From Roseimicrobium sp. ORNL1 (GTDB lineage: Bacteria; Verrucomicrobiota; Verrucomicrobiia; Verrucomicrobiales; Verrucomicrobiaceae): 64,000 bases of DNA. A program made the position numbers and the translations under genes. The notes beneath the pieces are model-generated. The model was not told the DNA's origin. It did not search any database and saw only the letters and a program-made list of their open reading frames with translations. The stretch covers positions 6,262,001 through 6,326,000 of the forward strand of contig NZ_CP049143.1 of NCBI RefSeq assembly GCF_011044495.1, given 5' to 3'. Shown one piece after another: positions 1-64,000 of the stretch (the stretch's first letter is position 1; each line of letters opens with the position of its first letter).

Positions 1-1
1 G

Positions 2-1264
2 CAGGCGGAGTACGACAAGCTGATGCGCCAGCATCTGAAGACCTTTGCTTCGAGTGCTTGGCGCCGCCCGGCAGATGATGCCGAGAAACAGCAGATCGAA
101 ACCCTCTACAACGATGGTATCGGCAAAGGACTCGATCGTGAAAGTGCCGCGCGTGAAGTCGTGGCGCGTGTGCTGGTCTCACCGCACTTCCTTTTCAAGA
201 TGGAGCTCTCTCCCGTCGCAGCCTCGGAATCAGAAAGCCCTGCGACAGATCACCCCGTTTCCGCGTGGGAACTGGCTTCGCGCCTGAGTTATTTCCTCTG
301 GTCCTCGAAGCCGGATGAGCAACTCCGCAAAGTGGCCTCCGATGGTTCGCTGCTGAAGCCCGAGGTTCGCGAAGCTGAAGTGCGCCGCATGCTGCGCAGC
401 CCGAAGGCGCAGGCCATGGCGAAGGAGTTCATGGGACAATGGCTGGAGTTCAGCGGCTTCGAGAAACACAGCGCGGTGGATGGAAAGAAGTTCCCCGAGT
501 TCACGCCTGAGCTCCGCGAGGATTTGTATGACGAGACTCTCACCTTCTTCGCCTATCTCATCCGCGAAGACCGTCCCGTGCGTGAGATCATCAACGCGGA
601 CTACACTTTCCTGAACGAGCGTCTCGCGAAGTTCTATGGCGTGCCCGGTGTGACGGGTGAGCAACTCAAGAAGGTCAGCGTAACAGCGCAGAACCGCGGC
701 GGTGTGCTCGGCATGGGCAGTGTGCTCATCAAGACCTCACGCTCGCACCGCACCAGCCCCGTTCTGCGTGGCAACTGGCTGCTGCAATCCGTGCTTGGCA
801 CGCCCGTACCTCCACCGCCGGCGGATGTGCCGGAGCTGAAGGAGCACGGTCCGAAACCCGCCACGGTGCGCGAGATGCTGGAACTCCATCGCGCGAGCAA
901 AGCCTGCTCGTCGTGCCACGACCGCATCGATCCACTGGGCTTTGCATTGGAGAACTTCGATGCGCTCGGCCGTTTCCGCGACAAGGATGAAGCCGGCCTG
1001 CCGCTCGACACTTCCGCGCAGGTAAAGGGCACGAAGTTCACTGGCTTCGCAGGTCTGCGTGAGTATCTCTCCTCGCATGAGAACCAGTTCAGCAGCCAGT
1101 TCGCACGGAAGCTGCTCGGTTATGCTCTCGGTCGCTCCGTGATGCCGAGCGACAAACAACTGCTGAAAACCATTACTGCCAAGACGATGGCGTCCGACAG
1201 CCATTTCTCCGCCGCCGTTCTCGAAATCGTGAACAGCCGCCAGTTCCTGAACCGTAGGTATTAA
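2..1264 (+). CDS. DUF1592/DUF1588/DUF1585 haem-motif protein, 5' end cut by window edge
   Basis: The frame is open to the left edge, so only the C-terminal ~420 residues are present. In order I see the tail of a DUF1595-like region (FASSAWRRP), a DUF1592 block (ELASRLSYFLWSSKPDEQL), a DUF1588 block (GSVLIKTSRSHRTSP, then a PVPPPP turn), a CSSCHDRIDPLGF segment with a CxxCH c-type haem motif, and a DUF1585 tail (SQFARKLLGYALGR). This order is typical of large exported proteins of Planctomycetes and Verrucomicrobia, which are normally paired with a DUF1552 protein; that partner starts 20 bases downstream. The biochemical function of the family is not established. The haem motif points to an extracytoplasmic redox role (inference). 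The signal peptide and any N-terminal cytochrome domain would lie outside the window. Confidence 0.93.
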   Translation, partial: QAEYDKLMRQHLKTFASSAWRRPADDAEKQQIETLYNDGIGKGLDRESAAREVVARVLVSPHFLFKMELSPVAASESESPATDHPVSAWELASRLSYFLWSSKPDEQLRKVASDGSLLKPEVREAEVRRMLRSPKAQAMAKEFMGQWLEFSGFEKHSAVDGKKFPEFTPELREDLYDETLTFFAYLIREDRPVREIINADYTFLNERLAKFYGVPGVTGEQLKKVSVTAQNRGGVLGMGSVLIKTSRSHRTSPVLRGNWLLQSVLGTPVPPPPADVPELKEHGPKPATVREMLELHRASKACSSCHDRIDPLGFALENFDALGRFRDKDEAGLPLDTSAQVKGTKFTGFAGLREYLSSHENQFSSQFARKLLGYALGRSVMPSDKQLLKTITAKTMASDSHFSAAVLEIVNSRQFLNRRY

Positions 1265-1284
1265 TACCCCCAGTTGATATCATC

Positions 1285-2613
1285 ATGAGTAAATCCCTCT
1301 CCCGTCGCCGCTTTCTGCGAGGTGCAGGCCTGGCCCTTGGTTTGCCGTGGCTTGAATCCGTGCCGACCTTCGGAGCGACCGGCGTGAAGAACGCCACCGC
1401 GCCGCGCCGCATGGCCGTGTGCTTCTTCGGCAACGGGGTAAACCCGCATCACTGGGGCGCGGAGAACACGCCCGGCGGACTCGAACTCAAGCAGACGCTC
1501 AAGCCACTGGAGTCACTCAAGGACAAGCTTCTGGTGCTCAAAGGCCTCTGGAACCCCACCACGGTGGAGGGCCCCGGCGGCCACTACCCGAAGATGAACC
1601 TCCTCTCTGGCCTGAAGGTGAAGCAGACGACCACGGATGTGGAAGTGGGTCTCACCATGGACCAGATCATCGCCGCGCAAGTAGGACATGATACACCCGT
1701 GGCCAGCCTCGCGCTCGGCACGGAAGGTCCGAAGTACAGCACTGACTCCGGCTACACCTCCATCTATTCCGCCTACGTTTCCTGGAGCAGCCCCACCACT
1801 CCCGCGCCAAAGGAGATCTACCCGCAGCAGGCTTTTGACCAGCTCTTCGACGACGGCAGCAAGCGCAAACGCGACAAGAGTGTGCTCGACCTCGTGCTGG
1901 GTGATGCCAATGCCCTGCGCACGCGCCTGAGTCGTCGTGATACGCAGAAGCTCGATGAGTACCTCACCTCCGTGCGTGAGCTGGAGCAACGCATCGAGCG
2001 CGCGGAGAAGTTCAGCAAAGCAGAGACCAATGGCCAGGGCTGGCAACCGAGCGTGAAGACGCCCACGATGCCGCGCCCGAATCCCGGCATTCCCGCGCGC
2101 CAGGAGGAACACCTGCGCCTCATGATGGACATCATGGTGCTCGCTCTTCAGATGGACCGCACCCGTGTGGCCACCATGATGATGACGAATGACCTCTCCC
2201 AGATGAACTATGACTTCCTGGGCATCAAAGGCGGTCAGCATGAACTTTCCCACCACGCGAACGACGAGGCCCGCCTCGCGCTCTACCAGAAGAGCAACGA
2301 GTACATGGTGAAGGCCTGGGCGGAGACCCTGCAGAAGATGCAGGACACCAATGAAGGCGAGCGCACCCTGCTGGAGAACAGCATGGTCATGCTCACCTCC
2401 AGCCTGTGGGACGGCAACGCCCACGACTCCACGCAGCTTCCCCTGCTCGTGGCCGGCAACGGCGGCGGCACCATCAAAGGCGGTCGCTTGCTGGACTTCA
2501 GCAAGGACCCGAACCGCAAGCTCTGCCGCCTGCACCTCGCCTTCATGGACCGCATGGGCGTGAAGGTGGACCATTTCGGCGACGCGGAGCAGGCGATAGC
2601 GGAGCTGGGTTAA
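1285..2613 (+). CDS. DUF1552 Tat-exported protein
   Basis: A 442-residue protein opening with a twin-arginine signal (SRRRFLRGAGLALGLPWLE), so probably exported folded through Tat. The body matches my memory of DUF1552: MAVCFFGNGVNPHHW near the N-terminus, a central RELEQRIERAEKF helix, LQMDRTRVATMMMTNDLSQ, and a C-terminal segment of the HDSTQLPLLVAGNGGG type. These relate to the DUF1501/sulfatase-like superfamily of secreted PVC proteins of unknown activity. It lies 20 bases behind the DUF1592-type gene, so the two are very likely co-transcribed and may act together in the periplasm. Start at ATG 1285 puts the RR motif at the extreme N-terminus. A 31-bp dispersed repeat begins 9 bases after the stop codon. 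Confidence 0.93.
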   Translation: MSKSLSRRRFLRGAGLALGLPWLESVPTFGATGVKNATAPRRMAVCFFGNGVNPHHWGAENTPGGLELKQTLKPLESLKDKLLVLKGLWNPTTVEGPGGHYPKMNLLSGLKVKQTTTDVEVGLTMDQIIAAQVGHDTPVASLALGTEGPKYSTDSGYTSIYSAYVSWSSPTTPAPKEIYPQQAFDQLFDDGSKRKRDKSVLDLVLGDANALRTRLSRRDTQKLDEYLTSVRELEQRIERAEKFSKAETNGQGWQPSVKTPTMPRPNPGIPARQEEHLRLMMDIMVLALQMDRTRVATMMMTNDLSQMNYDFLGIKGGQHELSHHANDEARLALYQKSNEYMVKAWAETLQKMQDTNEGERTLLENSMVMLTSSLWDGNAHDSTQLPLLVAGNGGGTIKGGRLLDFSKDPNRKLCRLHLAFMDRMGVKVDHFGDAEQAIAELG

Positions 2614-2621
2614 GCGAATCA

Positions 2622-2652
2622 GCAGCCCTGGGAGCGCTGGCCTCTGGCCGGC
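2622..2652 (+). repeat. 31-bp dispersed repeat, copy 1
   Basis: The segment starting GCAGCCCTGGGAGCGCTGG recurs in reverse orientation at 61697-61727 with 30 of 31 identical bases. It includes a near-palindromic GGCC-TCTGG-CCGGC core. It sits just after the DUF1552 stop codon; the second copy also lies in a gap behind a gene of the related DUF1501 family. Confidence 0.75.
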
Positions 2653-2679
2653 GTCGAGCTCTATAAGAGCTTCATTTCA

Positions 2680-2755
2680 GGCGGGTTGGAAAACCCGCCG
2701 GACGCTGTCCGGTCAGGAGACCCGACTTCCTTGGACGATGCCCGCCCGACGGCGG
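2680..2755 (+). other. cluster of four short perfect hairpins
   Basis: Three hairpins abut without spacers: an 8-bp stem 2680-2687/2692-2699 with a GGAA loop, a 4-bp stem 2700-2703/2707-2710, and a 4-bp stem 2711-2714/2719-2722. A fourth (5-bp arms 2742-2746/2751-2755) follows. There is no T-run. Because a good promoter lies downstream at 2799-2828, this cluster is probably not part of the ahcY transcript. It more likely belongs to the 3' end of the DUF1552 mRNA. Confidence 0.4.
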
Positions 2756-2798
2756 TAGAGGCAACGATTCCGCTCTCCGGCCACCCGAGACTTCGAGG

Positions 2799-2828
2799 TT
2801 GACATCCGCCGCCTTTGAAAGAACATAT
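2799..2828 (+). promoter_or_regulatory. candidate promoter of ahcY
   Basis: A perfect -35 hexamer TTGACA (2799-2804) is followed after 18 bases by ACATAT (2823-2828), an acceptable -10. Transcription would start around 2835, about 45 bases before the ATG and inside the palindrome described next. Assignment is by eye. Confidence 0.5.
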
Positions 2829-2850
2829 CAACGCATCTTGATGCGTTGAT
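2827..2850. promoter_or_regulatory. 24-bp perfect palindrome, probable ahcY operator
   Basis: Two 11-bp arms (2827-2837 and 2840-2850) are perfect inverted repeats separated by TT. Within it the spacing ATCAA-N6-TTGAT resembles the operator I recall for SahR, the ArsR-family regulator of the S-adenosylmethionine cycle in Proteobacteria. The position overlapping the -10 and the expected start site fits a repressor. No SahR-like gene is adjacent. Confidence 0.55.
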
Positions 2851-2881
2851 TCAAACTACTGCACCCGAACGCTTTTACTCC

Positions 2882-4303
2882 ATGAGCACCCGCCAAGCCG
2901 CCATTGATTACAAGGTAAAGAACATTGAGGAGGCCGACTTCGGCCGGAAGGAAATCGAAATCGCCGAGCACGAAATGCCCGGTCTCATGGCCACGCGCGA
3001 CAAGTATGGCAAGGACAAGCCGCTCGCCGGCGTCCGCATCACCGGTTCCCTGCACATGACCATCCAGACCGCGGTGCTCATCGAGACGCTGAAGGATCTC
3101 GGTGCCGATGTCCGCTGGTGTTCCTGCAACATCTTCTCCACCCAGGACCACGCCGCCGCCGCCATCGCCGCGTCCGGCACGCCGGTCTTCGCATGGAAGG
3201 GTGAGTCCCTCGAAGAATATTGGTGGTGCACCTGGAAGGCCATCATCTTCCCCGAGAACAAGGGACCCCAGCTCATCGTCGATGACGGTGGCGACGTCAC
3301 CCTTCTCATCCACAAGGGTTATGAAATGGAGAATGGCGACAAGTGGGTCGACACTCCTTCCGACAACCACGAAGTGGCTGTCATCAAGGATCTCCTCAAG
3401 CAGATCCACAAAGATACCCCCGGCATCTTCCACGAAATCGTGAAGGAACTGAAGGGCGTGTCCGAAGAGACCACCACGGGCGTGCATCGCCTCTATGAAA
3501 TGGCGAAGGCTGGCAAGCTGCTCATTCCCGCCATCAACGTGAACGACAGCGTCACGAAGTCCAAGTTCGACAACCTGTACGGCTGCCGCGAATCCCTCAT
3601 CGACGGCATCAAGCGCGCCACGGACGTGATGATCGCCGGCAAGGTGGCCGTGGTCTGCGGCTACGGCGATGTGGGCAAGGGCTGCGCCGACGCCCTCAAG
3701 GGCATGGGTGCCCAGGTCATCGTGACCGAAATCGACCCCGTTTGCGCACTCCAGGCCGCCATGGCTGGTCTTCGCGTCATGCCTGTTGAGGACACCCTTG
3801 GCATCGCAGACATCTATGTCACCACCACCGGTAACAAGGACATCATCCGCGTGGAGCACATGGAAGCGATGAAGGACCAGGCGATCGTCTGCAACATCGG
3901 TCACTTCGACAACGAAATCCAGGTGGACAAGCTCAACACCTATCCCGGCATCAAGCGCCTGAACATCAAGCCCCAGGTGGATCGCTACACCTTCCCCAAG
4001 GGCAACAGCCTCTACATGCTGGCAGAAGGCCGCCTCGTGAACCTCGGCTGCGCCACCGGCCACCCGAGCTTCGTGATGAGCAACAGCTTCACCAACCAGT
4101 GCGTGGCCCAGATGGAACTCTGGAAGACCCGCGAGACCCGCCCCGTGGGTGTGACCGTGCTCTCCAAGCAGCTCGATGAAGAAGTCGCCCGTCTCCACCT
4201 TGGCAAGATCGGCGTGAAACTCACCGTGCTCACCCAGGAGCAGGCCGACTACATCGGCGTGCCGGTGGATGGTCCGTACAAGGCGGACCACTACCGCTAC
4301 TAA
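2882..4303 (+). CDS. ahcY: adenosylhomocysteinase
   Basis: A 473-residue S-adenosyl-L-homocysteine hydrolase, which splits SAH into adenosine and homocysteine and keeps the methylation cycle running; cytosolic, NAD-dependent. I see the N-terminal [15 protein letters not shown] segment, the WWCTWKA stretch of the long bacterial form, the NAD-binding [11 protein letters not shown] loop at about residue 260, [10 protein letters not shown], and the hallmark C-terminus KADHYRY. I chose ATG 2882 ([12 protein letters not shown]): the longer frame would begin at 2846 inside the operator palindrome and add residues absent from the family. It is monocistronic, with its own promoter, operator and terminator. 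Length is normal for the family. Confidence 0.97.
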
Positions 4304-4347
4304 ACCATCTTCTGCAGCGAGTGCTGCAAGCAAGGCAAAACATCATG

Positions 4348-4382
4348 AGCGGGCGGCCAGCAATGGTCGCCCGCTTCTGTTT
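4348..4382 (+). terminator. terminator of ahcY
   Basis: Twelve-base arms 4348-4359 and 4364-4375 pair with a single G-T wobble around a GCAA loop, followed by TCTGTTTG. It lies 44 bases after the ahcY stop codon. Confidence 0.75.
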
Positions 4383-4625
4383 GTGTCCATGTCGTACATG
4401 CCACACTCCCTTGGGCAAACGCAACTTGGTCGCGGAAATTGGCTTACAGACCCACAAAACCAGCAATTCAGGGCTAACCCCATATTGCATTAGTAAAAAA
4501 CCTTATTAGTCACTTGCGAAATCCGAAATTCACGACGTTATACGTTTGTCAATCTTTATCTTGCTATTTGCACGATCCGCAAAGCCCCGGAGCAACCCGT
4601 GTTTCCACCCGCAACCACGACGAAG
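4376..4625. other. AT-richer gap before the unknown gene at 4626
   Basis: The stretch 4440-4580 is clearly richer in A/T than its surroundings and probably holds the promoter of the following gene, but I cannot pick a convincing -35/-10 pair. Nothing else is recognisable. Confidence 0.4.
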
Positions 4626-5528
4626 ATGTCCAGCCTGGCCCGCATTGCGTTTTTGCAGCGCCCCCGAACCGACCAGCTCCTATCGCTGGGCCGGGTCATT
4701 CATGTGATGCAACGAATGCTGGTGCTGAAACACTGGCATGATGTGCGAAAAGCAAAGAACTCCGGGCCCACGTACCAACCGGTGCAAACATTACTGGAGG
4801 AGACCTGCATTGAATCCAGCATGCTCACGGTGCGTGCATTGGATGCATTCTTCACCACACGCCCAGAAACGTCCGGGCGTATTCAGGACCAGGATATCTG
4901 TGCCGAACATTTCGGTTATCCACAATCGAGCGGCTTCCTGAATAACGAACGCCGCGAGGAATTGACGTACTACATCGGGAACATTTCCATGCTGCATTCC
5001 GATGGAGCATTCCACGCCAGCCTGCGGGCGGATCTGCTACGTTCCGTGAAACCCTGCAGAAGGTTTCTTGAGTGGATCCTGTTCACGGATTTCCTGGATG
5101 GCGAGGACACCATGCGCGGTGAAGCGCAGACGCTGCTTGCCAGCCTTCAGTCCGTAGCAGCAGAAGTCGCGGCCAAGACACTGAAACCGGGCACCGTGGA
5201 GGTGACCGAGGATGTAGTGAAAGCGACCACTGCCTCTCTGCGCGCCGCAAAGTCTTCCTTCGGACCGGTGTTTGCGCGCCTGGTGAAAAATGCCGTGCTC
5301 GTGCCGCCTGCTGCATCAGGCGGCAGAAAATGCCTGGGCGTCTATGGGACAGTCTCCTTTCCCTGCCGGCTGGAAGATCTGGACATGCTGCTCCATGCGC
5401 TGGCCACCTTTCAAGAGTCCTTGGGGGAAACCTCCGAATCCGTCCGCATTCTGAACTGGCTCCACCTCTCATGGTCAGAACTGCGCCGCAAAGTGGCCAC
5501 CAGCAAGGTATTGGTGTTGTCCGCCTGA
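4626..5528 (+). CDS. hypothetical protein, unrecognised
   Basis: An open frame of 300 residues from ATG 4626 (a GTG at 4599 would add nine). I do not recognise a family. The product is mostly helical and soluble, without signal peptide or membrane span; it has a basic N-terminus, a helical centre (SLQSVAAEVAAKTL) and a C-terminal half rich in Leu and Trp (RILNWLHLSWSELRRKV). Codon use resembles that of its neighbours in having G/C-rich third positions. It converges on another unrecognised gene (5569-8127) across a shared hairpin, and its upstream region is AT-rich. No neighbour gives a functional hint. Confidence 0.65.
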   Translation: MSSLARIAFLQRPRTDQLLSLGRVIHVMQRMLVLKHWHDVRKAKNSGPTYQPVQTLLEETCIESSMLTVRALDAFFTTRPETSGRIQDQDICAEHFGYPQSSGFLNNERREELTYYIGNISMLHSDGAFHASLRADLLRSVKPCRRFLEWILFTDFLDGEDTMRGEAQTLLASLQSVAAEVAAKTLKPGTVEVTEDVVKATTASLRAAKSSFGPVFARLVKNAVLVPPAASGGRKCLGVYGTVSFPCRLEDLDMLLHALATFQESLGETSESVRILNWLHLSWSELRRKVATSKVLVLSA

Positions 5529-5530
5529 TG

Positions 5531-5557
5531 GGGAACCCCGGGATATCCGGGCTCCCC
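5531..5557. terminator. hairpin between convergent genes
   Basis: GGGGA-A-CCCCGG (5531-5542) faces CCGGG-C-TCCCC (5548-5557 region) around a short ATAT-centred loop, directly after the stop of the + strand gene and before the stop of the - strand gene. There is no long T-run, so activity is uncertain. Confidence 0.5.
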
Positions 5558-5568
5558 ATCGCGCTTCT

Positions 5569-8127
5569 TCAAGGTTCGAGGGGAGTCGCTTCAGCTACGG
5601 CTGGGTTTTCCGGCACCTTCCAGGCCCCGTCGTCATACCACTCGAGCCCGAGCGGCGCGGCCATGGTATATTTTTTCTCGGTCTCCAAAGGGAGCTGCAG
5701 AGCCGTCGCGAAGTCACGATCATACGCCGCGAAAAACGTTTCCAATTCATCGGACACGTCAGACGGATAGACCATGAAGCAGACGAGGCGCTTCTCCTCT
5801 GAGATGGCGATCAATTGCCTTCCCACCACACGTCCTGCACTGTCCCGGGCATAGATCACCTGCTTGTTGGCCTCCATGGCATTGGTCATGGCTGAGTATT
5901 GATTGCAGGCTCCCGAGCCAAGGCAGGAGTGGCCGTAGTCTCCCATGCGCAGGATTTCCAGGGGATCCTGCTCCACTGAAATGGTCACTTCCCCGAGGTT
6001 CGAAATTTGTCGTGTCCTGGTGAAGGTGCCCATCCACTGGCTTGAGGTGGGTGAAGGAAGCGTGCCGAGCCAGCGGCGGTTGGCGGGATGGTGCTCCTTC
6101 GCCGGCGGCAAACCTTCGAGATGCCTTCTCACGAGCGTGCGCCCTTTCCGCTGATTTTCATCAAGCGTGTGCAGAAACAGAACGGTGTCTTCACGAGCAC
6201 CGGAGCGCATGAGAATCGGGAACATCAACTTGAGCTCACGCTGCACCAACTCTTCCAGCACCTCGAGGGCCAGCCGGGCCCATGCCTGCATCAACTCCAG
6301 ATGATCGGCCTTCACCAGATGCGGTGGCTGCGGCTTGGTGTTCGCAAGATGGGCCTGCAGGCGCTCCTTGATCTCGATGCCATGTTTTCGTCCGGGTGAG
6401 GCCGCCTCCACCATGATGACCAGCTCCTTGAGCGTGCATTTGTCAGGCTTGGTGGTGACCAGTGGATGGTATGCAAAGACATACGCCACCCTGCTCGCCG
6501 CCTCATGACTTAGCATTCCCAGCAAACGAAACGCCTTCACAAACATGCGAGGTTCCCGGAGCAAAAAGAACAAGCACGCTCTCCGGCCAATGAATGGGAT
6601 CCATGCTGCACCGGATCGCATCTCGTACGCAAAATTGAAGGACCGGTCCGCTTTCTTGGTGGCACTGAGCAACCGGGTGAAGTGCGTGGCAATCTGCTGG
6701 CGCTGCTGATGCAGGAAGCAGGGCAGCAATCGAAAGAGCAGGTCACCCCGCAAGCCTGAATCAATCGTCTGCGCATTTCGCAGTTCTCGCAGCCACAGGA
6801 ATGCATCGCTGCCCATCTCTGGCTCGGTCTCGGCTCGTTTGGCATCGAATCCATACCGCAGGAAATCGATGAGCTCCCAACGCTTCCACCTCTTGGTTTC
6901 CTTTGTGACGTTGAGGATCGTCTTCCAATGCGCTCTCAGCAATGCCCAGCGCCCCGGCATGTGTTTGGCTTTCTCATCGCCGAACCACGCGATCCACAAC
7001 CAAAGCTTCCGCGTCCCCGTCCCCCTTGCACACCAACTCCGTCGGGTGAGACCTCGCAACATCTCCCATACCCCGGGATAGAGCGATGCTGCTCGCCAGA
7101 GATCCCTGGTGGTTTGAGGCGCCAGATTCCACATCCTGGCAAAGGCAGCGAAGCGGGTGGCACTGGGGCAGTGTTCCACCTTTGGGATATCCTGCTCAAA
7201 GTGTCCCGTCTTTTCTGCCAGATGCAGCGTGCCTGCCAGCCACCGATACGGCGCGTCCTTGAGGAGGCCATCAACCGCCCAGCGCATTCTGCCTGCGATG
7301 TCCAGTGGCCCTGAGATGTGCTGCACGGTGGCGATCAGCCGATGTGTGCCGGGCTTCGGCACATGCTTCCAGCCCTCCAATTGCAGGACGGTGTCCAGCA
7401 GCATCTTGGCGTGCTCGGTTCGATGGGTTGGCAGCAACGCTATCCACCGGGCACCCGCCACTCCGTGTGATGCGAGACGGCACAGTTCGCCATCTTCCTG
7501 TAGAAGGGTTGGCAGGCTTAGAAACCGGGCCTGCATATTCCGGACCTCTTCCCATGCAACATCGCCGGAGACAAACGGCAGCAACCTTCTCGCGAAGCGC
7601 GCATCCCACCCAGCCTCACGCATCTCGACGAGCTTGCCGAAGCGCGCCAAGGCAAACACATCAGGGCAGAATGATCCGTCGCTCTCGGGACCGCATTGCT
7701 CAGCGCGCGCCGGTAGTACACGCTGCTTCACGAGGGGCGCAATCGCCTTGAGCCAATGGTGGCCCATCTCCACCAGCCAATGGCGTAGCACCTCGCGATC
7801 GGAAATCCAGGGACGCACATCCCTGCCTTCTCCAAAGCGTGGTGTCCAGCAGGGGCCACACCCTTCCGACGATGAAACGAGCGCCAGGATACGAAGCAAC
7901 GAGGTGAGAGTGGCGGCATCACGTTTGGAACACGACAGCACTTGCCAATCCTCGGCGAGAGGACAGGCGCCTGTGAAGTGGAAACGCTGAGGCACCTTGT
8001 CCAGTGGTCGGCGAACGACGCGGGCAGGCGCAAGCGATTTTTGGGAGCGCGGCACTTGGGGAGATGCCAGCTCAAGAAGATCAAGCCGTCCTGCATCGCG
8101 CAGGAGCGGCGGGCACAAAGGATGCAT
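5569..8127 (-). CDS. large hypothetical protein with conserved C-terminal Cys-Leu-Gly module
   Basis: About 852 residues from the ATG at 8127 (the frame opens further to 8280, but the extra residues look non-coding). No signal peptide or membrane span is evident; the body is helical, with many Trp/Arg-rich segments that look like degenerate repeats. The most protein-like part is near residues 720-800: DPLEILRMGDYGHSCLGSG, then NQYSAMTNAMEANKQVIYAR, then GRVVGRQLIAISEEKRL. The pattern (G-x-x-x-x-S-C-L-x-x-G followed by N-x-Y-S and V-I-Y-A-R) reminds me of stand-alone modules in hypothetical proteins of large-genome soil bacteria, and loosely of the HCV..Y / I.FIR region of PcfJ-like proteins. 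I cannot name a family. It is divergent from the FMN-binding protein gene at 8521. Confidence 0.75.
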   Translation of the reverse strand: MHPLCPPLLRDAGRLDLLELASPQVPRSQKSLAPARVVRRPLDKVPQRFHFTGACPLAEDWQVLSCSKRDAATLTSLLRILALVSSSEGCGPCWTPRFGEGRDVRPWISDREVLRHWLVEMGHHWLKAIAPLVKQRVLPARAEQCGPESDGSFCPDVFALARFGKLVEMREAGWDARFARRLLPFVSGDVAWEEVRNMQARFLSLPTLLQEDGELCRLASHGVAGARWIALLPTHRTEHAKMLLDTVLQLEGWKHVPKPGTHRLIATVQHISGPLDIAGRMRWAVDGLLKDAPYRWLAGTLHLAEKTGHFEQDIPKVEHCPSATRFAAFARMWNLAPQTTRDLWRAASLYPGVWEMLRGLTRRSWCARGTGTRKLWLWIAWFGDEKAKHMPGRWALLRAHWKTILNVTKETKRWKRWELIDFLRYGFDAKRAETEPEMGSDAFLWLRELRNAQTIDSGLRGDLLFRLLPCFLHQQRQQIATHFTRLLSATKKADRSFNFAYEMRSGAAWIPFIGRRACLFFLLREPRMFVKAFRLLGMLSHEAASRVAYVFAYHPLVTTKPDKCTLKELVIMVEAASPGRKHGIEIKERLQAHLANTKPQPPHLVKADHLELMQAWARLALEVLEELVQRELKLMFPILMRSGAREDTVLFLHTLDENQRKGRTLVRRHLEGLPPAKEHHPANRRWLGTLPSPTSSQWMGTFTRTRQISNLGEVTISVEQDPLEILRMGDYGHSCLGSGACNQYSAMTNAMEANKQVIYARDSAGRVVGRQLIAISEEKRLVCFMVYPSDVSDELETFFAAYDRDFATALQLPLETEKKYTMAAPLGLEWYDDGAWKVPENPAVAEATPLEP

Positions 8128-8520
8128 AAAAGAAATCGAAGTCAGGTGCACATGGCAAGGAGCGCCGGACATGGACATGCCAGTAGGGCACGGTCCTGCC
8201 GGACGTGGATGATTGCGGACGTCTGCCGCAATCGAGGATGATGAGTCCGCTGTGTTGCTGCGCTCAACCGGCGCAGACACAACTCTCCCGTTTCAAGCGT
8301 TGCGGATCTTAATTAGCCGCAACTGCTTGATGCACCAAAACTGAAGCTGTGCATCGAGTGGAACATGCTCGGACCATTCCACGGCATTGTGTTTTTGCAA
8401 GCGGATCGATAACGACGCGACCGCGAGCACTGCCGCAGCGTCATGAAGTGGACACGGAAAAGCTTTCTCATTCCCGTGCTCCCGGCTTGCGTTGCCGCTC
8501 AAGGCGCGAAAGACTATCGG
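8128..8520. other. divergent intergenic region
   Basis: About 390 bases between the divergent starts at 8127 and 8521. It contains an inverted repeat 8299-8305/8317-8323 (7-bp arms around an AT-rich loop) and a second with arms 8327-8335/8349-8357 (8 of 9 matching). Either could be an operator; I cannot assign a promoter with confidence. Confidence 0.4.
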
Positions 8521-10218
8521 ATGCCAGCCGCTCCCTCCAGGCTCAACCCGATCTTCCTGCGCCTCTACCGCGCCGGGATTCTCGTGGCCATCGCCTGGCT
8601 CATGCATACCCAGCACCGGTGGTTCATGGCGCAGGAGGGCAGCACCCTGGATCCGACGCGCCTCCGCGATTTCTTTCCCGCCGCGGCGTCGCTCGGCCCT
8701 CGTGATCCGGACACCGGCGTGCAACGTGTGCTGGACGGCTCCGGCGTGGTGCTGGGCATGGTGGCGCAGACTTCACCGCTCTCGGACAAGATCATCGGCT
8801 ACTCCGGTCCCACGAATACGCTGATCGCTTGTGATCCCCAGGGCAAGGTCATCGGCGTGCGTGTGCTACGCAGTGATGACACACCGGACCACATGGCGGA
8901 GATCATCCGCCACCGGGCTTTCTTCAATTCCTTCAAGGGACTCAAGCTCGGGGACACTACCAGTCGTCCCAAGATCGATGCAGTGAGCGGCGCCACCCTG
9001 ACCAGCACGGCGATTGCCGAAGGAGTGCTGAGGCGTCTCGGCCAGCCGGGAACTTCCCTGCGCTTCCCTGACGCGATCACGCTGGAGGAAGTGAAGGCCG
9101 TCGTACCTGAGGCGGCCACCCTCACCCCGGTAAAAGATCGCGCCGGCATCTTGGAAGTGAAGGATGCCTCCGGCAAAGTGCTCGCCCAGGTCACGCGCAC
9201 CTCCCCCGCGAGCGATGCCATCGTCGGCTACAAAGGTCCCGCGGATACACTGATGGTGCTGGATCCCACCGGAGAGAAGCTCGTGTCCATCCGCCTGAGG
9301 AAGAGTTTCGATACCAAGGACTATGTCGCAGACATGGCGGCGGATAGTTACTTCATGAGCCTCTTCAACGGCATGAGCGTGCAGAAGCTGGGAACGCTCG
9401 ACTTCAAAGAAGCGAAGGTGGAAGGCGTATCCGGCGCGACGGAAACAAGCTGGGCACTGGCCGAGGGATTGAAGCGTCGTGCCGCGCAGCTCGCCACGGC
9501 AGCCGTTCCTACACCACCATGGTACACCCACATCACATGGAAGGCGGCGGACTGGGGCATGCTGGTCGTGCTGGTGGTGTCACTGCTCATGACCTTCACC
9601 TCGCTGCGTGGGAAACGCTGGATGCGCTGGGTGCATCACGCGCTGCTCATCGGTTATGCAGGCCTCTTCAGTGGCGCCATGATCTCGCAGGGCCTCTTTG
9701 TCGGGTGGGCTCGGCATGGCGTGGCCTGGCAATCCGCACCGATGCTGGTGCTCGTGGCAGCCCTGGCATTGATCACTCCCTGGCTTTGGCGGCGCGGTTT
9801 CTACTGCCACCACTACTGTCCGCATGGCGCGTTGCAGCAGGTACTGGCGCATCGCTTGAAGTGGCAACTCAAGGTGCCGCACAAGCTCGGCAAGGCACTG
9901 GAACAGGTGCCGTGGCTGCTGCTCATCTTCATCCTCGTGGTCGCCATGTTCGGGCTGGAGGTGAATGTGAATGCGCTGGAGCCCTTTGATGCCTGGCTGA
10001 TCCGCGTCGCCGGTTGGGGCACCATCACGGTGGCCATTGTGGGTCTCGTGGCTTCGTTGTTCATCCCCATGGCGTACTGCCGCTATGGCTGCCCCACGGG
10101 CGCACTGCTCAAGTTTGTGCGCTATGCAGGCCATGGCGATGCTTTCGGCAAACGCGATGTGGCTGCGCTGGTACTGGTCGCTGCCGCCGTGGGCATGCTC
10201 TATCTCGCACGGATGTAG
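8521..10218 (+). CDS. NosR-like membrane flavoprotein: two FMN-binding domains plus 4Fe-4S polyferredoxin region
   Basis: A 565-residue membrane electron-transfer protein. After an N-terminal anchor (LYRAGILVAIAWLMH) come two FMN-binding domains of the NqrC/RnfG/NosR type. Each ends in a covalent-flavin site: DAVSGAT (about residues 153-159) and EGVSGAT (about 301-307). The first matches the ApbE target consensus DxxSGAT; the second has Glu for Asp. The C-terminal half has about six hydrophobic segments and two cysteine clusters, CHHYCPHGAL and CRYGCPTGALL, typical of the cytoplasmic NosR/NapH module. It probably moves electrons across the membrane to or from a periplasmic partner. The next gene encodes the flavin transferase needed to load it. 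No nitrous oxide reductase or other partner is in view. Start 8521 was chosen over 8443 because it places the anchor at the N-terminus. Confidence 0.88.
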   Translation: MPAAPSRLNPIFLRLYRAGILVAIAWLMHTQHRWFMAQEGSTLDPTRLRDFFPAAASLGPRDPDTGVQRVLDGSGVVLGMVAQTSPLSDKIIGYSGPTNTLIACDPQGKVIGVRVLRSDDTPDHMAEIIRHRAFFNSFKGLKLGDTTSRPKIDAVSGATLTSTAIAEGVLRRLGQPGTSLRFPDAITLEEVKAVVPEAATLTPVKDRAGILEVKDASGKVLAQVTRTSPASDAIVGYKGPADTLMVLDPTGEKLVSIRLRKSFDTKDYVADMAADSYFMSLFNGMSVQKLGTLDFKEAKVEGVSGATETSWALAEGLKRRAAQLATAAVPTPPWYTHITWKAADWGMLVVLVVSLLMTFTSLRGKRWMRWVHHALLIGYAGLFSGAMISQGLFVGWARHGVAWQSAPMLVLVAALALITPWLWRRGFYCHHYCPHGALQQVLAHRLKWQLKVPHKLGKALEQVPWLLLIFILVVAMFGLEVNVNALEPFDAWLIRVAGWGTITVAIVGLVASLFIPMAYCRYGCPTGALLKFVRYAGHGDAFGKRDVAALVLVAAAVGMLYLARM

Positions 10219-10251
10219 GATCGAGTGGAAGTAGTGCGCAGCCAACCGACC

Positions 10252-11241
10252 ATGCTCCGTGGACGCAAGTTTCTAAAGCTGATCATCATGACGGTCACCA
10301 TGACCGTGGTGCTGTTCCTGATTCCTGACTGTCCCCAGGACAAACGCCTGCCCGAAGCCAGCGGTCCCACCATGGGCACCACATGGCACCTCACCCTCGC
10401 GAAGGGCGACACACGCACGGCATCCGAGATGGTGCAATCACGCCTGGATGCACTGGAGTCGATGTTCACCAACTGGCGTGAGGACTCCGCCGTCTCCCGC
10501 TTCAATGCATCTCGCACGACCGAGTGGCAGCCAGTGCCACGTGAGCTGGCAGAAGTGATGATCTACGCGCAACGCCTCAGCAAAGAGACGAACGGCGCGT
10601 TTGACGTGACCGTGTCACCACTCATCGAGCTGTGGGGATTCGGCGTGAAAAAATCCACGCATTCCATCCCCTCTGACGAAGCCATTACCACGGAGATGGC
10701 CCGTGTCGGCTGGCAGAAGGTGGAAGTGAAGCAGGATCCTCCCATGCTGCGCAAGACTCAGGCGGATGTGGAAATCAACGTCGCTGGATTGGTGGAAGGT
10801 TATGCGGTCGATGATGTGGTGAAGCGCCTCCGCAAGGCGGGGCACACGGACTTCCTCCTCGATGTGGGTGGCGAACTCTTCGCCATTGGGTTGAAGCCGG
10901 ATGGCACGCCGTGGCAGGTGGGCGTGCAACAGCCTGACGCAGAAAAAGGCGTGGTGACAGGAGCGGTGGCACTGCAGGACAAGGCACTCTCCACCTCTGG
11001 CACCTATCAGCAGTTCTTCGAAGTGAACGGCAAACGCTACCCTCACGTGCTGGATGCACGCACGGGTCGCCCGGTGACTCACTCACTGGTTTCGGTATCC
11101 GTGATTTCCGACTCCTGCTTTGAAGCAGATTCGTGGACCACGGCCCTGCTCATTCTCGGGCTGAAGGAAGGAAAAGAAACCGCCACACGGCTTGGGATTG
11201 ACGCCCTGTTCATCGAGGAAGCAGACGCGCATCCCCGGTAA
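10252..11241 (+). CDS. apbE: FAD:protein FMN transferase (ApbE family)
   Basis: About 329 residues. ApbE enzymes attach FMN from FAD to a Thr/Ser of the D-x-x-S/T-G-A-T motif in partner proteins, outside the cytoplasmic membrane. Family segments visible are TMGTTWHLTL, ETNGAFDVTVSPLIELWGFG, the core VEINVAGLVEGYAVDDVV, LLDVGGELFAIG, and the HVLDARTGRPV / SCFEADSWTTALLILG metal-binding end. An N-terminal hydrophobic segment (LIIMTVTMTVVLFLI) anchors or exports it. I prefer ATG 10252 over GTG 10225. It follows the FMN-binding protein gene by 33 bases, so enzyme and substrate are almost certainly one operon. Length is normal for the family. Confidence 0.93.
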   Translation: MLRGRKFLKLIIMTVTMTVVLFLIPDCPQDKRLPEASGPTMGTTWHLTLAKGDTRTASEMVQSRLDALESMFTNWREDSAVSRFNASRTTEWQPVPRELAEVMIYAQRLSKETNGAFDVTVSPLIELWGFGVKKSTHSIPSDEAITTEMARVGWQKVEVKQDPPMLRKTQADVEINVAGLVEGYAVDDVVKRLRKAGHTDFLLDVGGELFAIGLKPDGTPWQVGVQQPDAEKGVVTGAVALQDKALSTSGTYQQFFEVNGKRYPHVLDARTGRPVTHSLVSVSVISDSCFEADSWTTALLILGLKEGKETATRLGIDALFIEEADAHPR

Positions 11242-11294
11242 GAGCACTGGTCAGATGCATTGACGTCCGGTGGATTTTCGCTACGGAACCTTCA

Positions 11295-11882
11295 GTGAGC
11301 GAAGCCCCCAAAGAACCGTCCAAAGAAGCATCCGTCGTCGCGCCCGATTCCACGCAAACAGCCGGAGGAATCCTCAAGGAAGCCCGCGCCCGGCAGACGC
11401 TGGACAAGGATTGGGACCCCATCTCGCCACCGCCCATTGATGGCGTGTACGTGAAGGATGTGAAGAACGTCATCTACCGCGGCGGCGTGCTCACGGAACT
11501 CTACCGGCCGGAGTGGTTTGCCGGGGAAGCCTTCCCCATCGGCCATGTGGTGCACGTCTCACTGCTGCCCGGGCTGGTGACGCAGTGGCACTGCCACCAC
11601 GTGCAGCGAGACATCGTTTTTCCCGTGAGAGGCTTTCTCCGCATCGGCCTGTACGATGCGCGTCAGGACTCCCCCACCCTGGGCAAGTCCTTTGCCATGA
11701 ACTTCAATCTGCACCGTCCCCGGTACCTGCACATCCCACCCGGGGTGTGGCATTCCTTGAAGAACGTCGGCACAGACGAGGCCGTTTACATCGTGCTCAA
11801 TGATGTGCCCTTCGAGTACGAGAACCCCGATGACTGGACGCTTGCCCAAGATTCCCCCGCGCTTCCGTCAGGATTGCTGTAG
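11295..11882 (+). CDS. cupin-fold protein related to dTDP-4-dehydrorhamnose 3,5-epimerase
   Basis: A 195-residue protein starting with GTG 11295. The N-terminal ~35 residues are low-complexity (Ser/Lys/Glu/Ala). The rest is a cupin/RmlC-like beta barrel: TELYRPEWF, the metal-type histidine cluster QWHCHHVQRDIVFPVRG, FNLHRPRYLHIPPGVWHSL, and EAVYIVLNDVPFEYENPDDW. The last segment is characteristic of RmlC-type epimerases, which act on nucleotide-activated sugars. The substrate here is unknown. It follows apbE by 53 bases and precedes an aldolase and a glycosyltransferase, so a role in surface saccharide metabolism is reasonable (inference). Confidence 0.78.
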   Translation: MSEAPKEPSKEASVVAPDSTQTAGGILKEARARQTLDKDWDPISPPPIDGVYVKDVKNVIYRGGVLTELYRPEWFAGEAFPIGHVVHVSLLPGLVTQWHCHHVQRDIVFPVRGFLRIGLYDARQDSPTLGKSFAMNFNLHRPRYLHIPPGVWHSLKNVGTDEAVYIVLNDVPFEYENPDDWTLAQDSPALPSGLL

Positions 11883-11911
11883 ATTATTGAGAAGATCTGC
11901 CAACACACCGC

Positions 11912-12766
11912 ATGCCAGCTCTCCCAGAACCGCGCGTCGCAGCGCCCCCATTCACGCTGACCTTGCTGACCAAGGACACGGCGTGGGCGGCGGCGGCTGA
12001 TGCCGCCGGGGTGACGCGTGTGGGAATCGACATCGAGCGCATGGGCAAGATCCAGCGTCAGGGCATGGTCTATGATGCGCGCATTTCTGACCACACGCTG
12101 GCGGACTTGATCCCCATCGCCAGGGTACTGCACCACGCACGCGCGTTTGTGCGCCTCAATCCTCTTCATTCAAGGACGCGCGAGGAGGTGGAGCGGGCTC
12201 TGCACGCGGGTGCGGGTTCCTTGATGCTGCCACAGTTTCACAATGCCAGCGAGGCACGGGAGTTTGTGGGCATGGTGGCAGGACGCGCAGAAACGCTGCT
12301 GCTGCTGGAGACGAAAGAGTGCCTCGAGGATTTGGATGCCATCTTCGCCATCGCCGAAGTAGATGAAGTGATGGTCGGGCTCAATGATCTCAGCCTGGCT
12401 GTCGGCATGCGGCACCCCATGCAACTGGTGGCTTCGCCAGTGCTGGATGACATCGCTGCCCGTGCGAGGAAGGCAGGACGTGCCTTTGGGTTTGGCGGCG
12501 TGGCCAGTCCGGAAGTTGCGGACTCGGTTCCTGTGCCACCAGATCTGGTGCTGGCCCGTCATGCCGCGTTGGGCTCCCACTCCGCGTGGCTTGCCCGGAG
12601 TTTCCACAAGCAATTTACTCCAAACACCTTCGGCGATGCGTTGCGCAGACTGCAATCTCGGCTGAATTTCTGGTTCACACGTTCGAAGGATCACGTGGAG
12701 GATGCAGGCAGGGAGCTGCGCGAGCATCTCCAGGGCCTGTACTTGCATGGGTCGTCCCGGTCGTGA
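11912..12766 (+). CDS. HpcH/HpaI aldolase / citrate lyase-type protein
   Basis: 284 residues with the phosphoenolpyruvate/pyruvate-barrel pattern: GVTRVGIDIERMGK, ARAFVRLNPLHS (substrate-binding Arg), GAGSLMLPQFHNASEA, LLLLETKECLED (metal-binding Glu), and DEVMVGLNDLSLAVGM. Members are class II aldolases or citrate-lyase beta-like lyases that make or split C-C bonds next to pyruvate or acetyl units. The substrate cannot be told from sequence. The C-terminal ~50 residues (NTFGDALRRLQSRLNFWF...) go beyond the barrel. Its stop codon overlaps the GTG start of the glycosyltransferase (GTGA, 12763-12766), implying translational coupling. Confidence 0.8.
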   Translation: MPALPEPRVAAPPFTLTLLTKDTAWAAAADAAGVTRVGIDIERMGKIQRQGMVYDARISDHTLADLIPIARVLHHARAFVRLNPLHSRTREEVERALHAGAGSLMLPQFHNASEAREFVGMVAGRAETLLLLETKECLEDLDAIFAIAEVDEVMVGLNDLSLAVGMRHPMQLVASPVLDDIAARARKAGRAFGFGGVASPEVADSVPVPPDLVLARHAALGSHSAWLARSFHKQFTPNTFGDALRRLQSRLNFWFTRSKDHVEDAGRELREHLQGLYLHGSSRS

Positions 12767-13704
12767 CACCGCACTTCGTCACCTATTTCGACTCACACTA
12801 CGCGGCGCAGGGCATCGCCATGCTGCAGTCGCTCCGCACCTGGTGCCCCGGTGCCGCCGTCACCGTGCTGTGTCTTGATGACACCATGCTCCACATCTTG
12901 CGTACCTGGTTTCCCTGTGGCGTGAAGTCGCTGACCATCGCCCAGATACTGGAGCTTGAATCCAGGTTGGTGGAGTTGCAGGCCTCGCGCACGCCGTGGG
13001 AATTCTATGCGACAACGAAGCCGCTGGTCATTCGTCATGTGATGGAGGCTGAAGTGGTGCCGGATGACTGGGTGGCATTTCTGGATGCGGACACGTATTT
13101 TTTCTCAAGCCCGCGCGAGGCCTTTGCCGAGATTCCCGCACACGCATCCACGGTGCTGAGCCCGCATCGATTCAGCCACGAGAATAGCGAGTTGGAGAAG
13201 TACGGCACCTACAACGCCGGCTTCGGACTCTGGCGTCACGATGCCCTGGGCAAGGCCGTGCTGGCAGACTGGACCGCGCGCTGTCTGGAGTGGTGCTTCA
13301 ATCGCGTGGAAGATGGCCGGTTCATGAACCAGGCGTATCTCAATGCATGGCCTCAGGAACATGAGGGCGTGATGGTGCTCACGCATCCGGGCTTCAACCT
13401 GGCTCCCTGGAACCTGGGGGGCCATGTGCTGCAGCAATCGCCCGAAGGCATGCAGGTCGACGAGGAACCTCTTGTATTCTTCCACTTCAGCAGTGTCTCG
13501 CGCAGGGACTGCGGCACCTGGCAGACCTTCTACACGAATCCAGAGATGAGCCAGTGCACCGTTCTGGATGGCATCTACGAGCCCTACCTGCGGCAGCTTG
13601 AGATCATTTCAGAACGTTTGATGCGCAAGCACGGGATTGCTGGTGTGGGCACCCAGCGCAAGGTGGACCCAACCACGCCCATGCTTGTGCTCCGCTCACC
13701 TTGA
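12763..13704 (+). CDS. glycosyltransferase with DAD motif
   Basis: About 313 residues from GTG 12763, which overlaps the previous stop by four bases. The N-terminus HFVTYFDSHYAAQGIAMLQS is the usual opening of GT8-like and related GT-A transferases. WVAFLDADTYFF holds the D-x-D metal/nucleotide-sugar motif, YNAGFGLWRH is the acceptor-side segment, and FMNQAYLNAWP follows, with a late FFHFSSVS segment that may supply the C-terminal histidine. No signal or membrane span, so cytosolic or peripheral. Probably adds a hexose to a cell-surface or storage acceptor; the acceptor is unknown. The upstream cupin and aldolase genes may supply or modify the sugar (inference). Confidence 0.83.
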   Translation: MTPHFVTYFDSHYAAQGIAMLQSLRTWCPGAAVTVLCLDDTMLHILRTWFPCGVKSLTIAQILELESRLVELQASRTPWEFYATTKPLVIRHVMEAEVVPDDWVAFLDADTYFFSSPREAFAEIPAHASTVLSPHRFSHENSELEKYGTYNAGFGLWRHDALGKAVLADWTARCLEWCFNRVEDGRFMNQAYLNAWPQEHEGVMVLTHPGFNLAPWNLGGHVLQQSPEGMQVDEEPLVFFHFSSVSRRDCGTWQTFYTNPEMSQCTVLDGIYEPYLRQLEIISERLMRKHGIAGVGTQRKVDPTTPMLVLRSP

Positions 13705-13782
13705 GATATCACATCTTCTTGGAAGGATTCTTCACCTAAGGAAGGCTGGCGCTTTCGCGTAAACTTTGGAAGAATCCCCGCC

Positions 13783-14982
13783 ATGAACACGCGACGCGAT
13801 TTTCTCAAGACGTCCACCACGGCCCTGGCAGCCACGATGTCCGCCAAGACCGCCTTCGGCTCCCAGGCAAACAGCCGCATCAAAGTCGGCATGGTGGGCT
13901 GCGGCGGGCGAGGCACGATGATTGCCAAGATGTTCCTGGAAAACGGCTACTTCGAAATCGGCGGCGCGGCGGATTACTTCGAGGACAAGGCGGCGACGGT
14001 GGCCAGGTCCTTCCAGCTTGGTAAGGAGAAGGTCTTCACCGGCCTGCAGTGCGTGGAAAAGATGATCGCGCAGGGAGGCGTGGATGCGGTAGCCATCATC
14101 AGCCCGCCCTACTTCCACCCGGCCCAGGCGAAGGCGGCTGTGGAAGCTGGCCTGCATGTGTACCTCGCGAAGCCCATGGCCGTGGATGTGCCGGGCGTGC
14201 AGAGCATCGAAGCCAGTGGCAAGGCGGCTCGCGAGAAGAAAAAAGTTTTCCTCATCGATTTTCAGACACGCACGGACGCCTTTTTCATGGAAGCCCTGCA
14301 GCGCGTGCACAAGGGTGCCCTCGGTGACCTCGCGTTTGGCGAGGCCAAGTACATGTCTGGCCGCCTCGGCGCGAAGGGTGATGACAAGACACCGGAAGGC
14401 CGCCTGCAGAACTGGGTCTTCTGGAAGGGACTCAGTGGTGACATCGTGGTGGAGCAGAACATCCACACGCTGGACATGATGGCCTGGGCCTTCGGCAACA
14501 AGGGACCTCTCAAGGTCACCGGTACCTGCGCCCGCCGCTCGCGTGTGGACGTCGGCGATTGCAATGACACCTTCACCTCCTTCATCGAGTACCCGAATCA
14601 AGTCGGGGTCACCTTCGCCTCACGCCAGTTTGAAGCCTTCGGAGCACCGGGCGGCATCACCTTTGATCTGTATGGCAACAAGGGCGCGCTCTTCAGCGAA
14701 TACGGTGGCAACGTCATGATCCGTGGTGGAAAGGAATCCTTCTACCGCGGTGGTGCGAACAAGGAACTCTACCGCTCCGGCATCAGCGAGAACATGACTG
14801 CCTTTCACAAAGCCATCAGTTCGGGAGACACCAGCAATCCCACGATCGAGCCGAGCATCACCAGCAACCTTACCGCCATCATGGTGCGACTCGCGGCCTA
14901 CGGCGGAAAGACCGTGACGTGGGACGAGGTGCTGGCAAATAAGGACGTGATGGCGGTGAACCTGGAAGGCCTGCAATCATGA
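13783..14982 (+). CDS. Tat-exported Gfo/Idh/MocA family oxidoreductase
   Basis: 399 residues. The N-terminus carries a twin-arginine signal (TRRDFLKTSTTALAATM). It is followed by a Rossmann fold (IKVGMVGCGGRGTMIAKMF), the AVAIISPPYFHPAQAKAAVE helix, and the family motif at HVYLAKPMAVDVPG (the usual EKP Lys appears as AKP). A C-terminal GFO_IDH_MocA domain follows (NWVFWKGLSGDIVVEQNIH). Members are NAD(P)-dependent sugar or inositol dehydrogenases; exported ones are abundant in Verrucomicrobia and Planctomycetes. Its stop overlaps the next start (ATGA, 14979-14982), so the pair with the exported TIM-barrel isomerase is translationally coupled and probably works on one sugar. Confidence 0.92.
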   Translation: MNTRRDFLKTSTTALAATMSAKTAFGSQANSRIKVGMVGCGGRGTMIAKMFLENGYFEIGGAADYFEDKAATVARSFQLGKEKVFTGLQCVEKMIAQGGVDAVAIISPPYFHPAQAKAAVEAGLHVYLAKPMAVDVPGVQSIEASGKAAREKKKVFLIDFQTRTDAFFMEALQRVHKGALGDLAFGEAKYMSGRLGAKGDDKTPEGRLQNWVFWKGLSGDIVVEQNIHTLDMMAWAFGNKGPLKVTGTCARRSRVDVGDCNDTFTSFIEYPNQVGVTFASRQFEAFGAPGGITFDLYGNKGALFSEYGGNVMIRGGKESFYRGGANKELYRSGISENMTAFHKAISSGDTSNPTIEPSITSNLTAIMVRLAAYGGKTVTWDEVLANKDVMAVNLEGLQS

Positions 14983-15860
14983 GACGCCGTCACTTTCTCA
15001 AATCCGCTGCAGTCGCGACCGCGGCTGCGCTGCCAGCAGTGGGACTTCCCGCCTTTTCCCAAGGCGCGGAAGAGCCGAAGAAGTGCAAGCTCCTCGGCAT
15101 CGGCGCCTGTGACTGGACACTGAAACTCGCCGCGAACACCGAGTCACTCGACCTGGCCAAGCGCATCGGACTCGATGGCGTGCAGGTGGACTTCGGCCAC
15201 GAGGTGCAGGCGAATGGCAAGCTTCCCCTGCACGATGAGAAGCTGCAGGAGGCCTTCCTTGCCAAATCCGCCGAGACCGGAGTGAAAGTCCCCTCCCTCG
15301 CCCTCGGCGTGCTCAATCGTGTGGCCTACAAGAATGACGAGAACGCGAAGCAGTGGGTGCTGGACAGCATGCCCGTCGCCAAGCGCCTGAAGACGCCGGT
15401 GGTGCTGCTCGCCTTCTTCGGCAATGGCGATCTGCGCAATGACGAGCCCGGCATCGAGGCGGTGATCGCTCGATTGAAGGAACTCGCGCCGCGTGCCGAG
15501 GAGGCTGGCATCGTCTACGGCATCGAGTCCTGGCTGAAGGCCGAGGTGCTGGAGCGCATGCTCGACGCGGTGAAGTCCCCCTCCATCAAGGTGTATTATG
15601 ATGTAGGGAACATGCACAAGGAGTCGGAGGACATCCACGCCGCGGTGCGCCGCCTGGGCCGGGAGCGCATCTGCGAATTCCACGCGAAGGACTACGACGA
15701 CCTGTATGGCAAGGGCTCCATCGACTTTGCCAAGGTGCGGGCGGACATGGACGCCATCGGCTACACCGGGTGGATTCACATTGAGGGCGTAAAAATCCCC
15801 CATGGCGTAGAAGAAGACATCCGGTATGATGTAGAATACTTGCGCAAAACGTTTGCTTAA
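14979..15860 (+). CDS. Tat-exported sugar phosphate isomerase/epimerase-type TIM barrel
   Basis: 293 residues with an N-terminal RR signal (MRRRHFLKSAAVATAAALPA) and an AP-endonuclease-2 / xylose-isomerase-like barrel. I see LAKRIGLDGVQVDFGHE, TGVKVPSLALGVLN, AGIVYGIESWLKAEVLE (Glu metal ligand), IKVYYDVGNMHKE (Asp/Asn/His), ICEFHAKDYDD and GYTGWIHIEGVKIPHG. Family members interconvert ketoses and aldoses or epimerise sugars. The four-base overlap with the oxidoreductase gene makes this a coupled two-gene operon; such pairs are common in sugar or inositol catabolism. Substrate not determinable from sequence. Confidence 0.9.
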   Translation: MRRRHFLKSAAVATAAALPAVGLPAFSQGAEEPKKCKLLGIGACDWTLKLAANTESLDLAKRIGLDGVQVDFGHEVQANGKLPLHDEKLQEAFLAKSAETGVKVPSLALGVLNRVAYKNDENAKQWVLDSMPVAKRLKTPVVLLAFFGNGDLRNDEPGIEAVIARLKELAPRAEEAGIVYGIESWLKAEVLERMLDAVKSPSIKVYYDVGNMHKESEDIHAAVRRLGRERICEFHAKDYDDLYGKGSIDFAKVRADMDAIGYTGWIHIEGVKIPHGVEEDIRYDVEYLRKTFA

Positions 15861-15865
15861 GATAT

Positions 15866-16027
15866 GTTAATTAATTAACCGGGCCATGCACGCTGAACCC
15901 TTCACACCACCTACGCACGCGAGGAATATTCGCGACCGAAGGGGTGTGCCGGAGTTCCTCCAAGGACGATTGCACCGCCAAATCATTGTTCGATCGAACA
16001 GGGAAACCTCAAAACACGGTTTAAACC
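15866..16027. promoter_or_regulatory. series of perfect short palindromes upstream of the RHH gene
   Basis: Three perfect palindromes lie in this gap: GTTAATTAATTAAC at 15866-15879 (14 bp), GTTCGATCGAAC at 15988-15999 (12 bp) and GGTTTAAACC at 16018-16027 (10 bp). Together with the hairpin at 16078-16115 they form an unusual concentration of dyads ahead of a ribbon-helix-helix gene and may be its operator sites. Confidence 0.5.
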
Positions 16028-16077
16028 CGGCCAAAACGGGATAAAAACAGGGGATTATTATTGACCCATGTTAAGAA

Positions 16078-16115
16078 CAAGGTTAAAACTCGGTCGTCAC
16101 CGGGTCTTAACCTTG
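16078..16115. promoter_or_regulatory. 38-base inverted repeat just before the RHH start codon
   Basis: Arms 16078-16094 and 16099-16115 match at 15 of 17 positions, including perfect CAAGGTTAA/TTAACCTTG ends and CGGT/ACCG inner ends around a CGTC loop. A TTGACC (16061-16066) lies 16 bases ahead of TTAAAA (16083-16088), so a promoter -10 could fall in the left arm. Either an operator for autoregulation or an mRNA hairpin near the ribosome site. Confidence 0.55.
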
Positions 16116-16123
16116 CCGAAATC

Positions 16124-16357
16124 ATGGCGCGCCCCTCCAACACTGTTGAATCCCTGAGCATGACCATCACGGTCACGCCTCAGATGAAGCAGTATCTCGA
16201 GGACCTCGTTGTGAAAGGTCTCTATGGCTCCAGTCCTGCGGAAATCGTGCGCAACATGGTGCAGAAATGCGTCCGTGAGCACATTGCCGAGAAGGACATC
16301 AAGGAGCGCGAATGGAGGCTGAACGGCGAAGGAAAGTTAGAGCTGGTGAGGGACTAG
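16124..16357 (+). CDS. small ribbon-helix-helix-type protein
   Basis: 77 residues from ATG 16124. The middle reads as a beta strand followed by two helices (SLSMTITVTPQMKQYLEDLV, then GSSPAEIVRNMVQKCVREHI), the shape of CopG/Arc/MetJ-type DNA-binding dimers. The longer frame to TTG 16061 would run through the palindromic leader and is unlikely. Such proteins usually repress their own promoters or serve as antitoxins; the dense palindromes upstream favour autoregulation. No toxin-like gene follows; the next frame encodes a 62-residue acidic protein 27 bases later. Confidence 0.78.
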   Translation: MARPSNTVESLSMTITVTPQMKQYLEDLVVKGLYGSSPAEIVRNMVQKCVREHIAEKDIKEREWRLNGEGKLELVRD

Positions 16358-16384
16358 AAGTAAACAGCCCACCCCAACACCGCC

Positions 16385-16573
16385 ATGTTCAACAAGCCCA
16401 CCATGACCGATGCCGAGTGCTCTCCCTGGCCTCCCGTTTTGTGGTTCACGCCGGAAGTCCAATCAGGCATCAAGGCCGCTGCGGATCTCGCCTTCGGGCC
16501 TGAATCCAGCGACATCGATCACGAAGTGCCTGCCCACGATTTCCTGGGCGAGGACGACCTGATCATTGAGTAG
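16385..16573 (+). CDS. small acidic hypothetical protein
   Basis: 62 residues starting ATG 16385, 27 bases behind the RHH gene. Trp/Pro-rich start (SPWPPVLWFTPEVQSGIKA) and an acidic end (DHEVPAHDFLGEDDLIIE). No family recognised. The close spacing suggests co-transcription with the RHH gene; it could be a partner of that protein. Coding status is supported only by length, composition and position. Confidence 0.45.
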   Translation: MFNKPTMTDAECSPWPPVLWFTPEVQSGIKAAADLAFGPESSDIDHEVPAHDFLGEDDLIIE

Positions 16574-16668
16574 TCGGAAAAACTGGTTTCGTCCTGCGTC
16601 TTGAATGACGCCGCGTTGATCACATTCCGGCTTGTCAGCCGCACGGTGCTGCCCATGATGGCAGCTCC

Positions 16669-17328
16669 ATGAATCCCCGCCTAGCCCGACTTTTCTTTCT
16701 TCCCGCCGCGCCGTTGGCGTTGCTCCTGAGCGGTTGCATCTCGCTGGACCAGCTTCCCAAAGTGGACCTGCCCGAGCTGCCGAAGGTGAAGGTCCCCTTT
16801 GTGGGGAATGACGCCACCGCTCCGGCCAATGATCCACAGGTTCCCTGGTCACTGAAACAGCCGCTGGCCTACGGGCACACGCTTGAGCTCGCGGTCTATG
16901 CTGGTCAGCGCTCTCCCGCGAAGGTCTTCGCGGGCGCCGTGATGGTTGATGAAAATGGAAAGGTCGATCTCGGCAAGTACGGCACCTTCAAGCTGGGCGG
17001 CAAGACCGCTTCCCAAGCCGCGCGCGAACTGGAGGCGGCCTTCCGCAGGAAGCGCGGCGAATCCCTCATCACGGTGCACCTTGCTTCCATCGAAGGCACT
17101 CAACTGCTCACCGTGCACGGCGCGGTGAAGCATGAGAGCGTGATCCAATATTTCGGCGGCGCGAACCCCGCGAACATTTTGCAATATGTGGGTGGTCGTG
17201 ATGAACGCGCCACGGGCCGTGCGGTCTACGTCACGCGAAACGGCGTGAAGGCCTTCCATTCGGACTATCTCAATCAGGACATCACACTGGAAGCAGGCGA
17301 TGTCGTGACCTATTCCGACGCGCTGTAA
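16669..17328 (+). CDS. polysaccharide-export (Wza/SLBB-type) lipoprotein
   Basis: 219 residues. A lipoprotein signal with lipobox LLSGC (Cys about residue 23) is followed by a Pro-rich linker. Then comes a poly-export domain: YGHTLELAVYAG (usual start of the domain), MVDENGKVDLGKYG and AARELEAAFRRK. An SLBB-like second half contains LTVHGAVKHESVIQYFGG and ends LEAGDVVTYSDAL. These proteins form or line outer-membrane polysaccharide export channels. It is short for a full Wza and has no polymerase, flippase or tyrosine kinase gene beside it, so it may be an isolated or accessory member. Neighbours are a DoxX-like gene and ruvC. Confidence 0.8.
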   Translation: MNPRLARLFFLPAAPLALLLSGCISLDQLPKVDLPELPKVKVPFVGNDATAPANDPQVPWSLKQPLAYGHTLELAVYAGQRSPAKVFAGAVMVDENGKVDLGKYGTFKLGGKTASQAARELEAAFRRKRGESLITVHLASIEGTQLLTVHGAVKHESVIQYFGGANPANILQYVGGRDERATGRAVYVTRNGVKAFHSDYLNQDITLEAGDVVTYSDAL

Positions 17329-17361
17329 GCTTCTGTTCCATCTCTCTTCCTCACCTGCGGC

Positions 17362-17838
17362 ATGCTCGGCGACAGCACTCCTTTCGACAGCCCACCTCCC
17401 ATTGTCGGCATCATCCCCCTGCGCATCGGCGCGGGGGCACTGCTGCTCTACATGCATGCGTGGAATGGAACGGCTCTCGCCTGGCAGCACGTGTGGAATC
17501 AGCAGCCGTGGGATCTGATGGCGACCATGGAGCAGGCTGGATTCAGTCCGCTCATGGGAAAAATCTTCGGTGCCGCAGCGGCGGTGGTGGCCGCCTTCAC
17601 GGCGGTGAGCTGGATTCTGGGATTCGTGACCCGTTTCTCTTCTGTGGTGTTCATGCCGGTGGCGCTCGGCGCCCTCTGGGTGTGCAACAAGTCGGACCTG
17701 CCGTACCGCGCCGAGGCCGCAGTGCTCTATTTCCTGGTGGCCGTCACGCTTCTGGTGAATGGCTCCGGCTGGCTCGCCGTGGACACGCTCTTCCGCATGC
17801 GGCAGGACCGGAAGAAATCGGATTCCTTTTTTCTCTAG
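17362..17838 (+). CDS. DoxX-like membrane protein
   Basis: 158 residues with four hydrophobic segments: IIPLRIGAGALLLYMHAW, FGAAAAVVAAFTAVSWILGF, VVFMPVALGALWVC and AAVLYFLVAVTLLVNGSGW. This is the layout of the DoxX/SURF4-like family, small inner-membrane proteins sometimes linked to thiosulfate:quinone oxidoreductase or respiratory complexes. The late NGSGWLAVDTLF segment fits DoxX. It lies 33 bases behind the export lipoprotein gene. Function here is not determinable. Confidence 0.72.
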   Translation: MLGDSTPFDSPPPIVGIIPLRIGAGALLLYMHAWNGTALAWQHVWNQQPWDLMATMEQAGFSPLMGKIFGAAAAVVAAFTAVSWILGFVTRFSSVVFMPVALGALWVCNKSDLPYRAEAAVLYFLVAVTLLVNGSGWLAVDTLFRMRQDRKKSDSFFL

Positions 17839-17913
17839 CGCAACCGATGCGGGAATGCGATGGCCTTGCCGCGACCACGGCATGAGGCCCGCCGATGCCG
17901 CATTGCACGCACG

Positions 17914-18429
17914 ATGGCCAATCCCCTCCGCATCCTTGCTGTGGACCCCGCCCTGCGGTGCACCGGCTACGCCGTGCTGCACCATGAGGCCGGACAGACC
18001 CGCACCGTGACCTATGGTGTGATACAAAATCCCGCCAAGATGCTCGCGTCCGGCTGCCTCGTGGCCATCCGGGAACGCCTGACGGAACTCATCCGGGAAC
18101 ACCAGCCGACCGAATGCGCGGTGGAGGCCACCATCTACGTGCAGAGTTTCCGCACGGCGATCACCCTAGGCAGCGTCCGGGGCGCCGTGCTGATCGCGGC
18201 CGCTGAGCATGGCCTTGCAATTTACGACTACGCTCCGCGTGAAGTGAAACAAGCCGCCGTGGGCAAGGGCGCCGCCGCCAAGGAGCAGGTTGCCTTCATG
18301 ATGCGCTCCATCCTTCGCCTGCGCGAGACTCCTCCTGCGGATGCCGCTGACGCTCTGGCAGTTGGACTGGCCCATATTCAGGCGGTCGCGGGAAAACTCG
18401 CCACAGGCACCACCCGGGATCGGGTCTGA
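17914..18429 (+). CDS. ruvC: crossover junction endodeoxyribonuclease RuvC
   Basis: 171 residues from ATG 17914. RuvC resolves Holliday junctions as a dimer together with RuvAB. The four carboxylates are in place: D11 (ILAVDPALR), E71 (AVEATIYVQS), D143 and D146 (PADAADALAVGLAH). The DNA-binding loop reads FRTAITLGSVRGA, and the basic segment REVKQAAVGKGAAAKEQV is typical. The longer frame from 17860 adds Arg-rich residues not found in the family. Length is normal. ruvA and ruvB are not in the window. Confidence 0.93.
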   Translation: MANPLRILAVDPALRCTGYAVLHHEAGQTRTVTYGVIQNPAKMLASGCLVAIRERLTELIREHQPTECAVEATIYVQSFRTAITLGSVRGAVLIAAAEHGLAIYDYAPREVKQAAVGKGAAAKEQVAFMMRSILRLRETPPADAADALAVGLAHIQAVAGKLATGTTRDRV

Positions 18430-18582
18430 TTGCCAAGGCTTTCACGTGTCGCAATAGGGGGCGATGAGCCCTGCGCTTTAGCCCGTGCCTCACCACGATT
18501 GCTAAAATAATTTATTTCATTTAGAACCAGTCGAAGGGACGGGGGCGAATATTCATTTAACCTACCCCGCAAATTGCCCCCA

Positions 18583-18771
18583 ATGAAACCAGCGCCACAG
18601 CGCCTTGATGATCTCGCTCACGCCCACTGGCGCGTGAAGTTCCTCAAGAACCTTCTTGAGGTCCACCGCTCCATCCCCAAGCGAAGCGGCAACGACTGGC
18701 TGCTTCAAGAAGCAGACTACGTGCAACGCATTGTTCAGGCAGAGAGAGAGATTGCGCTCAAGAGCCCTTAA
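18583..18771 (+). CDS. small hypothetical protein
   Basis: 62 residues from ATG 18583. A helical sequence (RLDDLAHAHWRVKFLKNLLE, then DYVQRIVQAEREIALK) with good amphipathic pattern and no membrane span. No family recognised. The 150 bases before it, after ruvC, are AT-rich and may hold a promoter. Frames on the opposite strand look like shadows because they are Gly/His/Arg-rich. Confidence 0.5.
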   Translation: MKPAPQRLDDLAHAHWRVKFLKNLLEVHRSIPKRSGNDWLLQEADYVQRIVQAEREIALKSP

Positions 18772-19009
18772 ATTCTGCACGACAGCCTCGCTCAGGCCGG
18801 TGCCGGTGCATCCACCGCATCCAGGTCCAATTGCATGAGCGTGCCTCTGCCCCTCCTCATGCGGGTGATGTGATCCGTCATGTGCGGATCGAGGTACGGT
18901 GCGCCAGCCTTCTAAGGGGGCTGTCGTTCTACTCATGACTTGATTGATTCACGGCACTCCACGAATGTGTGGAAACAACCGTCGTCGTGCCGCACTCCAA
19001 TCCCTGGCC

Positions 19010-19498
19010 ATGCAGCGTCACCTTGCCACCTACCTGAACGATCACCTCGCAGGATCCGTGGCGGCGCTCGCGTTGATCGGGGACATGAGCCACGCCGTCA
19101 GGGACCCGGCGCTCAAGTCCTTCCTGGTGCAGCTCAAGGACGAGATCACCGAGGAGCAACAGGTTTTGAGGATCATCCTTCAGGCCAATGACATGAAGGA
19201 GGCCGCCTTCAAAAAGGCCGCGGCATGGCTGGGCGAGAAAGCCAGTGCGCCCAAGTTCGGAGGCAGCGCGGATGACAACGACAGCCTCGCCATCATGCAG
19301 GGGCTGGAGATGCTGTACCTGGGCATTACCGGCAAGCTGCTGGGCTGGGCGGCATTCCACGCGGCCATTGCGCCCATGGTAGAAGCGCTGGGCTTTGATT
19401 TGACCCGCCTTCACCAACAGGCGGAGACACAACGCTCCATGGTGGAGGAGTTCCGCCTGGCCTATGCGCGGAAGGCCTTCGCAGGCGAGGCTGGCTGA
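19010..19498 (+). CDS. helical hypothetical protein, four-helix-bundle-like
   Basis: 162 residues from ATG 19010 (MQRHLATYLNDHLAGSVAAL). All-helical and soluble. The N-terminal half, with RHLATYLNDHLAGS and KDEITEEQQVLRIIL, has the spacing of a ferritin-like or DUF892-like bundle (acidic/His residues on helices), but a metal site is not certain. The second half includes GLEMLYLGITGKLLGWAAFH and a C-terminal helix. No named family recalled with confidence. A start at TTG 18944 is possible but unlikely. Neighbours are small stress-type genes. Confidence 0.7.
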   Translation: MQRHLATYLNDHLAGSVAALALIGDMSHAVRDPALKSFLVQLKDEITEEQQVLRIILQANDMKEAAFKKAAAWLGEKASAPKFGGSADDNDSLAIMQGLEMLYLGITGKLLGWAAFHAAIAPMVEALGFDLTRLHQQAETQRSMVEEFRLAYARKAFAGEAG

Positions 19499-19558
19499 TC
19501 TGCCAGTAGGGTAGCCGCCTGATGCCGATGTCGGCTAATATTTCCAGTCGCGTTTGCT

Positions 19559-19765
19559 GTGACTGTGAAGCAATTCCTCGTCATCTTCAGAAGAGGCCAT
19601 CCCCAGCACATCGAGGCTGAGGGATTTCACCAGCACGTGCAGTGCTATGAATTTTTCGGCTGCTCCCAAGCGCCGGTGCGGAAGACCTTTGATCGCGCTG
19701 CCGTGGCAGACGTGGTGGAGGTCAAGAACACTCCTGCGCGCGATTCATGGAATGAGGTCCGATAG
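19559..19765 (+). CDS. small hypothetical protein
   Basis: 68 residues from GTG 19559 (or GTG 19565). The sequence VKQFLVIFRRGHPQHIEAEG reads as alternating strands of a small alpha/beta protein, followed by FHQHVQCYEFFG and a late AVADVVEVKN strand. It resembles short uncharacterised proteins in many soil bacteria, but I cannot name a family. No good ribosome site is visible. Confidence 0.5.
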   Translation: MTVKQFLVIFRRGHPQHIEAEGFHQHVQCYEFFGCSQAPVRKTFDRAAVADVVEVKNTPARDSWNEVR

Positions 19766-19802
19766 AACGAACCTGAACCAAGCACTTCACCCGGAAACTG
19801 GT

Positions 19803-20045
19803 ATGAATCGCAGCGATATTCCCACCGCCTCGCAACGCGCCCATCAACCGAAGCTCTACGTCGGCAGAATCGCCGCAGGAGCTGTTCTGTTTGTCATGGG
19901 GCTCATTCTTCTTCCCACAGTCGCGATGACCGCCGCCGGCATTGCGCTTTGCATGGTTGGCATCTGTCTTGTCGGCATGGCATTCGTGAGCCGCAGATAT
20001 GGCGCCGCACACTCGCCGAGCCACGCCGCCCACAAGCCCCACTGA
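19803..20045 (+). CDS. small two-span membrane protein
   Basis: 80 residues from ATG 19803. Two adjacent hydrophobic segments (IAAGAVLFVMGLILLPTVA and AAGIALCMVGICLVGMAFV) sit between a polar N-terminus and a His-rich tail (HSPSHAAHKPH). Probably an inner-membrane protein of unknown function. The frame opens upstream to 19647, but that part overlaps the preceding gene and is not likely used. Confidence 0.55.
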   Translation: MNRSDIPTASQRAHQPKLYVGRIAAGAVLFVMGLILLPTVAMTAAGIALCMVGICLVGMAFVSRRYGAAHSPSHAAHKPH

Positions 20046-20180
20046 GTTTCCCATGGAAGGACTTCCCGGAAGGTAGAAGACCGGAGCACGGAGGCGGAAC
20101 GATTCCTATATATGAAGAGGGCGCGTGGCGACGCTGCGGCGCACTCATGCAGTGAATCGAACCCCTAACAATCGACTACT

Positions 20181-20444
20181 ATGGACTTCCTCTGGATGCT
20201 CTTGATCGGTCTGCTCGTGGGAGCAGTCGCCAAGTTCCTCATGCCGGGTAATGACCCGGGCGGCTTCATCGTCACCATGTTCCTGGGTGTAGCCGGCGCG
20301 TTTGTCGCCGGCATGCTTGGACGCGGTCTCGGCTGGTACAACGAAGGTGAACCCGCAGGCTTCATTGCCTCGGTGATAGGAGCCATTCTCCTGCTCGTGG
20401 TGTACCGCCTCTTCACAAGTGGCGGACGCCACGTGCACCACTAG
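20181..20444 (+). CDS. GlsB/YeaQ/YmgE family stress-response membrane protein
   Basis: 87 residues with the family pattern: MLLIGLLVGAVAKFLMPG, the Gly-rich segment PGGFIVTMFLGVAGAFVAG, and a final span GFIASVIGAILLLVVYRLF. These very small three-span membrane proteins (also called transglycosylase-associated) are induced by general stress in several bacteria; their mechanism is unknown. The C-terminus ends in GRHVHH. A strong hairpin plus T-run follows at 20501. Confidence 0.92.
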   Translation: MDFLWMLLIGLLVGAVAKFLMPGNDPGGFIVTMFLGVAGAFVAGMLGRGLGWYNEGEPAGFIASVIGAILLLVVYRLFTSGGRHVHH

Positions 20445-20500
20445 ACGGACCGAAATCAATGCTGGATTTGCCGGCCTGGCATGGCTGGTTTCTTGAAGCG

Positions 20501-20533
20501 CCGGCTGGAGCTGAATCTCCAGCCGGTTTTTTT
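20501..20533 (+). terminator. terminator after the GlsB-type gene
   Basis: Perfect 10-bp arms CCGGCTGGAG (20501-20510) and CTCCAGCCGG (20517-20526) around CTGAAT, followed by seven T on the + strand. The orientation of the T-run assigns it to the + strand gene ending at 20444. Confidence 0.88.
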
Positions 20534-20549
20534 GTCTAGCCGGGGTGCC

Positions 20550-21290
20550 TCACCGGGGTTCGGCGCTCCCCTTCTGCAGCACCTTGAACCGTGTCACCGT
20601 GAATTTGCCAGCCTTGTCCACCAGGCCGTCCAATTCCGATTCCAAATTGTAGGGCCACGTCGTGTCTGTGTTTTCCGGAAGCCGGGACGTCTTTGGATCC
20701 GAGGTCATGGAAGCGTGCACAGCCAGCGGCAGTTGGAATCCTTTATCGCCACCCACCTGGATGAAGACCGAAAATCCCTCGGGATAGGCACTTCCATTCC
20801 CAGCGTTCTCCTTTTTCTTGATGGCATAGGTTTCGGGCGTCGCTTCCTTGGCGCGTTTCAGGATTGCCCGCTCCACGATCTTCCGGAGGTCCAACTGCCA
20901 GACAACCTTGCCGTCCTTGAGCTTGTACAAGACTTGCTCGTGCTCGAACCATTTGCCACTCACTGTCCACAGTAAGAGGTCGCTCTCCGAGGACCACTGG
21001 GCATCTGCGGTACCCCTGACAGGATAGGTGGTGCCCACCAGGCTTTCCATCACTACGATGGGTCGCTTTGTCGCCACTTCCACCAGCACATTCTTGAGGC
21101 TCTCATTTTCAATGTACTGATCCATTGTGGGAACCGTCACCCCAAAGCGGCCATCCGGCGAGATGGTGGCCTGGGAAATCGGAATCTTCAGACTCGGATT
21201 CGGGTCAGCCCCATGTGAAGAAACGCTGCCCAGTGCCACCGCGAAGAGCAGGACAAGAACGTTCACGTGAGAAACAATGAGACGCATCAC
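20550..21290 (-). CDS. secreted hypothetical protein, paralogue A
   Basis: 246 residues with a signal peptide (VNVLVLLFAVALGSVSSHGA). The mature part is a beta-rich domain beginning SLKIPISQATISPDGRFGVT, with a WD-like ISPDGRFGV strand, then an inner SDLLLWTVSGKWFEHEQVLY segment and a conserved AYPEGFSVFIQVGG. It looks like a single beta-propeller blade region or a small beta domain; no named family. It is a close paralogue of the gene at 21535-22266, produced by tandem duplication. Exported to the periplasm or outside. Function unknown. Confidence 0.8.
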   Translation of the reverse strand: MMRLIVSHVNVLVLLFAVALGSVSSHGADPNPSLKIPISQATISPDGRFGVTVPTMDQYIENESLKNVLVEVATKRPIVVMESLVGTTYPVRGTADAQWSSESDLLLWTVSGKWFEHEQVLYKLKDGKVVWQLDLRKIVERAILKRAKEATPETYAIKKKENAGNGSAYPEGFSVFIQVGGDKGFQLPLAVHASMTSDPKTSRLPENTDTTWPYNLESELDGLVDKAGKFTVTRFKVLQKGSAEPR

Positions 21291-21359
21291 GTTCGCATCA
21301 TATCACCCGTAGGTTCTCTGGCGCAAAAAATGTTTCGCGCCCCCCCTAGAGCACCACAA

Positions 21360-21371
21360 TCACAATTGTGA
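21360..21371. promoter_or_regulatory. 12-bp perfect palindrome upstream of paralogue A
   Basis: TCACAATTGTGA lies in the ~90-bp spacer between the duplicated units, 70 bases ahead of the paralogue A start codon. It is absent from the corresponding place upstream of paralogue B, so the two copies may be regulated differently. Confidence 0.4.
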
Positions 21372-21480
21372 CCGATTGGAAACTAAGTCGCGGGGCGACG
21401 ACACTAAAAACCGACCTGGCACTGACGAGTCGAAACCGATGATGAATTTGGCGGCCCGGCATGGCTAGTTTCTCGAAGCG

Positions 21481-21513
21481 CCGGTTGAAGCTGAATCTCC
21501 AGCCGGTTTTTTT
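21481..21513 (+). terminator. orphan duplicated terminator
   Basis: Arms CCGGTTGAAG and CTCCAGCCGG with the same CTGAAT loop and seven T. Relative to the intact hairpin at 20501 the left arm has two substitutions (one leaves a G-T pair, one a mismatch). No + strand gene precedes it, so it is a decaying passenger of the duplication. Confidence 0.7.
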
Positions 21514-21534
21514 GTGCCTGTGCCTCTCGCTCTC

Positions 21535-22266
21535 TCAATGAGGGGTCTTGCTTCCCTTCTGCAAGAGCTTGAACCGTGTCACCGTGAATTTGCCAGCATT
21601 GTCCACCGTTGCTTCCAGTTCCGATTCTAGATTGTAGGGCCACGACGTTTCCGTGTTGCCCGACAGCCGGGACATCGTTGGATCAGAGGTCATGGAAGCG
21701 TGCACTGCCAGCGGCAATTGGAATCCTCTATCGCCACCCACCTGAATGAAGACCGAAAACCCCTCGGGATAGGCACTGCCCCACCCAGCATTTTCCTTTT
21801 TCTTGATCGCATAAGTTTCGGGCGACGCTTCCCTAGTACGCTTCAGGATTGCTTTCTCCACGGTCTTCCGGAGATCCAGTTGCCAGGATACTTTGCCGTC
21901 CCTGAGTTTGAAGAGGACTTGCTCGTCCTCGAACCATTTACCATCCACGATCCACAGCAAGAGGTCGCTCTCCGCAGACCACTTGGCACCTGCGGTATTC
22001 CTGGCAAGAGAGGTGGTGCCCAACTGGCCTTCTATTGCCACGATGGGTCGCTTCGTTGCCACTTCCACGAGCATATTTTTGAGGTTCTCGTTTTCCAGCA
22101 ACTCGTCCGTGGTGGGAACCGTCACTCCATACCGGCCATCCGGCGAGATGGTGCCCTGGGAAATCGGAATCTTCAGACTCGGATTCGGGTCAGCTCCATG
22201 TGAAGAAACGCTGCCCAGTGCCGCCGCGAAGAGCAGGACAAGAACGTTCACGCGAGAAAGCATCAC
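21535..22266 (-). CDS. secreted hypothetical protein, paralogue B
   Basis: 243 residues, aligned nearly end to end with paralogue A: signal peptide VNVLVLLFAAALGSVSSHGA, SLKIPISQGTISPDGRYGVT, SDLLLWIVDGKWFEDEQVLF and AYPEGFSVFIQVGG. Differences cluster in the middle (for example TSLARNTAGAKWSAES versus TYPVRGTADAQWSSES), while signal peptide and C-terminus are conserved; both copies remain intact, so both are probably used. Function unknown. It has its own upstream region identical over about 45 bases with that of A. Confidence 0.8.
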   Translation of the reverse strand: MMLSRVNVLVLLFAAALGSVSSHGADPNPSLKIPISQGTISPDGRYGVTVPTTDELLENENLKNMLVEVATKRPIVAIEGQLGTTSLARNTAGAKWSAESDLLLWIVDGKWFEDEQVLFKLRDGKVSWQLDLRKTVEKAILKRTREASPETYAIKKKENAGWGSAYPEGFSVFIQVGGDRGFQLPLAVHASMTSDPTMSRLSGNTETSWPYNLESELEATVDNAGKFTVTRFKLLQKGSKTPH

Positions 22267-22417
22267 GTTCGCATCATATCACCCGTAGGTTCTCTGGCGC
22301 AAAAAATGTTTCACACTAACCCCCCTCCTGCCCAAGGATTACCCATAATCGTACGAGTCCTTACACGAGAGAAGATGGGGCTGCAGATTGAAGAAGAGGC
22401 GGCAGCCTCCAAGGATC

Positions 22418-22531
22418 GGGGGCACTCTTGCCCCCAATGCGGGTGGCAACTCCAGCGCCCAGTCGCTCCGGTAGGGCGTTGCCTCCATGAATTACACCTG
22501 TTGGCTCGCTGCCAAGGGGGCAGGAGTGCCC
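22418..22531. repeat. imperfect palindromic element
   Basis: The arms 22420-22439 and 22512-22531 are inverted repeats with 16 of 20 matching bases. The left arm is itself a hairpin (GGGGGCA...TGCCCCC, 22418-22435). Inside, GGCAAC...GCGCCC and GGGCGTTGCC partly pair. It lies 136 bases before the next palindromic element. Confidence 0.55.
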
Positions 22532-22666
22532 ATACGCATGAACCCAAATGAGAGCGTGCTGAAGACTCCGTTGGGCGAGCACGCCATTCACAGTGGGCTA
22601 TGAGGCACAGTCGAAGCAGTTCCGCGGACTACGCCCTTCAAGGCAAACGTCCTTCCACCAAAGTGG

Positions 22667-22806
22667 CGGTAGGGATGCGCTCCTGCGCGTCCGACTTTAG
22701 GCGGGCGGAGGTGGTGTGGAACTGCGGCACGAAGTGGCCTCGCCATGTGGCATTCCCCTCCGCCTCCGCCCGCTATCTACGGACGCGCAGGAGCGCATCC
22801 CTACCG
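22667..22806. repeat. 140-bp palindromic element with perfect 27-bp arms
   Basis: Arms 22667-22693 and 22780-22806 are perfect inverted repeats of 27 bases (CGGTAGGGATGCGCTCCTGC...). An inner pair 22701-22711/22763-22773 is also perfect (11 bp), and weaker pairing continues to the centre. It has no coding capacity. The form is that of a MITE or REP-like element. Confidence 0.8.
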
Positions 22807-23042
22807 TCCCTTTTGTGTGGAGGGACGCTCAAGTGCATCGCGAATAGTGGCTCAGGGGCTAAAGGACGTATTCGTTTCGACGATGAACTCGCAGGCTATT
22901 GTCCCTCCCGGCACAAATGAAATCCTCAGGTTAATGCTTATGTCAGGAGTGCCCCCGATCCTTGGGCTGTCGCGCGTCTCCGCCTCGCAAGTACATCTCC
23001 CCGTCAGGAAGACTCGTTTGATTTGTGGGTAACCCTGAGCCC

Positions 23043-23627
23043 CTACGTATCCCGCCACGGACACGTGGTGAGATGGTCATTCACCATGCCGACTGCCTGC
23101 ATCCATGCATAGACAATCACCGGCCCAGCGAACTTGAAGCCACGTTCCTTCAGTGCGGCGGACATCTTCACGGAGGCAGGAGTTTGCGCCGGTACCTGAG
23201 ACGTGGACTTCCACGTGTTCCGCTTGGGTTTGCCACCGGCGAGGTCCCACAGAAAGTCGGAAAAATCGATCCCCTCCTCCTGCATGGCGAGATAAGCTTT
23301 GGCATTGCCAATGGTAGCCTCAATCTTCGCGCGTGAGCGGATGATGCCCGGATCCGCGAGGAGGCGCTTCACATCCTTCGCGCCGTATCGGGCGATCTTC
23401 TCGGGATCGAATCCCTGGAAGGCTTTTCGGAAAGCGTCGCGCTTGCGCAGAATGGTGATCCACGAGAGGCCCGCTTGGAAGCCATCCAGCACCAGCTTTT
23501 CCCAAAGGGCCCGGCTGTCGTGCTCCGGACGCCCCCATTCTTCATCGTGATAGGCCGCCATGAGAGGGTCATTGGCAGCCCAGGTGCAACGTTTCTCCGG
23601 TGCCTTCTTGGAGGATGTCTTCTTCAT
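23043..23627 (-). CDS. tag: DNA-3-methyladenine glycosylase I
   Basis: About 194 residues from the ATG at 23627 (MKKTSSKKAPEKRC). Tag removes 3-methyladenine from alkylated DNA in base-excision repair. Family features: CTWAANDPLMAAYHDEEWGR with Cys and His 13 apart, and NDHLTTCPW with His and Cys 4 apart. These match the zinc-binding Cys4/His17/His175/Cys179 spacing of E. coli Tag. LDGFQAGLSWITILRKRDAF forms the catalytic-pocket region, and FLWDLAGGKPKRNTW is also typical. It lies beside rnpB on the same strand, about 110 bases downstream of it. Length is normal. Confidence 0.95.
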   Translation of the reverse strand: MKKTSSKKAPEKRCTWAANDPLMAAYHDEEWGRPEHDSRALWEKLVLDGFQAGLSWITILRKRDAFRKAFQGFDPEKIARYGAKDVKRLLADPGIIRSRAKIEATIGNAKAYLAMQEEGIDFSDFLWDLAGGKPKRNTWKSTSQVPAQTPASVKMSAALKERGFKFAGPVIVYAWMQAVGMVNDHLTTCPWRDT

Positions 23628-23736
23628 GACGTGACGTGAGGAATGCCGCAATCGCTCGGGCTCAGGTTCGCGAGAGCATCACGCAAAGCGCCCGCCTTTG
23701 GAAGGCTGAACTGAACCGCGGAAAGAAGAAGAACTT

Positions 23737-24183
23737 GGGACGGCCGGTGTAAGCCGGATTCTGTGCCTCCCACCGTGAGGCAGGAGGTGGCGGTCATTTC
23801 TCTCGAAGCGTCCTCCACCGAAGCAGAGGACACGCGTCCCGCTTGCGCGGCGATGCGACTAATACCCGGAGTTATCCATCCCGCCGGAGCGGGACTTGCG
23901 GCCAGGGCGGGCCGTTTCTCCTGTTATGTCTTGCACCGCGTGGGGTTTGTCCTGCCTCCTTCCTTACAGTCGGAGCGGTGGGCTCTTACCCCGCCTTTTC
24001 ACCCTGGCCGGCAGGAACCTTGCGGCACCCACCGGTGGTATGTTTTCTGTGACACTTTCCGTGACCGGTCGCTTGCGCTTCCAGCCCCCATGCTTGCGCA
24101 CGGCACGCTGCCCTGAGGTGTCCGGACTTTCCTCTGCGTACCCGTGTTTCCACAAATCCGCAGCGACAGCCTCCGGCCGACCC
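23737..24183 (-). ncRNA. rnpB: RNase P RNA (M1-like, type A)
   Basis: Read on the minus strand, the gene begins GGGTCGGCCGGAGGCTG (5' end near 24183). It contains the universal GAGGAAAGTCCGGAC block (complement of 24120-24134), the AGGGTGAAAAGG segment, and ends with ACAGAATCCGGCTTAC followed by CCGGCCGTCCC (3' end near 23737). The ends pair as helix P1 (GGG-CGGCCGG with CCGGCCG-CCC, one mismatch), which defines a ~447-nt RNA of normal size. A plausible promoter on the minus strand is TTGCCC (24214-24219) with TTATCT (24193-24198), spacer 15. It processes tRNA 5' ends together with RnpA, which is not in the window. Confidence 0.95.
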
Positions 24184-24427
24184 AAGAGGACAAGATAAGG
24201 GAAAAGCAGTAAGGGGCAAGGGATTAGGGAAGCTTCTGTTGGCGGTGGATGAGCGATGGCTGAGCAATTGTTGAGCGGTGGTTTGCAATTGCCCTGAGGT
24301 TGAGCAGAAAGGCGGTGGAATGGTCGATCTCAAAATTGCGTGCCTTCATTTGGGCGTGTGCTAGCCTGAGTGAAGTCTGGCTGGCGCAGGCCTGTGTTTG
24401 CGCCCCAGTGCATCCCTTTCCTCCTTC

Positions 24428-25486
24428 ATGGCTGAAACGACCTATCCCTGGCAGAGCTCCCGCCGCGCGGCCTTCCGCGTGGAGCGGTGGTCGTGGTCAG
24501 CGCTGGGGTGGCTGCTCGTCGCCTTCATGCTGGCGGTCGGCTTCCACTGGTGGCTGTTCTATTTCTTCAGCAACGTGGACTTCGGGCGCAACATGCTGCC
24601 GAAGGCCAAGGTACAGGAGCGCCCCGAGCGCATCGCCATCAATCCGGATGTGCTGAAGGATCAGAAACCGATCCAGGAAATCCCGGACGTCATCGCGCCA
24701 TCCAACAACGATCCGAAGGTGAAGGCAGACTTCCAGGACATCGTGGACATGCTGCCGGATGACCGCGCCATCGACCTCACCGCGAGTGTGGACAAAGTGA
24801 CGAACTTCAGCGCTCCCGACAGCAATCCCAACGCCACCACCCCGGCCTCCGCTCCCTCTCTTGCCTCCATTGCAGATGCATTGCCCGGCCCGGATCTGGC
24901 CGAGTCCATGAGCGCGGTCAAAAGCACCGCCTTGGACGCAGCCGTGAGCCCAAATCAACTCGTGCTGCCTGGCAGGTCCCTGGATGAACAGATTTCCGGC
25001 CTCGACGGCAAGCTGCTGAAGGACCTGGACCGCAAGAGCCAGGCGGGGGATGGCAAGCAGAAACTGGCGGGCTATAGCAACCTGGAAGACCTCATCGCCC
25101 GGGGGGGCAATGTGACCGCCAGTACCGCGCCCATCATGCTGCCCACGGACCTCCTTTTCGAATACAACAGCGACATGCTCGCGGACGGGGCGCGCCTGAG
25201 CCTCATGAAGCTGGGTTACCTCATCCAGAAGAACCCGAACAGCCAGTTCATCATCGAAGGACACACCGACACCCTCGGCACGGAAGGCTACAACTTTGAC
25301 CTCAGCCAGCGCCGCGCCAATGCCGTGGTGGGCTGGCTCATCCATTCACTCAATCTCAGCACGGACCGCATCCGCGCCATCGGCATGGGTGAATCCCGGC
25401 CGCTGCCGAATGTGAACCCCAACGGGACTCCGGAAGAGCAATCGCTCAACCGCCGGGTCGAAATCAAAATCCGCCCGCTGCGCTGA
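24428..25486 (+). CDS. OmpA-family protein with N-terminal membrane anchor
   Basis: About 352 residues from ATG 24428 (MAETTYPWQSSRRAAFRVER). One N-terminal hydrophobic span (ALGWLLVAFMLAVGFHWWLF) precedes a long Asp/Ala/Pro-rich linker of ~190 residues. The C-terminal OmpA-like domain is peptidoglycan-binding: LLFEYNSDML, QFIIEGHTDTLGTEGYNFDL, SQRRANAVVGWLI, RAIGMGESRPLP and the final NRRVEIKI. It is therefore anchored in the inner membrane and reaches into the periplasm to hold the cell wall (family knowledge). It is 15 bases upstream of a large membrane protein gene and probably co-transcribed with it and the HAD gene. Confidence 0.9.
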   Translation: MAETTYPWQSSRRAAFRVERWSWSALGWLLVAFMLAVGFHWWLFYFFSNVDFGRNMLPKAKVQERPERIAINPDVLKDQKPIQEIPDVIAPSNNDPKVKADFQDIVDMLPDDRAIDLTASVDKVTNFSAPDSNPNATTPASAPSLASIADALPGPDLAESMSAVKSTALDAAVSPNQLVLPGRSLDEQISGLDGKLLKDLDRKSQAGDGKQKLAGYSNLEDLIARGGNVTASTAPIMLPTDLLFEYNSDMLADGARLSLMKLGYLIQKNPNSQFIIEGHTDTLGTEGYNFDLSQRRANAVVGWLIHSLNLSTDRIRAIGMGESRPLPNVNPNGTPEEQSLNRRVEIKIRPLR

Positions 25487-25501
25487 CCAGTCACAAGGAC
25501 G

Positions 25502-27079
25502 ATGGCGGAGACAAACGGTGAAGCGCGCACGAAGCGCATTGAGGTCCTGAAATCAGCGCTCTTCCGCTGGGCGGTGTACCTGCAGCTGCTCGGGATGGTG
25601 ATCTTCCTGTACGTGAAGTTCGGCGGGATGCTCATCACCCAGACGAACTACACGCCAAAAGACATCCACGGCGGTGACCAATCGCACAACATGCGACTGG
25701 CCACCCAGACCGCGCCAGACCTTTCGCCGGACTACAGCAAGGGGTTCACGCGCGCCCTTTCCGACTTCTTCCCCCACCGGACGGATGGCGTGGTGCAGCC
25801 TCTGTGGCCCTGGGTATCAGCATGGATGGTCAAACCGGGCCATACCATCACCGAGGAGGCCATGGTGGCAAAGCGGGTGACCGAGCCTGACTACACCCTC
25901 TTCAACCGAGGCCGATGGTTCAACGTCTTCTTCACCGCCACGTTTCTCACATGCCTCGGCATCGCCGCCGCGCGCATCTTTTCCATTCCCGCAGCCTTAA
26001 ACATTGTGCTGCTCGGCGGCTTCGGTGCCCTGCTGCCACGGGCCGTGTATTTCCAGCCGGAGCCCCTGTACTTCGTCTTCTACTTCGTCACCTGGGTGGC
26101 TTGTGTCTCCGCATTGAAACACAACACGCTGTGGATCTACGGACTCATCGGCGTGCTGAGCGGCGTGGCCTATCTGACCAAGGCCTCCATCACGCCCATG
26201 CTCCTGGTCTTCGTGGGGGTCAGCACGCTGCGTTGCTTCTGGGAAATGCTCAGCGCGCGGCGACGCGGCTTCACGCTGAATGACACCAACCTCTGGCACT
26301 GGCGCAACCACCTCGTGGGCGTGGTGATGCTGGCCATGATGCACCTGCTCACGGCCGGTCCCCGCCTCTCGTACTCGCAGGAGCACTTCGGCAGCATGAC
26401 CCACTCCTTCCCCTCCTACTGGATGTGGATGGACAAGTTCGATCCGGACTGCATCCGCTGGATGGATGAGCACAACACGCGCGATGAACTGGAGGCCATG
26501 CTGCCTGCAGACAAGCCCTCACTCGGCAAGTACCTGCAGACCCACACGCGGGAGGAGTTCGTTACACGCCTGAAGGACGGCACCTGGAACCGGGTCACCG
26601 AATTCCTCTGGCCGAAGCAGACGAAGCGCAGCAACAAGGTAGAAAACCAGAAGCCGTGGCGCGGTGTGCTGGAGTGGCGCGGCATCTATCTGGCCTGGCT
26701 GGTGCTGATGCTGGGCGGCCTGCTGGTGGCGCTGCAGCGGGCGACCCCGCGACCGGAGCATGCCGGACATGTGGTCTTCCGCCACGGGACCGTCACCACG
26801 CTGCTCTTCGTGGTGGGATGTTTCCTGATATACGCATTCGCCTACGGCTGGTACGCGCCCATCGCCCGGGGAAGCGGGGATCGCTTCATGCTCTCCATGT
26901 ACCTGCCGCTGGTCTTCAGTATCATCTGGGGTGCGGAGTCCATCGTCAAACGCATCCGCCGTCGGCAGGGCAACCCGTGGATTGGCAGGGTGTACCTTGG
27001 TGCGCAGTGGCTGCTATTCCTGGCCATCGCATGGCGTTTCGTGGAAATCCTCCGCTCACCGCAGTTCTCCAACCTCTGA
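25502..27079 (+). CDS. polytopic membrane protein, glycosyltransferase-like
   Basis: 525 residues with about nine hydrophobic segments, including WAVYLQLLGMVIFLYVKFGG, VFFTATFLTCLGIAAARIF, LLVFVGVSTL, GIYLAWLVLMLGGLLVAL, TTLLFVVGCFLIYAFAYGWY and a C-terminal WLLFLAIAWRFV. Early loops contain acidic residues and GVVQPLWPW, and a GSGDRFMLSMYLPLVFSI segment lies near the end. This layout recalls GT-C (family 39-like, dolichyl-phosphate-mannose mannosyltransferase type) integral enzymes, but I see no decisive DD/DE motif, so the call is tentative. It sits between the OmpA-like and HAD-phosphatase genes with 15- and 9-base gaps. Confidence 0.75.
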   Translation: MAETNGEARTKRIEVLKSALFRWAVYLQLLGMVIFLYVKFGGMLITQTNYTPKDIHGGDQSHNMRLATQTAPDLSPDYSKGFTRALSDFFPHRTDGVVQPLWPWVSAWMVKPGHTITEEAMVAKRVTEPDYTLFNRGRWFNVFFTATFLTCLGIAAARIFSIPAALNIVLLGGFGALLPRAVYFQPEPLYFVFYFVTWVACVSALKHNTLWIYGLIGVLSGVAYLTKASITPMLLVFVGVSTLRCFWEMLSARRRGFTLNDTNLWHWRNHLVGVVMLAMMHLLTAGPRLSYSQEHFGSMTHSFPSYWMWMDKFDPDCIRWMDEHNTRDELEAMLPADKPSLGKYLQTHTREEFVTRLKDGTWNRVTEFLWPKQTKRSNKVENQKPWRGVLEWRGIYLAWLVLMLGGLLVALQRATPRPEHAGHVVFRHGTVTTLLFVVGCFLIYAFAYGWYAPIARGSGDRFMLSMYLPLVFSIIWGAESIVKRIRRRQGNPWIGRVYLGAQWLLFLAIAWRFVEILRSPQFSNL

Positions 27080-27088
27080 CCTTCCGGC

Positions 27089-27907
27089 ATGGCGGCGTCC
27101 CCACCCAGTCTCCTGCTCTGTTTTGACTTCGACGGCACGCTTGTGCATCACGAGTGCGAGCCGCCATTTCATCCGGCCATGGCGGACATGTTGCGCGACT
27201 TCCGGCGGCGCGGTGCGATCTGGGTGGTGAATACCGGGCGCAGCCTGAGCCAGACTCTGGACGGCCTGGCCCAGCACAACATCTTCATGCTGCCGGACTA
27301 CATCATCGCGCAGGAATGCGAGATCTACCGGCCGGGCTTCTTCAGACCGTGGACCGATTTCGGAAGCTGGAACTCCAAGGCACGCCGGGCGCATGACCAC
27401 TTCATCGAAAAGCACGCGCGTTTCCTTGAGGGAATCCGGCAGCACGTGCAAACCCAGACCCAGGCGGAGTTCCTCATGGGTGACCTCGGCCAGGTGGGCG
27501 TCGTCGCACGAGATGAGCCGGAGCTGGATGAAATCTGCGCCGTCATCGAAGCCTGGCGCGCCGAGCAGCCGGACATCGGATACCATCGCAACGGGCGCTA
27601 CCTGCGCTTCTCCCACGCGGATTTCAGCAAGGGCACTGCGCTCCGGGAACTGGCCCGCCTGCTCAAAGTTCCCCGCGAGCGCATCTTCGCCGCGGGCGAC
27701 AACCACAATGACCTCTCCATGCTGGACCAGTCCATTGCGGGGAACATCGCCTGCCCGGTGAATGCCTTGGACCCGGTGAAGGCGCATGTGCAGGCCCACG
27801 GCGGCTACCTCGCCAGCCGGGTGGCCAGCGAGGGCATGATGGAATCGCTGGGACATTTTTTCCCTTCCCAAGCGCAACCCGGCAACCCGAGGAACCCTCG
27901 ACGGTAG
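27089..27907 (+). CDS. HAD-superfamily hydrolase (Cof/SPP-like)
   Basis: 272 residues. Motif I is CFDFDGTLVHHE (nucleophile Asp and acid/base Asp), motif II the VVNTGRS segment, and motif IV the GDNHNDLSML loop; the cap lies between residues ~75 and 190. The type IIB cap and the GDxxND motif are typical of Cof-like and sucrose-phosphate-phosphatase-like enzymes that dephosphorylate sugar phosphates or nucleotides in the cytosol. Substrate unknown. It follows the membrane protein gene by nine bases. The C-terminal ~20 residues are disordered (SQAQPGNPRNPRR). Confidence 0.9.
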   Translation: MAASPPSLLLCFDFDGTLVHHECEPPFHPAMADMLRDFRRRGAIWVVNTGRSLSQTLDGLAQHNIFMLPDYIIAQECEIYRPGFFRPWTDFGSWNSKARRAHDHFIEKHARFLEGIRQHVQTQTQAEFLMGDLGQVGVVARDEPELDEICAVIEAWRAEQPDIGYHRNGRYLRFSHADFSKGTALRELARLLKVPRERIFAAGDNHNDLSMLDQSIAGNIACPVNALDPVKAHVQAHGGYLASRVASEGMMESLGHFFPSQAQPGNPRNPRR

Positions 27908-27990
27908 CGACCAGCTCTAGGTCAGGGCCTTGGGAATATCAGCGTTCTGGGTGGCCCTGTGAACTTCGTTGAAGAGACAAATGTTTCCAT

Positions 27991-28018
27991 TTGACGGAGG
28001 CGCCAGCCGGACTACGAT
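27991..28018 (+). promoter_or_regulatory. candidate promoter of rpsU
   Basis: TTGACG (27991-27996), a 16-base spacer and TACGAT (28013-28018) form a credible sigma-70-type promoter 52 bases before the rpsU start codon. Confidence 0.5.
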
Positions 28019-28069
28019 ACCGACCCCGCTTTTCAGAAATCTTCAATTCCTAACCCGTCCCCGTCTCCC

Positions 28070-28327
28070 ATGCCCGAAGTTCAGGTCAAAAAAGGTGAAC
28101 CTGTAGACCGCGCCCTTAAGCGTCTCAAGACCAAGCTCGAATCCGAAGGCATCTTGGACGAAGTGCGCCGTCTGCGCGCTTTTGAAACTCCCAAGGAAAA
28201 GCTCCGCCGCAAGGCCCGTGCTGCCGCCAAGCGTGGTAAGATCCGCTTCCGCTTCACGATGAACCGCCCCAACGCCGGCGAAAAGGCCGTGGCCGCTGAA
28301 GCTCCCGCTCCCGCCGCTCAGGCCTAA
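28070..28327 (+). CDS. rpsU: 30S ribosomal protein bS21
   Basis: 85 residues. The family core is clear: GEPVDRALKRLKTKLESEG, followed by RRLRAFETPKEKLRRKARAA and a basic KRGKIRFRFT end. bS21 binds the small subunit near the anti-Shine-Dalgarno region. The tail after about residue 65 (EKAVAAEAPAPAAQA) is an Ala/Pro extension beyond the usual ~65-70 residues. It is monocistronic with its own promoter and a strong terminator. Confidence 0.96.
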   Translation: MPEVQVKKGEPVDRALKRLKTKLESEGILDEVRRLRAFETPKEKLRRKARAAAKRGKIRFRFTMNRPNAGEKAVAAEAPAPAAQA

Positions 28328-28351
28328 GTTGCCTGGACAGAAGTTTTTTGA

Positions 28352-28388
28352 AGAACCCTTCCGCCATGCGGAAGGGTTCTTTGTTTTT
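28352..28388 (+). terminator. terminator of rpsU
   Basis: Perfect 13-bp arms 28352-28364 (AGAACCCTTCCGC) and 28368-28380 around a CAT loop, followed by TTGTTTTT. Confidence 0.93.
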
Positions 28389-28429
28389 ATGGCAGGCTGG
28401 CAGCCAGAATCTGGAAGCCTTATTGCTCC

Positions 28430-30112
28430 TCAAGCCCGTAAACGAGCCCGGCGACGAAATGCAACGCACGCAAATCCCGTGAGCAGGAGCAGCATCCGGC
28501 CCGGCTCCGGGACGGCAATGACGTTTCCAGAGGTCGTGAAGCGGCTGAAGTCCCAGAACAGGCCGGTGCCCGACAGGTCTGGCAGATCGAGGTCGACGCC
28601 TTCATCGCCATTGCCCGTGAAATAGCCGGCGTTGAAGGTGAACCCGGTGAAGTTCGCGGTCACGAGGTTGGACCAGTCCATCAGGTTGATCACGTCGCCG
28701 TAGGCAGGGTTGTAGCCGCTGCTTACGACGGTCAGCTTTCCGGTGACGGTGATGAAGTCGAGATTACAGCCCGTGCCGGCGTCAGGGTTGTTGAAGACGA
28801 TCCGGTCATGGGCACCCACGCCGCTCACGCCATCGACCATCGCGTTGTACTCGGCGGAACCGATCGTGATTCCGGTGAGATCGAGCTTGGACGTAGCGCC
28901 GCTGATGCCGAGAATCACATTGCTCTGAATGCTGTGTGTACTGCCGGAAGCAGTGGCGGGCGTGAAGGTCAGGGTGCCATGCGACGAGTCAGCCACGCTA
29001 TCACCAGGGCGGATATTTGTGCCGCTGGCGGCGGTGAAGGTGGTGCCACGAACTACGCCTGTACCCAGGATGGTGCTGCCAGTGTTGGAGACCGAGACCG
29101 CACCGGTGCCGGTGGTGCCAGCGCCGTTGTTGCCGACCTGAAGAGCGCCGCCGGTCACGGCGGTGGTTCCCGAGTAGGTGTTGGCAGCGGTGATGAGCCA
29201 GGTGCTGGTTCCAGCTTTGTTCAACGTGGCTGCCCCGGTGATGACCGATGCAAAGGTGTTCGTGGCTCCGGTGTAGGTGCCACCCAAACTCAGCGCGATG
29301 CTGCCATAGGTGCCGGTGTTGTTGAAGTGCAGCGCTCCAGTTCCATTGTTGGTGATCCCGGCACTGCCCGTGGTGTTGCCTTTGAAGAGGCGGTCGGTGG
29401 AACCTCCGGCACCAATGTTCGTGATCCCCATGAAGCTGGCGGAGCCCGCGAGAGTGACGTCGCCTGTTCCCGCGCCGAAGCTGCTGGCCGTGCCCCCATT
29501 GGCCAGAGTGGTGAAGATTAGGTTCGTCTGGTTGACCGCCACCGTGCCCGTGAAGGTGTTGGCGCCGCCCACCGTGATCGAGCGGGAGCCAGAGCCTGCC
29601 TGGAACGTTACGTTGCCGCTCCCTGAGATGACGGCATTGGCAAGGTTCAGCCCGCTGGTGCCATTGGTTTGCACCGAGAGGTTCTTCCCGTTGGTATCGA
29701 TCTCCACGCCACTGGAAACAGACACCGTGTTTGCCAGGGTAATGGTGGCATTGGCCCCGAGCTGGATCTTGCTCAAGGAAAGCGTCGAAGCCGTGCCGGA
29801 CGCGGCATTGAGGCCGGATGCGCCAAGGATCAGCGTGCCTGAGCCGCTGAGCGAGGTGCCGGCGGCCATCGTCGCGCCCAGCACCGAGTACGTTCCGGAA
29901 AGAGATGGTTGGTTGGCTGCGGCCACGATGGCCGCGATGTCACCGGTGAGGTTGTTCGCCGGGGCCACGTCAGCAGCCCAGTTCAAAGGGTCGGTAAAAC
30001 TGGTGCCGCTGCCACCATCCCACGTGACCGTGCCGCCTTCCGACGAAAGCGGAAGCCAGAGCAGCATGACGACGAGAATGCAGTATGGAAACGGACGCGC
30101 TGGGGCCTTCAT
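28430..30112 (-). CDS. beta-strand-repeat surface protein with PEP-CTERM sorting signal
   Basis: About 560 residues from the ATG at 30112 (MKAPARPFPYCILVVMLLW). A signal peptide is followed by a long Gly/Thr/Ser/Asn-rich region of autotransporter-associated beta-strand repeats (for example GTSTWLITAANTYSGTTAVT and TGGALQVGNNGAGTTG), predicting a beta-helix. The C-terminus is a PEP-CTERM signal: VPEPGRMLLLLTGFACVAF followed by RRRARLRA, i.e. VPEP motif, hydrophobic span and basic tail. Exosortase would cut this in the inner membrane and send the protein to the surface. It probably belongs to the extracellular matrix. No exosortase gene is in the window. It is divergent from the histidine kinase gene. 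Confidence 0.92.
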   Translation of the reverse strand: MKAPARPFPYCILVVMLLWLPLSSEGGTVTWDGGSGTSFTDPLNWAADVAPANNLTGDIAAIVAAANQPSLSGTYSVLGATMAAGTSLSGSGTLILGASGLNAASGTASTLSLSKIQLGANATITLANTVSVSSGVEIDTNGKNLSVQTNGTSGLNLANAVISGSGNVTFQAGSGSRSITVGGANTFTGTVAVNQTNLIFTTLANGGTASSFGAGTGDVTLAGSASFMGITNIGAGGSTDRLFKGNTTGSAGITNNGTGALHFNNTGTYGSIALSLGGTYTGATNTFASVITGAATLNKAGTSTWLITAANTYSGTTAVTGGALQVGNNGAGTTGTGAVSVSNTGSTILGTGVVRGTTFTAASGTNIRPGDSVADSSHGTLTFTPATASGSTHSIQSNVILGISGATSKLDLTGITIGSAEYNAMVDGVSGVGAHDRIVFNNPDAGTGCNLDFITVTGKLTVVSSGYNPAYGDVINLMDWSNLVTANFTGFTFNAGYFTGNGDEGVDLDLPDLSGTGLFWDFSRFTTSGNVIAVPEPGRMLLLLTGFACVAFRRRARLRA

Positions 30113-30265
30113 AGGGAACGGTGGAAATCCGACGCCCTGTAAGCAGGGAGGCGCCCAGTTTCCGATTCGCGGTGCCTTTCGCATGTCGCGAAAACTCGCT
30201 ACAAGCCCACGAGCAACGTCCTTGGTCGCGCTTCCGTACGGCTTGTGCGAAGATTCCTGCGTGAG

Positions 30266-32242
30266 ATGAACCGCCTACCAGATCGCTTCTTCTGGATCCT
30301 TCTGCTGCTGGCTTTGATGGCGGGAAATGCGCGTGCCCAATTGCCATGGGAGGTAGTAGAGCCTCTGGCCATTGCGCCACCCGCCAAAGCAGGCCGGCAG
30401 ATCATCCGGCTGGATGATCCGGTGTCCGCCAAGCGCCTCCGTGTCTCGATGACTCTTCAAGCATCCACTCAGGGGCCCTTTTCATGCACTGTGATGCTAC
30501 TGGCCACCACGGATGCAAATCCCAGTTCTGCCAGCGCATGGAAGCCCATGTTCCCTGCGAGCTTTGCCGCGAGTCAGGGGCAGCTCACACGCTCCGGCGA
30601 TGGCATTGAACTTCGCGACTTCATGGATGCCACGCAACTGGGTGTGGATGCGGGTCTTCCGGCCAATGACGTCACCGGCCTGGCCATCGACATTCGCAAC
30701 TTGGACGGGAACCCAACGGAACTTCGCATGCCATCCCTGCGAGTAGAACGCGCCACCACTCTCACCACCAACGTGGCGCTCGGGTGCGCTGTGCAGATCA
30801 TGCCGCGGGACAACCTCGCCAGCTCCGCCGGTTTTCTCACGGACGGCCAACTCGATGACGCGGTGTCTCTGGACTCCACACGGCACTTCGTGGTCGATCT
30901 GAAGCAGCACCGGGACCTGGACCACGTGAACATCCGCCTGCGCTCCACGGCCATGGGCAAGGCAACCACGCCTGGCATGCGCCTGGAGGTCTATGACTCG
31001 ATCCAGGAAGGCGCATCCCCGGTCTGGCGCTCCGACGCACGTGCGCAGGCTGTTTCCTCAGCCGTGAGCAACGACTCGCGCGTGCTCATCCGGGCCACAG
31101 GTGGCGAGGGCGTCTTTGCGGGGCGCTATTTGAAGTTGTCCGCCGTGGAGACGCAGGCCCTTTTGGAGGTCACCGAGATTGAAGCCTATGAGACCATGGT
31201 TCCTCTCGGCGTGGTAATGACGGCGCAAGGACGAAGCACACGGGCAGCATCGTCCCTGACCGTGCCCGCCGGTGCCACATGGATGACCTTTGCCATCGAG
31301 CACCCCGAACTTGAGGATACTGTTACTCTCGGAAGACACTGGCGTATCCTGGGATTTCATGACGAGTGGCTCGCGGGCACCGGAAGTGCCGAGGTGGAGA
31401 GCCGCTGTCCCCCGCCTGGAGAGTATGAATTTCAGGCGCAAATCCGCCAATCCGACGGCGAGTGGGGCGATGCGAAATACCGTGTGCCTCTCATCGTGCC
31501 CGTGCCGTTCTGGCAGCGCGGCGGTGTACTGGGTACCGCGGCTCTGCTCGCCATTTTCCTGGCCGCTGCGCTGGCCTGGTTCATCAGTCGCCGCATCATG
31601 GCGCGGCGTGTCGCGGAGCTGGAGCGGCGAAATGAACTGTCCAACGAACGCGCCCGCATCGCGCGTGACATGCACGACGCTGTGGGGTCGCAGCTCACCC
31701 AGCTTGCTGTGATGCACGAAATCGTGGCTGAGGAACTGGCACTCGATGACACGGCCCGTGGGCGCCTGCAGCAACTCACGGACACCGCCCGGTCCAGTGT
31801 GGCCGCCCTGGACGCCGTGGTCTGGGCCGTGAATCCGAAGAACGACAATCTCGCAAACATGGCGGGCTACCTCACCCAGGTGGCCCGCGAGTATCTGACG
31901 CCCATGGGGATCGCCTGCCGTCAGGATGTGCCGCACGAGTGGCCGGAGAAGATCGTGTCTTCCCACGCGCGCCATGAAATTCACCTGGCTTTCAAGGAAG
32001 CGCTGCAAAACGTGGTGAAGCACGCCCAGGCTACTGAAGTCGCCCTCACCATGCGCCATGCGGACGGGCGATTCACCGCAACCATCGCAGACAATGGCAC
32101 GGGACTGCCTGCCGACCTCGAAGGCCTGGAGAAAAACGGCCTCGACAACATGCAGCAGCGGCTCGCCTCCCTCGGAGGACATTGCCGCGTGCAAGATCTT
32201 CCCGGCGGTGGCACTCTGGTGGAGCTGCAAGTCCCACTTTGA
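30266..32242 (+). CDS. sensor histidine kinase, NarL/DegS (HisKA_3) type
   Basis: About 658 residues from ATG 30266. A signal/anchor (FFWILLLLALMAGNARA) leads a ~400-residue periplasmic sensor with a discoidin-like segment (RHFVVDLKQHRDLDHVNIRL) and a Y_Y_Y-like beta domain (YEFQAQIRQSDGEW). A transmembrane span follows (GVLGTAALLAIFLAAALAWF). The kinase core has ERARIARDMHDAVGSQLTQL with phospho-His at about residue 470, then HLAFKEALQNVVKHA (N box) and DNGTGLP / GLDNMQQRLASLGG (G boxes). It phosphorylates a LuxR-type regulator; that gene follows after seven bases. The sensor may bind sugars at the cell surface (inference from the discoidin-like part). Confidence 0.92.
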   Translation: MNRLPDRFFWILLLLALMAGNARAQLPWEVVEPLAIAPPAKAGRQIIRLDDPVSAKRLRVSMTLQASTQGPFSCTVMLLATTDANPSSASAWKPMFPASFAASQGQLTRSGDGIELRDFMDATQLGVDAGLPANDVTGLAIDIRNLDGNPTELRMPSLRVERATTLTTNVALGCAVQIMPRDNLASSAGFLTDGQLDDAVSLDSTRHFVVDLKQHRDLDHVNIRLRSTAMGKATTPGMRLEVYDSIQEGASPVWRSDARAQAVSSAVSNDSRVLIRATGGEGVFAGRYLKLSAVETQALLEVTEIEAYETMVPLGVVMTAQGRSTRAASSLTVPAGATWMTFAIEHPELEDTVTLGRHWRILGFHDEWLAGTGSAEVESRCPPPGEYEFQAQIRQSDGEWGDAKYRVPLIVPVPFWQRGGVLGTAALLAIFLAAALAWFISRRIMARRVAELERRNELSNERARIARDMHDAVGSQLTQLAVMHEIVAEELALDDTARGRLQQLTDTARSSVAALDAVVWAVNPKNDNLANMAGYLTQVAREYLTPMGIACRQDVPHEWPEKIVSSHARHEIHLAFKEALQNVVKHAQATEVALTMRHADGRFTATIADNGTGLPADLEGLEKNGLDNMQQRLASLGGHCRVQDLPGGGTLVELQVPL

Positions 32243-32249
32243 TCTCCTC

Positions 32250-32912
32250 GTGCCTGTCACCATCGCCATGATCGAAGACGATGCGCCCTTCGCGGAGGCG
32301 CTTCAGCGCTACTTCACGCTGTCGAAGGAGGTGGATTGCCTCCAGCACCATCGCACTGCTGAAGCCGCGCTGGAGGCATTGCGCAGGGAGGCGCCACACG
32401 TCCTGCTGGTGGACATCAACCTCCCAGGCATGAGCGGCATCGAGTTCGTGGGGCACATCAAAGACCTTCATCCGCAGGTGCTCTGCCTCATGCTCACCAT
32501 GTATGAAGAGAGCGGGCTCATCTTTGACGCGCTGAAGGCCGGAGCCTCCGGTTACCTGCTCAAGCGGACGCCGCCCAAGGAGGTCGTCGCCGCCATCATG
32601 GAAGCGCACAGCGGAGGTTCACCCATGTCACCGGAGATCGCCCGGCGGGTGGTGAGCTTTTTTCACCAGAAGCAGGTCGTGACCACGCCGGAGATACCAC
32701 CGGCGAGCGCTGACATTGCCACGCTCGCACCGCGCGAAGTCGAGGTGCTTGATCTGCTTTCCAAAGGCTACCTCTACAAGGAGATCGGCGACCAACTCGG
32801 CATCTCCACGCACACCGTGAACACCCACATCCGACGCATCTACGAAAAGCTGCACGTGCAGTCACGCGGCCAGGCCGTGGCGAAGTATCGCGGGCTTGCG
32901 GAGCAGGGATAG
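32250..32912 (+). CDS. NarL/LuxR-family response regulator
   Basis: 220 residues from GTG 32250 (PVTIAMIEDDAPFAEAL). Receiver domain with acidic pair EDD, phospho-Asp D55 (LLVDINLPGMSGIEF), the switch LMLTMYEES, and Lys in GYLLKRTPPKEVV. A C-terminal LuxR helix-turn-helix follows: LAPREVEVLDLLSKGYLYKE, then IGDQLGISTHTVNTHIRRIY. It is the partner of the kinase seven bases upstream. Targets are unknown; the divergent PEP-CTERM gene is a candidate (inference). The frame extends upstream to 32058 inside the kinase gene, but the GTG just after its stop is the natural start. Confidence 0.93.
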   Translation: MPVTIAMIEDDAPFAEALQRYFTLSKEVDCLQHHRTAEAALEALRREAPHVLLVDINLPGMSGIEFVGHIKDLHPQVLCLMLTMYEESGLIFDALKAGASGYLLKRTPPKEVVAAIMEAHSGGSPMSPEIARRVVSFFHQKQVVTTPEIPPASADIATLAPREVEVLDLLSKGYLYKEIGDQLGISTHTVNTHIRRIYEKLHVQSRGQAVAKYRGLAEQG

Positions 32913-33117
32913 TCAACCGACATGCCGCCAATTTTTGGAGCCACCTGGCAACGGAGCGATCTCAAGACCCGAGCCAAAAGGTGATTTTCCTAGGCAAGAC
33001 AAGCGAGAATCCTGACGAAGGTTCAGACATGTAGAACGATGACTGAAGTGTCAGATTAAAGCACTCTACCTTTCGCAAAGTCACGCTAGTCTCCGCCCGA
33101 AGAAACCCGTTTACGGT

Positions 33118-33564
33118 ATGCGCATCCCCGTCCTCATCGCTTTTATGGCGTTGTTTGTAGGCGCCGCCGCCCTCACGACTGAAACGTCGCATGAGGACGC
33201 CAGGAAGTGTTTCGAGCGTTATGTGGCACTGGAGGCTGCGTTTGACCCCTCGGTGGCGGACCTGTACGCCGACGATGCCAAGATCCAGAACACCAGCATT
33301 TCTCCCGATGGTCAGAAACGCGTGACGACCATGTCGGCCCCCGCATACAAGGAGCAAATCCGCCAGACGATGCCAGCCGCCAAGCCACGGGGTGACATCA
33401 GCAAATACTCGGAGCTCAACCTCACGAAGGAAGGCGACAGAATCCGCGTGACTGCCATCCGGTTTTCCGAACTGAAAAGGTATTCGACGCCACTCTCCAT
33501 GCTTGTTGGTCCCGATGGAAATGGGGCATGGCGCATTTACGAAGAGCTTTCGGAATCGCGGTAA
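33118..33564 (+). CDS. secreted NTF2/SnoaL-like hypothetical protein
   Basis: 148 residues. Signal peptide PVLIAFMALFVGAAALT, then a small alpha/beta domain: DARKCFERYVALEAAFDPSV, LYADDAKIQN, and late strands DRIRVTAIRFSEL and GAWRIYEELSES. This order (long helix, ADDA strand, terminal sheet) is that of the NTF2/SnoaL fold, often a small-molecule-binding domain in the periplasm. Function unknown. It stands alone with ~200 bases of gene-free sequence before it. Confidence 0.72.
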   Translation: MRIPVLIAFMALFVGAAALTTETSHEDARKCFERYVALEAAFDPSVADLYADDAKIQNTSISPDGQKRVTTMSAPAYKEQIRQTMPAAKPRGDISKYSELNLTKEGDRIRVTAIRFSELKRYSTPLSMLVGPDGNGAWRIYEELSESR

Positions 33565-33724
33565 TGCCTCGTGAGACCGGGCCGTGCTGGGGCTCGGAGC
33601 AGGTCGGCCACTCGTTTCATAAATCGCCGGGAGCGTTTTCCTCGTGGAAATCTGGCGAAGATCTGAAAGGATGTGCCGATTTTTGCCAAGAAGCCCTGCA
33701 CCTGAAACTCCCAACTCCAATCAC

Positions 33725-34063
33725 GTGGACCGTACTTCCAAGATCTTTTTCGCTGTCGTGCTGTGCATCGTCCTGTCCGCAGGCTGTGCGTGGGTCATCG
33801 CCACCCGTCTGACAGGCATTCCAGGCGCGCCCCTCATTCCGGTCGTCATCGGGTGCTTCCTTGGATCCGCAGTGGCGACTGCCCTCCTGAACATTTTGGA
33901 TGCCACGAGAGCGGCTCTGCTGGCCTCGGTGCTTGTCGCAGCGGGCATTGTCATCATTCCGGTGCTGCGGAAGCTGGAACTGCCCAAGGTCATCCCCTAC
34001 ACCTTCTCGGCCTCGTTCTTTGTCGGCTTCTTCTGCAGCCGTCTGACGTACGAGGAGTCTTGA
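33725..34063 (+). CDS. small membrane protein
   Basis: About 112 residues from GTG 33725 (the frame opens to ATG 33644). Three or four hydrophobic segments: IFFAVVLCIVLSAGCAWVIA, APLIPVVIGCFLGSAVATAL, AALLASVLVAAGIVIIPVL and ASFFVGFFCSRL. No family recognised. Possibly an inner-membrane protein. Start is uncertain because both candidate starts lack a ribosome site. Confidence 0.6.
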   Translation: MDRTSKIFFAVVLCIVLSAGCAWVIATRLTGIPGAPLIPVVIGCFLGSAVATALLNILDATRAALLASVLVAAGIVIIPVLRKLELPKVIPYTFSASFFVGFFCSRLTYEES

Positions 34064-34125
34064 TTGGGCTTTGATTCCGGTGTGTGGTGTTTGCGATTGC
34101 CACACACCCTGCAATTCACTGACGC

Positions 34126-34953
34126 GTGAAAGTCATTGTAATCGTCAATGGCTCCTTGGATTGGAGTCCCTGTTTTCCGGGCCGTGATGTCCGGCAGGTT
34201 TTTCTACAAAATAGCAAATGGCTGGTTCAGGACGGGCGCTTGTGGATCACCAACAAGGCCGGCACGTACCGACCGGATGGCATTCTCTGGCGCCTTGGCG
34301 CGGTGAAGCCAGAGCCCATGCATCGCGCCTGCCTGGAGATGATCCGGCTGACTGGCACCCCGTGTGTGAATCCTGCGGCAGCCCTCCTTCGCGGTTATGA
34401 TCGCCTGAGCATGCTCACGGAGTTGAAGCTTGCCGGGCTGCCGGTCATTCCGTTCGATGTCATCACAGGGACGGACAGCCTCGAGGTGCAGATGCCACGC
34501 CTGCCCGCAGTGCTGAAGGTGGACAACTACCATGCAGGTCAGGCCAAGGCACTCGCCCACACGGAGCCCCAATGGCGGGACTTTGTTTCTCTGGCCTCAC
34601 CCTACATGGGGTATGCCACCGTGGAGCCCTTCATCTCCTACCAGCGGGACGTGCGGTGCCTGGTAGTCGGTGATCAATTCTGGACGATGGAGCGCCGCTC
34701 CCCGGGGTGGAAGGCGAATGTGGACACTTCGGAGTTCCAGCTCATCGAGCCTGAGAAACAGCTTGTCGATTGGACCAGGCAAGCCGCAGCCCATTTCGGC
34801 GCGGACGTCCTGGGACTGGATTTCATCCAGGATGGCGATGGCAACTACACCCTCTTGGAAAGCAATGACATCCCGGGTGTCCGCGGGTTTCCCGAGGAAG
34901 TGCGAAAGGCCCTGGCGCTCATCTTGATGGAGCGAGTGGCGAATGCGGCCTGA
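34126..34953 (+). CDS. RimK-like ATP-grasp protein
   Basis: 275 residues from GTG 34126. The N-terminal domain opens MKVIVIVNGSLDWSP. The ATP-grasp core shows NPAAALLRGYDRLSMLTELK (Lys near the lid), AVLKVDNYHAGQAK, VEPFISYQRDVRCLVVGDQF (metal and ATP-binding), GWKANVDTSEFQLI, and LGLDFIQDGDGNYTLLESND with the acidic ADP-metal ligands and Asn. Such enzymes ligate an amine to a carboxylate using ATP (peptide-like bonds). The substrate is not evident, and no peptide precursor gene lies beside it. The flanking hairpin at 34973 separates it from the minus-strand His/Cys-rich gene. Confidence 0.85.
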   Translation: MKVIVIVNGSLDWSPCFPGRDVRQVFLQNSKWLVQDGRLWITNKAGTYRPDGILWRLGAVKPEPMHRACLEMIRLTGTPCVNPAAALLRGYDRLSMLTELKLAGLPVIPFDVITGTDSLEVQMPRLPAVLKVDNYHAGQAKALAHTEPQWRDFVSLASPYMGYATVEPFISYQRDVRCLVVGDQFWTMERRSPGWKANVDTSEFQLIEPEKQLVDWTRQAAAHFGADVLGLDFIQDGDGNYTLLESNDIPGVRGFPEEVRKALALILMERVANAA

Positions 34954-34972
34954 CCGCTGCATCTGAAACGAA

Positions 34973-34998
34973 AGAGCGGGCATCGCTGCCCGCTCTCT
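34973..34998. terminator. hairpin between convergent genes
   Basis: Perfect arms AGAGCGGGCA (34973-34982) and TGCCCGCTCT (34987-34996) around TCGC. It lies after the ATP-grasp gene and before the stop of the minus-strand gene at 35041. T content downstream is low. Confidence 0.65.
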
Positions 34999-35040
34999 AC
35001 CATTCACGAATCCTCGGGGGAAGGATTCAGTTTCAGGAAA

Positions 35041-35373
35041 TTACTTCACCACCTGGAATCCCCAACCGCTGCCGGAGGATTGGATGATCACCTGGCCACC
35101 GTAGTTGTGGTCGTGATGCACATGCCCGTTGTGGACGTGGGCCGGCTTGCAGATGGGAGTGCTGTTGCAAGTGCAGGAGCTCGGGTACTGTGTCACCCAG
35201 TGACCGACGGGCTGACCGCAGTGGTTATACCCGTGCACGTGGAAGTAGGCATAGATGGGCTGGCCGCAGGGGGTGTAGCCAGTGAGACGATAGTTACCGC
35301 CAGCCTGGGCGGTGCTGAGGGGAAGGAGGGAAAAGGCACCAATCGCACTGAGAAGCACAATAAGTTTTTTCAT
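35041..35373 (-). CDS. small secreted His/Cys-rich protein
   Basis: 110 residues. A clear signal peptide (KKLIVLLSAIGAFSLLPLST) ends at AQA. The mature part has two CGQP repeats (TPCGQPIYAYFHVHGYNH, then CGQPVGHWV), five Cys in all and a His cluster (PAHVHNGHVHHDHNYGG). The Cys and His density suggests metal binding, or disulfides, at the surface. I recognise no family. The frame is well defined from ATG to stop and lies on the opposite strand to its neighbours. Related short proteins with CGxPIY-type motifs occur in Verrucomicrobia, as I recall, but I cannot cite one. Confidence 0.8.
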   Translation of the reverse strand: MKKLIVLLSAIGAFSLLPLSTAQAGGNYRLTGYTPCGQPIYAYFHVHGYNHCGQPVGHWVTQYPSSCTCNSTPICKPAHVHNGHVHHDHNYGGQVIIQSSGSGWGFQVVK

Positions 35374-35903
35374 GGAAGGATAGCTTGTTAACGCTGGAGT
35401 TCGACGGCCTCCCCATGAAGTTTGTTCGGGCGTTTGGAAAACTATTGTCTGTCACGACCTAGCGCAGCTTTTACAAAGGGCCTCGTGGGCACCGGGCATG
35501 GAGAGGGGTAAACGCAAAGCAGCGAAGCAGCAAAGGAGGCGGATGAACTGTGAGAGCTGGATGGATACTGACCAGAGGAAGGCTGCCACACTCGTAGGTT
35601 GCGAGTGCATAGTCAGGGTGTTCAACGCAGAGACACAGAGACGCAGAGGAACTTCGGAGACTGAGATGTCTTGCTACGCTGCAAGGCGTAAGTAACGGGC
35701 ATTCCCCGAAGAATCAGGAGAAGAGCATCCGGGGGCTTCAAAATTGGTGACGCTTCATTTCTCCGCGTGTTCGCATTTCTCCGAAGTTCCTCTGCGTCTC
35801 TGTGTCTCTGCGTTGAAGCCATTGCACGTGACCACACCCATCCCCTGCCGGGTCCTCCACCTGGACTCCGCTTCAACATTCACTCACGCATCACCAGTCG
35901 CGC
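35374..35903. other. gene-free interval with a MITE-like element
   Basis: About 530 bases. The centre (35621-35817) is a terminal-inverted-repeat element listed separately. The segment 35500-35560 carries a related Arg/Lys-coding, A/G-rich stretch (GCAAAGCAGCGAAGCAGC). Short frames here cross the repeats and look spurious. Confidence 0.6.
35621..35817. repeat. 197-bp element with perfect 40-bp terminal inverted repeats
   Basis: Arms 35621-35660 and 35778-35817 are exact reverse complements over all 40 bases; they are built of GAGACACAGAGACGCAG-type A/G-rich units ending AACTTCGGAGA. The 117-base interior has no coding potential. The form is that of a miniature inverted-repeat element; sequences built on AACGCAGAGACGCAGAG are common intergenic repeats in several bacterial phyla, as I recall. 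Confidence 0.85.
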
Positions 35904-36965
35904 TTACGCGCCGAACAGATGCAGCAGCTTCACCATCCAGTAGCCGAGGAATCCGGTGATGGGCAAAGTGAGCACCCAGGCCCACACAATGCGGCCGACG
36001 ATGCCCCACTTCACGGCACTGAAGCGATGCGTGGCGCCCACACCCATGATGCTGGTGCTGATGACGTGTGTGGTGGAAAGAGGAATGCCGAGCTTGCTAG
36101 CCGTCTCGATGATGATGGCGGCGGTGGTCTCTGCAGCAAAGCCATGAACAGGCATGAGCTTCACCATCTTGTGCCCCATGGTCTTGATGATGCGCCAGCC
36201 ACCCGCGGCGGTGCCGGCAAACATGGTGATGGCACAGAGGATGACCACCCAGATGGGAATGGGCGAGTCCTTGCCAAGGCTATGCATCTTGAGGAAGGCG
36301 AAACTTTCTGGCAGGCCCTCAAAAGCACCGCTGCTGGTCGCGGTGAACATGGCCAGCGCGAGAATGCCCATGGTCTTCTGCGCATCGTTGCCACCGTGGC
36401 TGAATCCCATGAAGGCCGCACTCACGATCTGCAGGCGCCCAAAGATCCTATTCACGGTGCTGGGGCTGCGCCTTTTCAGGAGCACCATGAGAATCCACAT
36501 GATGAGGCCGCCCAGGAAGAAACCAATCATGGGCGAAAGGATCATGGGCTTGATGAGCTTCGGCCACAGGCCGTTGCTCCCCTCATGCCAGATGAGAGCG
36601 GACCATCCACCCGTGGTGGCAATGGCGGAGCCGCAAAGGCCACCCACCAGAGCGTGGCTGGAGCTGGAAGGCAGACCCAGCCACCACGTGAACAGATTCC
36701 ACAGGATGGCGCCAATCAACGCCGCGAGCACCGTGGGAAGCGTGACAATGCTGGAATCCACAAAGCCACCGCTCACGGTCTTGGCCACTGCGGTGCCAGT
36801 GAGTGCACCAATCAGATTGGTACAGGCGGCAAGCAGGATGGCCTGCCGCGGAGTGAGCACCTTGGTGGAGACCACGGTGGCGATGGCGTTCGCCGTGTCG
36901 TGAAATCCATTGATGAACTCAAAAGCCAGCGCCGTGATGAAGACGCAGATGAACAGCGTGAGCAT
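35904..36965 (-). CDS. PiT-family inorganic phosphate transporter
   Basis: 353 residues. Signature FINGFHDTANAIATVVST (with the conserved G-x-N-D-like loop reading GFHDTANA), followed by about ten hydrophobic segments; the duplicated second signature is GFSHGGNDAQKTMGILAL. LPSSSSHALVGGLCGSA and a C-terminal PLSTTHVISTSIMGVGA are also typical. The protein imports phosphate with a cation (H+ or Na+), low affinity, inner membrane. The gene is downstream of, and eight bases from, the DUF47 gene, the usual pit operon order. Length and motifs normal. Confidence 0.95.
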   Translation of the reverse strand: MLTLFICVFITALAFEFINGFHDTANAIATVVSTKVLTPRQAILLAACTNLIGALTGTAVAKTVSGGFVDSSIVTLPTVLAALIGAILWNLFTWWLGLPSSSSHALVGGLCGSAIATTGGWSALIWHEGSNGLWPKLIKPMILSPMIGFFLGGLIMWILMVLLKRRSPSTVNRIFGRLQIVSAAFMGFSHGGNDAQKTMGILALAMFTATSSGAFEGLPESFAFLKMHSLGKDSPIPIWVVILCAITMFAGTAAGGWRIIKTMGHKMVKLMPVHGFAAETTAAIIIETASKLGIPLSTTHVISTSIMGVGATHRFSAVKWGIVGRIVWAWVLTLPITGFLGYWMVKLLHLFGA

Positions 36966-36973
36966 GCAGGCGG

Positions 36974-37600
36974 CTAGGAGTATTTCAACACGACCTGGAA
37001 GACGACATTCCCGGCATCACGACAGCGGTCAATGGAACGCTCGAGCAGTTCGTAGAGGTCCTTGAGGATGATGACTTCGATGGGGTCCACCTTGCCGTTG
37101 TAGAGCTGCCGGAGCAGATCCATCAGCATCTTGTCACCGTCCCCTTCGATGTGCTGCAGGCGGTCCTGCATGTCCTGGATCTGGTCAATACCCGCCTTCT
37201 TGCGCAGGAGACCCACCATGCTGACGACCTCGCCGGTGGCCTGCTCCAAGAGGGAGATCTGCTTGGACATGATGTCGTTCGTGAACTTCACCGGGCAAAC
37301 GGAGAGACGCTCGGCGATTTTCTCCACCGTCTTGGGGACCTTGTTCAGCGCGCTGTTCAGGGACTCGATGTCCTCACGATCCAGCGGGGTGATGAAGGTC
37401 TTGCACAGTTCCTCGGTGATGTTCTGCGTCAGCTTCTTGTGCTTGCGCCGACTCTGGCGGATGGCATCGAGCTGCGAGCTGGTATCTCCTCCAAGGTGCG
37501 GAATGACGTCCTTGAGCAGCAGGGCGCAACTGCGGGCCTCCGCGGCACTCGCCTCCAGCAGATTGTAGAAGGTGTCGTCTTTCTTGAAGAGGCTGAACAT
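36974..37600 (-). CDS. DUF47-family (PhoU-like) phosphate transport accessory protein
   Basis: 208 residues from the ATG at 37600 (MFSLFKKDDTFYNLLEASAA). All-helical, in two similar halves; segments such as QSRRKHKKLTQNITEELCKT, FITPLDREDIESLNSALNKV and YELLERSIDRCRDAGNVVFQ are the expected DUF47 features with acidic metal-binding residues. Such proteins sit in the cytosol and are thought to modulate the adjacent PiT carrier. The frame extends to 37801, but the extra residues are Arg/Pro-rich and unlike the family. The first gene of the pit pair. Confidence 0.93.
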   Translation of the reverse strand: MFSLFKKDDTFYNLLEASAAEARSCALLLKDVIPHLGGDTSSQLDAIRQSRRKHKKLTQNITEELCKTFITPLDREDIESLNSALNKVPKTVEKIAERLSVCPVKFTNDIMSKQISLLEQATGEVVSMVGLLRKKAGIDQIQDMQDRLQHIEGDGDKMLMDLLRQLYNGKVDPIEVIILKDLYELLERSIDRCRDAGNVVFQVVLKYS

Positions 37601-37775
37601 GGGTGGGCGGGGAGTGTTGGGCGGGTGGTCAAGTGACATTGGGTGACGCTTTTGCAAGCTGGTTTTGGCTCCAGCCACCGTCTGCCAGCACTTCGGGCGC
37701 GAAATCTGGACAAACTCGGCACCCCGCCGGGGTCCCCGGATTGACACCCCTCCCCCGCTCCCGCAGCATGGCTCC

Positions 37776-38921
37776 ATGTCTGCCCGTACCCGCGAACTCA
37801 TCCGTCACGCTGCCGACCTGAAGCCCGACACGCCCTGGAGCGACACCATCTGGGCTTGGACACCCGAGGAGTCCCTGGTGGACCACCAGACCAAAGCGCG
37901 CCTGTGCGTGGCCACACTGCTGCCTTTCAAGGACAAGAAGCCCGACTGGGATGGATTCACCCGCAGCATCGCCTGGATGCGGGACAGCGCCGCGCACTAC
38001 GGCGTGGAGGTGGCCTTCGTGCTGAATGCTGACACGGGCTACATCTTTGACCTCTCCCTAGATGAGTATCGGGAGGTCCTGAAGCGCTTCCGTGACGCCT
38101 TCCCGGACCAACGCTTCCTCGCCGGCGTGACGGGACCGGATGCAGGTGCCACTGAATTCAAGGCAGAGCGCTACCTGCCCATGCTGGAAGCAGTGCAACA
38201 GTACGACAATTGCGAGGCCATGCTCATGACTTCACGCACGCTGAACGTGCTGGCCCCGGAGCGTCGCCGGGATGCCTATTTTCAGATCGCGGAGCACCTC
38301 ACCGTGCCGGGCATTGTGCACGCTCTGGAGCCCTCCTTCGTGCCATGGGCCACGCCGTATGAGCCGTGGCTGCTGCATGAGCTGGCCCAGCATCCCAAGT
38401 TCGTGGGGGGCAAAATCTCCACGTTGGACGAGCCCCACTTCCTGTACTGGGCGGCCATGTGCAAGGGACTGAATCTGGACTTCGCGCCGCACAGCGGGGA
38501 CGACTTCGGCATCTGTACGGCCATCCGCCTGGGTCTACCCCTGCTCATCGGTGCGGGAGTGAGCGCCTGCCCACTCATCTGCGCTGCCCGGGACATGTGG
38601 CTCGATGACTCCTGCGCCGCCAAGACCCACAGCGCGGGCTTGGGAGATGGGTTCGACACGCGTGTCTATAAGTTGTTTGAGGCCATCCAGTCCTTCGAGG
38701 ATCTTGTTTTCCGCCTGGATGAACGGATGAGCGCCTCAGCGTACAAACACAGCACTGCCCATGTGCTCCACGCTCTCGGCCTGATTGCCTCTCCAGAGGC
38801 TCACCCGAACTGCAAGGATCTCAGGGGTAGTGACGAAGCCACGCGCATGGCGGAAGCCATGAGAAGACCCCTACGCATGGCACAACGGTTGGAGGTGCCA
38901 GATTTTCCGTCCAATTCCTGA
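37776..38921 (+). CDS. dihydrodipicolinate synthase/N-acetylneuraminate lyase-like protein
   Basis: 381 residues from ATG 37776. A beta/alpha barrel reminiscent of DapA/NanA class I aldolases: CVATLLPFKDKKPDWDGF (usual T-P-F start), DFTRSIAWM-type first helix, VAFVLNADTGYIFDLSLDEY (G-E/D-T region), RFLAGVTGPDAGATEF, LAQHPKFVGGKISTLDEPHF with the Schiff-base-type Lys in GGKIS, and FAPHSGDDF. Such enzymes condense or split pyruvate-type substrates. It is longer than classical DapA (~290) by about 90 residues. Substrate unknown; neighbours give no pathway. Confidence 0.8.
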   Translation: MSARTRELIRHAADLKPDTPWSDTIWAWTPEESLVDHQTKARLCVATLLPFKDKKPDWDGFTRSIAWMRDSAAHYGVEVAFVLNADTGYIFDLSLDEYREVLKRFRDAFPDQRFLAGVTGPDAGATEFKAERYLPMLEAVQQYDNCEAMLMTSRTLNVLAPERRRDAYFQIAEHLTVPGIVHALEPSFVPWATPYEPWLLHELAQHPKFVGGKISTLDEPHFLYWAAMCKGLNLDFAPHSGDDFGICTAIRLGLPLLIGAGVSACPLICAARDMWLDDSCAAKTHSAGLGDGFDTRVYKLFEAIQSFEDLVFRLDERMSASAYKHSTAHVLHALGLIASPEAHPNCKDLRGSDEATRMAEAMRRPLRMAQRLEVPDFPSNS

Positions 38922-38963
38922 TGGGGTGGCGATTACTAAGGTGGACAAGAGGGATTGTAAAAC

Positions 38964-39005
38964 CTAGACAAAAGCTGAACACTTTTGAAAAAAGTCTAGA
39001 CAAAA
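38964..39005. repeat. 10-bp direct repeat upstream of the sigma factor gene
   Basis: CTAGACAAAA occurs at 38964-38973 and 38996-39005, 32 bases apart, about 40 bases ahead of the likely start codon. Possible regulator binding sites of the sigma gene. Confidence 0.4.
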
Positions 39006-39043
39006 CCCAAACAGCCTGCCATAGTTCCCCCACTGTGAAAACG

Positions 39044-39670
39044 ATGTTAACCCCCGCACGCCGCAACCGTGCTGTTCGCACAGTTGCTCCCGCCACCCCC
39101 GTCGTGGCCGAAGATGTCTCGCATGACATCGACCTCCTCCAACGCGTAGGCCGCCGCGATGTCGCTGCGTTCCAGGAGTTCTACCGCAAATTTAACGGCC
39201 TCCTGTACTCGACGATTCATCGAGTCCTGAACGACCATCAGGACACGGAGGACATCATGCAGGAAGTGCTGGTGCAGATCTGGCAGAAGGCCCATCTGTA
39301 CGAGCCCGGCAAAGGCAAGCCACTCACGTGGGTGACCACGCTGGCACGCAATCGCGCCATCGACCGCATCCGCGCCAAGCAGCGCCGCAGCAAGCTGAAC
39401 GACGACTTTGAACAGGAGCACAAGACCGTGCAGCCGGAGTTCGACGAAGACACCAGCGATCTGGTGACCTCGCACGAGAACGACCGCATGGTGCAGAGCG
39501 CCGTCATGGAGCTCACCCCTGAACAGCGCGAAGCCATCCAGCTCGCCTACTTCAGCGGACTGACCCAGAGCGAGATCGCCGAGAAGCTGAACGAGCCCCT
39601 GGGTACCGTGAAGGCCCGCATCCGTCGTGGTGTGCAGCGCCTGGAGTCCTCTGTGAGACGGAGGCTGTAA
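39044..39670 (+). CDS. ECF-type RNA polymerase sigma factor
   Basis: 208 residues from ATG 39044 (GTG 39035 is an alternative). Region 2 reads DVAAFQEFYRKFNGLLYSTI, NDHQDTEDIMQEVLVQIWQK and WVTTLARNRAIDRIRAK. Region 4 reads LTPEQREAIQLAYFSGLTQS, then EIAEKLNEPLGTVKARIRRG. It would redirect RNA polymerase to a specific promoter set. No anti-sigma gene follows; the gene is monocistronic, with a terminator. The N-terminal ~35 residues are basic and Ala/Val-rich, longer than in most group IV sigmas. A 10-bp direct repeat lies upstream. Confidence 0.93.
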   Translation: MLTPARRNRAVRTVAPATPVVAEDVSHDIDLLQRVGRRDVAAFQEFYRKFNGLLYSTIHRVLNDHQDTEDIMQEVLVQIWQKAHLYEPGKGKPLTWVTTLARNRAIDRIRAKQRRSKLNDDFEQEHKTVQPEFDEDTSDLVTSHENDRMVQSAVMELTPEQREAIQLAYFSGLTQSEIAEKLNEPLGTVKARIRRGVQRLESSVRRRL

Positions 39671-39698
39671 CCGGTCGTTTCGTCCTAAACAACATTAG

Positions 39699-39728
39699 AG
39701 CCGCATCCGTGAGGGTGCGGCTTTTTTT
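39699..39728 (+). terminator. terminator of the sigma factor gene
   Basis: AGCCGCATCC (39699-39708) pairs with GGGTGCGGCT (39713-39722) around a short GTGA loop with one G-T pair, followed by TTTTTT. Confidence 0.88.
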
Positions 39729-39843
39729 GATCTCTCAGAGTCACGGCGGGGCAGCGGGGAGAAGCGAATTCAGAGCCCGGCGTATGGCACCGCACCTCTG
39801 GTGTGGCAAAGAAAGCGCACGCCAGGAGAATGCACCACACCAC

Positions 39844-41184
39844 TCAATGCAGCAGCAATCCGTGGCTGTCCCTGCGGTAACCCATGCCGGTGATCATCAT
39901 GTCGTAGAGTGTCCAGAGTCCCAGGCCTCCGCAGGTCAGCAGCTTGAGCACACCGGTGCCGGGATTGCCGAGGTAGAAGTGGTCCGCGCCGAAGCTGCCG
40001 AGCAACGCGGCAAAGACAAAGGCCGTGCCCTGACTCTTGTCCGACTTGCCTGCCTGCTGTCGGAAAAGAGGCCGCCCTTCGGAGTCGCGCAGGAGCCCCA
40101 TGCCAATCAGGTAGAGATCCACGATGTACCAGATGAAGAAGCCCCCGAAGGTCAGGAGCTTGATCACGCCCATGACCGTCTGGCCGAGATAAAAACGGTC
40201 GGCACCGAAAAACCCGAGAAGCAAGCTCAGGAGGAAGGCAACATACTGCTGCTTGTCACTGGCATTCCCCTGTTGGGGTGTGGTCGCGATGGTGTAGCCA
40301 CCTCCGGTCCGCTGGTGGCCGGGAAAACTCTGCACCGTGATGGGTGGATCCAGTTGTGATGGCGAAGGACCGACCGGCGGCTTCTTCGGCTTGTAGGAAG
40401 GTTCGTCGCGGCGGATCGTTTGCAGGTGGTCGAGCGAGGTGTCTTCCGCAGGCACGCCGGGAGATTTTGCGAAGCTGGGCAGTGCACCGCGGTACCAGGT
40501 CTGTGTCTCGTCCGTGCCGGGTTGGTCCATGGGATCCGAATCCGACACGATGATATTGCCCGGAGCCGCCTCGAACATGTTTCCATCCGGCAGGGCCAGC
40601 ACCCCATACTGCTCTCCCATTTGCAGAGTCACTGGTAGGCGGGCCTCGATCTCCTGCCCCCAGGGACCACCATCGCCCTGCCAGGACCCGCCTTCACTGT
40701 CATCCAGAGAAGCCACGTGCAGGGTCTCTTTTCCATCCCAACGGATGGCATAGGCATAGTTGGGTCCGTCGGACAGGATCACATCCACATCGGGAGCCGT
40801 GCCCGCGATGAAAATGCTCCCGGGCACCGCCGGAAAAGCGCGTCGATCTCCATCCACATGAAACTCCAGCATGCCGGGCGCTTCCGCATCCTCAGGAAAG
40901 GCCCCGCCAAGGAGATCCTGCGGCTCATAAAACATGAGGCTCATGCCAAGGATGTCGAGCTCCAGCGGGAGGGAGGTTTCCTGCAGGATCTCGTCATCCG
41001 CATTCAAAAGCTGGATGTGCCCCGGCTCATCCCGGACAAACGCGAAAATCACCTCCGGCACGCCTTCACCATTGATCGGGATGTGGCTTTCCCCCGAGCT
41101 GCCTACAATGTGCTTGAACCCAAGCGGCACATGAATGCATCGCCTTTGTCCCGCCATTTCATAGGCAATGAGCTCGTCCGTCAT
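39844..41184 (-). CDS. TM2-domain membrane protein with two FHA-like N-terminal domains
   Basis: About 446 residues from the ATG at 41184. Two beta-rich domains, each with a G-S/T-A/S-x-x-S/D-I/V-x-I signature of FHA-like folds: [19 protein letters not shown] near residue 25 and [19 protein letters not shown] near residue 125. An acidic, Pro-rich linker of ~150 residues follows. At the C-terminus are two TM2 modules ([20 protein letters not shown] and [20 protein letters not shown]), each a hairpin of two spans with the G-x-D-R/H-F-Y-L-G motif. FHA domains bind phosphothreonine, so a role in signalling at the membrane is possible; the FHA assignment is inference. Confidence 0.82.
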
Positions 41185-41358
41185 GGTTCCGATGTTGAAA
41201 CATCGGCTAAACTTGGCAAGCCGGAACACATGACGGGCAGGGAAAAGGAGAAAAAGACGCCAGCAAAAATTCAGACACGTCCATTTCCCGAATGGACGCC
41301 CCCTGCGATACGTCTATGATCTTGAGCACTCTCCTCGCTCACACAGAAGCCCTGCAGC

Positions 41359-44004
41359 ATGTCTGACCGAAACGCCCTCCCCTCCTCCGCTGCAGCCGCG
41401 GAAGGGCGTTGGCATGTCGAGGGCCCATGGCTGCGCGATGGCCGAGGCCGGAAGGTGATGATGCGCGGGGTAACGTATGGCCCCTTCAAGCCGAACAACG
41501 CCGGACTCCCCTGGCCTGAGGATGCGCAACTGCGCAAGGACATCGCGCACATCGCGAGTCTGGGGTTCAACACGGTGCGCGTATACGAGTCGCCCTCAAA
41601 TTTGCTCCTGGATTGCTGCCGGGAACACGGGCTGCGCGTGATAGCTGGAGTGCCGTGGACCCAGCATGTCGACTTTTTCAGGGATGGCTGGGCAGCCGCG
41701 GATGCCATCGAGCGCATTGGCCGGGAAGCCCGACGTCTGGCCGCGCACCCGGAAGTGGTGGGCATTCTCGTGGGCAATGAAATCGAAAAGACACTCGTGC
41801 GCTGGATGGGGCCGGAGCGCGTGCTGCACTTCATTGAAAAGCTGATCACCGAGGCCCGGGCTCATGCTCCGGAGACCCTCGTGGGGTATGCCAGCTATCC
41901 CTCCACGGAGTACCTGGTGCCGCGCAATGCGGACTTCCTGGCGGTGAATGTCTTCCTGGAACGCCCCGCCGCCTTCCGCAGACACGTCCAGCATTTGATG
42001 AATCTCGCGGCAGGTCGGCCGCTCATCGTCTCCGAGTTTGGATTGGACACTGCTTCCCACGGGGAAGCGGCCCAAGCGGAGGCCCTGCTTTGGCAGGAGA
42101 AGATTTGCCGTGATGCCGGTGTCGGGGGGAATTTCTGGTTCAGCTACACCGATGAATGGCACCGTGGAGGAGAGGAAGTGACCGGCTGGGACTTTGGCCT
42201 GGTGACGCGGGAACGACGCGAAAAGGAAGCAGCAAGTGAGCTGTCCTTGAGACGACCACTGACAGTGGATTCCCTCCGCGGCGCGGTCGCAAAAGAACGC
42301 GTCTCGGTGGTTGTCTGCACGCGCAATGGTTCCGCCACGCTCGCCTCATGCCTGCAGGCGCTCGCGAAGCAGACGCATCCCAACTACGAGGTGCTGGTCA
42401 TCGACGACGGCTCCACGGATACCACCCCGGAAATCGCGAAGCGCTACGCGCATGTGCGCTATGTGCGGCAGGATCACGCGGGCCTGAGTGCCGCGAGGAA
42501 CCTGGGCATGACGGAGGCGACGGGAACACTGCTGGCGTACACGGATGACGACTGCATCCCGGACGAGGACTGGCTGGTGTACGCCTGCCATGCGTTTGAA
42601 GATCCGCAGGTCGCCGCGGCGGGTGGTCCCAATCTCCCTCCACCTCCGCGCAACCTCACAGAGGCCTGTGTTGCCGTGGCGCCCGGTGCGCCGGCACATG
42701 TGCTGCTCAATGACGAAGAGGCTGAGCACTTGCCCGGATGCAATCTCGTCATTCGCAAATCCGCCCTGCATGCCATCGGCGGCTTCCGCACCGAGTTCAC
42801 CACCGCCGGCGATGATGTGGATGTGTGCTGGCGGCTGCAATCGCATGGAGGCAAGCTGCGTTTCGTACCAGCCGCGCTCGTGTGGCACCATCGACGCTTC
42901 AGTGTGTCCGCCTACCTGCGGCAGCAGCGCGGCTATGGCCATGCCGAAGCGATGCTGGTGCGCCGCTATCCGCATCGCTTTGCCTGGCTGGGTGGCGCGC
43001 GCTGGCGTGGTGCGATCTATGGCCATGACAATGCGCCCTCGCTGAGGACGGGCGCGCTGATCCGGTTTGGCCGCTTCGGCAATGCGCTCTTCCAAACGCT
43101 CTACGCCAACAGTTCTGCCAGCGGATGGGATTGGGTGATGGGGCTGCCGTGGCTGGTGCTCTCGATGGTCGCGCTGGCAGCTGGCGTCTTGTCCACCCTG
43201 TTGCTGGGCTCCATGGCGGCGCTGATCCCAGGCTTGGTCATGCCCTTGCTCACGCTCTACGCGGCCTGGCGCCGGGCACGACTGCAGCCACCGCCCGCAC
43301 AAGCGGCCTCGCCATGGAAGAGCCACATGCTCCTGTGGATGCTGTGCCTGCTCCAACCCATCATCCGGGACTGGGGACGCCTGAAGGGCATGGTGAAGCT
43401 GCATGCCCTGCCCTCGGGTACCACCACATGGCCCGCGCAGCATTTTTCCCAGCGCCCCTCCTCACCGCAAAAGCACTGGAAACATGAAGCGTTCTGGAGC
43501 GAAGACGGTGTCGGTCGCGAAGAACTCCTGCGGGCGATGCGCCGTATGTCCGTCGAGCAAAACCTGGCGTGGCAGGAAACGGGGGACCAAAGTTCCTGTG
43601 ATGCGGTCCTGGTCTCGCCACAGGGAAGCCGGGTGGGATTGACGACAGTGACGGAGTATCATGAGGAAGGCCGGCGTCTCACGCGCATTGCCTATGGATT
43701 GCCCAGTCTATGGTGGCTGGATCGCATGCTGTTGCTGGTGGCGTGCGCCGGACCCGCCAGCCACTTTCTGAACTTCCGGCACGCGTGGCTTTTTGCGGTG
43801 CTGTTCCTCGTCCTGGCGTGCTGGCGCGCGCATCTCAGCGTGCAGGCCCGGCATGCGACACGTGAGCTGATCTACTCTGCCGCAGAAGCCTGTGGACTGA
43901 TCAAGAACGATGCTCAGAAGGAAATGTCCCCAAAGCAACTGCATGAAGGACGCGCCCTTGCCGCGGCGGGACAGTCTGGGGAAATGTATCTCAACAAACC
44001 ATGA
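41359..44004 (+). CDS. fusion of glycosidase-like TIM barrel and membrane GT2 glycosyltransferase
   Basis: 881 residues. Residues ~20-300 form a (beta/alpha)8 glycosidase-like domain: MMRGVTYGPFKPNNAGLPWP, LGFNTVRVYESP, the acid/base Glu in VGNEIEK (E141), and the nucleophile-type Glu in IVSEFGLD (E226). This resembles GH2/GH5-like clan A enzymes. Residues ~313-560 are a family-2 glycosyltransferase: VSVVVCTRNGSATLASCLQA, VLVIDDGSTDTT, YTDDDCIPDEDW and GDDVDVCWRL. Two or three hydrophobic segments follow (LVLSMVALAAGVLSTLLL near 600, MLLLVACAG and AWLFAVLFLVLACW near 790-815). So one chain may build and trim the same glycan at the membrane (inference). The last codon overlaps the next start (ATGA). 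Confidence 0.85.
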   Translation: MSDRNALPSSAAAAEGRWHVEGPWLRDGRGRKVMMRGVTYGPFKPNNAGLPWPEDAQLRKDIAHIASLGFNTVRVYESPSNLLLDCCREHGLRVIAGVPWTQHVDFFRDGWAAADAIERIGREARRLAAHPEVVGILVGNEIEKTLVRWMGPERVLHFIEKLITEARAHAPETLVGYASYPSTEYLVPRNADFLAVNVFLERPAAFRRHVQHLMNLAAGRPLIVSEFGLDTASHGEAAQAEALLWQEKICRDAGVGGNFWFSYTDEWHRGGEEVTGWDFGLVTRERREKEAASELSLRRPLTVDSLRGAVAKERVSVVVCTRNGSATLASCLQALAKQTHPNYEVLVIDDGSTDTTPEIAKRYAHVRYVRQDHAGLSAARNLGMTEATGTLLAYTDDDCIPDEDWLVYACHAFEDPQVAAAGGPNLPPPPRNLTEACVAVAPGAPAHVLLNDEEAEHLPGCNLVIRKSALHAIGGFRTEFTTAGDDVDVCWRLQSHGGKLRFVPAALVWHHRRFSVSAYLRQQRGYGHAEAMLVRRYPHRFAWLGGARWRGAIYGHDNAPSLRTGALIRFGRFGNALFQTLYANSSASGWDWVMGLPWLVLSMVALAAGVLSTLLLGSMAALIPGLVMPLLTLYAAWRRARLQPPPAQAASPWKSHMLLWMLCLLQPIIRDWGRLKGMVKLHALPSGTTTWPAQHFSQRPSSPQKHWKHEAFWSEDGVGREELLRAMRRMSVEQNLAWQETGDQSSCDAVLVSPQGSRVGLTTVTEYHEEGRRLTRIAYGLPSLWWLDRMLLLVACAGPASHFLNFRHAWLFAVLFLVLACWRAHLSVQARHATRELIYSAAEACGLIKNDAQKEMSPKQLHEGRALAAAGQSGEMYLNKP

Positions 44005-44372
44005 AGCAGCTCCTCCTCGCCACCCTGACGGTTCTGATGATGCTCACCTCCTGCTCAAAGCCCAAGGAGGTGGACTACGCGAAGCTGAAGATGGTGAACA
44101 ATCTGCTCAGTGATCCGGACACCAAGAAGCCCTTCACCGGCATCTCGCGCGACTTCCACCCGGATGGCAAACTCAAGTCCGAGTTCCCCATCAAGGACGG
44201 TGTCTTCCACGGCACGGTGAAGGAGTGGTATGCGAACGGCAAACCCTATGCGGAAACCGAATGGGTGAACGGCGAACGCACGGGCCGGAACATGGAATGG
44301 AAAGAGTCCGGAGAGCCCTATCAAGAGCGCGTCTACGACAAGGACCGCATTGTCTCGGAGAAGAAGTTTTAG
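44001..44372 (+). CDS. MORN-repeat (YwqK-type) lipoprotein
   Basis: 123 residues. Lipoprotein signal LLLATLTVLMMLTSC with lipobox LTSC. Then MORN_2/YwqK-like repeats: GISRDFHPDGKLKSEFPIKD, GVFHGTVKEWYANGKPYAET and NGERTGRNMEWKESGEPYQE. YwqK proteins were named from a toxin-antitoxin locus of Bacillus, but many such repeats are simply surface modules. The first four bases overlap the end of the glycosidase-GT2 gene (ATGA), so translation is coupled and the lipoprotein may assist that enzyme. Confidence 0.83.
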   Translation: MKQLLLATLTVLMMLTSCSKPKEVDYAKLKMVNNLLSDPDTKKPFTGISRDFHPDGKLKSEFPIKDGVFHGTVKEWYANGKPYAETEWVNGERTGRNMEWKESGEPYQERVYDKDRIVSEKKF

Positions 44373-44415
44373 ACGGGGAAGTAACGATTCCTGGTTAGTT
44401 AGAAGCTGCCGAAGG

Positions 44416-44594
44416 CCTTGGAATGCGTGCAGCCTGCTGCCGCTTTACCTCAGCGCAGCCTGCTGCGCGAACTACCGCGACGAAGTCGCCAAATGTTTCC
44501 CGGCACTTCCCCCCCCCCAAAAATAGCGATTGTCGCCATCGCCGCAGCAGGCTGCGGACTCTTCAAAGCGGCAGCAGGCTGCCGCAGTCCAAGG
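44416..44594 (-). repeat. palindromic dispersed element, copy A (inverted)
   Basis: Outer arms 44416-44446 and 44565-44594 are inverted repeats (CCTTGG...GCAGCCTGCTGCCGCTTT; two differences). The interior contains CGCGACGAAGTCGCC and a GCGATTGTCGCCATCGC segment, which are the reverse complement of the interiors of the copies at 53923 and 61282. A run of ten C follows GCACTT. It lies between convergent genes (MORN lipoprotein and birA). Confidence 0.85.
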
Positions 44595-44628
44595 ACGCTT
44601 CGCGTCTCCCTCGGCTTCCCCGTTGCTA

Positions 44629-45432
44629 CTACGTCATCCTCACCTGCTCCGCACTCGTAAGTGTGAGCGCGCTGCCATCCGCTAGCGTCAGCAGCAGATG
44701 CCCTTCCTCCGTGAGGTCGCTAGCCATGCCTTCCACTTCACGGCCTTCCACGCGCGCTTTCACCACATGCCCCAGCAGGCGACTGCGGCGGCGCACTTCA
44801 TCGATCACCGATCCATAGCCGTGCTCCCATAAGGGCAGCAGGCGATCGATCTGTTTCAGCAGGGCGATGGCCACAAGATTGCGATCCAACAGACGTCCAT
44901 CCCCGTTGGCAAGACGCAGGGAGGTGGCGATGTCGCGCAGCTCAGGCGGATAGCTATCCGTGTTTATGTTCAGTCCAATGCCCAGCACCATGTAGGCACC
45001 ACCTTCGCCGGTGAAAGTCTCCGCCAAAATTCCGGCGCACTTCTTGTCCTGGATGAAGACATCGTTGGGCCACTTGATCTCCGGGCGAAGCGCCGTGGTT
45101 ATCTCGATAGCCCTGCAAATACCGAGGGCCGCCATGGTGGTCAGCCGTGCCCAATGCTCCATGCGCACACTGGGGCGCAAAAGGATGGAGCAGAGAAGGT
45201 CCTGCCCTGGGGGTGCCGACCAGCGGTTCTCGCGGCGACCCCGGCCGGAGGTCTGGCATTCGGCAAAAATTACCACCCCGTGCGCGTAACCTGCTGCCCC
45301 CAGCTCCCTTGCAAGATCGCTGGTGGACCCCACTTCTTCATGCACTTGCACCTCACCGCCAACGACTTGCCCTGCCAAAGCCGATGCCAGACGACGTCCA
45401 TCTAAGGAAATAAATGAGGCCTGAAGAGACAT
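44629..45432 (-). CDS. birA: biotin-[acetyl-CoA-carboxylase] ligase
   Basis: 267 residues. BirA activates biotin with ATP and attaches it to a Lys of biotin carboxyl carrier protein. Seen: VHEEVGSTSDLARELGAAGY, the biotinoyl-AMP loop SGRGRRENRWSAPP, LRPEIKWPNDVF with the catalytic Lys, GILAETFTGEGGAYMVLGIG, and the C-terminal GHVVKARVEGREVEGMASDL domain. There is no N-terminal helix-turn-helix, so this is the non-regulatory (group I) form. Length normal for that form. The stop lies against repeat copy A, convergent with the MORN gene. Start at the ATG 45432. Confidence 0.95.
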   Translation of the reverse strand: MSLQASFISLDGRRLASALAGQVVGGEVQVHEEVGSTSDLARELGAAGYAHGVVIFAECQTSGRGRRENRWSAPPGQDLLCSILLRPSVRMEHWARLTTMAALGICRAIEITTALRPEIKWPNDVFIQDKKCAGILAETFTGEGGAYMVLGIGLNINTDSYPPELRDIATSLRLANGDGRLLDRNLVAIALLKQIDRLLPLWEHGYGSVIDEVRRRSRLLGHVVKARVEGREVEGMASDLTEEGHLLLTLADGSALTLTSAEQVRMT

Positions 45433-45506
45433 TCAACTAATGATGTATAGCTCTTCCACGTCTTGCAAGGCACAAACATCTCCTCCAAAGTCCCGTACTT
45501 TCCTCG

Positions 45507-46265
45507 ATGCCAGTTCGATTCCTGATCGCCGACGACATGCCAGCCCAACAAAGGCTTATGGCAAACGCAGTAATGCTCCTCGGAGGCGAATCTCGCTTCG
45601 CTTCCACAGGACACGAAGCCCTTCGACTGGCTGAACGCGAGACCTTCGACTTTATTCTGATGGATCTGCAGATGCCAGAGCTCGGGGGAGTCGCTGCAGC
45701 CAGCTACCTGCTCCATCAGTGGAATACGCAGGCAGTGCGGCCTCGCATCATCGCGTTCACCGGAGAAAATCCGGATGACACCTACGCCCTCTGCCGGGCG
45801 GTGGGCATGGATGGCTTCGTCAGCAAGCCGTACTCCATGAGTACGCTGAAAAAGTATCTGATCCAGCTGCTGACCCAGGGACATTGCTGGAAGGAAGGTC
45901 CCGCGGAACGCCTCCTTGACCTCAAACAGATCGAGGATGGGATGCGCGGCCGTGACGAAAACTGTCTGGCCAAATCCATCAAGGAAGCACGGCTCACCCT
46001 GCTGACCATGCGCACCCAACTGGCCGAACTCTCCGGCGGCGAGCTTTCCGACATGGCGGATGCCTTGGTGAGATTTGCCACGCAGCATGGGTACGTGCAG
46101 ATGGCTCCGGCCCTGAGACAGCTGGCAACCGGGCTGAAGTGGGGGGATGCCACCGCGCATCTCACCCAGCTGGTCCGGGTCCACGATCTCTTTGAGGTGG
46201 CAAGTCAGGCGGCCCTCGCCTGGCATCGCCAGCCGCAAATGGCCAGGTATCCGCAGGCAGCCTGA
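45507..46265 (+). CDS. orphan response regulator receiver protein with helical C-terminal domain
   Basis: 252 residues. A receiver domain spans residues 1-125: acidic pair in FLIADDMPAQQRL, phospho-Asp in FDFILMDLQMPELGG, Thr in IIAFTGENPD and Lys in DGFVSKPYS. The remaining ~110 residues are helical (SIKEARLTLLTMRTQLAELS, MADALVRFATQHGYVQMAPA) in the place where a phosphotransfer (Hpt) domain often sits, but no conserved Hpt His is obvious. So the output may act by protein contact or as a phosphate sink. No kinase gene is adjacent. It is divergent from birA, with about 75 bases between the starts. Confidence 0.88.
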   Translation: MPVRFLIADDMPAQQRLMANAVMLLGGESRFASTGHEALRLAERETFDFILMDLQMPELGGVAAASYLLHQWNTQAVRPRIIAFTGENPDDTYALCRAVGMDGFVSKPYSMSTLKKYLIQLLTQGHCWKEGPAERLLDLKQIEDGMRGRDENCLAKSIKEARLTLLTMRTQLAELSGGELSDMADALVRFATQHGYVQMAPALRQLATGLKWGDATAHLTQLVRVHDLFEVASQAALAWHRQPQMARYPQAA

Positions 46266-46420
46266 TAGGGCTGCCTTGCCGCTCTATCGAAGAGCCCTCG
46301 GCAAATTTCGCAGGATAAATGCTGCCCCGATGTCCCGGGAGACGGCGTCCATTCGTCTTACCTGCGAATCCCCCTAGTGCTGCGTGGATTCAACCATCTC
46401 CAACCCACCTCCGCTTCGCC

Positions 46421-46894
46421 ATGGCCACCTTTGAAACCGAGCTCTCGCCCTCCCCCTCCTCGTCCAGCAGCAGTGCCGTGACGGAAATCCAAAGCCTGAT
46501 GGATGACTGGCGCAACGCGCTGACGGCAAAAGACCTGGATCGCCTGATCCAACACTACGATCCTGCCGTGCGCTTTTTTGACGCAGTACCGCCCTATGAA
46601 CACCAGGGCGCGACGGCCTACCGGCGCACCTGGGAGAACATGATGCCCTTCCTGCCTGAAGCCCTGGGCTCGGAAGTGCGGGAACTTCAAATCACGGCTG
46701 AAGGGAACGTCGCCTTCGCCTCATGCCTGCAGCGCCTGACGAATCGGAAAAACAATGAAGCTGCGACGTGTGGATGGGTGCGCGTGACCCTCTGCTTCCA
46801 GCGGAAGAATGACAGCTGGAAGGTGGTGCACGAACACGTGTCCGTGCCCTTCAACCCGCAAACGGCTCAGGCCGCCTTCGTAAAGGAGCTGTAG
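46421..46894 (+). CDS. SnoaL/DUF4440-like protein
   Basis: 157 residues from ATG 46421, after which a Ser-rich start (SPSPSSSSSSAVTE) leads to an NTF2-like domain: IQSLMDDWRNALTAKDLDRL, IQHYDPAVRFFDAVPPYEHQ, a central beta strand VAFASCLQRLTN, and the end VTLCFQRKNDSWKVVHEHVS. The family (SnoaL-like, YybH type) is a small cone-shaped fold that often binds hydrophobic ligands; specific functions vary. It converges on the AraC-type gene at 46910 with only 15 bases between the stops. Confidence 0.83.
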   Translation: MATFETELSPSPSSSSSSAVTEIQSLMDDWRNALTAKDLDRLIQHYDPAVRFFDAVPPYEHQGATAYRRTWENMMPFLPEALGSEVRELQITAEGNVAFASCLQRLTNRKNNEAATCGWVRVTLCFQRKNDSWKVVHEHVSVPFNPQTAQAAFVKEL

Positions 46895-46909
46895 AAAGCC
46901 GGAACTCGC

Positions 46910-47356
46910 TTAGCAGCAGAACTTGGCCGCCGCGTCGGACAGCGGCACGAAGAGTTCGTGGAGCCAGGCTGCCACCAGTCCGAGGACTCCACTGGAGTTG
47001 GAGTTCTCGCGGTTGGCCCGCATTTCCCGGCGATACAAGCTGGGGGTCTTGCCAATTTCACGGGTAAACCCGCGCACAAAGGCTCCCAAGCTCTGATATC
47101 CCACCGCAGACGAGATCTGGCCAATCATCATGTTCGACTTGAGCAGCATCGAGGCGGCACGCGCCATGCGCAGTCTGCGGATGTAACCCGGGATGGTCTC
47201 GCGATGATACCTCCGGAAAAGCCGGCTCAACTGGAATGGCGTCATGCTGACGTCAGAGGCCAGTGACTTCAGACTCGGCGGATTTTCAAGGCTGGACTCA
47301 ATGAGTTCAGCGACCCGTTGCGCTGGAGGGACGTGCGGCGGTTGCCGGTTGGACAT
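46910..47356 (-). CDS. AraC-family transcriptional regulator (short form)
   Basis: About 148 residues from the ATG at 47356. A complete AraC DNA-binding domain: LKSLASDVSMTPFQLSRLFR (first HTH), IPGYIRRLRMARAASMLL, then ISSAVGYQSLGAFVRGFTRE (second HTH), ending IGKTPSLYRREMR. There is no N-terminal effector domain, so ligand sensing must be elsewhere, or it works as a SoxS/MarA-like regulator. The tail LGLVAAWLHELFVPLSD is hydrophobic and unusual. It converges on the SnoaL-like gene. Confidence 0.88.
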   Translation of the reverse strand: MSNRQPPHVPPAQRVAELIESSLENPPSLKSLASDVSMTPFQLSRLFRRYHRETIPGYIRRLRMARAASMLLKSNMMIGQISSAVGYQSLGAFVRGFTREIGKTPSLYRREMRANRENSNSSGVLGLVAAWLHELFVPLSDAAAKFCC

Positions 47357-47407
47357 CCGGAAGCATGCGCCATTTGCCTTGCATGTCAATTTACTCGCAA
47401 TCACTCC

Positions 47408-47770
47408 TCACTCGCTCCCGGGCCACTTTTCCACGATCATGTCCTTTTTCTGAAAGGCTCCCGGGCCGTCGGCTGGCAATTCAGGGATCGTTCCAGCATC
47501 CGCACCGAGGAGCTGCTGATGCCATTCCCGCGCCACGTTCGGATTCGGTGCCTCATAGATGGTGCCGTCCACCGTCTCCACGGTGGCCACCCAAACCAGT
47601 GAGGTGACGGGCTGCTCTGGGGAACCGGAAGGCGGATCCGCATGCGTATAGCCCGACCTGAAGGCGGCTATCTGAGATTCGGGGAGCCAATCCCCATATT
47701 CCTCAACGACGACCTTGTGACCGTTCATCACGGCCGATGTTCGCAAATGCCCTACACGGATCATTTTCAT
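47408..47770 (-). CDS. hypothetical protein
   Basis: 120 residues starting MKMIRVGHLRTSAVMNG. Beta-rich: VVVEEYGDWLPESQI, TSLVWVATVETVDGTIYEAP, and a helix NVAREWHQQLLGADAG. No family recognised and no signal peptide. It lies 51 bases upstream of the AraC-type gene on the same strand, which may be a shared transcript. An internal Met (about residue 15) is an alternative start. Confidence 0.6.
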   Translation of the reverse strand: MKMIRVGHLRTSAVMNGHKVVVEEYGDWLPESQIAAFRSGYTHADPPSGSPEQPVTSLVWVATVETVDGTIYEAPNPNVAREWHQQLLGADAGTIPELPADGPGAFQKKDMIVEKWPGSE

Positions 47771-47870
47771 GCGGGTACGAGTGCCCTCCTTAGGCGGGGA
47801 TGGACTTTATGGGATGATCGCAGCATTATTGTGCTGGACACAAGTGCAATCGAAAGCAATTGCAACTTTC

Positions 47871-48086
47871 ATGGGGCCTAAAAAGTCACTCATATTGAAG
47901 ACATACAGGGTCGTATTAAACTCTTTCTGCGTGGTGTTTGTGGATGCTGAGGGATACATCGAGACCGAGACCCTGATTGCCTTCAACCGGAGTGGGTCGG
48001 TTTCTGCAGAATATCCACGGGCCATGGTGAGGGAAGTAGTCGAGGTCTTGGAGCCGCAGATGCGTCGGCATGGCCCACTTTCCTAA
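47871..48086 (+). CDS. small hypothetical protein
   Basis: 71 residues from ATG 47871 (MGPKKSLILKTYRVVLNSFC). It alternates strands and a final helix (YPRAMVREVVEVLEPQMRRH). The frame opens further to 47769, but the extra residues overlap the divergent gene. The sequence around 47815-47950 is richer in A/T than the surrounding genes, which might reflect a recent arrival or simply a promoter region. No family recognised. Confidence 0.45.
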   Translation: MGPKKSLILKTYRVVLNSFCVVFVDAEGYIETETLIAFNRSGSVSAEYPRAMVREVVEVLEPQMRRHGPLS

Positions 48087-48233
48087 TCGCCTTTTACATC
48101 TCTGTATCAGCAGGTTGTCCGTCCAGTGAATGCCCAGGCACTCCCCCGAGTGGATTGAGGTTGGAAGAGTTTGAAGGAGCCATCTCTCGAAGGGGCATGG
48201 CCATGTGAGTTGACAACTCAGCGCGCCCATGTA

Positions 48234-48267
48234 ATTAACTCATCAGTTAATTAACTTATTGGTTAAT
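48234..48267. promoter_or_regulatory. tandem overlapping operators of the ArsR-type gene
   Basis: A perfect palindrome ATTAACT-CATC-AGTTAAT (48234-48251) overlaps by two bases a second one, ATTAACT-TATT-GGTTAAT (48250-48267, one mismatch). Both have 7-bp arms and a 4-base spacer and stop five bases before the arsR-type start codon, a good place for autorepression. Confidence 0.75.
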
Positions 48268-48271
48268 CTCG

Positions 48272-48718
48272 ATGTCCGACCGCCTCAGCAACACCTTTGC
48301 CGCTCTCGCTGACCCCACGCGCCGTGCCATCCTCGCTCGGCTGGCGTCCGGCGAAGCCTCGGTGAAGGAACTCGCCCAGCCGTTCGACATGACTCCCCCG
48401 GCCATCACCAAGCACCTCAAGGTGCTGGAGCGCAGCGGACTCATCGCCCGTTCCCGGGATGCTCAGAAACGCCCCTGCCGCCTGAAGGCCAAACCTCTCA
48501 AGGAGGCAGTCGACTGGCTGGAGCGCTACCGCGAGCTCTGGGAGGAGCGGCTCGACCGACTCGACGAGTACCTGCAGGAGCTGCAGGCCCAAACCCAGAG
48601 CCAGAGCCAGACCAAAGCTCACGAGCAATCCAGTTCCGACGCGCACGCTCAACCTTCATCCACCTCCAAGAAAAAGGAGGAGCCATCCCATGAATCAGGA
48701 AAAAAGCACCACCGCTGA
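48272..48718 (+). CDS. ArsR-family transcriptional regulator
   Basis: 148 residues. Winged helix: NTFAALADPTRRAILARLAS, then SVKELAQPFDMTPPAITKHL with recognition helix TPPAITKHLKVLERSGLI, and the wing ARSRDAQKRPCRLKAKPL. No metal-binding ELCVCDL-type Cys motif is present, so it is probably not a classical arsenic sensor; this subgroup usually accompanies AHSA1/SRPBCC genes and DoxX. A Gln/Ser/Lys-rich C-terminal tail of ~45 residues follows. The gene overlaps the next start by 29 bases, and its coding sequence contains that gene's ribosome site. Autoregulation via the tandem operators is likely. Confidence 0.93.
   Translation: MSDRLSNTFAALADPTRRAILARLASGEASVKELAQPFDMTPPAITKHLKVLERSGLIARSRDAQKRPCRLKAKPLKEAVDWLERYRELWEERLDRLDEYLQELQAQTQSQSQTKAHEQSSSDAHAQPSSTSKKKEEPSHESGKKHHR
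48674..48680 (+). promoter_or_regulatory. strong ribosome binding site inside the arsR-type gene
   Basis: AAGGAGG lies nine bases before the ATG at 48690, within the last codons of the preceding gene. It fixes the start of the SRPBCC gene and shows the overlap is genuine. Confidence 0.7.
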
Positions 48719-49223
48719 AGCCGCTGCCGCAGTGCAGCCATTCGTCATCACCCGCACCCTGAATGCTCCACGTGACCTTGTGTGGAAGGCGTGGACCGAG
48801 CCGGAGCGTCTCGCCCAGTGGTGGGGGCCCAAGGGATGCACCATCAAGGTGCACCAACTGGATCTGCGTCCCGGCGGTATCTTCCACTACACCATGAGTT
48901 TTCCTGGTGGTGGTGACGATATGTGGTGCCGCTTTGCCTTCCGGGAAGTCACCCCACCGCAAAGAATTGTCTGGGTGAATTCCTTTTCCGATGCGGAGGG
49001 CGGCATCACACGGCCTCCCTTTGATGATAACTGGCCCCTTGAGATCCTGAACGAAGTCACGCTCACCGAGGAGAACGGCAAGACGCAGCTCACGCTTCAC
49101 GCAACGCCGATCAACGCGACGGCCGAGGAAGTGCAGACCTTCGACACCAACCGCGCCTCACTCAATCAAGGCTACAGCGGCACCTGGGACCAGCTCGAGG
49201 AATACCTGGCGAGCATCGCCTGA
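48690..49223 (+). CDS. SRPBCC (AHSA1-type) protein 1
   Basis: 177 residues. The START/Bet v 1-like AHSA1 pattern: FVITRTLNAPRDLVWKAWTE, ERLAQWWGPKGCTIKVHQLD, LRPGGIFHYTMSFPGG, and late EVTLTEENGKTQLTLHATPI. Such domains form a deep cavity that binds hydrophobic small molecules; AHSA1-type members are often found with ArsR-type regulators and DoxX proteins in large soil-bacterial genomes. Ligand unknown. Cytosolic, no signal. It overlaps the regulator gene. Confidence 0.9.
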   Translation: MNQEKSTTAEAAAAVQPFVITRTLNAPRDLVWKAWTEPERLAQWWGPKGCTIKVHQLDLRPGGIFHYTMSFPGGGDDMWCRFAFREVTPPQRIVWVNSFSDAEGGITRPPFDDNWPLEILNEVTLTEENGKTQLTLHATPINATAEEVQTFDTNRASLNQGYSGTWDQLEEYLASIA

Positions 49224-49265
49224 GAAAAAAGCCCTTCACGCCTGACATCCACCGAACGCAACAAC

Positions 49266-50219
49266 ATGAGCCTCGCAAAATCATCCTCCACCGACGGCAG
49301 TGAATCCCTACCGTCACTTACCTTCACCCGCACCTTTGATGCACCACGCGCGCTCGTGTGGAAGGTATGGACTGACCCGGTGCATATGGCCGCCTGGTGG
49401 GGTCCCGATGACTTCACCAATCCGGTGTGTGACATGGACGTACGCCTGGGCGGCACTCTGAAAATCGACATGCGCAGCCCGGGCGGCACCGTGTATCCCA
49501 TGACCGGGGTGTTCAAGGAGATCACGGAGCCCGAGCGCCTGTCGTTCACCTGCACGCCGCTGGATGACAAGGGCGAAATCATCTTCGAAGAGCTGACCAC
49601 GGTGACCTTCACCGAGAACAGCGGCAAGACCACCCTGCACATTGAGGCACGCATCCTCTGGAAGAAACCCGAAGCGGACGCCTATCTCACCGGCATGGAG
49701 GAAGGCTGGCGCCAAAGCCTCGTGCGCCTGGGCTCGCAGGTCGCTCGCGCCAAGGTCTCCGTGCCGGCAGAGGCGAATCGAGAACTCATCAACACACGTT
49801 TCTTCAAGGCACCACGAGATTTGGTGTTCGAAGCATGGTCGAAGCCGGAGCATGTGGCGCGCTGGTATGGTCCCAATGGGTTCACGCTCACCACGCACCA
49901 GATGGACTTCCGCCCCGGCGGCATGTGGCAGTACATCATGCACGGACCGGATGGCACGGACTATGACAACCGCGTGGTGTATGAGGAAATATCACGCCCG
50001 GAGCGACTCGTGTACCTGCACGGACACGACAAGGACAATGATCCCGAGGCCTTCCACGTGACGGTGACCTTTGCTGAAGAGGACGGCGGCACCCGCCTCA
50101 CCATGCGCCTTGTCATGGCCACGGCAGAGCAGCGCGAGGCCAGTGTGAAGTTCGGCGCCGTCGAGGGTGGCAAACAGACCCTCTCGCGTCTGGACGCCTA
50201 CCTGGCCACACTGGGCTGA
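49266..50219 (+). CDS. double-domain SRPBCC (AHSA1-type) protein
   Basis: 317 residues made of two AHSA1 domains in tandem. Domain 1 (~15-155): FTRTFDAPRALVWKVWTDPV, MAAWWGPDDFTNPVCDMDVR and TFTENSGKTTLHIEARI. Domain 2 (~175-315): INTRFFKAPRDLVFEAWSKP, VARWYGPNGFTLTTHQMDFR, RPGGMWQYIMHGPDGTDYDN and VTFAEEDGGTRLTMRLVMAT. Both keep the RPGG / LGG turn and the WW/WYGP motif, so both are probably functional. It may have arisen by fusion of two genes like its neighbours. It lies 42 bases behind the first SRPBCC gene. Confidence 0.9.
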   Translation: MSLAKSSSTDGSESLPSLTFTRTFDAPRALVWKVWTDPVHMAAWWGPDDFTNPVCDMDVRLGGTLKIDMRSPGGTVYPMTGVFKEITEPERLSFTCTPLDDKGEIIFEELTTVTFTENSGKTTLHIEARILWKKPEADAYLTGMEEGWRQSLVRLGSQVARAKVSVPAEANRELINTRFFKAPRDLVFEAWSKPEHVARWYGPNGFTLTTHQMDFRPGGMWQYIMHGPDGTDYDNRVVYEEISRPERLVYLHGHDKDNDPEAFHVTVTFAEEDGGTRLTMRLVMATAEQREASVKFGAVEGGKQTLSRLDAYLATLG

Positions 50220-50383
50220 GGCATTGGATTTGCGTCATTATTCACGCCTCCCCGGAGGGGGGAGGCGCGAACGCAAGCAAAGAATTTTTGCTGCGAGTGT
50301 CCTTTCAGGCGGGCACCATTCGTCATGGAGGTGAAGACACACACCGAAACCACACCTCCACACGCAACTCTACTACTCGTCCT

Positions 50384-51016
50384 ATGATCAAGAAACTGCT
50401 CCTCATCCTGCTTTCCCTCTTCGCCATTGCGTTCTTGGGTCTCGGCATCCTTGTCGCTGTCGCTTCTACGAAAGCGGACGAATTCCAGATCAGCCGCTCC
50501 GCCACCATCGCCGCTCCTGCTCCGGTGGTCTTTGACCAGGTGAATACCCTCAAGAAATGGCAGGCGTGGTCCCCCTGGATCAAGCGTGACCCGGGCACGA
50601 AAGTAACCTATGCCGGTCCGGAATCCGGAACGGGGGCATCGTACTCCTGGGTGGGCGACAAGGAAACCAGCGAAGGCAAGCTCACCATCACGGACAGCCG
50701 TCCGAGTGAGAAGATGGAATGCACGCTGGTGTTTCTCAAACCTTTCGAGGCAACCAACACAGCCAGCTTCATCCTGGTCCCCGAGGACGGCAAAACCAAG
50801 GTCACCTGGATCATGGCCGGCAAAAATAACATCGTGGGCAAGGTGATGTGCCTGTTCATGGACATGGACAAGATGGTCGGCGGAGACTTCGAAGAAGGCC
50901 TCAGCTCCATCAAGGCCATTGCGGAGAAGGAAGCGGCATCTGCTCCTGCGGCAACGACTGCTCCGGCTCCTGAAAGTGCACCGGCACCGGCACCCAGCCC
51001 TGCCCCGAATTCATAA
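50384..51016 (+). CDS. membrane-anchored SRPBCC (polyketide-cyclase-like) protein
   Basis: About 210 residues from ATG 50384. An N-terminal span (KLLLILLSLFAIAFLGLGIL) precedes a SRPBCC domain (ISRSATIAAPAPVVFDQVNT, LKKWQAWSPWIKRDPGTKVT, GTGASYSWVGDKETSEGKLT) that lacks the WWGP motif of its neighbours and is closer to the polyketide cyclase/DUF group. The C-terminus is an Ala/Pro-rich tail (APAPESAPAPAPSPAPNS). So this member of the cluster faces the membrane or periplasm. 164 bases separate it from the double-domain gene. Confidence 0.85.
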   Translation: MIKKLLLILLSLFAIAFLGLGILVAVASTKADEFQISRSATIAAPAPVVFDQVNTLKKWQAWSPWIKRDPGTKVTYAGPESGTGASYSWVGDKETSEGKLTITDSRPSEKMECTLVFLKPFEATNTASFILVPEDGKTKVTWIMAGKNNIVGKVMCLFMDMDKMVGGDFEEGLSSIKAIAEKEAASAPAATTAPAPESAPAPAPSPAPNS

Positions 51017-51071
51017 CGTGCTTCAGCGTCCGTGAGAGCGGACTCCCCCAATCCCCCCGCCCCATCCAGCC

Positions 51072-51596
51072 ATGAGCAGCAAGCGAGCCTCCCTCAGTAC
51101 GGCACTGGCCATTCGCCCCGTCATTGTTTCCCGTGTGATCCCTGCATCCCCGGACATGGTGTTCGAGGCATGGACCCAACCGGAGCAACTCATGCACTGG
51201 TGGTCCGCGGGAGGCCTGTGCACGCCTGAGTGCGAAATCGACCTGCGCCCCGGCGGTGTTTTTTATTATTGCATGCGTTCACCGGATGGCACGGACTACC
51301 GGTGCAAAGGAATATATCAGGAAGTGTCCGAGCCCGAGCGCCTTGTCTTCACCAACACCTTTGTGAACGAAGCCCGCCAGCTTGCGCATCATCCCGACCT
51401 GCCGGACTGGCCGCGCGAGACCTTGGTGCATGTGACCTTTGCTCTGCATCAAGAAGGCACATGCATCACGCTGCAACAAGCCGTGTCCAAGGCGAATGAG
51501 GCCGAAGCGGAAGGCTTCGAACGTGGTCGTGAAGGCGCCCACGAGTTCTGGGCCATGACCCTGGACTGCCTCGCAGAGAACCTCGCGCACGCGTGA
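51072..51596 (+). CDS. SRPBCC (AHSA1-type) protein 4
   Basis: 174 residues: IVSRVIPASPDMVFEAWTQP, LMHWWSAGGLCTPECEIDLR, RPGGVFYYCMRSPDGTDYRC, and late strands ETLVHVTFALHQEGTCITLQ. It is a normal single-domain AHSA1-type member. The C-terminal helix (AEGFERGREGAHEFWAMTLD) closes the cavity. It is followed 64 bases later by a DoxX-like gene. Ligand unknown. Confidence 0.88.
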   Translation: MSSKRASLSTALAIRPVIVSRVIPASPDMVFEAWTQPEQLMHWWSAGGLCTPECEIDLRPGGVFYYCMRSPDGTDYRCKGIYQEVSEPERLVFTNTFVNEARQLAHHPDLPDWPRETLVHVTFALHQEGTCITLQQAVSKANEAEAEGFERGREGAHEFWAMTLDCLAENLAHA

Positions 51597-51660
51597 TCAT
51601 TTACCCACCCCATTCACTCCCACAACAAACACCCAGCCCAAGCCCAACAACTGCCACCCT

Positions 51661-52074
51661 ATGAACGCGCCTGATTCTGCCTCCCCCTCCACCCCGAAAG
51701 CCATGTACTGGATCGGATGGGTCCTCAGCGTCCTGCCCTGTCTGCTTCTCATCTTCAGTGCCTACATGAAACTCAATCCTACCCCGGAGGTCATCGAGGA
51801 GATGAACAAGAACGGCTTCCCCATGCAGCTTGCCATTCCCCTCGGCATCACGGAACTCGCCTGTACCGTGCTCTATCTGATTCCCCGCACCGCGGTGTTG
51901 GGAGCCATCCTGCTCGCAGCCTACCTTGGCGGCGCGGTTTCCTCGCACGTGCTGAAGCTACAAGGAATTTCCTTCTGGTTCATACCGGTGCTTCTCGGCG
52001 TGTTTCTGTGGCTCGGTCTCTGGCTGCGTGATGCCCGCCTGCGCGCGCTGCTGCCCTTCACGAGCAAGGCGTGA
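51661..52074 (+). CDS. DoxX-like membrane protein
   Basis: 137 residues with four hydrophobic segments (MYWIGWVLSVLPCLLLIFSA, MQLAIPLGITELACTVLYLI, AVLGAILLAAYLGGAVSSHV, FIPVLLGVFLWLGLWL). It matches the DoxX-like (DUF) group usually found in ArsR/AHSA1 loci. The start of the next gene follows 41 bases later. Function in this context is unknown; possibly redox or membrane stress-related. Confidence 0.88.
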   Translation: MNAPDSASPSTPKAMYWIGWVLSVLPCLLLIFSAYMKLNPTPEVIEEMNKNGFPMQLAIPLGITELACTVLYLIPRTAVLGAILLAAYLGGAVSSHVLKLQGISFWFIPVLLGVFLWLGLWLRDARLRALLPFTSKA

Positions 52075-52115
52075 TGGTGCGTGCGCCATCCCAATACATC
52101 CCACCCCATCACACC

Positions 52116-52616
52116 ATGGCTGCGAAATTCCAAAAGTTCACCACGCACCTCTGCTACAACAATCAGGCAGAGGAAGCCGTGGCGCTCTACACCTCGCTCT
52201 TTGAAAACTCGGGGATCAAGCATGTGCTCCACTATGGGAAAGACCAGCACGGTCCGGAAGGCAGCGTGCTGGGAATCCTCTTCGAGCTGTGTGGCGTGGA
52301 TTTCTGGGCCGTGAATGGTGGCCCGTATTTCAAGTTCGAGCAGGGCATGTCCATCTACGTAAAATGCGAGACACAGGAGGAGATTGACAAGCTCTGGGAG
52401 AAGCTCGCGGAGGGCGGCAAGCACCAGCAGTGCGGGTGGCTCGTGGACAAGTTCGGCGTGTCCTGGCAGATCGCCCCGGCCATTGTCGATGACATGATGC
52501 GCGACCCGGATCCCGAGAAGGCCCAGCGCATCCTGACAGCCGTCTTGGAAATGGAGAAGTACGACATCGAAGAACTGAAGCGCGTCTATGAAGGCCGCCC
52601 TACCATCCCCGCCTGA
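52116..52616 (+). CDS. PhnB-like VOC-family protein
   Basis: 166 residues from ATG 52116. KFQKFTTHLCYNNQAEEAVA, LYTSLFENSGIKHVLHYG, ILFELCGVDFWAVNGGPYFK and CGWLVDKFGVSWQIAPAIVD are the features of the PhnB / 3-demethylubiquinone-9 3-methyltransferase-like VOC group. These proteins have paired beta-alpha-beta motifs and often bind a metal or act as small-molecule sequestering proteins. Catalysis is not proven for most members. The gene overlaps the next start by 29 bases. Confidence 0.9.
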   Translation: MAAKFQKFTTHLCYNNQAEEAVALYTSLFENSGIKHVLHYGKDQHGPEGSVLGILFELCGVDFWAVNGGPYFKFEQGMSIYVKCETQEEIDKLWEKLAEGGKHQQCGWLVDKFGVSWQIAPAIVDDMMRDPDPEKAQRILTAVLEMEKYDIEELKRVYEGRPTIPA

Positions 52617-53829
52617 GCTGCGGACAAGAAGGGATTCGGCTCCCTTTACCAAAGCCGGCCTCGACCGCCTGCGAGCATCAATGCAGTCGCATGTGGACAG
52701 CGGTCGACTGCCCGGTCTCGTCACTGCAATCAGCAGCCATGGCGAGCTGCACGTGGACGTCTACGGCATCCAAGACATGGCAGGCACGCGGCCTATGAAG
52801 CGGGACACGATTTTCCGCATCGCGTCTCTCACCAAGCCCATCGCCGCCACCGCGGCGATGTTGCTGGTGGAAGATGGCGAACTGGAACTCGATGACCCCG
52901 TGGATCCCTGGCTACCTGAGCTGACGAACCGCCGTGTACTGAGCTGGCTGGATGGTGCACTCGACGATACCGTTCCCGCCAAACGCGCCATCACGCTGCG
53001 TGACTTGCTCACCTTGCGCATGGGCTTGGGCCATCTCATGGATGCCTGCGAGGAATGCCCCATCCTCAAGGTGCTGAATGAGCAGCGGCTCCTCATGGGT
53101 TTCCCCGAACCTCAACTCGTGCCCGCGCCGGACGAATGGATGCGGCGGCTGGGCGAAGTACCGCTGATGCGCCATCCCGGTGAAGCGTGGATGTACGACC
53201 TTGCCTTCGACGTGCTGGGCGTCCTGATCGCCCGTGTCTCCGGCATGGGGTTCGAGGCTTTCCTTCGCGAGCGCATCTTCGAGCCGCTCGGCATGAAGGA
53301 CACTTCCTTCCATGTGCCCCCGGAAAAACTTCATCGCCTGCCCCCTGCCTATGCCGGTGATGAAGAAACTGGCGGGCTGTGTGTCTTCGATGCTGCCGAG
53401 GGTGGCCACTGGAGCACAGCGCCTGCGTTCCAGTCAGGCCGTGGTGGCTTGGTCTCGACGGCAGATGACTACCACGCCTTCTGCCAAATGCTGCTGCATC
53501 GCGGCACCTATACAGGCGGCCGGCTTCTCACGCCAAAGTCCGTGGCCCTGATGACCAGCGACCAACTCACACCACGTCAGCGCGAGGGAAACGAAATGTT
53601 TTTCGGCGACCACAGCAGTTGGGGTCTCGGCATGGGAGTTGTCATCAAGCAAACACCGGAGTCCAAGAGCGTGGGACGCTTCGGCTGGGATGGTGGCCTC
53701 GGCACTTCCGCCTACAACGATCCCTCACACGATCTCATCGGCATCCTCCTCACCCAGCGACTCATGGATTCTCCTGAACCGCCGGCGGTGTTCCGGGATT
53801 TTTGGGACGGGGTGTATGAAGCGATGTGA
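52588..53829 (+). CDS. serine hydrolase / beta-lactamase-like esterase
   Basis: 413 residues. SxxK nucleophile motif in FRIASLTKPIAATAAML (S80, K83). The second motif is the Tyr of WMYDLAFDVLGVLIA (Y203). The domain frame ends with GFGWDGGLGTSAYNDPSHD, the usual GG-x-S/T region. This is the class C beta-lactamase/esterase EstB fold. No signal peptide, so probably a cytosolic esterase or amidase rather than a penicillinase. It overlaps the VOC gene by 29 bases and closes the ArsR-led cluster. Confidence 0.9.
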   Translation: MKAALPSPPELRTRRDSAPFTKAGLDRLRASMQSHVDSGRLPGLVTAISSHGELHVDVYGIQDMAGTRPMKRDTIFRIASLTKPIAATAAMLLVEDGELELDDPVDPWLPELTNRRVLSWLDGALDDTVPAKRAITLRDLLTLRMGLGHLMDACEECPILKVLNEQRLLMGFPEPQLVPAPDEWMRRLGEVPLMRHPGEAWMYDLAFDVLGVLIARVSGMGFEAFLRERIFEPLGMKDTSFHVPPEKLHRLPPAYAGDEETGGLCVFDAAEGGHWSTAPAFQSGRGGLVSTADDYHAFCQMLLHRGTYTGGRLLTPKSVALMTSDQLTPRQREGNEMFFGDHSSWGLGMGVVIKQTPESKSVGRFGWDGGLGTSAYNDPSHDLIGILLTQRLMDSPEPPAVFRDFWDGVYEAM

Positions 53830-54557
53830 GGTGCAGGCTCCGTAAAAGCCGTCTGCCTCCGTGTGCAGCATCCTGCTCTGCGCTTCTTGAGAAGGGTGAC
53901 ACACGCTACAGATCTAGATACTGTGACGCGCAGCGTCCTTGGACTGCGCGCAGCCCTGCTGCCGCTTTCTAGAGTCCATCCCGCTTCGCGGGACTGTGGC
54001 GATGGCGACACTCGCTCGCAAGGTGACGCATCCAACACAGCTTGGCGACTTCGTCGCGGAGCAGCGTGCAGCAGGCTGCACTTTAGCAAAGCGGCAGCAG
54101 GGCTGCGCGCAATCCAAGGCCTTCGGCACCATTTCTAGATCACTCCCCTTACGTTCATGTGCCCTGCGGATCTCCGCAGCCATTCAGAGGCACCACCCAT
54201 CTTACGCGGCTCAGCATTAAGATCCGCACCTACAAAATAAAGGTGCGGCGGCTTCCGTAGCGGACTTGAAGGAGTAGGGGACAAGTCCTTGAGCACCTTG
54301 ATACCATATCGACGTCACTGATGAGACGTTTGGAGTGCTTTTCCCATCCACCCCCCGTGCACCATCTACCCCAGCGGCATGGACTATCTGAGCAGGGTTG
54401 TTCGAATGGTGAACCTGGGGGCGTTCTTGGCTGACTGGACTTGCTGGAAAGACGTGTCCTCCTCTGCCGTTACCCCCCTTGGTGACGGAGTGGTGCATGT
54501 CCGCCGGCTGTCCGTCCCTGTCTTTTCTTTTCCTCGTCCCCCGACACTACCCTCGTC
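53830..54557. other. gene-free interval with repeat copy B
   Basis: About 730 bases. Contains the palindromic element at 53923-54122 (listed separately) and a hairpin with 8-bp arms at 54224-54231/54241-54248 without T-run. A 7-bp stem GGACTTG / CAAGTCC lies near 54264-54290. Otherwise nothing recognisable; the promoter of the 54570 gene must lie in its last 150 bases. Confidence 0.55.
53923..54122 (+). repeat. palindromic dispersed element, copy B
   Basis: Outer arms 53936-53967 and 54089-54122 are inverted repeats (CCTTGGACTGCGCGCAGCCC... paired with ...GGGCTGCGCGCAATCCAAGG). The left arm continues outward as GTGACGCGCAGCGTCCTTGG from 53923, matching the outer right end of copy C. Interior landmarks: TGGCGATGGCGACACTCGCT and AGCTTGGCGACTTCGTCGCG, shared with copy C in the same order. 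Confidence 0.88.
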
Positions 54558-54569
54558 ATGCGCTCACCC

Positions 54570-57500
54570 ATGTCGATCCGCAACGCACCCATCTTTTCAC
54601 GCACCGCCTTGATCCTGCTGGCAGGCTCCGCCATCGCAGGCAGCTGCGCTACTCTCTCAGCCAAGCCCAAGGAGGAAGAGGTGTTCGACCCGAACAAGCC
54701 GGTCAGCTACTACAAGCAGATCCGGCCCATCTTCCAGGGCCAGTGCAACGGCTGTCACCAGCCCGCCAAGGCGAAGGGCGACTACATCATGACCGAGTTC
54801 CAGCGCCTGCTGAAGGGTGGCGAGAACAGCCCGGCCATCACCCCAGGCAAGGCGGAGGAGAGCTATCTCATCAAGCTCATCACCCCCGATGCCAAGGGCA
54901 AGGCGGAGATGCCTCAAAAAGCTGACCCTCTGCACGAAACGCAGATCGCGCTCATCAAGCGTTGGGTTGTCGAAGGTGCCAAGGACGACACGCCTGCCTC
55001 CGCCCGGCAGGAGTACGACATGGAGCATCCGCCCATCTACACCCGTCCGCCGCTCGTCACCTCCCTCGACTATTCGCCGGATGGCAAGCTCATCGCTGTG
55101 GCTGGGTATCATGAAGTGCTGCTGCACAACGCAGACGGCAGCGGCATCGCGGGCCGCCTCGTAGGTCTCTCCGAGCGCGTGCAGAGCGCCCGATTCTCTC
55201 CCGATGGCACGAAGCTCGCCGTCGCCGGCGGCAGCCCGGGTCGCATGGGTGAAATCCAGGTCTGGGATGTGGCGAAGAAGAAGCTCGAAATGAGCGTGAG
55301 CATCACCTTCGACACGCTCTACGGCGCGAACTGGAGCCCGGATGGCAAGCTCATCTCCTTCGGCGGCGCGGACAATTCGCTGCGCGTCATCGAGGCCGCC
55401 ACCGGCAAGCAGGTGGCCTTCAGCGGTTCAGCCAATGACTGGGTGCTCGACACCACCTGGGACAAGGACGGCAAGCACGTCATCGGCGCGAGCCGCGACA
55501 TGAGCGCCAAGCTCACCGAGGTGGAGACCCAGCGCTTCGTGGACAACATCACGAGCATCACCCCCGGCGCGCTCAAGGGCGGCATGCACACGGTGACCCG
55601 GCATCCGCAGAAGAACGAGATTCTCGTGGGCGGCGCCGACGGCGTGCCGCAGATCTATCGCATCTTCCGCGAGACCGTGCGCCGCATTGGTGACAACGCG
55701 AATCTCATCCGCAAGTTCCCTGCGATGGAAGGCCGCATCTTTGCCGGTGACTACTCGCCCGATGGCAAGGTCATCGCCACCGCGAGCGCCTATCATGGCA
55801 AGGGTGGTGTGAACTTCTACAGCGCCGAGTTCGATTCCACCATCCCTGCAGACCTGAAGAAGATCCTGGAGCAGGTCGGCAGCGCGAAGAACCCCGAAGT
55901 GGAGAAGTGGGTGACCAAGGATGTGAAGCTCATCCGCAGCATCCCCTTTGAGAAAGGTGGCGTGTATGCCCTGAGCTACAGCCCGGATGGCAAGACGGTG
56001 GCCGTGGCTGGTGACGAAGGTGTGGTGCGTCTCATCGATGCCGCCACCGGCAACATCGCCAAGGAATTCGTGAGCGTGCCCCTCGCCGATGCCGCCACCC
56101 TCGCCAGCCGCGCGCCGGACACACATGACGCCATCGCTCGCAGCAATGTGGAGAAGGCTCTTGCGAAGGAAGAACTCGCGCCGGGAGCGAAGATTGCCTC
56201 CATTGAAGTGACGCCCCGCCAGATCAAGCTGGCCAAGCCCACGGAGTATTCTCAGATCCTCGTCTCCGCCAAGCTGGCCGATGGCACCTATGCCGACGTG
56301 ACCCGCATGGTGAAGTTCACCCAGCAGGGCATCAAGACAGAAATCTCCTCACGTGGCCTCGTGCGTCCCAAGGAAGATGGCAAAGGCTCGCTGGCCATCG
56401 CCATTGGTTCCCACCAGGCGGAAGTGCCGGTGGAAATCACGGGAATGAACACCGCCTTTAACCCCGACTATGTGCGCGATGTGATGCCGGTGCTTTCCAA
56501 GGCCGGTTGCAATATGGGCACCTGCCACGGCTCGAAGGAGGGCAAGAATGGCTTCCAGCTCTCCCTGCGTGGTTATGACCCGGTGTATGACGTGACCGCC
56601 TTCACCGAGGAACTCTGGGGCCGTCGCGCGAATGTCGCCGCTCCCACTCACAGCCTAATGCTGCTGAAGGCCAGTGGCTCCGTGCCGCATGAAGGCGGCC
56701 AGGTGACTGTGCCCGGCGAGCTGTACTATGAAACCATCAAGGCGTGGATCCAGAATGGCACCACCTTCAATGAAGCTTCGCCTCGCGTGACCCGCATCGA
56801 GGTCTTCCCGAAGAATCCGGTGCTCGAGAACATCGGTTCCAAGCAGCAGATGCGCGTGATGGCCACCTATGCGGATGGCGTGACCAAGGACGTGACTGCG
56901 GAGGCGTTCATCGAATCCGGCAACACGGAAGTCGCCGAAGCGGACAAGCACGGCCTGATAACCACCGTTCGTCGTGGTGAAGCGCCCATGCTCGCGCGCT
57001 TTGAAGGTTCCTATGCCGCCACCACCATCACGGTGATGGGTGACCGCAACGGCTTCGCCTGGGTGGAGCCTCCGAAATTCAACAAGATCGACGAGTTCGT
57101 TTCCGTGAAGTGGAAGCGCATGAAGATCCAGCCCTCGGATGTGTGCTCGGATACGGAGTTCGTCCGCCGCGTGTATCTCGACCTCACGGGCTTGCCTCCT
57201 TCCTCGGAGGATGTGCGCGCCTTCCTCGCGGATCCCGCGGAACAAAAGGTGAAGCGTGAGATGCTGGTGGACAAGCTCATTGCCAGCCCGGCCTTCGTGG
57301 ACCAGTGGAGCAACAAGTGGGCGGACATGCTGCAGGTGAACAGCAAGTTCCTCGGTGACGAGGGCGCGAAGCTCTTCCGCGAGTGGATTCGCACGCAGAT
57401 CGCGGAGAACACGCCTTACGACAAGTTCGTGTATTCGATCCTGACGGCGAAGGGCTCCACCAAGGATAACCCCGCGGCGAACTACTACAAGATCCTGCGC

Positions 57501-59717
57501 ACGCCGGAGGAGACGATGGAGAACACCACGCACCTCTTCCTGGCCACGCGCTTCAACTGCAACAAGTGTCACGACCATCCCTTCGAGCGCTGGAACCAGA
57601 ACCAGTACTATGAGACCTCCGCGTTCTTCTCGCAGGTGGGACTCGCCAATGACCCGCAGAGCGGTGGCAAGACCATCGGTGGCACCGCTGTGGAGGGCGC
57701 GAAGCCGCTCTATGAAATCGTGAGCGACACAGGCAAGGGTGAAGTGACTCACCTGCGCACCAACAAGGAGACGCCTCCGCAATTCCCCTACCCTGCCAAG
57801 TTTGAGACGAAGCCAGATGCGCCCCGCCGTGAGAAGCTGGCTGCCTGGATGACCAGCGCAGACAACCAGTACTTTGCCATGAGCTATGCGAACCGCCTTT
57901 GGGGCTACCTCACCGGCACCGGTGTGATTGAGCCGCTGGATGACATCCGCGCCGGCAATCCGCCGAGCAATCCGGAACTGCTCACCTACCTCACCCAGGA
58001 GTTCGTGAACAGCGGCTTCAATGCGCGCCACCTCATGCAGCTCATCTGCAAGTCCCGCACCTACCAGCTCAGCGTGGCCGGCAACAAGTGGAACTACGAT
58101 GACAAGATCAACTACAGCCACGCCAAGGCCCGCCGCCTGAGCGCGGAAGCGTTGTACGACAGCATCTACGCAGTCACCGGCGCGGTGAGCAAGATCCCTG
58201 GCGTTTCGCCCGGCACCCGTGCGGCGCAGCTCGCAGATTCGCAGACAAAGCTCAGCGATGGTTTCCTGAACAACTTCGGCCGCCCTGCCCGTGAGAGCGC
58301 GTGCGAGTGCGAGCGCAGCAATGACGTGCAGCTTGGTCCCGTGATGGCTCTCATCAGCGGTCCCACTGTGGGTGATGCCATCAGCGACCCGAGCAACGCG
58401 ATTGCGAAGATGACCAAGGAGATCACGGATGACCGCAAACTCGTCTCGGAAATCTTCCTGCGCGTGCTCAACCGCCTGCCGAGTGACAAGGAGATCGATA
58501 CCGCGCTGGAAAGCATGGCCGGCATGGATGCCGAGCACAAGACGCTGACCGCCGAGTGGGCCGCGAGCGAAGTGAAGAACGCTCCGGTGATTGCCAAGGC
58601 GGAACAAGATCGCGCTGGCAAGATCACCGTCTCCCAGAAGGAACTGGATGACTACAAGGTGAAGGTCGCTCCGGAAAACAAGAAGAAGGAAGACGCCCGT
58701 GTCGCCGCCATCAAGAAAGCGGAAGACGGCGTCGCCGCTGCTGGAAAGACATTGCCGGATCAGCAGGTGCGCTGGGAGCCCTATGTGGATGTGAGCACCG
58801 AGTGGATCCCGCTCGAGCTCGAAGTCGTACGCATGGATGGCGTGCAGAAGCTGGACAAGCAGCAGGATGGTTCCCTGCTCGCCACGGGTTTCCCCGAAGG
58901 TCAGCAACGCAATGGCAACTACCAGGTGCGCGCCAAGACCAATCTCACGGGCATCACCGCCTTCAAGCTGGAACTGCTGCCGCATGACAGCCTGCCGAAC
59001 AACGGCCCCGGCCTCGCACCCGATGGCAACTTCGTGCTGAGCGAATTCACCGTGCAGCAGACCGCCATCGACAAGAAGCGCCCAAAGCGCCGTGAAGGTG
59101 CCCTGACGTTGATGAACCCGAAGGCAGACTTTGTGCAGAAGGACTTCGCGCCGGACCTCATCCTGAAGACCGGCAATCGCGACAAGGGCTGGGCCGTTTC
59201 TCCGGACACGGGCTATCGCCACGAACTCACGATGCAGCTCAAGGAACCCGCCGGACTCGAAGACGGGGCGATGTTCACCTTCAACCTGGTGCAGAACTTC
59301 CAGAACAGCGGCAAGTACCTCATCGGTCGTTTCCGCATCCTGGCGACCACCAGCAAGACGGTGCGCTTCGGCGCTTCGCAACCGGTGATCGCAGCGCTCA
59401 ATACCGCCGCGGACAAACGCACCAAGGAACAAAAGGACCTGCTGGCTGCCGAGTTTGCCAACCAGACCCGGCCTTATCAAGACACCAAGAAGTCGCTGGC
59501 CCAAGCCAAAAGGCCACTGCCCATCGACCAGAACCTCGTGGATCTGGAGAAGAAGCTCGCCGACGCACAGCTGCCCATTGAGCTCGACCAGAAGCTGGTG
59601 CAACTCCGCCGTGACTCCGATCTCAGCAAGAGCCAGATGGCCAACCGTCGCCTCACCGCGGCACAGGACCTTACTTGGGCGCTCATCAATTCGCCTGCGT
59701 TCTTGTTCAATTACTAG
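54570..59717 (+). CDS. giant PSCyt1-WD40-DUF1549-DUF1553 exported protein
   Basis: 1715 residues from ATG 54570 (ATG 54558 adds four). Order: signal peptide (FSRTALILLAGSAIAGS); PSCyt1-type cytochrome (CNGCHQP near residue 60); a WD40-like beta propeller, ~160-510, with repeated SPDGK strands; a Big_2-like domain (~540-630); a second haem-type motif region (CNMGTCHGS near 648); another Ig-like domain (~755-840); DUF1549 (~850-1060) with CNKCHDHPFERWNQNQYY near 1000; and DUF1553 (from ~1085, AMSYANRLWGYLTGTGV). Between the DUF1553 body and its end (RLTAAQDLTWALINSPAFLF) are ~330 residues with a coiled-coil and a discoidin-like beta domain. Secreted PVC-type protein, partner of the DUF1501 gene 45 bases downstream. 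Function unproven. Confidence 0.93.
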   Translation: MSIRNAPIFSRTALILLAGSAIAGSCATLSAKPKEEEVFDPNKPVSYYKQIRPIFQGQCNGCHQPAKAKGDYIMTEFQRLLKGGENSPAITPGKAEESYLIKLITPDAKGKAEMPQKADPLHETQIALIKRWVVEGAKDDTPASARQEYDMEHPPIYTRPPLVTSLDYSPDGKLIAVAGYHEVLLHNADGSGIAGRLVGLSERVQSARFSPDGTKLAVAGGSPGRMGEIQVWDVAKKKLEMSVSITFDTLYGANWSPDGKLISFGGADNSLRVIEAATGKQVAFSGSANDWVLDTTWDKDGKHVIGASRDMSAKLTEVETQRFVDNITSITPGALKGGMHTVTRHPQKNEILVGGADGVPQIYRIFRETVRRIGDNANLIRKFPAMEGRIFAGDYSPDGKVIATASAYHGKGGVNFYSAEFDSTIPADLKKILEQVGSAKNPEVEKWVTKDVKLIRSIPFEKGGVYALSYSPDGKTVAVAGDEGVVRLIDAATGNIAKEFVSVPLADAATLASRAPDTHDAIARSNVEKALAKEELAPGAKIASIEVTPRQIKLAKPTEYSQILVSAKLADGTYADVTRMVKFTQQGIKTEISSRGLVRPKEDGKGSLAIAIGSHQAEVPVEITGMNTAFNPDYVRDVMPVLSKAGCNMGTCHGSKEGKNGFQLSLRGYDPVYDVTAFTEELWGRRANVAAPTHSLMLLKASGSVPHEGGQVTVPGELYYETIKAWIQNGTTFNEASPRVTRIEVFPKNPVLENIGSKQQMRVMATYADGVTKDVTAEAFIESGNTEVAEADKHGLITTVRRGEAPMLARFEGSYAATTITVMGDRNGFAWVEPPKFNKIDEFVSVKWKRMKIQPSDVCSDTEFVRRVYLDLTGLPPSSEDVRAFLADPAEQKVKREMLVDKLIASPAFVDQWSNKWADMLQVNSKFLGDEGAKLFREWIRTQIAENTPYDKFVYSILTAKGSTKDNPAANYYKILRTPEETMENTTHLFLATRFNCNKCHDHPFERWNQNQYYETSAFFSQVGLANDPQSGGKTIGGTAVEGAKPLYEIVSDTGKGEVTHLRTNKETPPQFPYPAKFETKPDAPRREKLAAWMTSADNQYFAMSYANRLWGYLTGTGVIEPLDDIRAGNPPSNPELLTYLTQEFVNSGFNARHLMQLICKSRTYQLSVAGNKWNYDDKINYSHAKARRLSAEALYDSIYAVTGAVSKIPGVSPGTRAAQLADSQTKLSDGFLNNFGRPARESACECERSNDVQLGPVMALISGPTVGDAISDPSNAIAKMTKEITDDRKLVSEIFLRVLNRLPSDKEIDTALESMAGMDAEHKTLTAEWAASEVKNAPVIAKAEQDRAGKITVSQKELDDYKVKVAPENKKKEDARVAAIKKAEDGVAAAGKTLPDQQVRWEPYVDVSTEWIPLELEVVRMDGVQKLDKQQDGSLLATGFPEGQQRNGNYQVRAKTNLTGITAFKLELLPHDSLPNNGPGLAPDGNFVLSEFTVQQTAIDKKRPKRREGALTLMNPKADFVQKDFAPDLILKTGNRDKGWAVSPDTGYRHELTMQLKEPAGLEDGAMFTFNLVQNFQNSGKYLIGRFRILATTSKTVRFGASQPVIAALNTAADKRTKEQKDLLAAEFANQTRPYQDTKKSLAQAKRPLPIDQNLVDLEKKLADAQLPIELDQKLVQLRRDSDLSKSQMANRRLTAAQDLTWALINSPAFLFNY

Positions 59718-59748
59718 ATATCGATTAAACTCAACACGAAATAATCCA

Positions 59749-59754
59749 GGAGGA
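59749..59754 (+). promoter_or_regulatory. strong ribosome binding site of the DUF1501 gene
   Basis: AGGAGG ends eight bases before ATG 59763, an optimal site that fixes the start of the DUF1501 gene. Such a strong match is rare in this window. Confidence 0.8.
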
Positions 59755-59762
59755 CAAAGCTC

Positions 59763-61232
59763 ATGTTCAGACTACCCGGACACCTCGCTAAAGACCTGTG
59801 CGACTCGCACCTCGGCAGCACACGACGTGACTTCCTGCGCGTCGGTGGCGCGGGCATGATTGGTCTCACCTTGAATAACATCTTCCGTGCCCAGGCAGCC
59901 GCTGCGGGCAGCGCCTCCGCGGGCTCCCCCGGCTGGGGCAAGGCGAAGAACATGGTGATGATCTACCTGCAGGGTGGTCCGAGCCACATCGACCTCTGGG
60001 ACCCCAAGGAGAATGTGCCGGACAAGGTGCGCAGCGCTTTCAAGTCCATCCCGACGAAGATTCCCGGCCACAACTTCACGGAGATCCTGCCGAAACTCGC
60101 GAAGGTGAACGACAAGTTCACCATGATCAATTCGATGAGCTACACGCCGAATGGTCTCTTCAACCACACGGCGGCCATCTATCAAATCATGACCGGATAC
60201 ACCACGGACAAGGTGTCTCCCTCCGGCCAGCTCGAGCCGCCGAACGCGAAGGACTATCCGAATTTCGGCTCGAACATCATCCGTCTCCGTCCCATGGACG
60301 AGCCGATGCTTCCCTTCGTGATGCTGCCGCGTCCGCTGCAGGAGTCGAACGTGATTGGCAAAGGCGGTACCGCCGGCTTCCTGGGCAAGAGCTACGATCC
60401 CTACACTCTTTATCCGGACGGTGATGACATGGACATGGAGAAGATGAGCCGCATCAAGATCGATGACCTGCAGCTCCGCCCTGACCTTTTCTCCGTGCGC
60501 CTCCAGCGCCGTGCCAAGCTGCGCAACCTCATCAACGACCAGATGCCCGTCATCGAAGCTGCGGTGAAGGACATGAGCCTGGATGATTACTACAGCCGCG
60601 CGCTCAATCTCATCGCCAGCGGCCGTGCCCGTGATGCCTTTGCCTTGAGCCAGGAACCCGAAGCCCTGCGCGATGCCTATGGCCGCAATACCTTTGGTCA
60701 AAGCCTCCTGCTCGCCCGTCGCCTGGTGGAAGCCGGCACGCGCGTAGTGGAAGTCATCTGGCCCAAGGTCGCGAACTCCGACAACCATTCATGGGACCAC
60801 CACGTGGGTCTCACGGACCGCATGAAGACCCGTTCGGGTCCCATGCTGGACTCCGGCCTGAGCGCCTTCTTCGCAGACATGGACAGCCGTGGCCTGCTCG
60901 ATGAAACGCTCGTGGTGGCCATCGGTGAATTCGGCCGCAGCCCCGAGAAGGGCGTGAGCACCAGCGGCAACGGCAACAGCGCCGACGGTCGCGACCACTG
61001 GCCCTACTGCTACACCAGCATCGTGGCCGGCGCCGGCATCAAACGTGGTTACATCCACGGCAAGTCGGACAAGACCGCCTCCGCTCCCGCGGAGAACCCG
61101 GTGCACCCCGCCGAGCTGCTCGCAACGATTTATCACTCCTTCGGCATCGATCCGGAAACGATTGTGCACAACCACCTCAATCAGCCTCGCGAACTCGTGA
61201 AGGCGAAGGCGGTGACGCAGTTGTTTGCGTAA
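59763..61232 (+). CDS. DUF1501 Tat-exported protein
   Basis: 489 residues. A twin-arginine signal is set back ~20 residues ([20 protein letters not shown]). Core features of DUF1501: [73 protein letters not shown], and GEFGRSP with the GRDHWP and GYIHGKSD motifs near the end. DUF1501 proteins are alkaline-phosphatase-fold relatives exported in pairs with DUF1549/DUF1553 proteins, here the upstream gene. Their activity is unproven; a sulfatase-like metal site is possible (inference). A perfect ribosome site precedes the start. Confidence 0.95.
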
Positions 61233-61281
61233 GCTGCATTGCATTTTCCTGACATCACGACCTCCCCATGGGAAAACTTGT

Positions 61282-61484
61282 GTGGCGAAGCCACCTTGGA
61301 CTGCGTGCAGCCCTGCTGCCGCTTTCCAGAGTCCACAGCCTGCTGTGGCGATGGTGACACTCGCTCGCAGGGCCACGTTTCCCAAAAAAGCTTGGCGACT
61401 TCGTCGCGGTGGAGTGTGCAGCAGGGCTGCACTTCAGGAAAGCGGCAGCAGGGCTGCGCGCAGTCCAAGGACGCTTCGCGTCAC
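61282..61484 (+). repeat. palindromic dispersed element, copy C
   Basis: Left arm from 61294 (CCTTGGACTGCGTGCAGCCC) and right arm 61438-61472 (GAAAGCGGCAGCAGGGCTGC...) are inverted repeats. Outer flanks (TGTGGCGAAGCCACC / ACGCTTCGCGTCAC) also partly pair. The interior shares TGGCGATGGTGACACTCGCT and AGCTTGGCGACTTCGTCGCG with copy B. It has the same orientation as copy B and the opposite of copy A. Confidence 0.88.
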
Positions 61485-61696
61485 AACGTCCAAATCAGTC
61501 GCGTCTATCGCTCCATTTCCTCATCCCGACGCACATGCGCAACGCGGGACGCTGTGTATTGATACGCAGCGCTTCTCTCGCTGAGGGCACTACAGAACAA
61601 AGAGGCTCGGAAATTCGAGTGCTGGAGCCTTCTTCAGCACTCAAAATCGATGGCTGTGATATGCATCACGACATGCGAAATCACGACTCACTCCAA

Positions 61697-61727
61697 GCCG
61701 GCCGGAGGCCAGCGCTCCCAGGGCTGC
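61697..61727 (-). repeat. 31-bp dispersed repeat, copy 2
   Basis: Reverse complement of the sequence at 2622-2652 with one difference (CTCCGG for CTCTGG). It lies 13 bases beyond the stop codon of the minus-strand PVC dehydrogenase gene. Confidence 0.75.
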
Positions 61728-61739
61728 AAAGGTTCGCTC

Positions 61740-63998
61740 CTACTTCTTCAGTTCATCCAAGGTCCACAGCGCCGTGCGGTCCTTGTGCTTTCCACGAATG
61801 GCTTCCACTTCGGCGGTAGAGACAGCAGAAGCACCTTTGCCATGTTCCTTGCGGATGTAGGTGAGCACCTCGGCGATCTGCTGATCATTCAGACCACTCG
61901 GCGGCATCGGGATGGGAGTGGCGCGGCCATATTCCTGGCCAGCCACGGTGATGGGACCCATCAGCCCGTGCATGATCATCTTGATGATCGCGTCCTTGTC
62001 ACCTGTGACCCACTCGCTGTTCCGCAGCGGAGGATAGATGCCGGGCAGGCCATTGCCATCGGGTTGGTGGCAGTTCAGGCAGAGGGCATCATAGATGAGC
62101 TTGCCGGGATGCTCCTGCACAGGAGCGGCGTCCGCGATCTTGTGGACGAAGGCCACGTGCGTGGCATTGCCACCGAAGTCGAGCTTCTTCTCCGCGAGCG
62201 GCTTGGCCCACTGGGGCTTCAGAGCACGCACACACTGGGCGAGTGAATAATCGATGAAGCGATCCCGCGGCGAATCCAACGCGAGTGCGGCGACCTCCAC
62301 CGCCTCGGGCTTTTCCACATAGCTGAGCGCGACGATGGCCTCCAAACGCACACGAGGGTTCTCGTCGCGCACGCATTTGGTGAGCAACCCAAGAGGGTCG
62401 GGAAGACGGTCCGCCCACGCGCCAACCACACGGGCTCCATAAGCACGCACGCGTGCATCCTTCGCCGTAAGAAGCTTTTCCAGCATCTTGAGGCGCACGG
62501 ATTCGTGCGACTCATACACACCAATAACTTCCAGCAACAAATGCTCATAACCCTTGTCGGCAGCATTCAGTGTTTCCACCCAGGCATCGGTGGCCTTCGT
62601 CACTTCCTCAGTGGGCAGGTCAAAGAGAAGACGCTTGGCCTGGTAGCGCGTCCAGCGCTCCGGCGAGCGCAGTTGCTCCAGCAGTTCCGGCGTCTTCATC
62701 GCTGCGAGATTCGGCTGTTTCACCGGTTCGCGTCCTTTGTAGGTGATGCGCCAGATGCGGCCACGCGTGCGGTCGCGGCGCGGGTCGGCATAGCTGGCCT
62801 GATAGTGGCCAATGATCGGATTGTACCAATCCGCCACATAGATGGCGCCATCCGGACCCACGCTCACATCCACAGGACGGAAGGCGGTGGAGGTGGACTT
62901 CAGCAGCTTCGGAAGCTGCTCGGTGACGAAACCAGCGCCGTCATCGATGAATTTGTGGAACTCCATCACATTGCCGAAGTAACCGCCGATCACGGCGTAG
63001 CCCTGCACGTCATCCGGCAGTGCCTTCGTGCCGATGATGTCCAGTGCCGTTGTCTTCGGGTTCGTTTTGAAGAGCGAGCCGATGCCGTGGTATTGATCCG
63101 GGTCCTGTACGCGAATGGTCCCAGGCGTGGTGTAGTAGCCATCGGGACGGTCGCCGGACTTGTGGAAGATTTGATTGTAGTCGTCGAACGCCACGCCCCA
63201 GCAATTGTGGCCGGCTTTGCCACCGTTGAAGAAAGCGTCCATGCGCATCGTGCGCGGGTTCAAGCGCCATACACCGGCCTTGTCGAGACGGGAAAGGCCC
63301 CAGGGTGTTTCCACACGGGAGAAGGCATGCAACCCCTGCGTGAACCACAGGCTGCCATCGGGACCATGGGTGATGGAGTTCACCAGCTGGTGTGTGTCCC
63401 CCACCCCGAAGCCGGAGTAGATGACCGTGCGCTGGTCTGCCTTGCCGTCGCCATCGGTGTCCTTGAGATGAACGAGCTCATCGAAGTCGCACACATACAC
63501 ACCACCCGCGCCGGGCTCGACGCCTTGCACCATGGTGAGGCCTTCGGCGAAACGCGTGGTCTTGTCGACCTTGCCATCGTGATCCGTGTCTTCGCAGATG
63601 AGGATGAAGTCACCCGGTTTCCATCCGGCAAGGATGTGGGGATACGTCGGTGAGCAGGCCACGTAGAGACGACCTTTTTCATCCCACGCCATCTGCGTGG
63701 GCTTCACGAGATCATTTTTCTCCGAGGCGAAAAGCGTGGCCTCATAACCGTCCATCATCGTGAAGGTGGCCTTCTCCGCGTCCGGCGTGAACTCAGGGCT
63801 GTCCGGCATTGCCGTATAACCCGGACTCTTCGGAATGACTTCCGTGGGGGCTTCACCACGCGCCATGGAATGGATGCGCGCATCCAGCGCGGCAATGAGT
63901 GGCTTGTGATGCTCGAAGCTCTCTCGCAGCGTAGGCACATCGCCACCCGACTTGCCAAACAACTGGGCCACACGATCGCCATACACAAAGGACCAGTT
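61740..63998 (-). CDS. PVC-type dehydrogenase with HEAT-like and cytochrome c domains, 5' end cut by window edge
   Basis: The frame is open to the right edge (N-W-S-F before the codons shown), so the N-terminus is missing. About 753 residues are present: a glucose/sorbosone-dehydrogenase-like propeller (VKPTQMAWDEKGRLYVACSP, CEDTDHDGKVDKTTRFAEGL, HGPDGSLWFTQGLHAFS, GPDGAIYVADWYNPIIGHY), then HEAT-like helical repeats (~430-620), and a c-type cytochrome (LCLNCHQPDGNGLPGIYPPL, later PIPMPPSGL with the axial Met). This order (propeller, HEAT, CxxCH) is the PVC-type heme-binding dehydrogenase found in many copies in Verrucomicrobia and Planctomycetes. Substrates are unknown, possibly sugars; electrons would pass to the haem. 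Periplasmic. Confidence 0.93.
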   Translation of the reverse strand, partial: NWSFVYGDRVAQLFGKSGGDVPTLRESFEHHKPLIAALDARIHSMARGEAPTEVIPKSPGYTAMPDSPEFTPDAEKATFTMMDGYEATLFASEKNDLVKPTQMAWDEKGRLYVACSPTYPHILAGWKPGDFILICEDTDHDGKVDKTTRFAEGLTMVQGVEPGAGGVYVCDFDELVHLKDTDGDGKADQRTVIYSGFGVGDTHQLVNSITHGPDGSLWFTQGLHAFSRVETPWGLSRLDKAGVWRLNPRTMRMDAFFNGGKAGHNCWGVAFDDYNQIFHKSGDRPDGYYTTPGTIRVQDPDQYHGIGSLFKTNPKTTALDIIGTKALPDDVQGYAVIGGYFGNVMEFHKFIDDGAGFVTEQLPKLLKSTSTAFRPVDVSVGPDGAIYVADWYNPIIGHYQASYADPRRDRTRGRIWRITYKGREPVKQPNLAAMKTPELLEQLRSPERWTRYQAKRLLFDLPTEEVTKATDAWVETLNAADKGYEHLLLEVIGVYESHESVRLKMLEKLLTAKDARVRAYGARVVGAWADRLPDPLGLLTKCVRDENPRVRLEAIVALSYVEKPEAVEVAALALDSPRDRFIDYSLAQCVRALKPQWAKPLAEKKLDFGGNATHVAFVHKIADAAPVQEHPGKLIYDALCLNCHQPDGNGLPGIYPPLRNSEWVTGDKDAIIKMIMHGLMGPITVAGQEYGRATPIPMPPSGLNDQQIAEVLTYIRKEHGKGASAVSTAEVEAIRGKHKDRTALWTLDELKK

Positions 63999-64000
63999 CG

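What the first reader, a model, noticed from the sequence alone, without database searches (positions are those of the whole stretch)
48234..53829. ArsR-led cluster with four SRPBCC proteins, DoxX, VOC and serine hydrolase under tandem operators
The regulator lacks the Cys-rich metal site of classic ArsR proteins. Its two overlapping ATTAACT-N4-AGTTAAT operators sit at the start codon. Downstream are single, double and membrane-anchored SRPBCC proteins, a DoxX-like protein, a PhnB-like VOC and a serine hydrolase; overlaps (29 bases at 48690 and 52588) show an operon. Expansion of hydrophobic-ligand-binding SRPBCC domains under one sensor suggests a small-molecule stress or detoxification system whose ligand is unknown.
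Basis: partly seen in the sequence, partly recalled or inferred. Interest (0 to 1): 0.6.

Follow-up and report, generated by a model that had tools for sequence, protein, structure and literature searches.

The report
ArsR-repressed SRPBCC (AHSA1) gene operon
This is an eight-gene bacterial operon led by an ArsR-type self-repressor without the usual metal site and rich in pocket proteins of the SRPBCC fold; the core gene pair has been known since 2009, and what is worth following is its paired operator, which keeps the same 16-base spacing in distantly related bacteria.

Summary
Eight same-strand genes (48272-53829) encode an ArsR-type regulator, four SRPBCC proteins (five domains), DoxX_2, a PhnB-like VOC and a beta-lactamase-fold hydrolase. 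Two palindromes, one exact and one with one mismatch, overlap by 2 bp just before the start codon. In the 8-Mb genome the core motif occurs at three places: these two and the promoter region of a paralogous ArsR-AHSA1 pair. A same-genus genome keeps all eight genes in order under purifying selection. The module is known: Makarova et al. 2009 described ArsR-COG3832 pairs whose ArsR lacks metal motifs, and M. tuberculosis Rv2034-Rv2035 is a footprinted, metal-insensitive example. A toxin-antitoxin role was tested in Stenotrophomonas and failed. What I add: of 80 related loci, 54 carry two operator sites (0.5 expected), 50 of these at exactly 16 bp offset, in nine labelled phyla; in 67 of 77 readable loci an SRPBCC gene follows the regulator, 26 with two or more domains. 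Best reading: a local autorepressor of an SRPBCC-centred small-molecule stress operon. Ligand and detoxification role remain unproven.

The parts
48210..48215 (+). TTGACA, candidate -35 hexamer
   Evidence: read; kept in the same-genus genome G001; a TTGACA match of 5 of 6 or better lies upstream of the operator in 70 of 80 related loci, 11.1 in mononucleotide shuffles, 23 for the reversed hexamer
48232..48237 (+). TAATTA, candidate -10 (16-nt spacer, TG before it), overlapping operator 1
   Evidence: read; inference from spacing; the sigma-70 scan with its strict rule did not list it
48234..48251 (.). operator 1, ATTAACT-N4-AGTTAAT, exact
   Evidence: genome-wide
48250..48267 (.). operator 2, ATTAACT-N4-GGTTAAT, one mismatch, offset 16 bp
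   Evidence: 16-bp offset in 50 of 54 two-site loci
48272..48718 (+). ArsR-type regulator, 148 aa, one Cys
   Evidence: HTH_20 53.9 bits, HTH_5 44.9 bits
48690..49223 (+). AHSA1/SRPBCC protein, 177 aa
   Evidence: 89.9 bits
49266..50219 (+). two-domain AHSA1/SRPBCC protein, 317 aa
   Evidence: 216.1 bits, two stretches; model mean pLDDT 88.4; PDB neighbours
50220..50383 (+). intergenic gap, strongly folding and unusually conserved with G001
   Evidence: z -4.37, folded as 50215-50386; 78% identity over 50220-50386 against 43-64% for the four other intergenic gaps; 2 of 59 family genomes
50384..51016 (+). N-terminal hydrophobic anchor plus Polyketide_cyc2 SRPBCC domain, 210 aa
   Evidence: 43.6 bits; scanned from codon 2 on; start codon and length; anchor read by eye, no prediction run
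51072..51596 (+). AHSA1/SRPBCC protein, 174 aa
   Evidence: 93.2 bits
51661..52074 (+). DoxX_2 membrane protein, 137 aa
   Evidence: 64.5 bits
52116..52616 (+). PhnB-like VOC protein, 166 aa
   Evidence: PF06983, 139.2 bits
52588..53829 (+). beta-lactamase-fold serine hydrolase with SLTK (SxxK) motif, no evident signal peptide (both by eye), 413 aa
   Evidence: 223.9 bits; methyl acetate hydrolase AcmB 144.3 bits, below its 550-bit cut-off

Best explanation
The locus is an expanded member of the known ArsR-COG3832 (AHSA1) module. Shown by sequence: the regulator lacks the usual metal-site residues, a pair of palindromes offset by 16 bp lies just before its gene, these are nearly its only good sites in the genome, and eight genes follow in a same-strand order that a second species keeps. 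Inferred: two ArsR dimers sit on the two overlapping dyads, about one and a half helical turns apart and so on opposite faces of the DNA, block RNA polymerase at the -10 region and repress the whole operon including the regulator. Inferred and less certain: a hydrophobic or electrophilic small molecule relieves repression; the SRPBCC proteins (two single-domain, one two-domain, one membrane-anchored) bind or shuttle it, and the VOC, DoxX and serine-hydrolase proteins modify it or protect the membrane.
For: Operator present far above chance; core motif TTAACY-N4-RGTTAA at only 3 places in 7.96 Mb, all at ArsR-AHSA1 promoter regions, reversed control 0 (for the paralogue). Tandem site in 54 of 80 loci, 0.5 expected, 50 of 54 at offset 16; after thinning to 70% identity, 15 of 23 have two sites, all 15 at 16. 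TTGACA-like hexamer upstream in 70 of 80 (controls). SRPBCC gene downstream of the regulator in 67 of 77 readable loci, in 63 starting within 250 nt. Gene order kept in G001, dN/dS 0.08-0.28 for the eight genes. The operator and promoter are kept in G001 although the 172-bp upstream region as a whole is 46% identical. Published prototype Rv2034: footprinted 8-N4-8 palindrome next to its start, autorepression, no response to seven metals, overlapping downstream gene with a polyketide_cyc2 domain (PMC3338718 passages).
Against: No binding, transcript or ligand data exist for this organism in anything I saw. The 164-nt gap before gene 4 could hold a terminator or second promoter. The full eight-gene order was seen in two genomes of one genus only; DoxX and the anchored SRPBCC protein evolve fastest (dN/dS 0.28 and 0.26). 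Of the 12 loci labelled Verrucomicrobiota, 10 lack the tandem form by the thresholds used. 26 of 80 loci do not pass the two-site test and 10 of 77 had no SRPBCC in the chain. NCBIfam's generic model that matches the regulator is named metalloregulator (NF033788, 82.2 bits, cut-off 55), and its C-terminal tail has five His, so metal binding is not formally excluded. Rv2034 is reported to act on phoP and dosR too, so the prototype is not purely local. The site-scoring letters were chosen after reading the same upstream regions; the 16-bp offset was not built in.
Confidence: 0.75

Rival explanations
1. A toxin-antitoxin pair: AHSA1 is the toxin, ArsR the antitoxin and autoregulator, as proposed from gene-pair statistics.
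For: Makarova et al. 2009 listed COG3832-ArsR as a candidate pair with an uneven distribution; the pair is listed among modules induced in M. tuberculosis persister cells, untested.
Against: The same authors thought a role in antibiotic resistance the most plausible; the Stenotrophomonas COG3832 protein was not toxic in E. coli or in its own host; here one regulator faces four SRPBCC proteins plus enzymes, which does not look like a two-part addiction pair.
Confidence: 0.05
2. A sensor relay: an SRPBCC protein, not the ArsR protein, binds the ligand and then acts on the repressor.
For: No sensor site is visible in the ArsR core; the SRPBCC gene is the near-constant partner.
Against: No protein-protein interaction evidence; ArsR proteins can bind small molecules without a recognisable motif (general knowledge). 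Cys69, kept in 59 of 80 loci and in the two closest of 24 relatives, could still serve as a sensor.
Confidence: 0.15
3. A constitutive autorepressor with no ligand that only sets expression level; the downstream genes are a loose metabolic cluster.
For: Metals did not release Rv2034; the downstream genes beyond AHSA1 vary from genome to genome.
Against: Recurrent SRPBCC, VOC, YCII, DoxX and RibD_C neighbours argue for a shared chemical task, though each of the last four was found in a handful of loci only.
Confidence: 0.2
4. Two transcription units: genes 1-3 under the ArsR operator, genes 4-8 under a separate signal in the 164-nt gap.
For: The gap folds strongly (z -4.37) and is more conserved between the two species than the four other intergenic gaps (78% against 43-64%).
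Against: The consensus scans list no promoter and no intrinsic terminator there; no copy of the operator core there.
Confidence: 0.2

Closest known systems
ArsR-COG3832 (Aha1) two-gene module (Makarova, Wolf, Koonin 2009, PMC2701414; section 21 read; passages)
   Same: ArsR subfamily without metal motifs next to an AHSA1 gene; several copies per genome (five ArsR-AHSA1 pairs here by coordinates)
   Different: here one regulator heads four SRPBCC proteins plus DoxX, VOC and hydrolase; the paper speaks of a two-gene combination, and the section read does not mention an operator
Rv2034-Rv2035-Rv2036 of M. tuberculosis (PMC3338718; passages read)
   Same: autorepressing ArsR, metal-insensitive, overlapping downstream gene with polyketide_cyc2 domain, palindrome with a 4-bp spacer next to the start codon
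   Different: one palindrome, CCGTAAGT-N4-ACTTACGG, instead of two overlapping ATTAACT-type sites; Rv2034 also acts on phoP and dosR; sequence relationship of the two regulators not tested here
Di-domain aromatase/cyclases StfQ and BexL; enediyne-cluster SRPBCC proteins DynU16 and CalU16
   Same: SRPBCC fold; StfQ, BexL and DynU16 rank 1, 2 and 6 for the two-domain model, CalU16 rank 37
   Different: single AHSA1 structures (such as 1xuv_A, 34% identity) match one domain better; TM-scores of the StfQ, BexL and DynU16 hits are only 0.35-0.39 at rmsd 14.4-15.5, so the domain arrangement differs or is not modelled; of the eight genes here none was recognised as an antibiotic-synthesis gene

Membership tests
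ArsR/SmtB winged-helix family | HTH_5/HTH_20 domain over the curated score | tested here: met
   HTH_5 44.9 bits (cut-off 22), HTH_20 53.9 (27); NF033788 82.2 (55)
Metal-sensing ArsR/SmtB proteins | CxC in alpha-3 or His/Asp site in alpha-5 (motifs recalled) | tested here: not met
   one Cys (C69), one His (H48) outside the C-terminal tail, which has five His. C69 is kept in 59 of 80 loci, a set partly found with a peptide that contains it, and in the two closest of 24 relatives and paralogues. The generic NCBIfam model that it passes bears the name metalloregulator
ArsR-COG3832 module | ArsR without metal motif next to an AHSA1 gene | tested here: met
   29-bp overlap
Toxin-antitoxin system | growth inhibition by the partner, rescued by the regulator | not testable with these tools
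   published test of the Stenotrophomonas pair was negative
SdpR autorepressor family (NF033789) | score over the curated 100 bits | tested here: not met
   63.2 bits
Rv2034-type autorepressor | inverted repeat with 4-bp spacer next to own start codon | tested here: met
   geometry only
Rv2034-type autorepressor | orthology of the regulator to Rv2034 | not tested
   no Rv2034 sequence reached; the one attempt failed on its arguments
Anti-phage defence systems (PADLOC) | match to a defence-system protein beyond the shared HTH | tested here: not met
   11 Csa3/CasR/CARF models match the ArsR over its HTH region; 0 matches for the other seven proteins

The most novel reading that the evidence does not exclude
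A clade of ArsR repressors that spans many phyla uses a fixed double operator (two dyads 16 bp apart, opposite helical faces) on a TTGACA promoter to hold down SRPBCC genes, and the SRPBCC product itself is the ligand receptor that relays the signal to the repressor; the present operon is an expanded version with cytosolic and membrane-anchored receptors.
Probability: 0.12. Interest if true: 0.6.

Novelty: new member of a known kind. Interest (0 to 1): 0.3.

Why it matters
ArsR-AHSA1 modules are widespread and often carried in several copies per genome (five pairs here), yet in the passages that I read neither an inducer nor the job of the AHSA1 partner was established. The rigid 16-bp tandem operator gives a marker for the clade and a simple reporter for screening inducers, and the multi-SRPBCC operons (26 of 77 readable loci with two or more domains) point to which neighbours may share the chemistry.

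Tried and rejected
Toxin-antitoxin reading: set aside on the published negative test and on the gene content. Defence system: PADLOC matched only the HTH region of the regulator. Known structured RNA in the operon: no Rfam match up to E = 1 over 47900-54560; the gap 50220-50383 remains unexplained. Redox sensing by Cys69: kept only in the two closest of 24 relatives, so it is not a feature of the wider family; within the close clade it is not excluded, the more so as the only Cys of Rv2034 was needed for DNA binding. Horizontal transfer of the module: in the 105-row tree 49 of 100 inner branches are unresolved and the phylum labels are clustered (18 changes against 44.5 shuffled), so transfer is neither shown nor needed. 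Tandem operator as an independent marker in the phylum: the strict pattern hit 3 of 387 genomes; apart from the window's own site the other two fetched loci gave no tblastn match to the regulator up to E = 1 and look like chance. A first neighbourhood count (44 of 80) was replaced because it dropped domains whose match begins inside the ArsR overlap; the corrected count is 67 of 77, with 3 loci (L075, L100, L111) set aside as cut off by contig ends. It may still undercount: L131 and L144 show an AHSA1 open frame overlapping the ArsR end but count as empty. The chain caller (AHSA1 within the first two genes in 56 of the 72 loci of the 80 that it could parse) is coarse and was not used for the count. 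Of 108 unassigned neighbour proteins at positions 1-3, 48 were scanned against Pfam as alignment A1. Bias: the 80 loci were found with six peptides of the query, so identities at those peptides are inflated, and they are the best 80 of 171 relatives; phylum labels come from record titles, many of them metagenome bins.
Full report
Observation. The window lies in a 7.96-Mb single-contig genome. Between 48272 and 53829 there are eight same-strand open frames. Pfam names them ArsR-type HTH, AHSA1, AHSA1 twice in one protein, Polyketide_cyc2, AHSA1, DoxX_2, 3-dmu-9_3-mt (PhnB-like VOC) and Beta-lactamase, each over the curated cut-off. So there are four SRPBCC proteins with five domains. The third SRPBCC protein (ATG 50384; its scans began at codon 2) starts with a hydrophobic stretch that reads as a membrane anchor (by eye; no prediction run). 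Overlaps of 29 bases at 48690 and 52588 are exact. Gaps between the other genes are 42, 164, 55, 64 and 41 bases.

Operators. ATTAACT-N4-AGTTAAT is exact at 48234-48251 and has one mismatch at 48250-48267; 0.04 matches with up to two mismatches are expected in a window of this composition. In the genome the degenerate 18-mer gives only these two sites without mismatch, and two further places at one mismatch; the reversed control gives one place. The 16-base core TTAACY-N4-RGTTAA occurs at three places: these two and one upstream of the paralogous ArsR-AHSA1 pair at 2.949 Mb; the reversed control has none (paralogue). The regulator therefore looks local, with possible cross-talk to that one paralogue.

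Promoter. TTGACA (48210-48215), a 16-nt spacer and TAATTA (48232-48237, preceded by TG) precede the gene; the -10 overlaps operator 1. The built-in sigma-70 scan did not list this pair, so it is a reading, not a tool hit. In the same-genus genome G001 the TTGACA, the stretch CGCGCCC-R-TGTAATTAAC and both palindromes at the same spacing are kept (its second palindrome weaker), although the upstream region as a whole is only 46% identical.

Related loci. A scan of a collection of 84,980 species genomes with six short peptides of the regulator found 171 relatives, of which the best 80 were kept, with twelve phylum labels among them. I scored 120 bases upstream plus 15 downstream of each aligned start for two sites. 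The scoring letters were chosen after reading these regions; the offset was left free between 6 and 24. 54 of 80 have two sites (best at least 11 of 14, partner at least 10) against 0.5 per 80 in dinucleotide shuffles, and 50 of the 54 are offset by exactly 16 bp; the other four by 12 (three) or 17 (one). By label the 16-bp form is seen in Pseudomonadota 25 of 32, Cyanobacteriota 7 of 7, Acidobacteriota 6 of 7, Actinomycetota 4 of 5, Armatimonadota 2 of 2, Verrucomicrobiota 2 of 12, Gemmatimonadota 1 of 2, Chloroflexota 1 of 4 and Myxococcota 1 of 3, plus one locus without a phylum label; in none of 3 Planctomycetota, 1 Bacteroidota and 1 Fibrobacterota. Thinning the regulators at 70% identity leaves 23, of which 15 have two sites, all at 16. 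A TTGACA-like hexamer (5 of 6 or better) lies upstream of the operator in 70 of 80, against 11.1 in mononucleotide shuffles and 23 for the reversed hexamer. Among the more distant relatives of the same order, read by eye, several show one palindrome with the same core (L026, L036, L037, L038), some a variant with TTCAACC arms (L034, L053), and others none that I could see (for example L027, L028, L029).

Neighbours. In 67 of 77 readable loci an SRPBCC domain follows the regulator within 700 nt, in 63 within 250 nt; 41 have one domain, 26 have two to six (3 of the 80 loci were cut by contig ends). DoxX occurs in 5, VOC in 5 and the anchored-type SRPBCC in 3 of 77 chains. Of 48 other neighbour proteins scanned, YCII, RibD_C, DoxX_2 and DUF899 each match 4 and Glyoxalase 3. 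Chains with two or more SRPBCC domains and DoxX occur in L080, L090, L098, L101 and L113; L101 and L113 also carry the anchored-type SRPBCC gene.

Same genus. G001 has all eight genes in the same order. dN/dS is 0.079 (ArsR), 0.079, 0.096, 0.259 (anchored SRPBCC), 0.100, 0.283 (DoxX), 0.089 and 0.103 (hydrolase). All eight are thus under purifying selection. The gap between genes 3 and 4 is 78% identical while the four other intergenic gaps are 43-64%, and it folds better than all 200 shuffles; I cannot say why.

The regulator. It has one Cys, in the wing region. That Cys is found in 59 of 80 loci (partly a result of how they were found) and in 2 of 24 relatives and paralogues, the two closest ones. 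There is no CxC, and the core has a single His; five more His lie in a low-complexity C-terminal tail that is shorter in G001 (the whole protein has 127 against 148 residues). By sequence it is not a classic metal sensor, although the generic NCBIfam model that it passes is named metalloregulator.

The two-domain SRPBCC protein. AlphaFold2 with 15 sequences gives mean pLDDT 88.4 but pTM 0.52, so the domains are well modelled and their arrangement is not. Foldseek's best PDB hits are the di-domain aromatase/cyclases StfQ and BexL, with DynU16 at rank 6, at TM-scores of 0.35-0.39; single AHSA1 structures fit at target TM-scores up to 0.87 among the 50 listed. This says fold, not ligand.

Literature. 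Makarova et al. 2009 (PMC2701414; section 21 read, and passages) described ArsR-COG3832 as a stable, unevenly distributed pair not then seen on plasmids or phages, noted that the metal motifs are missing, thought antibiotic resistance the most plausible role and kept toxin-antitoxin open. PMC7650669 (passages) found the Stenotrophomonas pair non-toxic. PMC3968373 (passages) lists Rv2035-Rv2034 as such a pair, untested. PMC3338718 (passages) shows that Rv2034 is an autorepressor that binds CCGTAAGT-N4-ACTTACGG near its start and is not released by seven metals, that its single Cys is needed for binding, and that it also acts on phoP and dosR; its gene overlaps Rv2035. PMC2577659 (passages) notes ArsR proteins among those with AHA1-related domains. 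PMC9425974, PMC12604733 and PMC8151990 (passages) added nothing on what the AHSA1 partner does. Ten full-text searches brought up no paper that I recognised as describing this operon; none was aimed at the 16-bp tandem operator itself, so I do not claim that it is unpublished.

Mechanism. Shown: anatomy, conservation, rarity of the sites. Inferred: occupation of two dyads 1.5 helical turns apart by two dimers, occlusion of the -10 region, repression of the whole operon. Speculative: the ligand class and the roles of the VOC, DoxX and hydrolase proteins.

Verdict. A real, well-conserved regulatory unit of a known kind, in an expanded form. Interest 0.3, mostly for the conserved tandem operator.

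Noticed in passing
window 53937-54119 (also 61278-61486): Inverted-repeat element (arms 32 bp here, 53 bp at the second place) right after the operon; a 28-base piece of the arm matches 102 places (52 forward, 50 reverse, up to 2 mismatches) in the genome, often as facing pairs about 139 bp apart: a REP/MITE-like family.
   Followed up: partly
window 50220-50383: Intergenic gap inside the operon that folds strongly (z -4.37) and is 78% identical to G001 while the four other intergenic gaps are 43-64%; found in 2 of 59 family genomes; no Rfam match.
   Followed up: partly
G000:C1:2949272-2949287 (L158): The only other copy of the core operator in the genome lies upstream of a paralogous ArsR-AHSA1 pair: possible cross-regulation.
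   Followed up: partly
L117 and other Sphingomonas loci: In L117 the ArsR-AHSA1 pair sits just upstream of genes for ribosomal protein L25 and peptidyl-tRNA hydrolase; neighbours of nearly the same lengths (204-205 and 189-190 aa) follow in L119, L124, L128, L135, L137, L145 and L149.
   Followed up: no
L130 and L132 (Nitratireductor): Two ArsR-AHSA1 pairs about 6 kb apart with a serine-hydrolase-like gene between them.
   Followed up: no
L106 (bin labelled Flavobacteriales): Largest chain seen: six SRPBCC domains after the regulator, with a further AHSA1 and an anchored-type SRPBCC gene downstream.
   Followed up: no
window 46319-47404: SnoaL_3-like protein and an AraC-type regulator upstream of the operon, tail to tail on opposite strands.
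   Followed up: no
window 54558-59717: 1719-aa protein with planctomycete cytochrome C, WD40, DUF1549 and DUF1553 domains follows the operon.
   Followed up: no
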